A DNA stretch of 41,802 nt from Bacteroidota bacterium (lineage in GTDB: Bacteria; Bacteroidota; Ignavibacteria; UBA10030; BY39): positions 1 through 41,802 of the forward strand of contig JASEGV010000020.1 of assembly GCA_030017895.1 (NCBI GenBank), in the 5' to 3' direction. Of the stretch, positions 1-41,802 are shown one piece after another. Numbering within the stretch: the first letter of the stretch is position 1; each line of letters begins with the position of its first letter. Position numbers and translations under genes: made by a program. The notes beneath the pieces are model-generated. The model was not told where the DNA came from. It was given only the letters and a program-made list of their open reading frames with translations, and ran no database searches.

Positions 1-4
1 AAGG

Positions 5-232
5 GTGAAACTTAAAAGATTATATCCGTCAATTCATGGCTAACACAACACTAGTCGGTTTATAAAATTTGCATATTTAACAGCGCTTTTTGTGGCAATT
101 TTAATATTAGTTTATGAAGCATTTATCAATCCTGAAAAACGTTGGTATGCAATATTATTTGTGATATTTGGATTGTCGTTTTTTCTTAAAGAACTAAAGT
201 CCATCAAAGCCCTTTACAAAAATAACAATTAA
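5..232 (+). pseudogene. Small two-helix membrane protein ORF, broken or lacking a normal start
   Basis: Reading the frame that ends at TAA 230-232 back to the window edge gives about 62 codons without a stop. A TAA at 41-43 then interrupts it, and a short stretch from GTG at 5 lies before that. The downstream part encodes two hydrophobic segments, FAYLTALFVAILILVYEAF and YAILFVIFGLSFFL, separated by a short polar turn (NPEKRW) and ending in a Lys/Asn-rich tail. There is no ATG in the open part, only a GTG at 92-94 inside the first helix. The arrangement fits a small integral membrane protein that has been interrupted, or one whose true start I cannot see. I do not recognise a family. The bases 233-297 up to the next gene hold nothing I can support. 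Confidence 0.25.
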
Positions 233-297
233 GCTGCAACACATACTTCGTCATTCGGTGTTCATTATTAGAACTACCCGATAAAAATATCAGATAG

Positions 298-624
298 TTA
301 ATTCGATTCAGTTGGCTGGAGGTGTTTTAATTTTTCAATAACTATTTTGTAGAATTCTTTCCACTTGTTAATGTCCTTATTGTAATTATCGATAGTTAAT
401 TTAATTTGCCCTACGGTTACTTTATGCTTTTGGAAAATGCTATCGGAAACTTCATCATTACTTTTTAATAACAGTGAATCGATAGGTTCACGCATCCCTT
501 CTGCTAATATCAAATCAATGTAGATGTCTGCGAATTTAGAACTGGGGATTTCTTTTTTCTCAGGGCTACTGCATCCTATTATTAAAAATAAAATAACGCA
601 ACCGGTAAATTGGAAGTTTTTCAT
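298..624 (-). CDS. DUF4296-like outer-membrane lipoprotein
   Basis: The 108-residue protein has a classic lipoprotein signal: a short Lys N-terminus, a hydrophobic core and the lipobox LIIGC with Cys at about residue 18, followed by SSPEKK. The mature part matches the pattern of DUF4296, small Bacteroidota/Chlorobiota lipoproteins with a 'FADIYIDLILAEG' helix and a C-terminal segment in which 'KHKVTVGQ' is followed by an amphipathic helix ending in EFYKIVIEKL. The function of the family is unknown. The gene runs divergently from the region to its right only through glnA, which it follows on the same strand with five bases between them, so the two may be co-transcribed. The family assignment rests on pattern memory, not on a search. 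Confidence 0.65.
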   Translation of the reverse strand: MKNFQFTGCVILFLIIGCSSPEKKEIPSSKFADIYIDLILAEGMREPIDSLLLKSNDEVSDSIFQKHKVTVGQIKLTIDNYNKDINKWKEFYKIVIEKLKHLQPTESN

Positions 625-629
625 TATCT

Positions 630-2012
630 TTACAAATTAAAATACATCTTATATTCGTACGGATGGGGCATAGTTGCTATCGATTTAATATCGTGCTGTT
701 TTGTTTTTATCCATTGTTGAATCAAATCATCTGTAAAAACATCGCCTTGTTTTAAAAATTCATTGTCCTCTTTTAACGCATCTAAAGCTTCTTCTAAATT
801 TTTTGGAAGGAACTTGACGTTGTGTTTATTGTCGTAAACATTTGTATCAATCGGACCTAATCCCTCTTTGATAGGATCAATTTTATTTTTTATTCCATCA
901 AGACCAGCCATTAACATTGCACTCATTAACATATATGGATTTGCAGTTGCATCAGGTGGGCGGTATTCGAAACGAGCTTCATCCGGATTTTTTACATACG
1001 ACGGAATTCGGATAGCAGCTGACCGGTTTGCTTTACCGAATGTTATGGCTACCGGCGCTTCAAATCCCGGCACTAAGCGTTTATAGGAATTTGTACTAGG
1101 ATTTGTGAATGCACACAAAGCGGGTGCGTGCTTTAATAAACCCCCGATATACGATAGAGCCAATTCGTTTAAATTGCCGTACCTATCTTTTCCGTAAAAA
1201 ATATTTTTACCTTTCTTTAGTAAATATTGATGCGCGTGTAGTCCGTTTCCAGCTTGCTGGAACATCGGTTTAGGCATAAACGTGATGAATATGTTATGCT
1301 TGCGTGCAAGATTAAACAATAAATATTTTGCTAAAACAATTTTATCGCTAATAGCTAACAAACTATCGAATTGAATTTCAATTTCTTGTTGTCCCCGTTC
1401 ACCAACTTCGTGATGGTGGTATTTTACATCTATACCCATTTGTTTAAAAAGTAACGAAGCTTCATCCCGGAAATCGTCGTATATATCAAACGGATTTGCA
1501 GCATGGTAAGCATTAGCGAAAAATTCTTCTTGATGTTCAATTTTATAAAATGATAAAGCTGTTCGTGTATCGAACTCAACCTTCGAGAAAATATAAAATT
1601 CAAATTCAGGTCCCCATAATGAGCTATCAGCGATTCCGGTATCGGATAAATATTTTTCTGCTTTTTGAGCAATAAATCTTCCATCCTGATTGAAGCGTGT
1701 TTTATTAGAATCAGTAAGATGTATTTCAGTTAAGACGCTCAGAGTTGGAGCAGTCCTGAACGGGTCAACTACAGCAGATGCAAAATCGGGAATTAAAATC
1801 ATATCGCTTTGTTCGACTTTCGAAAAACCGTAGCTCGATCCATCGAATCCTATTCCTTCTTCCAACAAATTTTCAAGAAGTCCTGCCTCATACGGAACGC
1901 TGATATGATGCAATTTTCCGATTAAATCAATAGTTTTTAAATCTATGAATTTAATATTGTTATCTTTTATAATTTTTTCAGTATTTTGAATTATGTTTTT
2001 TTCCATTTGCAT
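630..2012 (-). CDS. glnA: Type I glutamine synthetase
   Basis: The enzyme makes glutamine from glutamate, ammonia and ATP in the cytoplasm and usually assembles as a dodecamer. At 460 residues the length suits a GSI subunit. Visible landmarks are GFDGSS near residue 54 followed by SDM, WGPEFEFYIF, YHHHEVGERGQQEIE, FMPKPMF, NPSTNSYKRLVPGFEAP, ANRSAAIRIP and FEYRPPDATANPY, with the ending HPYEYKMYFNL. The C-terminal region has IDTNVYDNK where enteric enzymes carry the adenylylated Tyr in NLYDLP, so a Tyr is present but the context is poor. The catalytic segment reads QQAGNGLHAHQ instead of the usual DNGSGMHxHQ. Two start codons lie six bases apart (2012 and 2006); neither has a strong ribosome site. 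Confidence 0.95.
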   Translation of the reverse strand: MQMEKNIIQNTEKIIKDNNIKFIDLKTIDLIGKLHHISVPYEAGLLENLLEEGIGFDGSSYGFSKVEQSDMILIPDFASAVVDPFRTAPTLSVLTEIHLTDSNKTRFNQDGRFIAQKAEKYLSDTGIADSSLWGPEFEFYIFSKVEFDTRTALSFYKIEHQEEFFANAYHAANPFDIYDDFRDEASLLFKQMGIDVKYHHHEVGERGQQEIEIQFDSLLAISDKIVLAKYLLFNLARKHNIFITFMPKPMFQQAGNGLHAHQYLLKKGKNIFYGKDRYGNLNELALSYIGGLLKHAPALCAFTNPSTNSYKRLVPGFEAPVAITFGKANRSAAIRIPSYVKNPDEARFEYRPPDATANPYMLMSAMLMAGLDGIKNKIDPIKEGLGPIDTNVYDNKHNVKFLPKNLEEALDALKEDNEFLKQGDVFTDDLIQQWIKTKQHDIKSIATMPHPYEYKMYFNL

Positions 2013-2128
2013 TTGGATTTACTTTTAGTTGGTAATACCTGAATTGATGAGAACTTAGGCCAAACTGATGGAAAAATATAAGTAAATTGGGTTTGAAAAA
2101 CAATTCGTTTACTTGACTTCTAATCAAT

Positions 2129-2488
2129 TTGGATGTAAATTATGATGCAAATGGAATCATCGATATGAAGTTCTACAGAAAAATATGCGATAAACTTTAT
2201 TGGCAGAAGCTTTCAGCTAAACAACCGTCGTATCATATTCGCTTGTTGCTAATTTTTATTTCTATCTTTGCATTGTTTGGTTATTCCGTTGTTCTCGATT
2301 CCGAGGGATATAAATTAGTCCGTCGTAAAAAGCAACTGCTAAATTATGATCGAAGAAATCTAATCTATCTTACCTTCGAACAAATTCAGAAAATGATTTC
2401 TTATTTAACCGTTTCAGCGGTTATTTCCTTACACCATTATTCGCCTTCTTCAGAAGATAATCATCTCTGCCCGGTTCTCCGTATTTAG
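2129..2488 (+). CDS. Possible small single-pass membrane protein (weak)
   Basis: An open frame of 119 codons; a more natural start is ATG 2165, giving about 107 residues. The N-terminal part is basic, followed by one hydrophobic segment (LLLIFISIFALFGYSVVL) and a Lys/Arg-rich stretch (KLVRRKKQLL). That layout loosely recalls the FtsB/DivIC type of divisome protein (short cytoplasmic end, one helix, then heptad Leu), but the usual coiled coil and C-terminal motif are missing. The last 30 residues do not look like a protein and overlap a hairpin at 2406-2423. The antisense strand over 2424-2540 has an equally protein-like frame. It could be a decayed gene or no gene at all. This ORF is the only content I can offer for the 2013-2559 stretch, apart from two hairpins. 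Confidence 0.3.
   Translation: MDVNYDANGIIDMKFYRKICDKLYWQKLSAKQPSYHIRLLLIFISIFALFGYSVVLDSEGYKLVRRKKQLLNYDRRNLIYLTFEQIQKMISYLTVSAVISLHHYSPSSEDNHLCPVLRI
2406..2423. terminator. Small hairpin, possible terminator
   Basis: TAACCG (2406-2411) and CGGTTA (2418-2423) form a perfect six-base-pair stem around a six-base loop. On the plus strand it is followed by a pyrimidine-rich TTTCCTT. It sits inside the doubtful ORF at 2129-2488, which is one reason to doubt that ORF's C-terminus. Confidence 0.25.
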
Positions 2489-2498
2489 TCCCGCGTAC

Positions 2499-2519
2499 CA
2501 CAGCATATTTTGGGCTGTG
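2499..2519. terminator. Hairpin between the weak ORF and the dehydratase-like gene
   Basis: CACAGC (2499-2504) pairs perfectly with GCTGTG (2514-2519) around a nine-base loop. The stem begins 11 bases after the stop codon of the weak ORF and is followed by an AT-rich run (TATTATTTCTATAATAAA). It may end transcription from upstream or mark the leader of the gene at 2560. Confidence 0.3.
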
Positions 2520-2559
2520 TATTATTTCTATAATAAATTTTATTAATTAAAAAGGCGGG

Positions 2560-4167
2560 ATGAAAAATTCACAAACAAATATTAATTCGCTTCGTGGTAT
2601 TGTTGAAACGACTCAACATTACAAACGTTTTGAAGAGTTACCTTTTTTAGCCGGCGAAAAACAAAGCACTACTATTTTACTCGGCGGTTTCACAGCACGC
2701 CACGATTATTTTGTGCGAGCTGGTATTGAAGGGCTGGGCTACAAAGTTCAAGACCTTCCAACCCCGAATATTGAAGCATATCACGTCGGTCGTGAGTATT
2801 GCAATAATGGAATGTGCAATCCCACTTATTTCACAGTCGGTAACCTCGTTAATTATCTGAAAAAGTTAGAAGCAAGCGGAATTGAAAAATCGGATATCGT
2901 AAAGAATTATGCTTTCTTGACCGCAGGTGCTTGCGGTCCGTGTAGGTTCGGTATGTATGAGAATGAATTTAGGTTAGCTTTGAGGAATTCAGGATTTGGA
3001 GGTTTTCGTGTTTTAGTGTTTCAGCAATTCGAAGGTTTCGATCAATCGAAACAAGGTAACGGTTTGCTTCTGAATGAGGAGTTTTTTCTCGGTATCCTTA
3101 ACGGTCTCGTGCTCGCTGATATTATTAACGACCTCGGTAATAAAATTCGACCGTATGAAATTAATAAAGGTGAAACGGATAGAATTTTAGCCGATGCAAC
3201 TGAAATAATTTATCAAACCATCAAAAAAAAACAATCGCAACTCGATGAATCTAAAATAATAAAAATATTTCAGAAATTTACCCGCTCAAAGTCGAAAAGT
3301 TTGTACGCTCTTCTGACCGACCAGATGTTAAGCGATGTATATCCTGATGCGTTACGTGTAATCAACGAAAAATTAAAAGCTGTAGTAGTGGATCCGCTTC
3401 GAGTAGTTCCAAAGATAAAAATTACAGGTGAGTTTTGGGCACAAACTACCGAAGGCGATGGGAATTTTAAGATGTTCAGATATTTAGGAAATGAAGGTGC
3501 AGAAATTATAAAAGAACCAATTACAAATTGGTTGTTGTATCTTCTATACGACGGAAATCAGTTGATTACAGATAGAAAAGAATTTGTGAGAACATATATT
3601 CGTCCGAAGCTTTTAATAAAGTTTGGAGAATTTATTTTAAAGAAAGAATATAATCGTTTCAGAAAATCGACGAGCAATTTGCCACAATCTTTGAGCAACC
3701 AATACCAACTGGAACAGCTTGCACATAAATATTACAACACTCGTGCAAAAGGGGGCGAAGGGCATTTAGAAGTATCGAAAAGTATTTATTATACTAAAAA
3801 CCATCTAGCACATTTAGTTTTATCGCTTAAACCGTTCGGATGTTTACCGAGCACACAGAGTGATGGTGTCCATTCGGTAGTAACTTCGCATCATCCTGAT
3901 ATGTTGTTTTTACCGATTGAAACTTCAGCAGAAGGAGAAATAAACGCATACAGTCGTGTGCAGATGGGTCTGACCGAGGCGCGTCTCCGCTGTAAATTAG
4001 AGTACGAAAAATCTTTGGATGGAACCGGTTTGACTGAGGAAGAAGTGAGAAAGTTTATTTCAGAAAATCCGGAAATGCAAAATCCATTCTTTAAAATTCC
4101 GAAAGTTGAAGAAGTAGCTTCGAGAGCAGCTACGATTGTATATTTTGTTAAAAAACAGATAAAATAA
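2560..4167 (+). CDS. 2-hydroxyacyl-CoA-dehydratase-type / double-cubane protein (partner of the activase)
   Basis: The 535-residue protein carries the Cys pattern of the HgdB/BcrC-like reductase component: NNGMC near residue 88, a GACGPCRFGMYENE block near 127-136 and GCLPSTQSDG near 428. In this superfamily such Cys ligate [4Fe-4S] or double-cubane [8Fe-9S] clusters that receive one electron at a time from an ATP-driven activase. The neighbour at 4626 is exactly that activase. In many Bacteroidota and Clostridia these two halves are fused in one protein of about 1,400-1,500 residues whose substrate is unknown; here they are separate genes. I do not claim 2-hydroxyglutaryl-CoA as the substrate. 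ATG 2560 follows a purine-rich AAAAAGGCGGG that can act as a ribosome site. Confidence 0.8.
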   Translation: MKNSQTNINSLRGIVETTQHYKRFEELPFLAGEKQSTTILLGGFTARHDYFVRAGIEGLGYKVQDLPTPNIEAYHVGREYCNNGMCNPTYFTVGNLVNYLKKLEASGIEKSDIVKNYAFLTAGACGPCRFGMYENEFRLALRNSGFGGFRVLVFQQFEGFDQSKQGNGLLLNEEFFLGILNGLVLADIINDLGNKIRPYEINKGETDRILADATEIIYQTIKKKQSQLDESKIIKIFQKFTRSKSKSLYALLTDQMLSDVYPDALRVINEKLKAVVVDPLRVVPKIKITGEFWAQTTEGDGNFKMFRYLGNEGAEIIKEPITNWLLYLLYDGNQLITDRKEFVRTYIRPKLLIKFGEFILKKEYNRFRKSTSNLPQSLSNQYQLEQLAHKYYNTRAKGGEGHLEVSKSIYYTKNHLAHLVLSLKPFGCLPSTQSDGVHSVVTSHHPDMLFLPIETSAEGEINAYSRVQMGLTEARLRCKLEYEKSLDGTGLTEEEVRKFISENPEMQNPFFKIPKVEEVASRAATIVYFVKKQIK

Positions 4168-4181
4168 ATTTCTACAATTGA

Positions 4182-4501
4182 ATGGCTGAGAGAATCAATA
4201 CATATAAAGAATTACGTGTGTATCAAGAAGCATTCAAAGCAGCAATGGAGATTTTTGAAATTACAAAAATATTCCCCATTGAAGAAAGATATTCTCTGGT
4301 CGATCAAATACGAAAATCGTCTAGATCTGTGTGTGCTAACGGCGCTACAAAGCAGCATTCATTTCAAAGTTGTCGGATGCTGAAACTGAGGCTTGTGAAA
4401 CCCAAATTTGGTTAGAATTTTCTTACAAGTGTGGGTACATAGATGAAAGTACTTTAAATAAATTATATGCTAAATATTTGTATTATAAACGATCCAGATA
4501 A
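4182..4501 (+). pseudogene. S23/four-helix-bundle (intervening-sequence-type) protein, frameshifted
   Basis: The frame from ATG 4182 gives the typical beginning of the four-helix-bundle family first known from 23S rRNA intervening sequences: YKELRVYQEAFKAAMEIFE, then FPIEERYSLVDQIRKSSRSVCAN. After CAN (ends 4340) the family normally continues IAEAWRKRRYK. Here the sequence jumps to CGC TAC AAA GCA in another frame (from 4343), which then reads RYKAAFISKLSDAETEACETQ and on through a conserved-looking tail to TAA 4499-4501. About 22 bases (seven codons plus one) are missing, so the original frame ends early at 4415. Such genes move widely between bacterial genomes and their function is unknown. 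The copy sits between the two halves of a two-component enzyme. Confidence 0.85.
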
Positions 4502-4512
4502 ATAGTTTATCA

Positions 4513-4554
4513 AATCAAAAACGAATAATCAAAAATAATGAATTTATTTATTCA
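4513..4554 (+). repeat. Degenerate 7-base-period array
   Basis: Six consecutive 7-base units can be read: AATCAAA, AACGAAT, AATCAAA, AATAATG, AATTTAT, TTATTCA. The first and third are identical, which gives the stretch a 14-base echo as well. It begins 11 bases after the end of the S23 remnant and lies about 70 bases before the activase start. The remaining bases up to 4625 hold no other feature that I can support. Confidence 0.5.
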
Positions 4555-4625
4555 AAAATATCGCCGTTTCTCCCTATCTCCACTTCACCGATTCGAAAAA
4601 TCTGCGCTAAACATTTGGTGTAATT

Positions 4626-7600
4626 ATGAGAATTGAAAACATATACGAAACAAAATCCAACAATAACTACACACTCGCTGTCGGACTTGATATCGGTTCT
4701 ACCACAGTTAAAGGTGTCGTGGTTGATTTGCAAAAAGATAAAATAATCTGGAGCGACTACAGGCGGCATGAAACCCGTCTTTCCGAAAAAGTGCTTGATT
4801 TTTTACAGAGAATCGAGAACGAACTAAACTTAAAGCCGGGAGATTTCAGAATATTTGTTACAGGCAGCGGTGCCCACGATTTAGCTGAATTAATTGGCGG
4901 TAAGTTCGTGCAAGAAGTTAACGCACTATCATTTGCAGTCGAAAAATATCATCCTAAAGTAAAATCAGTAATCGAACTCGGTGGGCAAGACGCAAAAATC
5001 ATTATCTTCAAAAAATCATACAACGGCAACAAAAAAATTGCATCGATGAACGATAAATGCGCCGGCGGAACTGGTTCGGTAATTGATAAAATTGCCGCTA
5101 AGTTAAATATTCCGACTACCGAATTAGGCAACTACCGGTATAAAGGTGTAAAAATTCACTCGGTTGCGGGTAAGTGTGGAGTGTTTGCCGAAACTGATAT
5201 CAACTCGTTACAGAAGCAAGGAGTATCCACGCATGAATTGATGGCTTCGCTATTCGAATCTATTGTCCAGCAAAATCTAACTGTTCTTACTCGTGGAAAC
5301 ACTCTCTTACCTGAAGTTTTACTCTTAGGCGGACCGAATACTTTTTTACCCGGAATGGTCGAAGCTTGGCAAGCAAGTATCCCAGCAATTTGGAAAGAAA
5401 GAAATATTGAAATACCAAAAGATGTTGACCCGACCTCTCTGATAACAGTTCCGCAGAATGCAGAGTTATATGCGGCGATTGGAGCGGTTGAGTTTGGCAA
5501 AACTGAACCAGCAACTGTTGGAATATATCAAGGTTGCCAAAAGTTATACGAATTTGTTCACTCCGATCGCGAAAATATAAAAAGTAAATTAAGCAGTTCA
5601 GGATTGTGCCAGAGTGAAGATGAAGCGAGAATGTTTGCAGAAAAATATCGGATACCTGAATTTATCCCGCCACGTTATTACAAAAATGAAGTCGTGAATG
5701 TTTTTATCGGTGTAGATGGTGGCTCAACTTCAACAAAAGCTGTTCTTCTGGATACGAATAAAAACGTAATCGCTAAAGAGTATCGTTTATCAAAAGGCAA
5801 TCCCATCGAAGATACAAAAGAAATTCTCCTCAATCTACAACATAAAATTGAATCGCAAGGCGCTCAGCTCAATGTGCTCGGTGTTGGAGTTACAGGTTAT
5901 GCAAAAGATATTTTAAAAGATTGCATCGGAGCTGATGTGGCGCTTGTAGAAACTGTTGCCCACACGATTTCTGCTTTGCATTACTTTGAGGAAGTGGATG
6001 TAATTTGCGATGTTGGCGGACAGGATATAAAAATTATAATTCTAAAAGATAGACGAGTAATAGATTTCAAACTCAATACCCAGTGTTCGGCAGGCAACGG
6101 TTATTTTTTGCAAGCAACGGCAGAAAGTTTGGGATTTAATGTAGAAGATTATGCCGAAAATGCATTCAAAGCGCGTCGAGTTCCTGAATTCAGTTATGGT
6201 TGTGCGGTTTTTTTACAATCCGACTTAGTTGATTTTCAGCGACAGGGTTGGAAGCAGGAAGAAATTTTAGCGGGACTTGCTAAAGTATTACCTAAAAACA
6301 TCTGGCTTTATATCGCTCAAATGCCGAATGTATCAAAGTTTGGCAGGCACTTCGTTTTACAGGGGGGAACTCAAAATAATTTAGCCGCAGTAAAAGCACA
6401 AATTGATTTTATCCAATCGCGTTATAGCGGTTTGAATGGTGAACCAACACTGCGAGTCCATCCACACACCGGTGAGAGTGGTGCAATCGGTGTTGCGCTT
6501 GAAGCATCGCGTTTATTTTCGGAAGGAATGAAAACACGGTTCATCGGTTTCGATGCAGTTGCTTCTATAAAATATCAAACTACACGCAGCGAAGAAACAC
6601 GATGTCTTTATTGCAAAAATAAATGTCTCCGCACATTCATAGATATTTTCACAACAGCAACCAGTGATTCAGAGTTAAATGGCACTTTCAGTTATAAACA
6701 GGGAGCTGAAATGATGCGGTCGGGACGGGTGGAACAGATAGAACCTGATTTTGCAGAGGAAGTTTTGGGTATCCATAAAGAACGAATCATTATAGCAACC
6801 TGCGAAAAAGGTGCCGTTGATAATTTAGATGGAATGAAAGAAATTCAAAAGCAGATCGATAAAGCAAAAGCAGCTAATCCGAATATGCTTGATTATGCCG
6901 GATATAAAGTTTGGCAACCGGTGAAACCGGAAGCAATTGCCGACAAACCGCATAAGGTTGTTTTGACCAAAAAACAAAAGACAGTCAACCTCCTGAAATT
7001 GAAACGTCAAAAATTAGTAATCGGAATTCCGCGTCTCTTAAATTTATATACACTCAATCCGTTTTTTAGTGCATATTTCGAAAGTTTAGGAATATTACCT
7101 GGCAACATTGTTTATTCCGATTTCACTTCCGAGAAGCTTTATCGAGATGGTGCGAAACGAGGGAATATCGATCCGTGTTATCCGAGTAAACTTGCAATTC
7201 CGCACGTTCACAATTTGCTTTATGTTCAGCATAAGAAGAAGAAACTCGATTACATATTTTTCCCGAGCATCGATTCGATGCCGAGCAACATAATAAATTG
7301 TGTTGACCATCGCGGGTGTCCGACGGCAGTTGCAACTCCATTTACAGTAAAAGCCGCATTCACAAAAGAAAAAGATTTATTCGAAGAATTTGGTGTTAAA
7401 TTTTTAAATCCGTTCTTGAATTTGCTGGAACCCGAATTTACAAAACAGCAATTATTCAATGAACTTGAAATGTATTTAGGTTTAACTAAAAGCGAAAATT
7501 CAAGAGCAGTAGAAATCGGGTACACGGCATTGCAAAATTTCCAGAAGGATTTGAAGCATAAAGGGAGAGAAATTTTGGAGATGCTCGAGTATGAAAATCG

Positions 7601-8120
7601 AATCGGAATTGTCGTGCTTGCAAGGCCATATCACAACGATCCGGGGATTAGCCACGGAATACTTGAAGAATTTCAAAAATTAGGTTACCCGATTCTTACA
7701 CAGGATTCGCTTCCAACGGATGATGATATTTTAGAAAAGATTTTTTCCGATGATGATGCTCACCCGATGGATATAAATGATGTTTGGAAAAACTCGTATA
7801 GTGAAAATACAAATCACAAAATATGGGGGGCTAAATTTGTAGCACGGCATCCCAACTTAGTTGCACTCGAATTATCTAACTTCCGCTGCGGTCACGATGC
7901 GCCAATTTATTCTTTGATTCAAGAAATTGTTGAAGCGAGTCGAACGCCATATTTCTGTTTCAAAGATATTGATGAGAACAAGCCAAAAGGGTCAATTAAG
8001 ATTCGTATTGAAACAATTGCATATTTCCTGAAGAGGTATTTGCAGACAATGCACAACGCGAATCCAGCCACTCCGCAAATTCAAACTCAAAATTTTGTTG
8101 AAGAATCAACTTGCGTATAG
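4626..8120 (+). CDS. Tandem BadF/BcrA-type ATPase activase with C-terminal DUF2229-like region
   Basis: The 1,164-residue protein has two ASKHA ATPase domains in tandem. Domain 1 (about 16-295) shows VGLDIGSTTVKG, FVTGSGAHDLAE, ELGGQDAKIII and NDKCAGGTG, with the cluster-ligand Cys at 145 and a second conserved Cys at 184 (AGKCGVFAETD). Domain 2 (about 357-640) repeats this: FIGVDGGSTSTKAV, GVTGYAKD, DVGGQDIKII, QCSAGNG near 486 and YGCAVFLQSD near 524. A CxxC-xxx-C group (CLYCKNKC) follows near 660, and then a DUF2229-like region with CYPSK, CVDHRGCP and FRCGHD. Activases of this type use ATP hydrolysis to drive an electron from a [4Fe-4S] cluster to a dehydratase or double-cubane reductase, here most likely the product of 2560-4167. 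Substrate unknown. Confidence 0.85.
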   Translation: MRIENIYETKSNNNYTLAVGLDIGSTTVKGVVVDLQKDKIIWSDYRRHETRLSEKVLDFLQRIENELNLKPGDFRIFVTGSGAHDLAELIGGKFVQEVNALSFAVEKYHPKVKSVIELGGQDAKIIIFKKSYNGNKKIASMNDKCAGGTGSVIDKIAAKLNIPTTELGNYRYKGVKIHSVAGKCGVFAETDINSLQKQGVSTHELMASLFESIVQQNLTVLTRGNTLLPEVLLLGGPNTFLPGMVEAWQASIPAIWKERNIEIPKDVDPTSLITVPQNAELYAAIGAVEFGKTEPATVGIYQGCQKLYEFVHSDRENIKSKLSSSGLCQSEDEARMFAEKYRIPEFIPPRYYKNEVVNVFIGVDGGSTSTKAVLLDTNKNVIAKEYRLSKGNPIEDTKEILLNLQHKIESQGAQLNVLGVGVTGYAKDILKDCIGADVALVETVAHTISALHYFEEVDVICDVGGQDIKIIILKDRRVIDFKLNTQCSAGNGYFLQATAESLGFNVEDYAENAFKARRVPEFSYGCAVFLQSDLVDFQRQGWKQEEILAGLAKVLPKNIWLYIAQMPNVSKFGRHFVLQGGTQNNLAAVKAQIDFIQSRYSGLNGEPTLRVHPHTGESGAIGVALEASRLFSEGMKTRFIGFDAVASIKYQTTRSEETRCLYCKNKCLRTFIDIFTTATSDSELNGTFSYKQGAEMMRSGRVEQIEPDFAEEVLGIHKERIIIATCEKGAVDNLDGMKEIQKQIDKAKAANPNMLDYAGYKVWQPVKPEAIADKPHKVVLTKKQKTVNLLKLKRQKLVIGIPRLLNLYTLNPFFSAYFESLGILPGNIVYSDFTSEKLYRDGAKRGNIDPCYPSKLAIPHVHNLLYVQHKKKKLDYIFFPSIDSMPSNIINCVDHRGCPTAVATPFTVKAAFTKEKDLFEEFGVKFLNPFLNLLEPEFTKQQLFNELEMYLGLTKSENSRAVEIGYTALQNFQKDLKHKGREILEMLEYENRIGIVVLARPYHNDPGISHGILEEFQKLGYPILTQDSLPTDDDILEKIFSDDDAHPMDINDVWKNSYSENTNHKIWGAKFVARHPNLVALELSNFRCGHDAPIYSLIQEIVEASRTPYFCFKDIDENKPKGSIKIRIETIAYFLKRYLQTMHNANPATPQIQTQNFVEESTCV

Positions 8121-8200
8121 CTCTGTTTGTTATTATCGCCAACATTTTTTATAATTAAAGCAGATTATATAAACAATATTTTTTGAAAGGAGTTGAGGTT

Positions 8201-9121
8201 ATGAATAAGAAATCACTTATTCTGTTCATGTTTATCTTCACAGGTTATGGTTTCTCCATTCCGATTCAAGATGAAAATGATAAAACTGGCGAGATAATAT
8301 CTTTTCATTTCCCGCATGATGTGAATCGGATTTTTGCAACACCAACTGCCGATGTTTTGAAGTCGTTAGATTTAAATATTATTTTAGGAGGTGCATTTGG
8401 CTTTGAGGAAAGCTCAGCATTTCTTGGTAACGTTGCTTTGGGACTCGGAGGTATTGCAGATATTGAAGTCAACACCGGTTCCTTGTTGGGTGCTCTTGCG
8501 AATGTTAATCAAAATATTCCCACAATAACCTTGAAGGGGAAAATTTACAAAGGCACCGGAAATTATCCGGCAATTGCTATCGGTTTGCGGTCATCAAACG
8601 ATTGGGATAGAACTAAAATTTATGAATCTGGTATTCGAGCGTCCGAACCTGAATTGTATAACGAGGGATTACGTAATGTTGATTACGAAGCTCGCATAAC
8701 AACAGCATTCATAGCATTCAGCAAAAACGCTAACGAAAATCTTTCACTGCACGTAGGGGGTGGTATAAGCGATTTGCGTTATCGGAATATTCGGTTAGGC
8801 TGGTCGCCACCGTACGAATATTTCAGTAAAGATGTAATTAATAAGAAACAACTGGGATATGTTTTCGGTGGATTTATTTATACGATCAACGAGAGGACTC
8901 AATTGATGTTCGAAGCCCAAACGATGCCTTATTTTAGTGTCAACACAAAAAATAAAACCATCGTTCCGAAACAAAGAGGTTTGATGGTGGCAGGAATCAG
9001 GAGTGCGGTCTCCAAAGTACTCCTTTTTGATACTGGAATTCGTTATCAGAGCAACTACAAAGGTATAGCAGATACACAAATCAGGCTGAGCTTAAGCTTC
9101 TTTATTTCTCTTCCATCATAA
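8201..9121 (+). CDS. Secreted, probably outer-membrane beta-barrel protein of unknown function
   Basis: Start chosen at ATG 8201 because AAAGGAG at 8186-8192 stands eight bases upstream; an in-frame TTG at 8183 would put this ribosome site inside the gene. The 306-residue product has a signal peptide (NKKSLILFMFIFTGYGFS) and then alternating hydrophobic stretches with many Gly and aromatic residues, for example LDLNIILGGAFGF, NLSLHVGGGISDLRYR, LGYVFGGFIYTI and the C-terminal IRLSLSFFISLPS, as in small outer-membrane barrels. I do not recognise a family. The stop codon overlaps the next start by one base (TAATG at 9119-9123), so it is probably translated together with prmC. Confidence 0.7.
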   Translation: MNKKSLILFMFIFTGYGFSIPIQDENDKTGEIISFHFPHDVNRIFATPTADVLKSLDLNIILGGAFGFEESSAFLGNVALGLGGIADIEVNTGSLLGALANVNQNIPTITLKGKIYKGTGNYPAIAIGLRSSNDWDRTKIYESGIRASEPELYNEGLRNVDYEARITTAFIAFSKNANENLSLHVGGGISDLRYRNIRLGWSPPYEYFSKDVINKKQLGYVFGGFIYTINERTQLMFEAQTMPYFSVNTKNKTIVPKQRGLMVAGIRSAVSKVLLFDTGIRYQSNYKGIADTQIRLSLSFFISLPS

Positions 9122-9996
9122 TGAGCAACGAAAATACTTGGACAATAAAGAAACTATTGGATTGGTCGGCGAATTATTTAAACGAAAAAGGTTTCGATGA
9201 TTCACGATTGAATGCAGAGTTACTGATTTGCCACATGCTTAATTATAAAAATCGAATTGATTTATATTTGCATCACGATAAACCATTGCGTGAGACAGAA
9301 TTGAAATCATTCAAAGAATTATTTAAGCGGCGTTTAAATCGTGAACCCTTGCAGTACATAATTGGTGAAGCTCAGTTTATGGGACTGAAGTTTAAAGTCG
9401 ATAAACGTGTTTTAATCCCTCGTCCCGAAACTGAAATGTTGGTCGAGGCAGTCATAGAGACTAGTCAGAATTATCCGAACGGCTTAGATATTCTTGATAT
9501 CGGCGTCGGAAGCGGGAACATTGCAGTGAGTCTGGCAAAATTTATTTCTGCCGCAAACGTTACAGGTATTGATGCAAGCAGACCGGCTATCGAAATGGCA
9601 AGAACTAATGTTGATGCAAATGGAGTTTTCGATAGAATCGATTTAAAGCAGCTAAATATTTTCGACGATGTTTCCGGCCTTCCTAAATACGATATAATCG
9701 TTTCTAATCCACCTTACATTTCGAGAAATGAATTTTTAGGAATTCAAGAAGAAATACGTTTGTTTGAACCACACTCTGCAACCACTGACGACAGCGATGG
9801 GTTAACTTATCACAGGCGAATAGCAGATGTGGCGCGAAACATTTTCAAAGAAAACGGGTGGCTTTTTCTTGAAATTGCCTACAACCAAAGTGTAGAAGTA
9901 ACCAAAATTTGTTCTGAGTTCGGTTATTATAAAATCGAAACAATAAAAGATTACAGCGATAACGATAGAGTGATTAAAGCGAGATGGAGTAAATAA
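9121..9996 (+). CDS. prmC: Release factor glutamine N5-methyltransferase PrmC (HemK)
   Basis: It methylates the Gln of the GGQ motif in peptide-chain release factors RF1/RF2, using S-adenosylmethionine. The 291-residue length is normal. The N-terminal helical domain (about 1-95) has the family pattern with ARL-like '[15 protein letters not shown]' and [16 protein letters not shown], followed by [13 protein letters not shown]. The AdoMet site reads [14 protein letters not shown] and the catalytic tetrad NPPY is at 196-199. It overlaps the upstream envelope gene by one base and is followed after one base by dtd, which suggests one transcript for the group. Confidence 0.93.
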
Positions 9997-9997
9997 A

Positions 9998-10459
9998 ATG
10001 CGCGCGTTAATACAAAGAGTTAGCCAAGCGAGCGTTACTGTAAATGGTAAAGTTACAGGACAGATTGACAAAGGATTGCTTATATTATTAGGTGTATCCG
10101 GTAACGACGATGAGTCCGATGCAAATTATTTAGCCGAGAAATGTGCCAACTTAAGAATTTTCGAGGATACTCAGGAGAAAATGAATTTATCGGTTCAGGA
10201 CATCAGTGGAAGTGCGCTCGTAGTTTCTCAGTTTACACTTTACGCCGACACACGACGGGGAAACCGCCCGAGTTTTACTAAAGCAGCTTCGGCAGAAAAA
10301 GGGCAGAGATTATACGAGTTATTTGTAGAACAACTGCGCGCATTACTCGGTGAGAATAAAGTAGCAACTGGAGTATTCCGCGCAATGATGGATGTAAATT
10401 TAATTAACGACGGTCCTGTAACTATAATGTTAGAATCAAAACCCAAGAACGGAAACTAA
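9998..10459 (+). CDS. dtd: D-aminoacyl-tRNA deacylase
   Basis: It frees tRNA from D-amino acids and from glycine wrongly charged on tRNA-Ala, and acts in the cytoplasm as a homodimer. The N-terminus [17 protein letters not shown], the active-site strand [19 protein letters not shown] and the C-terminal [11 protein letters not shown] (with the Gly-Pro of the chiral-proofreading site) are all present. The 153-residue length is typical. It lies two bases after the prmC stop and two bases before the next gene, in a tight operon. Confidence 0.95.
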
Positions 10460-10460
10460 A

Positions 10461-11372
10461 ATGAAAACTCCAAAAGTTCTGATGCTATTTTATGATGGGG
10501 TTGGAGTTGGCAAAAAGGATCAATCTCGAAATCCGTTTTATGCTTGCAAAATTCCGGCTTTAGAAAAATTATTGGATGGAAACATACCACACTTGCGGCT
10601 TAAAAATTTTTCTTCTGATTCTACTTTTTACTCACCAATCAATGCAACGCTTGGCATCGAAGGGTTGCCACAAAGTGGCACAGGGCAGACTACTTTGTTA
10701 TGCGGAATGAATGCTTCTAAATTTGTGGGGAAACATTTCGGTCCTTATCCATATTCAACACTCCGAATTATATTAGAAGAAAAAAATATTTATAAATTTC
10801 TCCATCAAAAACGAAAATCTGTTTTTTATGTAAACGCTTATCCACCGCGTTACTTTGAATATGTTGCAGCACATCAAACCCGCCGCACTGCAACAACACT
10901 TGCCTGGGAAATGGCGGGCTTTAAGTTGAATGATTTCAAGCAGTTGCAAGCGGGCGAGGCACTTTCAGCCGATATCACAAGCCAGAAATGGAATGCGCTT
11001 GGCTTTCCCGCAGTTCCAATTCTCTCTCCAAAAGAAGCCGGTCATCGGTTGGTAAAATTTTTAGAGAAATATAATTTTGTGTTTTTTGAATATTTTTATA
11101 CCGACCATGCCGGTCATAGTCAGTCTATGGAAAAAGCCAAAGAAGAGTTAGCAAAGATCGATGAATTATTATCCGGAGTAATTGAGGCGTTTGATAAAAA
11201 ACAGATGACTATGATTATTACGAGCGACCACGGAAACTTCGAAGATTTATCGGTAAAAACACATACACGAAATCCAGTACCTTTAATAGTTTATGGCAAA
11301 GAAGCAGCACATTTTGCAGGAAAGCTGAAAAGCATTGCTCATGTAGCGCCGGCAATCGTGAGTTTGTATTAG
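10461..11372 (+). CDS. Alkaline-phosphatase-superfamily metalloenzyme (iPGM/phosphopentomutase-like)
   Basis: The 303-residue cytoplasmic protein has the two-metal layout of the superfamily: FYDGVGVG with Asp 12 near the N-terminus, a nucleophile loop GLPQSGTGQTTLLCG (candidate Ser 72 or Thr 74), FYTDHAGHS with Asp 215, His 216 and His 219, and the metal motif ITSDHGNFED with Asp 256 and His 257. These are the ligand sets seen in cofactor-independent phosphoglycerate mutases, phosphopentomutases and phosphodiesterases. It is too short for a normal iPGM and lacks the inserted cap domain. A specific substrate cannot be assigned. It is linked with dtd and prmC by spacings of one or two bases. 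Confidence 0.75.
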   Translation: MKTPKVLMLFYDGVGVGKKDQSRNPFYACKIPALEKLLDGNIPHLRLKNFSSDSTFYSPINATLGIEGLPQSGTGQTTLLCGMNASKFVGKHFGPYPYSTLRIILEEKNIYKFLHQKRKSVFYVNAYPPRYFEYVAAHQTRRTATTLAWEMAGFKLNDFKQLQAGEALSADITSQKWNALGFPAVPILSPKEAGHRLVKFLEKYNFVFFEYFYTDHAGHSQSMEKAKEELAKIDELLSGVIEAFDKKQMTMIITSDHGNFEDLSVKTHTRNPVPLIVYGKEAAHFAGKLKSIAHVAPAIVSLY

Positions 11373-11383
11373 AGAAAATAAGT

Positions 11384-11468
11384 GAATTTAGAATATCGAA
11401 CATAGAATAATGAATTAATCCAACACCTCGTTATTCTAAATTCTTTGTTCATTATTCAATATTTGAAT
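11384..11468. repeat. Inverted pair of 7-base-period arrays before comEC
   Basis: The left arm (11384-11418) has five 7-base units beginning GAA (GAATTTA, GAATATC, GAACATA, GAATAAT, GAATTAA). The right arm (11434-11468) has five units of which four begin TTC (TTCTAAA, TTCTTTG, TTCATTA, TTCAATA, TTTGAAT). The arms are inverted with respect to each other: GAATAATGAA (11405-11414) and TTCATTATTC (11448-11457) are perfect complements. They fill nearly all of the gap between the phosphatase-like gene and comEC and could fold as a long imperfect hairpin, perhaps acting as a terminator. Confidence 0.55.
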
Positions 11469-11481
11469 GAAGATATAAATA

Positions 11482-13884
11482 ATGTTTTCCACAAAACCCG
11501 CAATCAAATTTGTCCTTCCTCTAATCGCCGGTATTCTTATCGGCTGGGAATTCTCTTTTTCAATTTGGTACCTGCTTGGATTTTTGGTCTTTCTTTTTAC
11601 TCTTTCAGTTCTTATCTTTTATTATCACAAGGACAATTCATTAATTTATACATTTATCATAGTTAGTTTACTCTTCACACTTGGTGTTTTCAAAATTACT
11701 ATAGATGGTAAATTCATTCCCGACAATCAAATATCTAAATTTGTTGCAACGTCCGGTATTCAATCAATTGAAGGCATCATAACCGACCCGCCTCAAAAGA
11801 AAACATATAATATTCAATTTGTCATTGAATCTGAAAAAATAAAATCAGAAAAAGATTCAATCGGTGTATTCGGTGGAGTATTGGTTTCAATTCCGCGTGA
11901 GAATATATCCGACCAATTTTCAGATTCGTTGGAATACGGTGTTCGGGTGACGCTATCCGGACAACTTGCATTAGCAGGAACGGCTCGCAATCCGGGTGAA
12001 TTCGATTTGCGACGTTATCTGGAAGTTAACGATATCTACGCACGTATATATCTTGACGGGAGAGAAGATGTTGTAATTCAGCAAAAAACCGGAAACTGGT
12101 TTTTAAGTTACATCATTTATCCATTGCGAAAAAAAATCGCTCATAATTTTGATAGGTTCGTTGGTGGCGAAGAAGCAAAATTTTTAAAAGGCATTTTAGT
12201 CGGAGACAGAAGCGAAATCCCTTTTGAAACGAAAGAAGCTTTTATAAATTCAGGTGTAATGCACATTCTCGCTGTTTCAGGTTTACATGTCGGGATGATA
12301 ATATTAATCGTGATATCATTATTGACTGCTTTTCGTATTCCGGAAAAACTAAAAATTATTACAACTTGTTTTATACTGATATCCTTCGTTTTCCTCACAG
12401 GACAATCTCCTTCTGTTGTTCGTGCAAGTGTAATGGGTGTAATTCTATTAAGTTCGCTCTTACTTGAACGCAAGATTGATATCTTTAACTCGCTTGCAGT
12501 TGCCGCTATTATCCTTCTATTTTTTGATGCCAAGCAGCTTTTTCATCCGGGATTTCAACTTTCGTTTGCAGCAGTAATTTCGATAGTATTACTCTATCCC
12601 AAAATTTCATCCGTCGATAAATTAATTCCACAAAATATTCGAAATGTAAGTTCTGTAAAATTTATCATCGGGCTTGCTGCCGTTTCCGTCTCAGCCGCAA
12701 TAGGAACTCTTCCTTTTACTTCGTATTACTTTGGTAAAATTTCTATGATTGGATTAGTGGCTAACCTACTTGTAGTTCCTTTAACCGGAATTGTATTGGC
12801 TTTGGGTATTACAACAACTGTATTTTCGTTTGTATCAAGTTGGCTTGGATTAATTTTCGCTGAGACAACAAAATCGGTTGCGGGATTATTATTGCATTTG
12901 GTTGCTGTATTTGGGAATTGGAAGTATTCATTCATTTATTCAAATTTTACATTATTTTCGGGATTGCTATTTTATGGCAGCATTATTTTTCTTTTCACCA
13001 TAAACCGGAAAGTATTTTTTAAGAGGTCAATATTCGTTCTACTAATCGTGTCGAATATTATTCTTTACTATTTCATTTTTTTCAAAGTTGAACCTAAACT
13101 TAAAACAACATTCATAGATGTTGGACAAGGGGATGCTATTTTTTTAGAATTTCCGAATGGTAAAAACATGCTTGTCGATGGCGGTGCGAGAACATTTTAT
13201 CGGGATGCGGGGCAAAGGTTTATAACTCCATTTTTAAACAGGCAAGGTATTTCTCAAATTGATATTCTTGTAAATAGCCATCCCCATCACGATCATCTTG
13301 GTGGATTTCCATATTTGATGCGTAATTTTAAAATCGGTAAAATTATTGACGCGGGGTCTTTTGAAAAATCAGATATTTTTAAAGAATTCAAACATATCAT
13401 AGATTCATCCAAAATAAATTATCAAATCATTAAAAGAGGTGAAATAATAAATGTTGCAGATAATTTCAGGATATACGTACTACATCCCTCTGAACAATAT
13501 GATTCGACAGATATACACGACCTGAATAACCAATCTCTTGTGCTGAAAGTTGTTTATGGGAAAACGGAACTTATATTGACCGGTGACGCCGAGAGAGCAA
13601 CAGAAATAAAATTAATAAATCAATATAAAGAGTTTTTAGAGGTCGATATTTTAAAATGCGGACACCACGGTAGTACTACAAGCAGTAGTCTCGAGTTCAT
13701 AGAAACAATAAAGCCATCGCTGTCGGTTATTTCTGTTGGATATGCAAACAAGTTCAACCATCCCTCAAAAATTGTTTTAGAAAATTTAAAGCGAATGAAT
13801 ATTAAAATTTATCGCACTGATTTACAAGGAGCAATTGTTTTGGAATCAAACGGATTGACATGGAGAGAAGTTGAGTGGAGGTGA
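11482..13884 (+). CDS. comEC: ComEC/Rec2-family DNA internalisation protein
   Basis: The 800-residue inner-membrane protein would form the channel that carries single-stranded DNA into the cytoplasm during natural transformation. The order of parts is standard: N-terminal helices, a DUF4131/OB-like region with the motif LAGTARNPGEFDLRRYL near 170, the multi-pass competence domain starting with HILAVSGLHVGMI, and a C-terminal metallo-beta-lactamase domain with VGQGDAIFLEFPNG and the metal-binding HPHHDHLGG (HxHxDH) followed by LTGDAE and CGHHGS. In known homologues the MBL domain may degrade the non-transported strand. No other competence genes are visible. ATG 11482 lies just after a 7-base repeat array. 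Confidence 0.9.
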   Translation: MFSTKPAIKFVLPLIAGILIGWEFSFSIWYLLGFLVFLFTLSVLIFYYHKDNSLIYTFIIVSLLFTLGVFKITIDGKFIPDNQISKFVATSGIQSIEGIITDPPQKKTYNIQFVIESEKIKSEKDSIGVFGGVLVSIPRENISDQFSDSLEYGVRVTLSGQLALAGTARNPGEFDLRRYLEVNDIYARIYLDGREDVVIQQKTGNWFLSYIIYPLRKKIAHNFDRFVGGEEAKFLKGILVGDRSEIPFETKEAFINSGVMHILAVSGLHVGMIILIVISLLTAFRIPEKLKIITTCFILISFVFLTGQSPSVVRASVMGVILLSSLLLERKIDIFNSLAVAAIILLFFDAKQLFHPGFQLSFAAVISIVLLYPKISSVDKLIPQNIRNVSSVKFIIGLAAVSVSAAIGTLPFTSYYFGKISMIGLVANLLVVPLTGIVLALGITTTVFSFVSSWLGLIFAETTKSVAGLLLHLVAVFGNWKYSFIYSNFTLFSGLLFYGSIIFLFTINRKVFFKRSIFVLLIVSNIILYYFIFFKVEPKLKTTFIDVGQGDAIFLEFPNGKNMLVDGGARTFYRDAGQRFITPFLNRQGISQIDILVNSHPHHDHLGGFPYLMRNFKIGKIIDAGSFEKSDIFKEFKHIIDSSKINYQIIKRGEIINVADNFRIYVLHPSEQYDSTDIHDLNNQSLVLKVVYGKTELILTGDAERATEIKLINQYKEFLEVDILKCGHHGSTTSSSLEFIETIKPSLSVISVGYANKFNHPSKIVLENLKRMNIKIYRTDLQGAIVLESNGLTWREVEWR

Positions 13885-13937
13885 AGGGGTGGCGGTAAGT
13901 AGTGAAACAGTTGCAATTACCCCCAACCTCCTCACTT
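13875..13937. terminator. Imperfect hairpin at the comEC end, possible terminator
   Basis: The left arm GTGGAGGTGAAGGGG (13875-13889) contains the comEC stop codon and pairs, with small bulges, with CCCCAACCTCCTCAC (13921-13935). The loop is about 30 bases. A T-rich run follows (TTTATTTTTATTTT around 13950-13965). The long loop makes this only a candidate. Confidence 0.35.
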
Positions 13938-13974
13938 TGTTTCTCATTCAATTTATTTTTATTTTACTTACACT

Positions 13975-15138
13975 ATGAAAAATATTATCAAACTTAAAAA
14001 AGGCGAAGACAAGCGAATCCTTTCGGGGCATCTCTGGGTCTTCAGTAACGAAATTCAAGAAATTTTTGCTGTGCCACAAGCCGGCGATATTGTAGAACTG
14101 CGCAATCATTCCGGCGAGTTCATCGGTAAAGGATTCTACAATCCAAATTCTCTGATTGTATTCAGGTTATTAACAACCGAAGATGAAGATATAGATTTTC
14201 AGTTTTATAAAACCCGAATCGAAAAATCATTAGCTCTTCGGAAAAAGCTTTTCAATAATGTTGAGAGTTTTCGCCTCGTGTATGGCGAGAGCGATTTTTT
14301 GCCGGGCTTGATAATCGATAAATACAACGACTGCTTTTCAATTCAAACTTTCTCTTACGGGATGGATAAACATATCACACTTATTTGCGATGTGTTGGAA
14401 TCAATTTTCAAACCGGCAGGAATTATCCGACGCGATGAATCGCCGTTGAGATCGTTAGAAGGTTTACCGGAAATTAAAGAGGTAGTGCGAGGGGAAATTG
14501 GACCTACCATTGTCACAGAGAACGAAATTAAGTATCAGGTCGATTTATCCGAGGGGCAAAAAACTGGTTTCTTTTTAGACCAACGGGAAAACCGGTTTGC
14601 TATCAGAAGGTATGTTAAAAACGCGAAAGTATTAGATTGTTTCTGCAACGATGGGGGTTTTGCACTGAATGCCGGTTTTGCCGGTGCAGCAAATGTGCTC
14701 GGTATCGATATCTCTGAAACAGCGGTAAAGCGTGCACAACAAAATGCTGGGCTAAATCAACTTGCCGATATATGCAAATTTCAAAAGAGTGATGTTTTCG
14801 ATTTTCTAAAAAGCACTGACGAAAAATACGATGTCGTTATTCTAGATCCACCCTCATTTACAAAAAGTAAAAAAAACATAACTACTGCCAAGCTTGGGTA
14901 TAAGCAAATTAATTCAAACGCAATTCGGTTATTGAACAGCGGCGGGATACTGGCAAGTGCTTCCTGTTCTCATCATATCGATGAAGCACTCTTCATGGAA
15001 GTCATTATTAAGAGCGCTAAGGAAACCGGAAAAAAAATCCGTCTGTTAGAATGGCGAGGTGCATCACCCGACCATCCTGTTTTACCCGCGATGCCGGAAA
15101 CAAAATACCTGAAGTTCGGAATATTTGAAGTGTTTTAA
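13975..15138 (+). CDS. RlmI-like class I 23S rRNA cytosine-C5 methyltransferase
   Basis: The 387-residue protein has an N-terminal PUA domain (KKGEDKRILSGHLWVFSNEI, then GDIVELRN and FIGKGFYNPNS), a middle EEHEE-like region, and a C-terminal AdoMet-dependent methyltransferase with LVYGESDFLPGLIID, EGQKTGFFLDQRENR, LDCFCNDGGFALNAG and the catalytic-side LDPPSFTKSKKN, ending with the SCSHH motif that carries the catalytic Cys. This arrangement matches the RlmI (YccW) family, which methylates C1962 of E. coli 23S rRNA. The exact target base in this organism is inferred. The gene stands alone between a possible terminator and an envelope-protein gene. Confidence 0.88.
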   Translation: MKNIIKLKKGEDKRILSGHLWVFSNEIQEIFAVPQAGDIVELRNHSGEFIGKGFYNPNSLIVFRLLTTEDEDIDFQFYKTRIEKSLALRKKLFNNVESFRLVYGESDFLPGLIIDKYNDCFSIQTFSYGMDKHITLICDVLESIFKPAGIIRRDESPLRSLEGLPEIKEVVRGEIGPTIVTENEIKYQVDLSEGQKTGFFLDQRENRFAIRRYVKNAKVLDCFCNDGGFALNAGFAGAANVLGIDISETAVKRAQQNAGLNQLADICKFQKSDVFDFLKSTDEKYDVVILDPPSFTKSKKNITTAKLGYKQINSNAIRLLNSGGILASASCSHHIDEALFMEVIIKSAKETGKKIRLLEWRGASPDHPVLPAMPETKYLKFGIFEVF

Positions 15139-15171
15139 AAAAGTATTATATTTTTATAAAATATTACTGAA

Positions 15172-15846
15172 ATGAAAAAATCGCATTATATAATTTTATT
15201 CTCATTTATCGCCGTAGCATTTAGTTTAGCACAACACAAGAAAACTGATACTATGATGCTAACACAGGGAAATTTATTATTCGGTAAACCTCAATCCTAT
15301 TTAGTAAAAAATAGTTGGGGGATGGATTTAATTATTTCTACAAATGGTTTTGGTTTAGGTAATTTTTATGGTTATAATTTTTCTGACGAGTTCACAGGAA
15401 AAGTAAATTTATCGATCGCCGAATCAAAAGATGAAAGGGAAATGGAAGTTTATAATCCTTACACGGGGGCGCTGTTTACACCTAATAAAGTGAACAGATT
15501 TATAGTTTTTCCGCTTCTATTTGGAGTTGAATATCGACTTTTTAAAGATGAAATAGTTGATAATTTTCGTCCTTATGTTTCGGTGATGACAGGGCCGACC
15601 TTAATATTTTCAACTCCTTATGAGATTGAATTTTTTGAATCTTTGAAGTATGGAAAAGCGCATTACACTGTTGGTGGTTATGTCGGTTTCGGTGCTTTCT
15701 TCGGTTCAGAACAAAAAAACATATTAGGTGTAAATATTCGTTATTACTTTATACCCTACCAATCAGGTATCGAAAGTTTGCAATTTGTGAAGAAAAAAGA
15801 TTTCGGCGGTTTTAGTATTTCATTGAGTTTTGGAACAGGATGGTGA
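15172..15846 (+). CDS. Small secreted or outer-membrane protein of unknown function
   Basis: The 224-residue product begins with a signal peptide (KKSHYIILFSFIAVAFSLAQ) and continues with short beta-prone segments rich in Gly, Phe and Tyr: FGLGNFYGYNF, PLLFGVEYRLF, PYVSVMTGPTLIFS, YTVGGYVGFGAFFGS, ILGVNIRYYFIPY and the last strand FGGFSISLSFGTGW. An aromatic-ending final strand is typical of outer-membrane barrels. I do not recognise a family. No strong ribosome site is visible; the start ATG is at 15172. Confidence 0.65.
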   Translation: MKKSHYIILFSFIAVAFSLAQHKKTDTMMLTQGNLLFGKPQSYLVKNSWGMDLIISTNGFGLGNFYGYNFSDEFTGKVNLSIAESKDEREMEVYNPYTGALFTPNKVNRFIVFPLLFGVEYRLFKDEIVDNFRPYVSVMTGPTLIFSTPYEIEFFESLKYGKAHYTVGGYVGFGAFFGSEQKNILGVNIRYYFIPYQSGIESLQFVKKKDFGGFSISLSFGTGW

Positions 15847-15866
15847 ACTAATGGTCGGTTTGCTAT

Positions 15867-15897
15867 CCGCCTTCTCCGCCAGAGGCGGAATCGGCGG
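15867..15897. repeat. GC-rich nested palindrome (dispersed element, copy 1)
   Basis: The inner stem TCCGCC (15875-15880), loop AGA, GGCGGA (15884-15889) is perfect. An outer stem CCGCC (15867-15871) and GGCGG (15893-15897) encloses it across a three-by-three internal loop. A loosely 7-base-periodic AT-rich stretch follows up to the TTG start of the transporter at 15933. It resembles the palindromes at 21344 and 34215. Confidence 0.6.
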
Positions 15898-15932
15898 TCA
15901 AGTTAGCAATTAGTAATAGAGAGAATGTAGAG

Positions 15933-16691
15933 TTGGTCGAGTTACAAATTCCTTGGGAAATTATCCCATTATTTTTTTTGATGGCGTTTCTGTATTCGAG
16001 CGTCGGTCATGGTGGTGCATCGGGTTATCTGGCGCTGTTTGCACTTGCCGGTGTTGCCCGTTCCGAAATCGCCCCCGTTGTTTTAGTGTTGAATGTTTTA
16101 GTAGCCAGCAGCAGTTTTATAAATTATTACCGGGCAAAACATTTTTCGATTCAGCTTTTACTTCCTTTTATAATTAGCTCGATACCAGCGGCTTTTGTTG
16201 GCGGACTTTTAAAAGTTTCATCGCTTGCGTTTACAATTATATTAGGGTCAGTATTATTGTTAGCAGCAGGACGATTGTTGTTTGTAAAAAACCGGATTGA
16301 AACCCGTTGGCAGAAATATTCGGGCAAGGCATTTTACTGGGGAATTCCTATCGGTTTTGTAATCGGAATTCTTTCGGGTATTACAGGTGTCGGAGGCGGA
16401 ATATTTTTAAGTCCGTTCCTACTGCTAACCGGTTGGGCGGATGCAAAAAAAACCGCTGCTGTATCGGCGGCATTTATAATTTTAAATTCGTTGAGCGCCT
16501 TAGCTGCAAAATCACTCAGCGCTCCTATTCATTTCGATATAGCATTGATTTTCGGTATTGTGGTATTAATAGCCGGGCAAATCGGCTCACGATTAGGTGC
16601 GTTTAAATTTCAACCCGATATCTTACAAAAATTATTAGGGGCTGTTTTACTAATTGCCGGTATAAAACTAATTAAGGAGTTATGGTCATGA
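15933..16691 (+). CDS. TauE/SafE-family membrane transporter
   Basis: This 252-residue integral membrane protein belongs to the sulfite/organosulfonate exporter family (DUF81). It shows two internally related halves, each with a Gly-rich loop: SVGHGGASGYLALFALAG near the N-terminus and GILSGITGVGGGIFLSPFLLL in the middle. About seven or eight hydrophobic helices can be counted. The substrate in this organism is unknown; family members export sulfite, sulfoacetate or related anions. The frame opens with TTG 15933, the first possible start after an in-frame stop; the next ATG (about residue 17) would remove part of the first helix. Its stop overlaps the next start (ATGA at 16688-16691). Confidence 0.82.
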   Translation: MVELQIPWEIIPLFFLMAFLYSSVGHGGASGYLALFALAGVARSEIAPVVLVLNVLVASSSFINYYRAKHFSIQLLLPFIISSIPAAFVGGLLKVSSLAFTIILGSVLLLAAGRLLFVKNRIETRWQKYSGKAFYWGIPIGFVIGILSGITGVGGGIFLSPFLLLTGWADAKKTAAVSAAFIILNSLSALAAKSLSAPIHFDIALIFGIVVLIAGQIGSRLGAFKFQPDILQKLLGAVLLIAGIKLIKELWS

Positions 16692-17425
16692 AAAATATTT
16701 GGACAGAATCAGATATTCAATTCTTAAAAGAGAATTATCCAAAACAGGGTGCTACTTATGTATCACAAAATATTGGACGCTCTGTGCACGCCGTCAGAAT
16801 GAAAGCTATGCAGCTTCAAATTAAATTCGCGAAACCGGATAGTTGGTCGGAAGAAGATTTATTGCTTCTAAAAAAATATTACCCCAAGCGTGGGTCTCCA
16901 TATATCTCTACTCGAGTTAATCGCACGCAAGATAGTGTGCGGACTAAAGCAATCCGTCTCGGTTTAAGAAGGGAGGACTTTCGTAAATGGTCTGATTGGG
17001 AAAAACGTTATCTCACTCGCCACTATGGATCGAAATCAAATCTTTCTATAAGTCGAACTCTCGGTCGGTCAAAAGATGGAGTTCTCATTAAAGCTCAAAA
17101 GTTAGGTCTCACAAAACCGGCAGCTGCACGTTGGACGGAGGAAGAAACAGAACAATTAATCAAGATGTTTCAGGACCCCAAATTTTCGTTGAAGGAGATG
17201 GAAAAAATTCTGAAACGATCGGAGCGGAGTATTTGGAAGAAAGCTTTCAAGTTAAAAATAAAGAGACCTTGGCTAAATAAATGGACCGATGAGATGCACG
17301 CTTTTCTGAAAAAGAATTATAAAAAGATGGCGTACAAAAATATCGCACAAAAATTAGGTGTTACTGAAAGTTCAGTTCAACATTATGCAAACCGGCACGG
17401 ATTCCATAAAGGAAACAAAAAATAA
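16688..17425 (+). CDS. Protein of five tandem Myb/SANT-like helix-turn-helix units
   Basis: Start set at ATG 16688, eight bases after GGAG (16676-16679) and overlapping the upstream stop; the ATG at 16682 is too close to that site. The 245-residue protein is almost entirely made of five repeats, each starting with a Trp in a W(T/S)xxE/D context: Trp 5, 53, 101, 149 and 199. Spacings are 48, 48, 48 and 50 residues. Each repeat has three helices in the Myb/SANT arrangement, for example WTESDIQFLKENYPKQG then a recognition-like helix RSVHAVRMKAMQL. The many Lys and Arg suggest DNA binding. Single and double units occur in bacterial phage and regulatory proteins; five in a row is unusual. No enzymatic domain is present. 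Role unknown. Confidence 0.75.
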   Translation: MKNIWTESDIQFLKENYPKQGATYVSQNIGRSVHAVRMKAMQLQIKFAKPDSWSEEDLLLLKKYYPKRGSPYISTRVNRTQDSVRTKAIRLGLRREDFRKWSDWEKRYLTRHYGSKSNLSISRTLGRSKDGVLIKAQKLGLTKPAAARWTEEETEQLIKMFQDPKFSLKEMEKILKRSERSIWKKAFKLKIKRPWLNKWTDEMHAFLKKNYKKMAYKNIAQKLGVTESSVQHYANRHGFHKGNKK

Positions 17426-17433
17426 ATATTCTT

Positions 17434-18006
17434 ATGTCTCAAGAAAAAATATATGATGTAATGATGAAAGCCTCATCGCTTGCAGATGCCGGCGATTTTA
17501 TGGGAGCGGTAGAAATGACAGAAGAATTATTAAAGGAGTGTCCGGATTTTGTTCCGGTCCTTTGTTTTATCGGAGATATGTATTTGCATCTCGGCTCGCC
17601 TGTTTTAGCAATCGACCCGCTTGAAAAAGGTGTAAATTATCAACCTGGTTTTTATCAAAGCCATTACCTGCTTGGCTGTGCATTAGGAAGAACGATGAAC
17701 TTCCAACTTGCTCTCCACCATTTAAGAATTGCCGATAAATTGGAACCTAATCACACAGAAATTAACCGTAATCTTGGTTGGATACTTTGTATAGGTGGCA
17801 AATTATCCGAAGGCAGAAGATTGTTGAACAAAGCAATAAAGATTGACCCCACTAACAGTCTTGCCTACAATGATATGGCGGTAAGTTATTTATTAGGCAA
17901 TCGCAAGTTTCCACAAAAAGCTAAGTTGTGGTTTGAAAAAGCGATAAAGCTCAACCCGCAGAACGAGTTTATAAGAAATACCTTTGAAGCGTTTATGAAA
18001 AGTTGA
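17434..18006 (+). CDS. TPR-repeat protein
   Basis: The 190-residue protein has no signal peptide and consists of about four tetratricopeptide repeats: MKASSLADAGDFMGAVEMTE, VLCFIGDMYLHLGSPVLAID, SHYLLGCALGRTMNFQLALHH and INRNLGWILCIGGKLSEGRR, then AYNDMAVSYLLGNRKFPQKA. TPRs mediate protein-protein contact. The start is eight bases after the end of the Myb-repeat gene and the end is 50 bases before the helicase gene, so it may belong to that transcript. No partner can be read from the sequence. Confidence 0.8.
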   Translation: MSQEKIYDVMMKASSLADAGDFMGAVEMTEELLKECPDFVPVLCFIGDMYLHLGSPVLAIDPLEKGVNYQPGFYQSHYLLGCALGRTMNFQLALHHLRIADKLEPNHTEINRNLGWILCIGGKLSEGRRLLNKAIKIDPTNSLAYNDMAVSYLLGNRKFPQKAKLWFEKAIKLNPQNEFIRNTFEAFMKS

Positions 18007-18056
18007 TGTACTTGCCATGAAGTTATACAGAACTCTAATTGGTCTGACTTGTTGAA

Positions 18057-19445
18057 ATGGATCATCTCCCAACACTTATATTTTATGAAGGCATGCTTCA
18101 ACTAAGAGGAGAAGCAGATAAAGATTTAATATCTATATTCTTTAAAAAACATCCACTTAATTACTTCATCTCGCCTGCTTATAAATATTCTGAAGTTATA
18201 AAATATTGTGAAGAAAAGAGGATAGCTATTGAGAACAACGCAGCAAAATTTTATGAAGTTACAAATATCACTCACAGCGAATCGCTTGACCCGTTCGATT
18301 TTCAAATAAAAGCAATCGAAGCTTGGGAAAAAGCCGATAAGCGAGGTATGGTTGTCTTACCGACGGGTGCCGGCAAAAGTTTTATGACTCGTTTGTTGAT
18401 AGCTCGTTTAGCTATCGAAGATGCAAAGTGTTCTGTTCTTGTGGTCGTACCGACAAGAGTACTAGTTTATCAATGGTATGAACAATTGCGGACTGCTTTT
18501 CAGCAGGACATAGGAATTATTGGTGATGATATCTTTAATCCTAAGCCCATCACGGTTACAACTTATAAAAGTGCCCAGATTTATATGGCAACTTTGGGCA
18601 ATCGATGGAAGCTTGTTGTGTATGACGAGATTCATAAAAAATTATCGGAAGGAAAATCAGCTAATGCGGCAAGGTTCTGTATGTCGCCTTATCGACTTGC
18701 ACTAACAGCAACTCCGGTAAGCAGTGCACTTGCTTTGCTAAGTGATTTAATCGGTCCGATTGTTTATGAAAAAGCAACTGATGACTTGATTGAAAATGAA
18801 ATCTTATCTGTGTATCGAAGAATATCCGTTCATTTAAAGCCAGCGAAAAATGAAATTGAAACCTACTATGACATTCGTAAACCTATTGAGAAAGTTTGGT
18901 ATCGTGCAAAAGCAGAACACAGAATTCAGGACAGCAGTTGGCTTGTTCGTGAACGCCTGTATTATCCCGATGACGTTGACCTTGCCCAAAGGTCTCTGTT
19001 GCGTGCTTATAGATATTGGCAATCAATACCGAGTCGTCTTGCAAGGTTGGAAGAAATTTTACAAAATCATCAAAACGACAGGATTTTAATTTTTACTGAA
19101 AGTCGTTACGCCGCTTACGAAATATCAAAACGTTTCTTAATACCAGCCATTACGGCTGATATAGAATCGGATGAGCGTTCGTTTTATCTTGACGCATTTA
19201 CGAAAGGAAAATGCCGTGCCCTTGTTACTGCAAAAGCATTGGAAGAGGGTATCGACTTGCCTGAAGCAAATGTCGCGGTTATTATTGCCGGTAGAAAAAA
19301 CAGTAAAGTGGAAACAATTAGTTATATACAGCGGCGTGGACGCGTGCTTCGCAAGAGAAAAAGTAAGGAAGCTTTAGTTTACGAAATATCTTTTGCACTT
19401 CCGATTAAAGTTACGAACAAACCTGCTGAGGTCAACCTTTTCTAA
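18057..19445 (+). CDS. XPB-family DNA helicase (superfamily 2)
   Basis: The 462-residue protein has an N-terminal region of about 75 residues in the place of the XPB damage-recognition domain, then an SF2 core: Walker A LPTGAGKS with Lys 107, VVVPTRVLVYQW, DEIH at 190-193, LTATP at 216-220, RILIFTES (motif IV), TAKALEEGIDLPEANVAVI (motif V) and SYIQRRGRVLRK with Arg 426-429 (motif VI). The DExH box and length match archaeal XPB (about 450 residues) rather than RecG or UvrB. In archaea XPB works with the nuclease Bax1 in nucleotide excision repair, and the next gene is Bax1-like. It lacks any sign of a restriction or modification partner. Confidence 0.85.
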   Translation: MDHLPTLIFYEGMLQLRGEADKDLISIFFKKHPLNYFISPAYKYSEVIKYCEEKRIAIENNAAKFYEVTNITHSESLDPFDFQIKAIEAWEKADKRGMVVLPTGAGKSFMTRLLIARLAIEDAKCSVLVVVPTRVLVYQWYEQLRTAFQQDIGIIGDDIFNPKPITVTTYKSAQIYMATLGNRWKLVVYDEIHKKLSEGKSANAARFCMSPYRLALTATPVSSALALLSDLIGPIVYEKATDDLIENEILSVYRRISVHLKPAKNEIETYYDIRKPIEKVWYRAKAEHRIQDSSWLVRERLYYPDDVDLAQRSLLRAYRYWQSIPSRLARLEEILQNHQNDRILIFTESRYAAYEISKRFLIPAITADIESDERSFYLDAFTKGKCRALVTAKALEEGIDLPEANVAVIIAGRKNSKVETISYIQRRGRVLRKRKSKEALVYEISFALPIKVTNKPAEVNLF

Positions 19446-19452
19446 TTTCAAA

Positions 19453-20733
19453 GTGAAACATAAAATACTTAAATGGACTTTAGATCCGAACGATAAACCA
19501 CTGTGTAAAGACGTTGCTCAAATCTTTCAAGAGTTGCAAAATTTTGTCGGCAAACCCCTGCGTGAGGTAACCGAGGAGATTGAGGGAATAAATATTTCCG
19601 AAAAAAAAGAATCTATTCGGAAGTTGCGCCGTGAAATTGCTGAATATATAACAGAAAGTTTCGATGATGAGTTGCCGAATAACTTATCACCCGCCGATAT
19701 TCGGAAATATATATTCACATCTGTATGGGATAAAGGACACGGTTTTATTACATCCGAGAGTGGGTTGTTTATGCCGACATCGGATGAAATATTCAGTACT
19801 GCGGGCAAATATTTCAACCTTGAAACTAAAGTTATTGAGAAATATTTCTTTGCCGATATTCCGGAAGAAAAATTACTAAAGATAAAACCGGAAGTAACTG
19901 CAACTGACCCGAGCAGCATAATCAGGGCGCTCAACAGTCGGCGATTGAAGTGGAAGTTAAGAAAATCCATCGGATTAAAATTAGCCATTCCGGTTTATAC
20001 TGAGAAGAATTCACCGTACACGAGTATAATTTGGTCCCTCAAGAAATGCCATTTAATGTATGATACAGTCCAAAATGGTAATGATATTGTCTTTAATGTT
20101 ACAGGTCCTTTCGGTTTGTTTATGCACACGACGATTTATGGAAATCGGTTAGCACAATTGATGGAGATGCTGGTTCAGGAAACCATGTGTTCTTGGAAAG
20201 TCCAGGTTGATATTCTCAACCGAAAGTTTGCGAAAACCATAAGTGAGAATATCGAAACGGTTATACTCGACAATTCGATGAGTGATTTATTCGCAAACAA
20301 AGTGGATATTACCGAGAAGTTTAAGTCTTCCGACGAAGAAGCATTTATGCGTTACATAACAAGATATAGTTCTGATCTGGATGTAAGTTACGAGGGGACG
20401 ATTATACCGTTAAAGTCGGAAGAAGGGAAGCATATCGGTTTTTTCATACCCGATTTTGTATTAGTAAACCGGAACACTCAAGAACAAATATTAATTGAAA
20501 TCGTAGGATACTGGCGTGAAGAATACTTGCAACGGAAAATTGAGAAGATAAAACTACTCAAGGATAGAAATTTAATTTTGATCGTAAACCGAAATCTTAG
20601 TTTGACTTCCTCCGACGGTGAAAATGTTTTATCGGAATTAGAATTTGTTAAAATATACTATTATTCGAGCAGGGCTGAATTAAAAAACATTGCGAGGAGT
20701 GTTGTTGCAGAGCTTGATGGTGGTAATAATTGA
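19453..20733 (+). CDS. Bax1/DUF790-like nuclease, partner of XPB
   Basis: Start taken as GTG 19453, seven bases after the helicase stop; an open frame continues upstream to TTG 19393 but that part lies inside the helicase gene. The product is then 426 residues. Its N-terminal half is helical and charged. The C-terminal domain has the nuclease signature of the archaeal Bax1 family: a Gly-rich beta strand, GFFIPDFVLV with Asp 334, then ILIEIVGYWREEYLQRKIEK with Glu 349, as in a PD-(D/E)xK-type core, followed by a Lys-rich strand NLILIVN. Bax1 binds XPB and cuts near the 3' side of damaged DNA bubbles in archaea. The gene order XPB-Bax1 is conserved there, which supports the assignment. Confidence 0.8.
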   Translation: MKHKILKWTLDPNDKPLCKDVAQIFQELQNFVGKPLREVTEEIEGINISEKKESIRKLRREIAEYITESFDDELPNNLSPADIRKYIFTSVWDKGHGFITSESGLFMPTSDEIFSTAGKYFNLETKVIEKYFFADIPEEKLLKIKPEVTATDPSSIIRALNSRRLKWKLRKSIGLKLAIPVYTEKNSPYTSIIWSLKKCHLMYDTVQNGNDIVFNVTGPFGLFMHTTIYGNRLAQLMEMLVQETMCSWKVQVDILNRKFAKTISENIETVILDNSMSDLFANKVDITEKFKSSDEEAFMRYITRYSSDLDVSYEGTIIPLKSEEGKHIGFFIPDFVLVNRNTQEQILIEIVGYWREEYLQRKIEKIKLLKDRNLILIVNRNLSLTSSDGENVLSELEFVKIYYYSSRAELKNIARSVVAELDGGNN

Positions 20734-20734
20734 T

Positions 20735-20765
20735 TTTGCCTTTTATATATAAAAGTCTATATTTA
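20735..20765 (+). promoter_or_regulatory. Possible Bacteroidota-type promoter with an AT palindrome
   Basis: TTTG at 20735-20738 and TATATTTA at 20758-20765 stand 19 bases apart. This approximates the Bacteroidota sigma-factor pattern TTTG then TAnnTTTG, with the last G replaced by A. Between them lies a perfect 16-base palindrome CTTTTATATATAAAAG (20740-20755). The site is 26 bases before the lipoprotein start at 20792. It is a pattern match only; the palindrome could equally be the end of the preceding transcript. Confidence 0.3.
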
Positions 20766-20791
20766 TAGCTAAAAACCAATATTCTATCACG

Positions 20792-21325
20792 ATGAAAACT
20801 TTATCCATAGTTCTTTTCGTAGTTTCCTGTGCAATTCTCTCCTGCGATCACGGATTAGCTCCCCCTCCCAAAGAAAAAATTGAACAGGGAATAACCGGCA
20901 CAATTTATTACAAAGGCACATTCCCCGATTCATTAAAAGAACACCGGCTCTTTGCTGCCAAAATGGATCGGAAATTTCGTAGTATGAATGAAATTATGAT
21001 GTTAATTTTATCCGGATCCGATTCAATTCAAATTTATCCTTCCATTCTTCAATCGCCGTTATCTCTTATAAAAGAAGATTCAATAAAATTTAGATTTGTA
21101 CTCCCACCGGCATTATATAAATACATAGCAGTTGCACAAACAACAGGAGCTATATTTGATTCGAGCAAATGGAAAATTGTCGGTGTTTACTCATCCGACT
21201 CTATGCGGATAACTTCCGACGAAATATTTGTAGAACCCGGTAAGTTTTTGGAAAATGTAAATATATACGTTAATTACGACAGCTTACCGCCGCAACCATT
21301 TGGTATCACTGGGAGGGAACGGTGA
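20792..21325 (+). CDS. Lipoprotein of unknown function, coupled to a TonB receptor
   Basis: The 177-residue product has a lipoprotein signal: MKTLSIVLFVVSCAILSC with lipobox AILSC and Cys 18, then DHGLAPPPKE. The mature part begins with a beta-strand reading GITGTIYYKGTFPDSLKEH and later has SIKFRFVLPPALYKYIAVAQ, features of a small beta-sandwich, plus a Pro-rich end. Its stop overlaps the TonB-receptor start (GTGA at 21322-21325). Lipoproteins coded next to TonB receptors in this phylum often sit on the outer face and help bind the ligand, but here no ligand can be named. Confidence 0.7.
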   Translation: MKTLSIVLFVVSCAILSCDHGLAPPPKEKIEQGITGTIYYKGTFPDSLKEHRLFAAKMDRKFRSMNEIMMLILSGSDSIQIYPSILQSPLSLIKEDSIKFRFVLPPALYKYIAVAQTTGAIFDSSKWKIVGVYSSDSMRITSDEIFVEPGKFLENVNIYVNYDSLPPQPFGITGRER

Positions 21326-23547
21326 ACTTTATAAAAATTCGAATCCACCAGTGGCGGACGAAATATGAAATACGAAACAAATTCAAAATACAAATATCGC
21401 TTTTGATATTTACAGCATCACTTTCATTTGCACAACAATATGGAATTCTTAAAGGGACAGTTACAAATAAAGAAAACAACCAGCCGCTTCCATCAGCAAA
21501 CGTTATGATAAAAGGGACACTCATCGGAACTATTACAGATTTCGATGGTAACTATTCGGTACAAAAAATTCGTACAGGAAAATACATACTTGTTGTATCG
21601 ATGATTGGTTTTCGGAAAGAAAAAATCTCCGGCGTAGTTATCGAGGCAGGCAAGGAAAAAATATTGAACATTAGACTTGAACCGGCGGCAGTTCAAGTCG
21701 GACAGGTAGTTATCACAGCAGGAAAACGTGAACAAGGTTTTGCCGAAGTTCCGGCATCGGTTAGTGTGATTGACCCGCAAACTTTTCAACGTCGTAATGC
21801 AATTACAATTGACGACGCACTGCGGCAAGTAAGCGGGGTAAGCTTGATTGAATCGCAGGTGAGCATCCGGGGTTCAAGCGGTTACAGCAAAGGAGTCGGC
21901 AGCAGGACTTTGATGTTGGTGGATGGCATCCCGCTGCTAACCGGTGATACAGGTGAGTTGGTTTTTGAATCTGTACCGACTTTTAACGTTGATAGAATTG
22001 AAATTTTAAAAGGCGCTGCTTCGGCTCTCTATGGTTCGGGTGCAGTGGGTGGGGTCGTGAATGTGCTTACAAAAGAAATTCCCGACCTACCTCAAACGTA
22101 TTTTAGACTTTATGGTGGATTTTATGATAAACCTTATCATCCCGAATGGGAATGGAGTTCAAAAAAACAATTCATTAATGGTTTTTATGTATCACACTCA
22201 CAAAAGTTTGACGACCTTAAAACTTTGCTCGCTATCAGCCGGACTGAAGACGATGGTTATCGCCAAAACAGTCGGTGGCTGCGATGGAATTTGTATTCGA
22301 AAAATCAATATCAATTTACGCATTCAAAAAAATTAAAGCTATCGTTTAATTATATTGAACAGCGGCGTAACAATTTTCTTTACTGGAGAAATCTTGATAG
22401 CGCCTTGATTCCGCCTGCCGATCAATTAGGCGACAGAGTTATCTCGAAGCGTTTCTCGGCTTCATCGCTTTTTACAAACATTGTTACGGATAGGTTTACA
22501 TATTCAATAAAAGGAGTTTGGTATCACACAGATTGGCGGAATGACGTCGAAGTTATGGGCGACCGTTCTATATCCAATTTTATGGATGCCGAAGTTCAGT
22601 TCAATTATCAAATGTTTGCAGACCATATTTTTACGTTAGGTGTGCAAGGGAATTACAATCGTGTTCGGTCGGATATTTTTGGAAATCGATCTGGATTCAA
22701 TACTGCATTTTATCTGCAAGATGAATACAAAATGCAGGATGATTTGAGATTTACATTCGGCACTCGCATCGATTATTCTAAACTCGATTCACTCAAAAGT
22801 CAATTTCAAATCAATCCTAAATTAGGAGTCGCTTACTCACACGATCCGCTAACAAGTCTTAGATTTTCCGTCGGGCGGGCTTTTCGGACGCCTTCTGCTA
22901 GTGAAGCGTTTACTTCAACAACTGCAAGTGGGATTACAATTATTCCAAATCCCAGTCTAAAACCTGAAAAAAGTTGGAATTTTGAGGTCGGAATTAACCG
23001 GATTGTTTCTAAAAATATTAATGCAGATGCATCAATCTTCCAAACTGAATATGATAATTTGATAGAGGCTAAATTTGTTTCACCGTTCACCGGACAGTTT
23101 ATAAATGTAACACGAGCACGGATACAAGGTTTAGAAGTATCCGCTACAACCTCGTTCTTCGAAAATTATTTTCTGATGAATTTATCTTACACTTATCTAA
23201 AACCAATGGATCGAGTGGAGAACGATATCTTGAGGTTCCGGTCGAAACATCTGTTCTATGTGAATTCAGTTTTGAGTTACTCGAATCTCGAGTTTGGAAT
23301 TGATTTTCGTTACATAAGCCGGATCGAGAGGATCGATAAAGAATTTACATTGTATATCGTAGATGCAGAGAAGCGTGTTCCAACTTACGTCATCGATACA
23401 CACATAAGCTCAATATTTAAGTTTGGCGAAGTTCCTTTGAGGTCTTCATTCCATATTAACAACTTGCTGCAGTACAATTATGTTGAGTTAATTGGGAATG
23501 TTGCGCCGATAAGAAATTTTGTTTTGAGATTAGAAACTTCATTATAG
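21322..23547 (+). CDS. TonB-dependent outer-membrane receptor with carboxypeptidase-regulatory-like domain
   Basis: The 741-residue protein starts at GTG 21322, overlapping the lipoprotein stop. After an unusually long charged start comes a signal peptide (IQISLLIFTASLSFAQQ), a CarboxypepD_reg-like domain (about 40-125, GTVTNKENNQPLPSANVMIKG, ISGVVIEAGKE), a plug domain (about 130-245 with ITIDDALRQVSGVSL, MLVDGIPLL and ALYGSGAVGGVVNVLTK) and a 22-strand-type barrel ending ...RNFVLRLETSL. It would import a ligand too large for porins, using energy from TonB. The substrate is unknown. The first 25 residues are encoded by a palindrome and a 7-base repeat array. A hairpin follows the stop. Confidence 0.88.
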   Translation: MNFIKIRIHQWRTKYEIRNKFKIQISLLIFTASLSFAQQYGILKGTVTNKENNQPLPSANVMIKGTLIGTITDFDGNYSVQKIRTGKYILVVSMIGFRKEKISGVVIEAGKEKILNIRLEPAAVQVGQVVITAGKREQGFAEVPASVSVIDPQTFQRRNAITIDDALRQVSGVSLIESQVSIRGSSGYSKGVGSRTLMLVDGIPLLTGDTGELVFESVPTFNVDRIEILKGAASALYGSGAVGGVVNVLTKEIPDLPQTYFRLYGGFYDKPYHPEWEWSSKKQFINGFYVSHSQKFDDLKTLLAISRTEDDGYRQNSRWLRWNLYSKNQYQFTHSKKLKLSFNYIEQRRNNFLYWRNLDSALIPPADQLGDRVISKRFSASSLFTNIVTDRFTYSIKGVWYHTDWRNDVEVMGDRSISNFMDAEVQFNYQMFADHIFTLGVQGNYNRVRSDIFGNRSGFNTAFYLQDEYKMQDDLRFTFGTRIDYSKLDSLKSQFQINPKLGVAYSHDPLTSLRFSVGRAFRTPSASEAFTSTTASGITIIPNPSLKPEKSWNFEVGINRIVSKNINADASIFQTEYDNLIEAKFVSPFTGQFINVTRARIQGLEVSATTSFFENYFLMNLSYTYLKPMDRVENDILRFRSKHLFYVNSVLSYSNLEFGIDFRYISRIERIDKEFTLYIVDAEKRVPTYVIDTHISSIFKFGEVPLRSSFHINNLLQYNYVELIGNVAPIRNFVLRLETSL
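21344..21394. repeat. Palindrome plus 7-base-period array inside the receptor's 5' end (copy 2)
   Basis: TCCACC (21344-21349), loop AGT, GGCGGA (21353-21358) is the same small palindrome as at 15875 with one mismatch. From 21360 five units of 7 bases follow: GAAATAT, GAAATAC, GAAACAA, ATTCAAA, ATACAAA (to 21394). The two parts encode residues 8-24 of the TonB receptor. Confidence 0.6.
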
Positions 23548-23582
23548 ATTGATTCGTTCTATCGTTGGAACAATGAATCAAT
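23548..23582. terminator. Hairpin directly after the TonB-receptor stop
   Basis: ATTGATTC (23548-23555) begins right after the stop codon and pairs perfectly with GAATCAAT (23575-23582). A further GTTC/GAAC pairing (23556-23559 and 23568-23571) extends it across a small bulge, leaving an eight-base loop. No run of T follows closely, so it may be a terminator or an mRNA 3'-end stabiliser. Confidence 0.4.
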
Positions 23583-23647
23583 AGACCAATGGTTTAATCT
23601 CTCCTTTTGCCAATTCAGATTCGTTTTACTATATTATCACAAAGAAC

Positions 23648-23682
23648 AAAATCCAAAATTTAAAATCTAAATTCTAAAATGT
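23648..23682 (+). repeat. 7-base-period array carrying the start codon of the TatD fusion
   Basis: Five 7-base units run from 23648 to 23682: AAAATCC, AAAATTT, AAAATCT, AAATTCT, AAAATGT. The ATG of the next gene (23679-23681) lies in the last unit. The AT-rich, purine-starting units leave no Shine-Dalgarno site. Confidence 0.55.
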
Positions 23683-25091
23683 TCATAGATTCACACGCAC
23701 ATTTAAATTCCGCCGATTATAAAAATGATATCGCCGAGGTTGTAAAACGCGCTCAGGATGCCGGTGTTGAGTTTATAATAAATCCCGGAACTGACCTCGA
23801 ATCGAGCAAAGCAGCAATCGAGTTAGCCGAAAAATATGAACTCATTTATGCAGCAGTCGGTTTTCATCCCCACGATGCAGCAAAAGCGAGTGATAAATTA
23901 CTCGAAGATATCGAAAAATTAAGCCACCACCCAAAAGTTGTTGCCATCGGTGAAATTGGTTTAGATTACCACTACAATTACTCGCCTCAGGAAATTCAAA
24001 GAAAAGTTTTTACCAGGCAAATCGAGATAGCTCAGCGGCGCGACCTGCCAATCATCGTGCACATGAGAGAGGCAGAATCCGATACAATATCAATTGTAAA
24101 AGAAGAGGTTCGGAAAGCACCGAACTGGCGCAGCAGCATTCCTAATAACCGTTATCCGGCACCAAAAGGTGTGTTCCATTCATTTTCGGGCGATGCAAGT
24201 TTGGCTTGGAAAGTAATCAATCTTGGTTTTTATATATCGACACCCGGCACAATAACCTTTAAACCCAAGCACGGACAGAAATCTAAACTCACCGAAGTTG
24301 TCGAGAGAGTTTCCATCGAACATATTTTATTAGAGACTGACAGTCCGTATTTAACGCCTGTCCCTCATCGTGGTAAAAGGAATGAACCTGCCTACGTAAA
24401 ATATGTAGCAGATAAAGTTGCAGAAATTCAAAAACTTTCAGTCGAGGATATTTGCCGTGCATCGAATTTAGGTGTTTATAAATTATTCGGCATCGGTAAA
24501 TATCCTGAAGCGACAATCGCTTACAAAATTAAGAACTCACTTTATTTAAACATCACACTTCGGTGTGATGCAGATTGCTGGTTCTGCGACCGCCAGGGGG
24601 AAGCATTAGTGAAAGGACACAACCTTAAAATCAGAAAAGAACCAACATCGGCTGAAGTTATAGAATCTATTGGCGACCCGAAGAAATACGAAGAGGTTGT
24701 CTTCTGCGGTTTCGGCGAGCCGACTATTCGTCTTGACGTTGTGAAAGATGTTGGCAAGTGGGTAAAACAAAATGGCGGGAAAGTTCGCCTCAATACAGAT
24801 GGACACGGTAACATTATCAACCATCGAAATATTGTTCCCGATCTTATCGGCGTCATCGATTCTGTATCGATTAGTTTAAATTCCACCGACCCCACACAGT
24901 ATGGAGAGATGATGAGGATCGACGGTGAGAAATATTTCCCCGCGATGATAGATTTCGCTAAAGAAGCTGTTAACTTAATCGGCGATGTAACCATGACTAT
25001 AGTTGACCTAACAGGTGGAGATGAAATGAATGCACGCTTATTTGTAGAGAATGAGATTGGTGCAAAATTTAAAAACCGTCCATATTTTTAA
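23679..25091 (+). CDS. TatD-family metal-dependent hydrolase fused to a radical-SAM domain
   Basis: Residues 1-272 are a TatD-type amidohydrolase barrel: FIDSHAHLN with His 6 and His 8, GEIGLDYHY with Glu 92, IVHMRE with His 128, FHSFSG with His 167 and LLETDSPYLTPVPHRGKRNEP with Asp 221. Residues 285-470 form a compact radical-SAM domain with the CxxxCxxC cluster at Cys 296, 300 and 303, and GFGEPTIRLD, followed by LNTDGHG and a family-specific tail. A radical-SAM protein linked to TatD is a known family (TatD-associated radical SAM); fused forms occur. TatD enzymes are 3'-5' exonucleases or deacylases; the partner's reaction is unknown. Confidence 0.88.
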   Translation: MFIDSHAHLNSADYKNDIAEVVKRAQDAGVEFIINPGTDLESSKAAIELAEKYELIYAAVGFHPHDAAKASDKLLEDIEKLSHHPKVVAIGEIGLDYHYNYSPQEIQRKVFTRQIEIAQRRDLPIIVHMREAESDTISIVKEEVRKAPNWRSSIPNNRYPAPKGVFHSFSGDASLAWKVINLGFYISTPGTITFKPKHGQKSKLTEVVERVSIEHILLETDSPYLTPVPHRGKRNEPAYVKYVADKVAEIQKLSVEDICRASNLGVYKLFGIGKYPEATIAYKIKNSLYLNITLRCDADCWFCDRQGEALVKGHNLKIRKEPTSAEVIESIGDPKKYEEVVFCGFGEPTIRLDVVKDVGKWVKQNGGKVRLNTDGHGNIINHRNIVPDLIGVIDSVSISLNSTDPTQYGEMMRIDGEKYFPAMIDFAKEAVNLIGDVTMTIVDLTGGDEMNARLFVENEIGAKFKNRPYF

Positions 25092-25100
25092 GAGGGAAAA

Positions 25101-27185
25101 ATGAAAACATTATTTCTTTTATTCGTTCTGATTTCAGCAGTTTGTTTTACTCAAACTGAAGAGGAGAAGGAGCAAATCAGACGCAGTAAAATTGAACTTA
25201 TTCTCAAGATGCAGGATTTGCGCACAGTCCACGACGGCAAGTTGGTTAGTTTTCTCTCTGATACCGACGATGTTGTGCGTGAAAAAGCTACATTTGCTTT
25301 CGGAAGTATTCAGGATACAACAGTTCTACATCTATTAATAAGAAATTTAAAAGATAAAAGTGGAGCAGTTCAAAGTGCCGCGGCTTTTGCAATCGGACAA
25401 ACCGGAACTATACTCAGTTCGAAAGGGAAGATAGATTTAGAAACTCAATTGATATGGAAACAACTCGGGAATACTTTAGTCGATGAGCGGTTGATTGAAG
25501 AACTTGGGAAATTTGGGACTGAAGAAGCGCTGAATCAACTGATGATTCGTTATGGGACTTTGTACCCACGAGTTTTTGTAAACGGATTAACTATGTCGGT
25601 TGCGCGGTTTGCAATTCGTAATATATATAACTCCGATGCAATCAAGTATTTAACTTCATTCATCAATCCCGAATCGCCGGTAAACTGGCGAACAATGTAT
25701 GCGCTAATGCGAATCAGTTCAATGTCTGAAAATCATCAGGAAATTCTGAATGAAATTCATAACATTGCCCCTATGTATAAAAGCGGCGACCCGATTGTAC
25801 GAATGAATTTGGCAACTTTGTTAGGACGGTTGAAGGATGAAAAATATTGTCTTGATCCGCTTCAACGGATGGCAAATTATGATCGTGATTGGCGGGTGCG
25901 TGTTAATGCCATTCGGGCACTTGCAAATTTTTATTTGAAAAACAACGAGAACGCAGTAGAAACTTTTAAGCGGGCGTTTTATGACGAAAATATGCACATC
26001 GCTTTAACAGCATTATCAGCTTTTGCAAACACGAATTTAAAAGAGGAGAATGGTAATAAGACTGTTCAAGAAACTTTCCAATGGCTGAGAAGAATTGTCG
26101 AAAATCCGGATAACACATACCGTTGGCAATATCAGGGACAAGCTTCGATTACTTATGCAAAATTAGTAAAGGGAAAAGCGGTCGATGTTCTTCGTAAAAA
26201 TTTTGATGCTTCACGACAGCTTTTACCTAAAATTGTAGAGGCATTGGCTCAAACTGGTTCGTTTGAAGTGGCTGATGATTTATTGAAATTTAGCGAGCAC
26301 AAAGACCCATTAACCGCAGCTGCTGCATTAGAGGGGTTGCAACAGTTGTGTAAAAGACAGAATAATAAAAAAGAGTTGATTGAAAATTCATACAGCAAAA
26401 TTATAAGCAGACTTGAGAGTCGTGAGATTGCTGTTGTTTCTACGGCAGCAACTATTTTACGTGATTCAATTTTTTTGAGAAAAGAATCGGTTGACCCGTT
26501 ATTGAATGCTTTGAACCGTTTAAGAATTCCACAAGACACTGATGCGATACAGGAAATAATTACAACATTAGGATTGCTGAAGGACGAAAAAGCATTAAAA
26601 AGTTTACGCCGACTGTTGCAAGTTCCGGAACGAACAATTGCAAACGAGGCTGCCTTGGCGTTAAAATCCATTACGGGCAAAGATTATTCGAAGGATGTTC
26701 AATTACATATGCAGCCAATCTATGTTGATTATGATTATAAATATTTAGATTCAATCCGAAAATATCCAATCGTGAAAATTGAAACTATACGTGGCGATAT
26801 AAGAATAGAACTTAATGCTGATGCGGCGCCCTTTACGGTGTTGAGTTTTGTTCGATTAGTTGAAAAAGGTTTTTTCCGCGGAACAGTTTTCCATCGCATC
26901 GTTGCAAACTTTGTAATTCAGGGGGGCGATCCTGAAGGAACGGGATGGGGAGGACCGGGGTATTCAATTCGTTCTGAATTTTCACCGATAACGTACGAAG
27001 TCGGTTCTGTAGGTATGGCGAGTTCAGGAAAAGATACTGAAGGGTCTCAATTTTTTATTACGCAATCGCCTCAACCTCATCTCGATGGAAGATATACGAT
27101 ATTCGGAAAAGTTATTTCGGGAATGGATATCGTGAATACAATTCAAAGCGATGATAGAGTTTTGGATTTGAAGAAGATTTGGTGA
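25101..27185 (+). CDS. Exported HEAT-repeat protein with C-terminal cyclophilin peptidyl-prolyl isomerase
   Basis: The 694-residue protein starts with a signal peptide (KTLFLLFVLISAVCFTQ), so it acts in the periplasm. About residues 40-540 are HEAT-like helical pairs, for example VVREKATFAFGSIQDTTVLHLL, AVQSAAAFAIGQTG, PIVRMNLATLLGRLKDE and WRVRVNAIRALANFYLK. Residues about 555-694 are a cyclophilin-type isomerase: IRGDIRIELNADAAPFTVLSF, FHRIVANFVIQGGDPEGTGWG, FSPITYEVGSVGMASSGKDTEGSQFFIT and PHLDGRYTIFGKVISG. The active-site Arg (FHRI) and Gln/Phe/Trp-equivalent segments are present. Such fusions occur in Chlorobiota and relatives; a role in outer-membrane protein folding is inferred. Confidence 0.85.
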   Translation: MKTLFLLFVLISAVCFTQTEEEKEQIRRSKIELILKMQDLRTVHDGKLVSFLSDTDDVVREKATFAFGSIQDTTVLHLLIRNLKDKSGAVQSAAAFAIGQTGTILSSKGKIDLETQLIWKQLGNTLVDERLIEELGKFGTEEALNQLMIRYGTLYPRVFVNGLTMSVARFAIRNIYNSDAIKYLTSFINPESPVNWRTMYALMRISSMSENHQEILNEIHNIAPMYKSGDPIVRMNLATLLGRLKDEKYCLDPLQRMANYDRDWRVRVNAIRALANFYLKNNENAVETFKRAFYDENMHIALTALSAFANTNLKEENGNKTVQETFQWLRRIVENPDNTYRWQYQGQASITYAKLVKGKAVDVLRKNFDASRQLLPKIVEALAQTGSFEVADDLLKFSEHKDPLTAAAALEGLQQLCKRQNNKKELIENSYSKIISRLESREIAVVSTAATILRDSIFLRKESVDPLLNALNRLRIPQDTDAIQEIITTLGLLKDEKALKSLRRLLQVPERTIANEAALALKSITGKDYSKDVQLHMQPIYVDYDYKYLDSIRKYPIVKIETIRGDIRIELNADAAPFTVLSFVRLVEKGFFRGTVFHRIVANFVIQGGDPEGTGWGGPGYSIRSEFSPITYEVGSVGMASSGKDTEGSQFFITQSPQPHLDGRYTIFGKVISGMDIVNTIQSDDRVLDLKKIW

Positions 27186-27207
27186 TAATAACTATTAGGA
27201 ATGCATT

Positions 27208-28851
27208 ATGTCAGATGATATTGGAAACCGATTCGATCAGTGGGAAAACGAAACATTAAAGTCTGTTCTTAATAAATCTAAGGAAAGAAAAGAAATATTT
27301 TCTACTGACTCAAAGGTAGAAATAGAACGTATATACTTCAAAGAAGCGGATTATCTCAACGAACTCGGTTTTCCGGGAGAATACCCGTTCACACGCGGAG
27401 TTTATCCGAATATGTATCGCGGTAGGTTCTGGACTATGCGGCAGTATGCCGGCTTCGCAACGGCTGAAGAATCAAACAAACGCTATCGCTATTTACTTGA
27501 CCACGGTACTACAGGATTATCTGTTGCATTTGACTTGCCTACACAAATCGGATACGATTCCGACCACCCGATTGCTGAAGGCGAGGTTGGCAAAGTCGGC
27601 GTTGCAATAGATTCGCTCGAAGATATGGAACGACTGTTCGAGGGGATTGAACTTCAGCGCGTTTCAACATCAATGACAATTAATGCCACTGCGGCGATTT
27701 TACTATGTATGTATGCTGCAATAGCAAAAAAACAGGGTGCCGATTTATCTAAAATTTCCGGAACAATTCAAAACGACATTCTGAAAGAATACATCGCACG
27801 CGGGACTTACATTTATCCACCACAACCTTCGATGCGATTGGTTACAGATACTTTCAGTTGGTGCAACAAAAATTTACCCAAGTGGAACACCATTTCAATC
27901 AGTGGCTATCATATCCGTGAGGCCGGATCGAATGCAGTGCAAGAGGTCGCTTTCACTTTAGCAAACGGCATCGCTTATGTTCAGGCGGCGGTGGATGCTG
28001 GGCTTGATGTCGATTTGTTTGGTTCGCAATTATCTTTCTTCTTTAATGCGCATAATAACTTGTTTGAAGAAGTAGCAAAGTTTCGTGCAGCAAGGCGTTT
28101 ATGGGCAAAGATTATGCGTGAAAGGTTTGGAGCAAAAAATCCTGAGTCGATGAAACTTCGCTTTCACGCTCAAACAGCCGGTTCAACCTTAACAGCGCAG
28201 CAAATCGAAAATAATGTTGTCAGAGTAACGCTTCAGGCACTAGCCGCGGTGTTAGGCGGCTGCCAGTCGCTGCATACTAATAGCCGCGACGAAGCACTTG
28301 CGTTGCCAACTGAAGAATCGGTGCGGCTCGCCCTTCGCACACAACAAATTATCGCTTACGAAAGCGGATGTGCCGATACAATCGACCCTGTCGGCGGTTC
28401 GTTCTATATCGAGAATATCACGAATGAAATTGAGAAACTTGCAACAGACTATATCATAAAAATCGACGCAATGGGTGGTGCTGTAAAGGCAATCGAAAAT
28501 AAATTTTATCAAAACGAAATCGCGAACAGTGCCTATAAATATCAAAAAGAAATTGAAAGTAAAAACAAAGTTATTGTTGGAGTGAATGAATTTGTTTCAA
28601 AAGAAACAATCAAACCAGATCTCTTAAAAATCGATCACAGCGTACGCGATAAACAACTTATGAAACTGAAAGAATTACGACAAAAAAGAAATAGTAAAAC
28701 AGTCGACTTAGCGATAAAAAAACTTAAAGAAGTTGCTCTATCGAACGAAAATTTGTTACCACATCTACTTGATGCTGTTGAATGTTATGCAACCATCGGT
28801 GAAATATCGCAGACGCTTCGAGAAACGTGGGGCGAATATAAAGAACTTTAA
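27208..28851 (+). CDS. Methylmalonyl-CoA mutase, catalytic (alpha) subunit without B12-binding domain
   Basis: It would interconvert (R)-methylmalonyl-CoA and succinyl-CoA with adenosylcobalamin. The 547-residue length equals the catalytic barrel alone. Recognisable segments are [122 protein letters not shown] and [17 protein letters not shown]. The usual C-terminal cobalamin-binding domain (DxHxxG) is absent, so a separate small subunit must exist elsewhere, as in archaea and many Firmicutes. It starts 22 bases after the HEAT/cyclophilin gene and is followed after eight bases by guaA. An isobutyryl-CoA or ethylmalonyl-CoA mutase is less likely. Confidence 0.85.
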
Positions 28852-28859
28852 TATGAGGT

Positions 28860-30404
28860 ATGATGCAACGGAATGAAACTGTTATAGTGCTCGATTTTGG
28901 GTCGCAGTACACTCAACTAATTGCACGCCGTGTGCGTGAAATCGGTGTCTATTCTGAAATTCATCCTTATAATATTTCTATCTCAAAAATCAAGGAAATC
29001 GCTCCGAAATGCATAATATTTTCAGGAGGGCCTTCTAATGTTTATCAAAAAAACGCTCCTATCCCTTCTGCCGATATTTACAAATTGAACATACCTATAC
29101 TTGGTATTTGCTATGGCTTACAACTTATCGCGCATCAACTTGGAGGCGAGGTTGACCGATCTGCCAAACGGGAATATGGTAAAGCTCTATTGTTTATTGA
29201 CGATACCAACGACTTGTTTTTTAATTTTGGAAACCAAACTAATGTGTGGATGAGTCATGGTGATGCATTAACAAAACTTCCGTCGGGTTTCGAAAAGATT
29301 GCTCATACAAACAACTCACCTATTTGTGCAATCCGGAACGAAAGCCGGGAAATATATGGTGTTCAATTTCATCCCGAAGTAATACACACAGACAAAGGGA
29401 TAGATATACTAAGAAATTTCGTTCTCCGAATATGTGGGTGCAAATCAGATTGGAGTACTGAGTCTTTTATAAAACAAAAAACCGTGGAGATTCGCAATGT
29501 AGTAGGAAGTGGCAAAGTCATTTGTGCATTAAGCGGCGGTGTCGATTCGTCGGTGCTTGCTGTTATGATGCATAAAGCAATCGGGAATACTTTATTTTGT
29601 TTTCATATTGATAACGGACTAATGCGGAAAAATGAAAGCGAAGAAGTCGTTAGAAGATTCAAAGATGAATACAAAATAAATTTAGATTATATCAATGCTT
29701 CAAAAATATTTCTTGAGAGATTAGAAGGGGTTGAGGATCCTGAATTGAAGAGAAAAATTATTGGACACACTTTCATCGAAATATTTGAAGAAGAGGCAAG
29801 GAAGCTTGGCGATGTCGATTTCTTGGCTCAAGGCACCTTGTATCCTGACGTTATCGAATCCCAATCGTTCAATGGTCCTTCAACAATTATCAAAACACAC
29901 CACAATGTAGGCGGGCTTCCTGAAAAAATGAAGCTCAAGTTGATTGAGCCGCTGCGCGAATTATTCAAAGATGAAGTGCGTGCGGTCGGAAGAGAACTCG
30001 GCTTGCCTCACGATTTAATTTATCGCCACCCTTTTCCGGGTCCTGGCTTGGCAGTCCGAATTATCGGTGAAATTACAAAGGATAAATTAGAAATATTGCG
30101 GCTGGCAGATTATATTTTTATAGAAGAATTGAAGAATGCACAACTTTACGAATTAATATGGCAAGCATTTGCAGTTTTATTACCTGTTCAAACAGTCGGA
30201 GTAATGGGCGACGAACGAACATATGAAAATGTAATAGCTTTGCGCGCTGTTACAAGTGTTGATGGGATGACTGCTGATTGGTTTAGAATGCCAGCCGATA
30301 TTTTAGAAAATATTTCGAATCGGATTATTAATGAGGTAGCGGGTGTGAACCGGGTTGTCTATGATATAAGCTCTAAACCACCCGCAACGATTGAGTGGGA
30401 ATAG
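28860..30404 (+). CDS. guaA: GMP synthase (glutamine-hydrolysing)
   Basis: It converts XMP to GMP with ATP and glutamine. The 514-residue protein has the class I glutaminase domain first ([27 protein letters not shown], nucleophile Cys in [10 protein letters not shown], and the His-x-Glu in [11 protein letters not shown]), then the ATP-pyrophosphatase domain with the P-loop [10 protein letters not shown] and a dimerisation domain with [15 protein letters not shown]. The ending [11 protein letters not shown] is typical. Length and motifs are normal. Confidence 0.96.
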
Positions 30405-30431
30405 TAAAGTAAACTGGAAAGGAGAGTATTT

Positions 30432-30986
30432 GTGAAATTATTAATTGGGAAAAAAATGATAGAACGAAAAATATTATTTATTCGGTCTCAAAAAGTGATA
30501 CTTGATTTTCAACTGGCGAACCTTTATCGTGTTTCAACTAAGAGATTGAAGGAGCAGGTTCGGCGCAATTATAAAAGATTTCCATCTGACTTTATGTTTG
30601 AATTAACTACGGAGGAGTACGAAGATTTGAGGTCGCAATTTGCGACCTCAAACATAGGGAGAGGAGGTAGGCGTTACTTACCGTACGCATTTACAGAACA
30701 GGGTATTGCGATGTTATCATCTGTTCTGAAGAGTGAGAATGCAATAAGCGTAAATATTGAAATAATGCGTGCCTTCGTCAAATTGCGAAATATCTTGGCG
30801 TCCGATAAAGAGCTTGCAAGAAAAATATTTGAGATGGAACAAAAATATGATGCTCAGTTCAAGGTGGTCTTTGATACACTACGACAACTGATGCAACCGC
30901 CACAAATGCCAAAACGGGATATTGGTTTTAGGGTTGGAGAACCCAAAGTGGTTTACAAAATTAAAAAGAAAAAATCTAAAAGATGA
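30432..30986 (+). CDS. ORF6N-domain protein (phage-regulator type)
   Basis: GTG 30432 is chosen because AAGGAG (30419-30424) lies seven bases upstream. The 184-residue protein carries an ORF6N domain (about 9-95), with IRSQKVILDFQLANLYRVSTKRL, the FPSDFMFELT motif and FTEQGIAMLSSVLKSENA, which belongs to phage antirepressor-type DNA-binding modules. A coiled-coil region (about 115-150) and a basic tail KKKKSKR follow. ORF6N genes are scattered in many bacterial chromosomes without phage. The stop overlaps the next start (ATGA at 30983-30986), so the ORF6N gene is translationally linked to a menaquinone gene. Confidence 0.85.
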   Translation: MKLLIGKKMIERKILFIRSQKVILDFQLANLYRVSTKRLKEQVRRNYKRFPSDFMFELTTEEYEDLRSQFATSNIGRGGRRYLPYAFTEQGIAMLSSVLKSENAISVNIEIMRAFVKLRNILASDKELARKIFEMEQKYDAQFKVVFDTLRQLMQPPQMPKRDIGFRVGEPKVVYKIKKKKSKR

Positions 30987-31816
30987 AAAAATATTTCCAT
31001 TTTATAAAAATAGAACACACACTTTTCTCGCTTCCTCTTATTTACGCCGGAGTATTTTTAGCAGCCGAAACAATACCGCAGGTTCAGTTGCTAGTACTCG
31101 TACTTGTTGCAGCTACGGGTGCGCGTACAATCGCCATGACTCTAAACCGGATCATAGATGCCGAGATTGACAGAAGAAATTTACGAACAAATAATCGAGA
31201 GATACCTGCAGGCAGAATGTCATTAAGCGAAGCCGCAGGAGTTTTGTTTGTTGGAGCGGTGTTGTATTTTGGTGCTGCTTATTTCATTTCGTGGTTCTGT
31301 TTTATTCTCTCACCAATTCCACTTATCATCTTCGTCGTTTATCCTTACTCAAAACGGTTCACGGCTCTCGCTCACTTTGGAGTCGGTTTGGGATTGTCGA
31401 TGGCGCCGCTTGGCGGTTGGTTTGCGGTTAAAGGAAGTTTAGAAAATATATTCCCTGGTGCGTTGATCTCCTTATTCACACTTTTGTGGGCAACAGGGTT
31501 TGATGTAATTTATTCAACTCTCGACGAGAAATTCGATAAAGAAGCCGGATTGTTTTCTTTTCCGTCAAGATTTGGTTCTAAGAAAGCATTAATTATCTCG
31601 TCTGCCCTTCATATATTGGCTTTCGGAACTTTGATTTTACTTTTTCTGGTATCAATAAATAATCTTTGGGCTTTGCCATTTCTTTTGTTATCAGGAATCT
31701 TGCTATATCTTGAACAGAAAAAATCCTCAGATGTCGAATTAGCATTTTTCAAGATCAATGCGGTAATTGGTTTTGTTGTTCTCGCTATGGTTTTAATGAA
31801 AGGTATTTCTTTATGA
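30983..31816 (+). CDS. UbiA-family prenyltransferase, probably MqnP
   Basis: The 277-residue membrane protein would attach the prenyl chain to a naphthoate ring. The first Asp-rich motif is NRIIDAEIDRRN and is followed by NNREIPAGRMS; the second is DVIYSTLDEKFDKEAGLFSFP. Both are needed for binding prenyl diphosphate through Mg2+. Eight or nine helices are visible (for example LLVLVLVAATGARTIAM and FGTLILLFLVSI). Its place before UbiX and UbiD and near MqnE/MqnA/MqnC points to MqnP of the futalosine pathway rather than ubiquinone UbiA, since the locus has no ubiquinone genes. The start overlaps the ORF6N stop. Confidence 0.85.
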   Translation: MKKYFHFIKIEHTLFSLPLIYAGVFLAAETIPQVQLLVLVLVAATGARTIAMTLNRIIDAEIDRRNLRTNNREIPAGRMSLSEAAGVLFVGAVLYFGAAYFISWFCFILSPIPLIIFVVYPYSKRFTALAHFGVGLGLSMAPLGGWFAVKGSLENIFPGALISLFTLLWATGFDVIYSTLDEKFDKEAGLFSFPSRFGSKKALIISSALHILAFGTLILLFLVSINNLWALPFLLLSGILLYLEQKKSSDVELAFFKINAVIGFVVLAMVLMKGISL

Positions 31817-32364
31817 AAATAGCTGTCGGAATAACCGGTTCATCCGGTGCTGTCTTTGCTTATGAATTTTTAAAACAATGCGATGCTAATAAATATTTAG
31901 TCATAAGCAAGTGGGGAAAAATTTTGCTGAAGGATGAACTTGGAATCAACGAGAAAAAATTAAAGCCATATTTTACAAAACAATTCTCCGACGATGATCT
32001 ATCGGCACCTTTGTCGTCAGGAACGAATAAAATTGATGCGGTTGTTATACTTCCATGTTCTACATCCACACTCGGGAGAATAGCTTCAGGTATTGGCGAC
32101 TCATTAATTACTCGAATGTCGCAGGTTGCTTTAAAAGAAAGACATAAATTGATATTATGCATTCGCGAAACACCTCTATCCACAATCACATTGGACCAGT
32201 GCACACGCCTCTCGCAATCGGGCGCAATCATCATGCCGATATCTCCGCCAATGTATTTCAAACCCAAAACAGTCGATGAATACATCACTGCGTTCGTTGA
32301 AAAACTTCTTTCAGTAATCGGGGTTCGTGAATCAAAAGGTTGGCGGTCTGAGGAGTTAGAATGA
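31813..32364 (+). CDS. UbiX-family flavin prenyltransferase
   Basis: This 183-residue enzyme makes prenylated FMN, the cofactor that UbiD-type decarboxylases need. The Rossmann-like start is VGITGSSGAVFAYEFLK, with the later VVILPCSTSTLGRIASGIGDSLITR block and the RETPLSTITL motif that forms part of the FMN/prenyl site; MPISPPMYFKP follows. It overlaps the UbiA stop by four bases (ATGA at 31813-31816) and the UbiD start by four bases (32361-32364), so the three are very probably one unit. Confidence 0.92.
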   Translation: MKIAVGITGSSGAVFAYEFLKQCDANKYLVISKWGKILLKDELGINEKKLKPYFTKQFSDDDLSAPLSSGTNKIDAVVILPCSTSTLGRIASGIGDSLITRMSQVALKERHKLILCIRETPLSTITLDQCTRLSQSGAIIMPISPPMYFKPKTVDEYITAFVEKLLSVIGVRESKGWRSEELE

Positions 32365-34208
32365 AGCACAGCTTCCCGGCACTCGGCGAATTTCTAAAAT
32401 ATCTGGAATCTATCGGGGAACTTCATCGGATAAAGACTGAAATTGATCCTGAGTTAGAATCAACTGAAATCGCTATCCGCGCGCTCAAACAAAACAAGCC
32501 TGCCTTATTGTTCGAGAATCCGAAAGGTTCCAAATATCCGCTGGCGATGAATATACTTGCAAATGAAAGAAGAATTGAACTTGCCCTCGGGATCCATCCC
32601 GAAGAACTTGGGGAGAAACTAATTTCTTTTTTAGAACAAGCGATTCCTCCGAAAATCGATTTCTTACTTAATCAGAAATCAATTTTGAAAAGATTATTTT
32701 CTTCACGTCCGAAGTTGTCATCAAGTGGAATGGCACAGGAAATTGTTGGTGAGCCCAAACTTACGCAACTTCCAATTCAAAAATGCTGGCCCGATGACGG
32801 TGGGCGTTTTATCACTCTCGGTCAGGTATTCACTTATGATCCACTAACGAAGAAGCGAAATGTGGGTATTTATCGTATGCAAATGTTCGACGATTCATCT
32901 ACAGGAATGCACTGGCAGATACAAAAGGGCGGGGGATTTCATTATTATCAAGCTCAAAAACTTAAGAAAGAATTTGAAGTTGCTGTTGCACTCGGAACTG
33001 ACCCTGCAATGTTGTTAGCAAGCGTCGCAGCACTTCCCGAAGGAATCGATGAAGTTATGTTTGCAGGTTTCTTACATGGCGCAAGAATGAAAATGACTCG
33101 TGGTAAAAGTATTTCGATAGATGTTCCGGCAAATGCTGAATTTATTTTGGAAGGTAAAGTTTCTCTCACAGAATCAAAATTAGAAGGACCGTTTGGTGAT
33201 CACTTCGGACATTATTCTGCCGCATCCGAGTTTCCTCTCTTCCGTTTGAATACAATTACACACCGTAAAAATCCAATTTATCCGGGAACAGTTGTTGGTA
33301 AGCCACCAATGGAAGATAAATTTCTTGGCGATGCCACTCAACAAATTCTCGGTCCACTCATTCGATTGATGCACCCCGAAATAAAAAATATTTGGGCTTA
33401 CTATGAAGCAGGTTTCCATAACCTGCTCGTTGTAGAGATTGAAGAACGTTATGAAAAGGAAGCTGCTAAGACGGCAATGTCTTTGATGGGTGAAGGACAA
33501 CTCTCGCTGGCCAAGTGCATCGTAACAGTTTCAGCCGGTGTTTATCCGAAAGATTGGAATGCTGTGTTGAGGGAGATTCGAGAAAATTTTGACCCACATT
33601 TCGATTTCATTATGATACCTAAAGTCCCGCTTGATACACTCGACTTCACAAGTTACAAGATGAATTTAGGTAGTAAAATGGTGATAGATGCGTGTAAGAA
33701 GCGAAGAGCCGAGAGCGGTGAGCAGAGAGATTTTAATCTCAAAGATTTACGTTCATTGCTCATAGCGCAAGATCGTCGAATATTAGACATCAATTTGATT
33801 GAGAACACTCTACTAATAATAAAAGTCGATTCCAAAATCCAGTCATCCATTACTCCAGTTATCCATCAATCCACTGGAAGCGGTGAACATCACTCTATTG
33901 GTAAAGATGTACTCCAAAAATTATTATCGCTTTCAGAACTTTCAGTCATAAAATTTATTGCGGTTGTTAGCGAGGATGTTGATATCCATGATAAAGAAAA
34001 CTACATCTGGGGAATTTTTACTCGTTTTGATTGTGAGCGCGACGTTAGTTTTACCGAACAAAAACTTATCGGAATTTCTCCTGTATATTCCGGTGTTATG
34101 GGTATTGATGCTACATGGAAACCGGGTTACCAACAACCCCTTTTAATGGATAAAAGAATTGTGAAGTTGGTTGATGAGAAGTGGGGAAAAATTTGGGAAA
34201 AGGATTGA
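32361..34208 (+). CDS. UbiD-family decarboxylase, probably MqnL
   Basis: The 615-residue enzyme would remove the carboxyl group of the prenylated 1,4-dihydroxy-6-naphthoate, using prenyl-FMN from UbiX. Landmarks are LGEFLKYLESIGELHRI, ALLFENPKGSKYPLAMN, the QVFTYDPLTKKRNVGIYRMQ strand, FEVAVALGTDPAMLLAS, KLEGPFGDHFGHYS with the Glu-Arg-type active-site region, PIYPGTVVGKPPMEDKF and the C-terminal GKDVLQKLLSLSELSVIKF. About 440-520 are two linkers rich in Ser, Glu and Gln whose DNA is a 7-base repeat (33701-33728) and an 8-base repeat (33831-33877). The length exceeds bacterial UbiD (about 490) but agrees with the longer anaerobe-type family. Confidence 0.88.
   Translation: MKHSFPALGEFLKYLESIGELHRIKTEIDPELESTEIAIRALKQNKPALLFENPKGSKYPLAMNILANERRIELALGIHPEELGEKLISFLEQAIPPKIDFLLNQKSILKRLFSSRPKLSSSGMAQEIVGEPKLTQLPIQKCWPDDGGRFITLGQVFTYDPLTKKRNVGIYRMQMFDDSSTGMHWQIQKGGGFHYYQAQKLKKEFEVAVALGTDPAMLLASVAALPEGIDEVMFAGFLHGARMKMTRGKSISIDVPANAEFILEGKVSLTESKLEGPFGDHFGHYSAASEFPLFRLNTITHRKNPIYPGTVVGKPPMEDKFLGDATQQILGPLIRLMHPEIKNIWAYYEAGFHNLLVVEIEERYEKEAAKTAMSLMGEGQLSLAKCIVTVSAGVYPKDWNAVLREIRENFDPHFDFIMIPKVPLDTLDFTSYKMNLGSKMVIDACKKRRAESGEQRDFNLKDLRSLLIAQDRRILDINLIENTLLIIKVDSKIQSSITPVIHQSTGSGEHHSIGKDVLQKLLSLSELSVIKFIAVVSEDVDIHDKENYIWGIFTRFDCERDVSFTEQKLIGISPVYSGVMGIDATWKPGYQQPLLMDKRIVKLVDEKWGKIWEKD
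33701..33728 (+). repeat. 7-base tandem array inside the UbiD gene
   Basis: Four consecutive 7-base units GCGAAGA, GCCGAGA, GCGGTGA and GCAGAGA (consensus GCNGAGA). Because seven is not a multiple of three, the units encode changing residues (KRRAESGEQRD, about 448-458) between conserved blocks. The array is purine-rich and differs from the flanking sequence. Confidence 0.6.
33831..33877 (+). repeat. 8-base tandem array TCCAnnnn inside the UbiD gene
   Basis: The tetramer TCCA begins at 33831, 33838, 33846, 33854, 33862 and 33870: one step of seven and four steps of eight. The bases between are variable. The frame passes through without a stop and encodes SKIQSSITPVIHQSTGSG, a low-complexity linker between conserved UbiD blocks. 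Confidence 0.65.
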
Positions 34209-34214
34209 TGCTTG

Positions 34215-34262
34215 CCCGTCAGCAGGCGGGGATTATTGAAGTATTGGATTGTTGGAGAAAGT
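34215..34262. repeat. Palindrome plus 8-base-period array after the UbiD gene (copy 3)
   Basis: CCCGTC (34215-34220), loop AGCA, GGCGGG (34225-34230) is a palindrome with one G-T pair, close in type to the ones at 15875 and 21344. Immediately after it the minus strand reads an 8-base-period pattern (TCCAACAA, TCCAATAC, TTCAATAA over 34232-34257), the same TCCAnnnn motif as in the UbiD gene but inverted. Confidence 0.55.
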
Positions 34263-34303
34263 GATTTGGAAGTTTCGTGTTTTTTGAACAAATTTAGTTA
34301 CGA

Positions 34304-34630
34304 ATGGAAAAAAATAATCACATAACGATGAAAGAAATCCGTGCAATCGCTAAGCGGATTGCCGAGAAGTTTAATGTTGAGAAAATTATTCTCTTTGGGT
34401 CTTACGCCTATGGAAAACCGAAGGCGGGAAGTGACGTTGATCTTCTTATTGTAATGAACACCGATAAACGACATTATGAATTACGCTACCAAATATATTC
34501 TATACTTGAAGATTTTAAATCCCCAGTCGATGTTGTTATCAAAAAACCAGAGGATGTAAGAGCAGCATCTCGTAGCAGAGATTGGTTTTTACAAGATATC
34601 GTCAATAAGGGACGTGTTATCTATGGGTAA
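34304..34630 (+). CDS. Minimal nucleotidyltransferase (MNT), first of two
   Basis: The 108-residue protein is a minimal nucleotidyltransferase of the pol-beta fold. The signature GSx10DxD is intact: LFGSYAYGKPKAGSDVDLLIV, with Asp-x-Asp in DVD. Such proteins act as the antitoxin-like partner in MNT-HEPN modules and can add AMP to a Tyr of the HEPN protein. It shares an exact 29-base identity with the second copy over 34313-34341 and 35077-35105. ATG 34304 is the annotated start; ATG 34328 (MKEIR) is a plausible alternative. The stop overlaps the HEPN gene. Confidence 0.88.
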   Translation: MEKNNHITMKEIRAIAKRIAEKFNVEKIILFGSYAYGKPKAGSDVDLLIVMNTDKRHYELRYQIYSILEDFKSPVDVVIKKPEDVRAASRSRDWFLQDIVNKGRVIYG

Positions 34631-35036
34631 CGGTTTGAGGCTTACCATAGAAGCGAAACAATGGATAGATAAAGCCGAAGCAGATTTCGTAGCTGCGAAT
34701 CGATTAATTAAACATAGAAGAAAACCAAATTATGACCTCGTGTGCTTCTGCTCTCACCAATGCACTGAAAAGTATTTAAAGGGATTTCTCACAGCTGCAA
34801 ATAAAAGATTCGAATATAAACATCAATTAGAAAAACTAATTCTGCCTATTTGCATAGAAGTCAATTCATCCTTCGAATTCATTCGAGAGTTATTGCGTAG
34901 ACTTGATGCATATAGTGTTGATTTTCGATACCCTGGCCACAGTGCTGACCGGAAAGAGGCACTACTTGCAATAAAAACTGCACGCACTGTGAGGGAATTT
35001 GTTAGGGAGAAGCTTCCCCTCGAGAAATCAAAATGA
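34623..35036 (+). CDS. HEPN-domain protein, first of two
   Basis: Start set at ATG 34623, overlapping the MNT stop by eight bases; a GTG at 34614 would lengthen it by three residues. The product of about 137 residues shows the HEPN pattern WIDKAEADFVAANRLI, CFCSHQCTEKYLKGFLTAAN and VREFVREKLP. In the position where the second copy has RTHSL it reads YKHQL; an Rx4H (RFEYKH) lies just there. HEPN proteins are often RNases or the toxic half of a two-gene module with MNT. Confidence 0.85.
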   Translation: MGNGLRLTIEAKQWIDKAEADFVAANRLIKHRRKPNYDLVCFCSHQCTEKYLKGFLTAANKRFEYKHQLEKLILPICIEVNSSFEFIRELLRRLDAYSVDFRYPGHSADRKEALLAIKTARTVREFVREKLPLEKSK

Positions 35037-35067
35037 AAAGAGCGGCGGTAAATAACTTACATGTATT

Positions 35068-35397
35068 ATGAAATGCAATAATCACATAACGATGAAAGAA
35101 ATCCGCTCCATTGCGAAGCGCATTGCTGAAAAGTTTGATGTGCAAAAGATTATTCTCTTTGGCTCGTACGCAAAAGGAAAAGCTGATGAAAATAGCGATG
35201 TGGATTTGCTTGTCGTGATGGACACTAAGAAGCGCCCAATCCAGCAGCGATATGAGATTTATAAATCGCTCACGCCGATTCATTTCGCTTTAGATATTAT
35301 TGTGCGAACCGAAGATGATTTGAAGCAACGCATTCCTAAAGGCGATTGGTTCCTAAAAGAAGCGTACGAAAATGGAAAGGTCCTTTATGCGCGGTGA
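35068..35397 (+). CDS. Minimal nucleotidyltransferase (MNT), second of two
   Basis: A 109-residue paralogue of the gene at 34304. It keeps the GSx10DxD signature (LFGSYAKGKADENSDVDLLVV) and shares the N-terminal NNHITMKEIRxIAKRIAEKF with the first copy, including 29 identical bases. The C-terminal half has diverged (GDWFLKEAYENGKVLYAR). It is followed, with overlap, by its own HEPN gene. Confidence 0.88.
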   Translation: MKCNNHITMKEIRSIAKRIAEKFDVQKIILFGSYAKGKADENSDVDLLVVMDTKKRPIQQRYEIYKSLTPIHFALDIIVRTEDDLKQRIPKGDWFLKEAYENGKVLYAR

Positions 35398-35794
35398 TCC
35401 GTGGAAAGAATGGATACGAAAAGCTGAAGGTGATTATCGAATGGCGATACTGGCAATGAGCGCAAACAATCCAGGACTCTATGACGGAGTTTGCTATCAT
35501 GCTCAGCAGTGTGTAGAGAAGTACTTGAAGGCTTTCTGCGTATATCATGGGAAGAACTATAAACGGACTCATTCATTGATTCCCTTGTTGGAAGATTGCC
35601 TCGAAATCGACCCAACATTTGAGTTCATTAGAACACCGTGTGATGACATTACAGGAATCGATCAGTTCCGATACCCATCTGATTTTGCAAACAAGGATGA
35701 TGCAATGCTCGCTTTAAAAAGTGCAAAAATCATTCGAAAGTTTATCCGTGAAAAACTTGGTTTGGCAAAACGATGGGTGGAGAAGCGGAGATGA
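35387..35794 (+). CDS. HEPN-domain protein, second of two
   Basis: ATG 35387 is chosen because GGAAAGG (35374-35380) stands six bases before it; an ATG at 35372 would include that site in the gene. The product has about 135 residues. HEPN landmarks: WIRKAEGDYRMAILAM, GVCYHAQQCVEKYLKAFCVYHG, KRTHSLIPLLEDC and ALKSAKIIRKFIREKLG. The RTHSL motif is typical of the HEPN family (PF05168-like), whereas the first copy has changed there. The gene overlaps the MNT stop by 11 bases. Confidence 0.87.
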   Translation: MRGDPWKEWIRKAEGDYRMAILAMSANNPGLYDGVCYHAQQCVEKYLKAFCVYHGKNYKRTHSLIPLLEDCLEIDPTFEFIRTPCDDITGIDQFRYPSDFANKDDAMLALKSAKIIRKFIREKLGLAKRWVEKRR

Positions 35795-35819
35795 GAAAGA
35801 AAAATTTAAAACTTAACAA

Positions 35820-36968
35820 ATGACAGATCGTCAAAATTACAAACAGATCATAGAATCAATATTTGGTGTCCACACTGAATCCTTCAATCCTGGAAGTAGT
35901 TTAACCAATAATGTCATTGGTGCCCTCAATAATGGGGACTATAAAAAGTTTTCTAACGCCTTTACTGAACGTCTCAAGCGGCTGAATCAAATTTACTCTG
36001 CTCAAGATAAAGATAGAAAAAATCTCTTGGTACAAGTAAATGCAATAGCGACAAATACCTGGGAAGGCGCTTATTCAGAACTTGTGGCGTTTGACTTCTT
36101 AAACAGAGACAAAAAGTATACGCCAGACCCAATTTCCCTCAACAAGGACATTGATCCGAATCGAACATTTGCTGTGGAGCTTGGTCAAACGGGCTCGGCG
36201 AACTTAGACGGATGGTTCTCAGAATATGATGTTTATTTCGATGTGAAATCACTTAAAGATAATGTGAGGGAAATGCTGCTTGGCATTTGTAACGAAATAC
36301 GGAAGCAATTAAAGCGAGATGATATTGCGATAATACCAGATTACCCTCTTACGTTGTCTTATAGAAATATTCAGGATAAAAGAGACTTACTACTAAAGGA
36401 ATTTGAAACAAAGATCGATCAGGTTAAAAAGACCCCTTTCATTCAAAGCCAAGTGATTAATAATCTGAAATACCGGATCGTATGGGGGAAAGGAATTGCC
36501 GTAACCATGCAAGTCCACAATATGCACCAACTTGCAGAACAATATCATCGCATTGTATTCCTTCATGCTAAAAAGTTTGTGAAGGGTAGGCCATTCTTCT
36601 TAGTATTTGTCGTATTCCCATGGTTTAATGGTATCATTACCGATTTCCTTGATAGCAATAAGAAGTTTTATAGAGCTTTCGCACGTAGGGTATTTTGTCA
36701 ATACATTAGCACAAAAACATTGTTTAAAGAACTATGCCCCAACTTTTCTGGTAATCAGACAATTTTCGACTTGACTAAGAAACTATCTGGTCTAATATTC
36801 TTGGAAGACAAGTGTATTGAAGAACGAGAGAACGAAAGTGAAAATGTGAGTTCTTTTATTTACTTGAATCCAAACGCAGATAACAAGATCACCGCTTCCG
36901 TTTTCGCTGAATATATTCGAAGATTGACTAGGTCAGACTTTGATGATTTTATTTATGATAATTACTAA
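35820..36968 (+). CDS. Candidate PD-(D/E)xK nuclease of unknown family
   Basis: A 382-residue cytoplasmic protein with no signal peptide or helix. A Glu in WEGAYSELVAFDF (Glu 87) is followed by SANLDGWFSEYDVYFDVKS. There Asp 130, then Asp 141-Val-Lys 143, give the spacing of a PD-(D/E)xK nuclease core (Asp, about ten residues, then D/E-x-K), and a later IVWGKGIAVT strand might continue the fold. I do not recognise the family. The gene stands 25 bases after the second HEPN gene and 30 bases before a TPR lipoprotein, without a methyltransferase, so it is not a normal restriction pair. It could be a defence or repair nuclease; confidence in the fold is moderate. Confidence 0.5.
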   Translation: MTDRQNYKQIIESIFGVHTESFNPGSSLTNNVIGALNNGDYKKFSNAFTERLKRLNQIYSAQDKDRKNLLVQVNAIATNTWEGAYSELVAFDFLNRDKKYTPDPISLNKDIDPNRTFAVELGQTGSANLDGWFSEYDVYFDVKSLKDNVREMLLGICNEIRKQLKRDDIAIIPDYPLTLSYRNIQDKRDLLLKEFETKIDQVKKTPFIQSQVINNLKYRIVWGKGIAVTMQVHNMHQLAEQYHRIVFLHAKKFVKGRPFFLVFVVFPWFNGIITDFLDSNKKFYRAFARRVFCQYISTKTLFKELCPNFSGNQTIFDLTKKLSGLIFLEDKCIEERENESENVSSFIYLNPNADNKITASVFAEYIRRLTRSDFDDFIYDNY

Positions 36969-36998
36969 TGGACAATACAAAAATAACCACTCAATTTT

Positions 36999-38138
36999 AT
37001 GAAAAAAATCCTGATTTCTATCTTGAGAAATAAAACTGAAATTCTAAATAATAGTATTGTTATTGCTTATTGTTTTCTTCTTTTTATTGCTCTGTATTCT
37101 TGCTCGCATAAGACCGATTTTACAAATCCCAGCAAGGTACTTGAGCGGTATCTTGAATTGAAGAATTCCAATAACTTTGATGTCCAATATGACCTGATAT
37201 CGTCTAAGTCGCGAGAAATTGTAAATAAAGATGAGTTTGTAAGATTTTATGGTAGGGATAGTGCTGGATTAAGCAAAAATATCGAGGTCAAGTCGATGGT
37301 TGAACTTGAGGTTGATAAAAATTATCCTAATTACAAAAGATTCAAAGTCGAGGGAATGGTAATATCAGAGACTGACACTGGAGAGGTTCGTTATTATTAT
37401 ACCCTGATAAACGAAGATAATAATTGGAAAGTTATCTGGACACGAACTCTTGAAGATTTGTCTAAGAGGCAATATGAAAAAGGATTATATAATGAAGCAA
37501 TAAAATTAAGTGAAAAAATCCTTGAGGTCGATCCATTTTCCTCTAAGGCATATTCTCGTAAAGCTTGGTGTTTTGAACGGGATAACTCCTTACCAACTTC
37601 TGAACGGAACTCCAAAGTTTTGGAAAATGCTAAGAAAGCCTTGGCTTTGGAGCCTGATATAGCCCAACATTACAATACTTTAGCAATGTATTATGGTATC
37701 GTTTTGATCCCTGAGTTAGAAATTGAAAATCTTCAAAAAGCAGTTGTATACTCTCTTGATGAAAAAGGAAAATCAACGTACTATAGCAATATAGCTTCAA
37801 CTTATTCTGGTTGGAATAAATTGGACAGCGCTTATTTGTATATTAACAAAGCGATCGCATTAGATTCAAATAGCACTTTCTCGTGGATGCGAAAAGGAAG
37901 CATTTTATTAAAACAGAATTTAAGAAATGACGCACAAATAGCATTTGAAAGGGCCTTAAATTTACCTGAGATGGAAACTGCACTACAGTCCCACTTATAC
38001 TTCTTTTACGCCTTATTATCAAATTCTCAAAACAAGTTTAAGGTTGCTCACATGTATATTTTAAAAGCACTTGAAATGGATCCAAACAATTTTACATATC
38101 AACAACTTTACAAAAAGATTAAGTCAAAATTAAACTAA
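36999..38138 (+). CDS. Lipoprotein with NTF2-like and TPR regions
   Basis: The 379-residue protein has a 25-residue basic start, then a hydrophobic segment and the lipobox ALYSC (Cys about 35). Residues about 42-150 look like an NTF2/DUF4878-type domain (PSKVLERYLELKNSNNFDVQYDLISS, then YYYTLINEDNNWKVIW). From about 155 on, TPR-like repeats follow: QYEKGLYNEAIKLSEKILEVD, AYSRKAWCFER, AQHYNTLAMYYG, SAYLYINKAIALD and AHMYILKALEMDPN. The start ATG 36999 gives a long n-region; a later start is possible. I do not know its role. It ends 17 bases before the MqnE-MqnA fusion. Confidence 0.7.
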   Translation: MKKILISILRNKTEILNNSIVIAYCFLLFIALYSCSHKTDFTNPSKVLERYLELKNSNNFDVQYDLISSKSREIVNKDEFVRFYGRDSAGLSKNIEVKSMVELEVDKNYPNYKRFKVEGMVISETDTGEVRYYYTLINEDNNWKVIWTRTLEDLSKRQYEKGLYNEAIKLSEKILEVDPFSSKAYSRKAWCFERDNSLPTSERNSKVLENAKKALALEPDIAQHYNTLAMYYGIVLIPELEIENLQKAVVYSLDEKGKSTYYSNIASTYSGWNKLDSAYLYINKAIALDSNSTFSWMRKGSILLKQNLRNDAQIAFERALNLPEMETALQSHLYFFYALLSNSQNKFKVAHMYILKALEMDPNNFTYQQLYKKIKSKLN

Positions 38139-38155
38139 AATCCTTAAAATTCGCA

Positions 38156-40033
38156 TTGATTAGTTTCAATATATCACCCAACTTTCGCGACAAACAACTC
38201 ATCCCCATTTTCCAAAAACTCCAGCACGGCAACCGCCTCTCGCTTGAAGATGGACTCGTTCTCTTCAAGACGGACGATCTAATATCGCTCGGCAAGATGG
38301 CAAACTTCGTTCAGCAGCAAAAGAGCGGCGATGCTGTGTACTTTGTGCTCAATCAGAAAATTGAGCATACGAATGTTTGTGTTCTCTCGTGCAAGTTCTG
38401 CGACTTTGCAAAAAAGAAGGGCGAGCCTGGTGCCTATGAGATGTCCACAGAAGAAATTTTATCTAAGCTTTCTCCTGAAATTAAAGAAGTCCACATCACT
38501 GGCGGTATGCCGCCCGATTGGCCCTGGGAAAGATACCTCGAGATCATCTCTTCCATTCATAAGAAATTTCCAGAGACTGATGTCAAAGCTTACACTGCTA
38601 TTGAAATAGATTTCTTCCACAAAAAATTCAAAATGTCTGTTGAAGAAGTTCTTCGTCAAATGAAGGAGGCGGGATTAAAGACTATGCCCGGCGGCGGTGC
38701 TGAAGTTTTTTCAGAACGAGTTCGGCGGCTTCTCTTCAATCAAAAAGTCGGAGAAAAAATTTGGCTTGATGTTCATAAAACCGCTCATCGTATGGGAATC
38801 CCAACCAATGCCACAATGCTTTATGGTCATATAGAAACAATTGAAGAGCGTCTCATTCATTTAATAAAACTTCGGGAAGCTCAGGATGAAACCGGTGGAT
38901 TTCTCACGTTTATTCCGCTTACATTTCAACCAGGAGAAACCGGAATTAAACCACTTGATACATATGGTTCTGCAATAGACGATCTTAAGACGATTGCAAT
39001 ATCCAGATTGATGTTAGATAATTTCCCTCATATCAAAGCGTACTGGGTGATGCTCACCGAAGAAGTTGCAGCCGTTGCGCTAAACTTCGGCGCCGATGAC
39101 ATGGATGGGACTGTCGGCGAAGAACACATTGCTCATGACGCAGGCGCATTGAGTCCGATGAAACTCGCAAAAGAGAATTTAATAAAAATCATTAAGGACG
39201 CCGGTAAAATTCCTGTTGAGCGCGATGTGTTTTATAATCCGTTAAAAATTCATGGTGAGAATTTAATTGGAAAAATTCCGTACCTCAATTCAGTTCCAGT
39301 TTATCGCTATCTCGATAGCGAGGATTTTAAAATATTACCCGTAACTCCTCGACGGTTGGGAGTGTTGTTCAAACAAGGAACTGTAGTTGCTGGTCTTGTT
39401 TCTTTGATGGATTATTTTGATCAGGAAGAAAACTTAGACATTATGAATTGGTGTATCGCAGCTCGCGATCAAGTTCAGAGTGTTTTACTTTTTTCTAAAT
39501 ATGAATGGAAGAATTTAGCCGGTAAAACTATAGGCGTTATTGATGATACTTCGACTTCTGTAAAACTTCTGGAAGTTATATTGAAAGAGAAGTATGGAGT
39601 TAGTGCTTCTCTTGAGAGAATGAAGCCAAATGATTATCAAAATTATTCAGCCGTAATATTAATCGGGGATGAGGCTTTAAAAAGTATGAAGTCAGGTATT
39701 CCCGGATTTAATTTTAGATACGATTTAGCAACGGAATGGTTCGTTTGGCAAAAGGTGCCTTTCGTCTTTGCCGTTTTTGCGGTGAGTAAAAGTCTTTCTC
39801 AGGATTCAAAGAATCTAATTCAATACTCGATAAACGAGTCGTTAACAAATGCAATGAACAATTTAGAAGTAATTGGTTCGAATCATGGGAGAACACTTGG
39901 CTATACTTCTAAAGAAACAAAGGAATATCTTGAAGAATTTAATTACGTTCTCGGTGAACGTGAGCGTGAAGCGATTCGAGTGTTTAGAGAGATGGTGGCT
40001 AATCTTGAGCAAACGCCAGTAGGTAGTAAATAG
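38156..40033 (+). CDS. Fusion of aminofutalosine synthase (MqnE) and chorismate dehydratase (MqnA)
   Basis: Residues 1-362 are MqnE: the radical-SAM cluster CVLSCKFC with Cys 75, 79 and 82, then HITGGMPPDWPWE, TAIEIDFF, MPGGGAEVFSERVR and MLYGHIET, and FGADDMDGTVGEE. From about 371 on (IPYLNSVPVYRYL) the protein is MqnA: VSLMDYF, NWCIAARDQVQSVLLFSK and IGVIDDTSTSVKLL, ending near 615. MqnA dehydrates chorismate to 3-enolpyruvyl benzoate and MqnE joins it to S-adenosylmethionine, so the fusion holds successive reactions. The only start compatible with the full N-terminus is TTG 38156, without an obvious ribosome site. It ends in a 7-base repeat. Confidence 0.88.
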   Translation: MISFNISPNFRDKQLIPIFQKLQHGNRLSLEDGLVLFKTDDLISLGKMANFVQQQKSGDAVYFVLNQKIEHTNVCVLSCKFCDFAKKKGEPGAYEMSTEEILSKLSPEIKEVHITGGMPPDWPWERYLEIISSIHKKFPETDVKAYTAIEIDFFHKKFKMSVEEVLRQMKEAGLKTMPGGGAEVFSERVRRLLFNQKVGEKIWLDVHKTAHRMGIPTNATMLYGHIETIEERLIHLIKLREAQDETGGFLTFIPLTFQPGETGIKPLDTYGSAIDDLKTIAISRLMLDNFPHIKAYWVMLTEEVAAVALNFGADDMDGTVGEEHIAHDAGALSPMKLAKENLIKIIKDAGKIPVERDVFYNPLKIHGENLIGKIPYLNSVPVYRYLDSEDFKILPVTPRRLGVLFKQGTVVAGLVSLMDYFDQEENLDIMNWCIAARDQVQSVLLFSKYEWKNLAGKTIGVIDDTSTSVKLLEVILKEKYGVSASLERMKPNDYQNYSAVILIGDEALKSMKSGIPGFNFRYDLATEWFVWQKVPFVFAVFAVSKSLSQDSKNLIQYSINESLTNAMNNLEVIGSNHGRTLGYTSKETKEYLEEFNYVLGEREREAIRVFREMVANLEQTPVGSK

Positions 40034-40042
40034 TAAGTAGTA
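40019..40042 (+). repeat. 7-base-period array at the MqnE-MqnA / MqnC junction
   Basis: Three complete units GTAGGTA, GTAAATA, GTAAGTA (40019-40039) and a partial one make a GTARRTA array. It encodes the last residues and the TAG stop (40031-40033) of the fusion gene and runs up to the ATG of mqnC at 40042. Confidence 0.6.
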
Positions 40043-41115
40043 TGTTAAAGAATATATCTCATAAAATACAAAACAACGAACGGATAACATCCGAGGAAGG
40101 TTTGGAACTTCTTCAAAAAGCTCCACTTCTGGATCTCGGAGAGTTGGCTTCAGCGGTGCGTTTTCGGAAAAACCCAAAACCTCAGGTTACGTTTGTTGTG
40201 GATACTAATCCAAACTACACTAACATATGCACAGTCGATTGTATTTTCTGCGCCTTTTATCGCCATCCGGGAGAAGAAGGCGAGTACACATTATCTATAG
40301 ACCACCTCATTCAGCAGTTCAAGGAATCTGCGGAGAAGGGTGTAACTACCGTTCTATTGCAAGGTGGGGTGAATCCGAAGCTTCCGTTTGATTATTATCT
40401 TGAGCTTGTTCGTCGGACAAAAAGAGAAGTTCCACAAATTTATCCACACTTTTTTTCTGTCTCTGAAATTGTAGGAATGTCGGAAGTGTCAGATTTACCG
40501 ACAAGTGAGGTACTTAAACAGTTGTGGGATGCGGGAATGCGTTCACTTCCCGGTGGAGGTGCAGAAATTTTATCCGATAGAGTTAAAAAGAAAATCTCAA
40601 ATAAAAAAGAAACCGCCGACCAGTGGATTGATGTAATGCGGCAAGCACATAAAATCGGATATAAGTCAACGGCGACAATGATGTACGGACATATCGAAAC
40701 GGATGAGGAAATTATTGAACACTTAGAAAGAGTCCGCTCGCTTCAGGATGAAATAAGTGGGTTTACTGCATTTATACCTTGGTCGTTCAAACCGGGGAAT
40801 ACACCGCTTGAAAAAATTATTCCACACTATGCGTCTCCAACTCGGTATCTTCAAGTACTTGCTTTGTCGAGAATTTACTTAGATAATTTTCCGCACATAC
40901 AATCTTCCTGGTTTTCGGAAGGGAAAAAGATCGGTCAGATTTCACTTCACTTCGGTGCGGATGATTTTGGCGGGACGCTGTTAGAAGAAAACGTACACGC
41001 TGCTGCAAACTTTGTGAACAAATCCAACACTGAAGAAGTTGTTGATATTATCCGGCAAGCGGGGTTTATTCCAGCACAGCGGACGACGCTGTATGAGATT
41101 GTGAAAATATATTGA
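40042..41115 (+). CDS. mqnC: Cyclic dehypoxanthinyl futalosine synthase (MqnC)
   Basis: This radical-SAM enzyme closes the ring in the futalosine pathway. The 357-residue protein shows the cluster CTVDCIFC with Cys 63, 67 and 70, preceded by DTNPNYTNI, followed by YRHPGEEGEYTLS, VLLQGGVNPKLPF, PHFFSVSEIVGMS, GMRSLPGGGAEILSDRV, MMYGHIETDEE and SGFTAFIPWSFKPGNTPL, ending with HFGADDFGGTLLEENVHAAAN. The paralogous MqnE has MPGGGAE and the two can be told apart by 'CAFYRHPG' here and 'CDFAKKKG' there. It starts eight bases after the fusion's stop. Confidence 0.94.
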   Translation: MLKNISHKIQNNERITSEEGLELLQKAPLLDLGELASAVRFRKNPKPQVTFVVDTNPNYTNICTVDCIFCAFYRHPGEEGEYTLSIDHLIQQFKESAEKGVTTVLLQGGVNPKLPFDYYLELVRRTKREVPQIYPHFFSVSEIVGMSEVSDLPTSEVLKQLWDAGMRSLPGGGAEILSDRVKKKISNKKETADQWIDVMRQAHKIGYKSTATMMYGHIETDEEIIEHLERVRSLQDEISGFTAFIPWSFKPGNTPLEKIIPHYASPTRYLQVLALSRIYLDNFPHIQSSWFSEGKKIGQISLHFGADDFGGTLLEENVHAAANFVNKSNTEEVVDIIRQAGFIPAQRTTLYEIVKIY

Positions 41116-41126
41116 GGAGTGAAAAG

Positions 41127-41802
41127 GTGAAGAAGCTACATATATTAGTCATAATATTAATAATTCAATTCTATACTTGTTATTGTCAAGAAAATACCAA
41201 TATAACATTAAGCAAATTAATATCTCCATTATCGGCCCAGGCACTTCTTGATTCTGGGAAAGGCGTTTTTATTGATGTCAGTTCTTATCAAGATTATTTA
41301 GAGTCGCATGCTAAAGGGGCGACGTCATTTTCTATATCACGCATAGAAGAATTTCCTAAAACGTATCCTGACACGAACCAGAATTATATCCTAATAGGTA
41401 AAAACGTTTTGGAAGCATTAAATTGTTTAACAAAATGGGGGTATAAAAATATTTACGTTATTAGCAGGAATGATAAATTTGATAACGATTATAATACAAC
41501 AGAATTTTGGGAAAAAGAAGGTGTCCCAATCGAACGCTGGAATAACACAATAGTTGGAGGAGACACATTTTATGTTTCTGGACTTGAAATATCACGACTG
41601 AACAAAGGAATACCTATTAGAATCGCAAGTTTTACCCAGCCAACTATACGAATGTTAGAAATGTACAGAAATATTCTCGAAACTCATTTTGACGATAGAG
41701 ATGATGAGAAGATTGATCTATTTAAAGAAATAAGCGGTGTTTCTTATGGGCAGTTCCAAAAATTCAAATATAAGTTTAGTGTTATAGATTTTATCGTCGT
41801 GT
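41127..41802 (+). CDS. Secreted rhodanese-like protein, active-site Cys absent (5' part only)
   Basis: GTG 41127 has GAGGAG (41114-41119) seven bases upstream and the frame stays open to the window edge, giving at least 225 residues. A signal-like start (HILVIILIIQFYTCYC) is followed by a rhodanese-like domain: LSAQALLDSGKGVFIDVSSYQDYLESHAKGATSFS, then NYILIGKNVLEALNCLTKWGYKNIYVI. In active rhodaneses the loop after the central strand is CxxGxR; here it reads ILIGKN, so the catalytic Cys is replaced by Ile. The C-terminal part beyond about 160 is not recognised. It follows mqnC after 11 bases. Confidence 0.7.
   Translation, partial: MKKLHILVIILIIQFYTCYCQENTNITLSKLISPLSAQALLDSGKGVFIDVSSYQDYLESHAKGATSFSISRIEEFPKTYPDTNQNYILIGKNVLEALNCLTKWGYKNIYVISRNDKFDNDYNTTEFWEKEGVPIERWNNTIVGGDTFYVSGLEISRLNKGIPIRIASFTQPTIRMLEMYRNILETHFDDRDDEKIDLFKEISGVSYGQFQKFKYKFSVIDFIVV

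Follow-up and report, generated by a model that had tools for sequence, protein, structure and literature searches.

A five-unit helix-turn-helix array protein from a Bacteroidota genome belongs to a patchy, array-only family with position-specific units

Introduction

Tandem proteins that read DNA unit by unit, such as zinc fingers and TALEs, are few and widely used. Myb repeats each contain three regularly spaced tryptophan or other aromatic core residues; c-Myb, Cdc5, SNAP190, and Reb1 carry tandem three-helix units in one chain, as does the protein described here. The record of phage T5 D5 annotates it as DNA-binding and required for replication and late transcription. Phage D5-like regulators are poorly studied, and searches of an open-access literature library returned nothing relevant on T5 gene D5 or on D5-like proteins of Listeria phage.

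Several better-described systems place DNA-binding units in other settings. GcrA combines a single DBD, a linker, and a sigma-interacting domain, as described in part of PMC7403470; our protein instead carries five units and lacks the sigma-interacting part. The three helix-turn-helix (HTH) domains of Cbp1 lie in order along the CRISPR repeat, in chromatin-like structures (sections of PMC10883916). Phage homing endonucleases rely on tethered, modular regions to bind DNA at sites of up to 30 bp, according to portions of PMC3943268. A 2024 survey of DNA-binding tandem-repeat proteins contains none of the terms HTH, helix-turn-helix, Myb, GcrA, or phage in its main text (PMC11417379). Among the matches listed from open-access titles and abstracts, none described bacterial Myb-like, SANT, GcrA, or tandem HTH arrays.

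Here we analyze a window of 41,802 nucleotides, positions 1–41,802 of contig JASEGV010000020.1 from a Bacteroidota bacterium, and the array protein P0001 that it encodes. Taken together, the analyses below establish P0001 as a real, constrained member of a patchily distributed family of proteins built from HTH arrays only.

Results

The Array Gene Is Overlapped by a Permease Gene and Is Constrained

The gene for P0001 occupies positions 16688–17425 on the plus strand (245 aa, stop included in the coordinates) behind a co-directional TauE/SafE-family permease gene (15933–16691, plus strand). The two overlap in an ATGA (16688–16691), in which the permease stop overlaps the array start codon. By eye, an AAGGAG lies at 16674–16679 ahead of the ATG at 16688, and an alternative in-frame ATG at 16682 is worse spaced relative to it. 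This plus-strand junction of RBS-like motif and overlap (16674–16691), read from the sequence, looks alike in the congener locus L029; the overlap suggests that translation of the permease and array genes is coupled. A TPR protein gene follows in the same direction (17434–18006, plus strand), and a longer block is kept within the host genus: ComEC-like, methyltransferase, an unclassified ORF, TauE, array, TPR, helicase, and DUF790.

P0001 and its congener ortholog (L029) are 86% identical in amino acid sequence. Their differences fall mainly at third codon positions (26, 8, and 63 at positions 1, 2, and 3), with dN 0.074 and dS 0.515. The resulting dN/dS of ~0.14 indicates active constraint, and by these substitution patterns P0001 is a real gene under purifying selection. 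The protein is strongly basic, with a net charge of +32 and a pI of 10.3.

Three other features of the window were recorded. An XPB-like helicase gene lies beside the DUF790 gene (18057–20733), a pair that resembles archaeal XPB–Bax1 and is also kept in the congener. An intergenic palindrome (CCGCCTCTGGCGGA type; 15866–15897) lies ~0.8 kb upstream of the array gene and recurs at 22 sites in the same genome with at most one mismatch, the reversed control giving none; it is a REP-like family. It was considered as an array operator and set aside because it is absent from the same place in L029 and so is not a conserved operator. Repeats in the window were likewise rejected as a binding-site family: apart from one 167-nt duplication, they amount to short pairs of little similarity. 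The duplication consists of two stretches (34304–34470 and 35068–35234), 74% identical, at the starts of small neighboring ORFs, and looks like a local gene duplication.

Five Units Fill the Protein

Translation of 16688–17425 places tryptophans at residues 5, 53, 101, 149, and 199, as a preliminary description of this DNA had reported, and these mark the unit starts. The exact 48-residue spacing claimed there holds for three of the four intervals; the fourth is 50, owing to a two-residue insertion in unit 4. Further tryptophans occur at 104, 183, and 195. A chain of five tryptophans spaced 47–51 residues apart arose in 4 of 20,000 shuffled sequences.

A unit HMM trained without the window's genus recovered all five units. 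On the plus strand they are unit 1 (residues 4–46, Trp5, class N; 16697–16825; 50.2 bits), unit 2 (residues 52–94, Trp53, class A; 16841–16969; 49.0 bits), unit 3 (residues 100–142, Trp101, class B; 16985–17113; 60.9 bits), unit 4 (residues 148–192, Trp149, class C; 17129–17263; 20.5 bits), and unit 5 (residues 198–240, Trp199, class D; 17279–17407; 51.2 bits); the classes are defined below. Of 1000 shuffled sequences, 743 gave any match, with a top domain score of 9.1 bits. The units reach residue 240 of 245 and are joined by linkers of ~5 residues. None of the 14 Pfam matches to P0001 at E ≤ 10 is to a nuclease family, P0001 has no effector or sensor domain, and NCBIfam gave sub-cutoff matches only, mostly to sigma-factor models. 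Pfam, the unit alignment, and the structure model thus agree with the earlier proposal of five HTH-type units and no other domain.

The Units Are HTHs Closest to the GcrA DBD

An AlphaFold2 model built from 10 sequences reached a pLDDT of 84.6 and a pTM of 0.38; by these scores single units are well modeled and the geometry between units is unreliable. Non-HTH repeats would have told against the preliminary description, and the model does so in part only: units 3–5 were modeled as three-helix HTHs, and units 1–2 with helices 1 and 2 merged into one 23-residue helix (residues 7–29 and 55–77; window 16706–16774 and 16850–16918; pLDDT mostly 85–90). The N and A units in the model of a seven-unit relative are fused in the same way. 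This fusion in N- and A-class units may be real or may be a model artifact.

Structural comparison favored GcrA over Myb. The top VIA-align 2 match paired unit 3 with the GcrA DBD bound to methylated DNA (5yiv; Z 8.1, 1.1 Å, 43 residues), the second paired unit 4 with the free GcrA DBD (5yiu; Z 7.9, 1.4 Å, 48 residues), and tandem Myb proteins followed at Z 5.9–7.5; by the tool's own warning, Z below 8 can reflect a common arrangement. The units resemble the Caulobacter crescentus GcrA DBD in both fold (1.1–1.4 Å over 43–48 residues) and sequence pattern. A unit profile searched against solved chains ranked the CRISPR repeat binding protein 2lvs first (E = 1.5e-4), with GcrA (0.0026) and Myb (0.023) below it among other HTH proteins. 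Foldseek with the P0001 model returned nothing from the PDB at E ≤ 0.001, which is expected given the unsure inter-unit angles, and a plain-sequence search of solved structures gave one weak match, probably by chance.

The Pfam GcrA profile (PF07750) matched P0001 at E = 1e-5 over profile positions 2–44 of 155 only, scoring 26.4 bits against a gathering score of 26.9; the best relative reached E = 8.9e-14. The C-terminal sigma-interacting part of that profile is absent from P0001. Unit 5 was the top-scoring stretch for both Pfam GcrA and Sigma70_r4_2. The Pfam Myb profiles PF00249 and PF13921 gave E = 0.56 and 3.8 on P0001, although 8 and 9 of 10 aligned members, respectively, matched at E ≤ 0.01 (best 1.2e-10). 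Only the first tryptophan is invariant across the P0001 unit classes, so the units lack the three-aromatic Myb core. The earlier label "Myb/SANT-like" is therefore apt at the superfamily level only; in structure the GcrA DBD is closer.

Phage families complete the comparison. PHROG 323, "D5-like transcriptional regulator," matched P0001 at 3e-40, in three separate stretches of which the best covers 94–190 of 319, with no full-length alignment. T5 D5 itself belongs to PHROG 323 (1.2e-71) and contains three unit matches of 4.4, 11.4, and 11.6 bits, the best score among shuffles being 4.1. Among viral models, a phage "DNA mismatch endonuclease" came first, an endonuclease second, and a D5 protein fourth. 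In Acinetobacter phage ME3_88, four unit matches precede a Vsr match just under the cut-off, and in a viral contig (L041) five precede an HNH_3 domain; in both proteins the units are probably the DNA-targeting part. On the models and profiles together, the P0001 units are HTHs of the GcrA/Myb/D5 type.

Arrays Recur Patchily Across Bacteria, Plasmids, and Phages

The host genome carries three further array genes, with six (L002), seven (L003), and two (L005) units. Array matches at E ≤ 0.001 were found in 11 of 60 genomes, the host genome counted, and at 1e-8 in 16 of 98 genomes of the whole order. In 296 genomes spread over the phylum, 24 matched at 0.001 and 8 (the host included) below 1e-50; many of the weak matches are single HTH-like stretches in unrelated proteins. 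Named relatives include MAGs labeled Bacteroidota, Bacteroidetes, Chlorobiaceae, and Calditrichaeota, as well as Bacterium BMS3Abin03. In nine proteins of at least 540 residues (L055, L056, L058, L060, L061, L064–L066, and L073), a single HTH-like unit is N-terminal; single-unit proteins of this sort (L055, L073, and others), with a hydrophobic stretch after the unit, are recurrent in the phylum.

Selected loci in the order and class of the host and in related MAGs yielded 36 distinct proteins with at least two units: six with two units, one with three, seven with four, six with five, ten with six, and six with seven. Repeat number thus varies among homologs, from two to seven; the view that five units are unusual in a bacterial protein gives way to arrays that recur in these 36 proteins and on plasmids and in phages. 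All 139 inter-unit intervals fall within 45–52 residues, and 71 are exactly 48. At one locus (L049, genome G339), seven-unit and six-unit array genes lie in tandem (1354–2379 and 2427–3362). Some copies are damaged: one is decayed, with four stops (G373:C142), and another is split by a stop (G028:C140).

Outside chromosomes, 74 of 72,556 plasmid records matched P0001. Plasmid proteins contain eight unit matches in Stutzerimonas (one weak), five in Scandinavium (one weak), and seven in a sphingomonad (two weak); Priestia plasmid copies were among the matches listed. On the Scandinavium plasmid, a five-unit array gene (L083, 7959–8723) ends a type VI secretion cluster. Of 50,697 phage records, 30 matched P0001 at 0.001, and the host's seven-unit paralog as query found only 4 Listeria phage records.

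At most loci the array gene lies close behind a co-directional gene. The upstream genes encode TauE, MacB/FtsX, a histidine kinase, a class II aminoacyl-tRNA synthetase, or an esterase, and two are ORFs without a Pfam match. From this arrangement, it is possible that the array controls its own operon. A conserved regulated pathway was considered and rejected: outside shared blocks, neighbors differ between lineages. The six-unit arrays L030, L031, and L032 all follow a MacB/FtsX permease gene, within 20–25 bp in L031 and L032, and this six-unit form has probably been kept vertically in the three.

Unit Identity Is Tied to Position

We compared units by class in 17 arrays of five to seven units, chosen because their order could be read in this way; other arrays (e.g., L003, L012, L013, and L052) are omitted. 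In each of the 17, a two-residue insertion marks one unit and no other (class C); this unit anchors the class labels, and around it the arrays align as (N)-A-B-C-D-(E)-(F). Units of the same class in different arrays are 41–51% identical, compared with 31% for units within one array and 26–36% for units of different classes. Only N versus A departs from this, at 45%, a likeness that suggests N originated as a copy of A. For 87 of 97 units, the closest unit in another array belonged to the same class. Positional identity implies that the units are not interchangeable beads, and it favors an arrangement in set order along a defined DNA site. The class signal is found at helix 3 (positions 31, 34, 35, and 38) and equally at positions 7, 18, 19, and 21; helix-2 and loop positions carry it as strongly as helix 3, so that by itself it does not prove base reading.

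Recognition-Helix Surfaces Are Held Among Close Relatives

Surface changes were counted in five chosen array pairs, with core positions picked by hand from the general HTH fold and conservation rather than from coordinates. In the three closest pairs, the helix-3 surface changed at 1/40, 5/48, and 3/48 positions, and the other surface at 21/119, 22/138, and 25/138. Pooled, these pairs give 9/136 on helix 3 versus 68/395 elsewhere (P = 0.0018); singly, one pair reached P = 0.016 and the others 0.48 and 0.06. The two more distant pairs showed no helix-3 difference (27/56 vs. 67/160; 28/56 vs. 82/161). In a separate run over all 136 pairs, with core positions picked likewise, helix 3 varied at least as much as helices 1–2 at large divergence. 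We read this as targets that stay constant inside a genus and shift from one lineage to another, although relaxed constraint is possible. Because the recognition surfaces drift, array specificity probably drifts between lineages as well.

Discussion

The reading we favor, with moderate confidence, is that P0001 would be a site-specific, probably regulatory reader of one long DNA site of ~20 bp. Its units would line up successively along the major groove and read the site jointly, each adding its own base contacts through helix 3; at ~4–5 bp per unit, five units would cover roughly 20–25 bp. With effector, sensor, and nuclease domains all lacking, P0001 would most likely work through occupancy of its site, either as a repressor or as an architectural transcription factor, perhaps on its own operon, in the manner of archaeal Cbp1 on CRISPR repeats. 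The phage proteins in which units precede a nuclease domain support the site-reader reading, since that is where a targeting array is expected. The annotation of T5 D5, whose PHROG P0001 matches, and the net charge of +32 are further points in its favor; against it stand the class signal outside helix 3, the freely changing helix 3 of distant pairs, the unreliable inter-unit geometry, and the varied gene neighbors.

The preliminary description had proposed instead that P0001 wraps or bridges DNA rather than acting as a classical regulator. This may still apply, but position-specific unit identity points to a specific site. We prefer a site reader to a nonspecific, nucleoid-type protein whose positively charged units would attach to DNA of any sequence, compacting it or tying two duplexes together, a role that we consider unlikely. 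The high charge (+32, pI 10.3), the missing effector domain, the lack of a consistent genomic neighbor of array genes, and a helix-3 surface that diverges between lineages as fast as other surfaces would all suit such a protein. Unit identity and order kept through 17 arrays are nevertheless unexpected for interchangeable units, helix 3 is almost frozen between congeners, and a patchy presence, with copies in 16 of the order's 98 genomes, is unlike the distribution of a general nucleoid protein. Patchiness, together with plasmid copies, instead suits a transferred array, originally a phage-type regulator or the targeting part of a homing endonuclease, that lost any nuclease and now serves as a local transcription factor or persists as a decaying selfish remnant. 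The 3e-40 match to the "D5-like" PHROG 323, the phage proteins that join units to Vsr-like or HNH domains, and the decayed (G373, four stops) and split (G028) copies add to the case for such an origin. We still regard it as improbable, given the active constraint between congeners (dN/dS ~0.14) and the six-unit form behind the same MacB/FtsX gene in L030, L031, and L032.

A Cbp1-like protein that coats CRISPR repeats was also entertained: 2lvs is the unit profile's top match among solved structures (E = 1.5e-4), the host genome has Cas1, and Cbp1 itself consists of three HTHs (PMC10883916, in part). Cas1 and arrays fail to track each other, however—5 of 11 array genomes have no Cas1 match (G003, G005, G028, G032, and G040), and 11 of 17 Cas1 genomes have no array match—and we rejected this role as very improbable.

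More tentatively, and with more doubt than we attach to the site-reader reading of P0001, arrays of two to eight units may form a natural modular DNA-reading system, in which each 48-residue GcrA-type module would read a few base pairs, arrays would grow at their ends by whole-unit copying, and new specificities would arise via helix 3. If this is true, HTH arrays of constant unit length and order in bacteria would offer another natural design for tests of a recognition code. Such a system would parallel TALEs and zinc-finger arrays with HTHs as its modules, paired with nucleases in phages but free of them in bacteria and on plasmids. Phage D5-like regulators, endonuclease targeting domains, and chromosomal multi-HTH proteins would then belong to one family.

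Each of the known systems shares part of this layout. Tandem Myb proteins differ from P0001 in that its units keep only the first tryptophan and score a Pfam Myb E of 0.56. T5 D5 resembles P0001 in having several HTH-like units, in belonging to the same PHROG, and in its annotation as DNA-binding; it differs in its weak unit matches, in unit starts 67 rather than 48 residues apart, and in longer, alanine-rich linkers. Phage Vsr-like and HNH endonucleases share the unit with P0001, which has no nuclease domain. Cbp1 and Cbp2 (2lvs) are likewise proteins of tandem HTHs only, a likeness that carries the fused-helix caveat for P0001 units 1–2; they are archaeal and have three or two HTHs, and the arrays described here do not track Cas1. 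In TALE/STAR and other tandem-repeat proteins a repeat array also reads DNA, with different repeats, as parts of PMC11417379 describe. HTH units of the GcrA/Myb/D5 type are thus known; no description of an array-only layout of two to eight units in fixed order turned up in the open-access literature searched.
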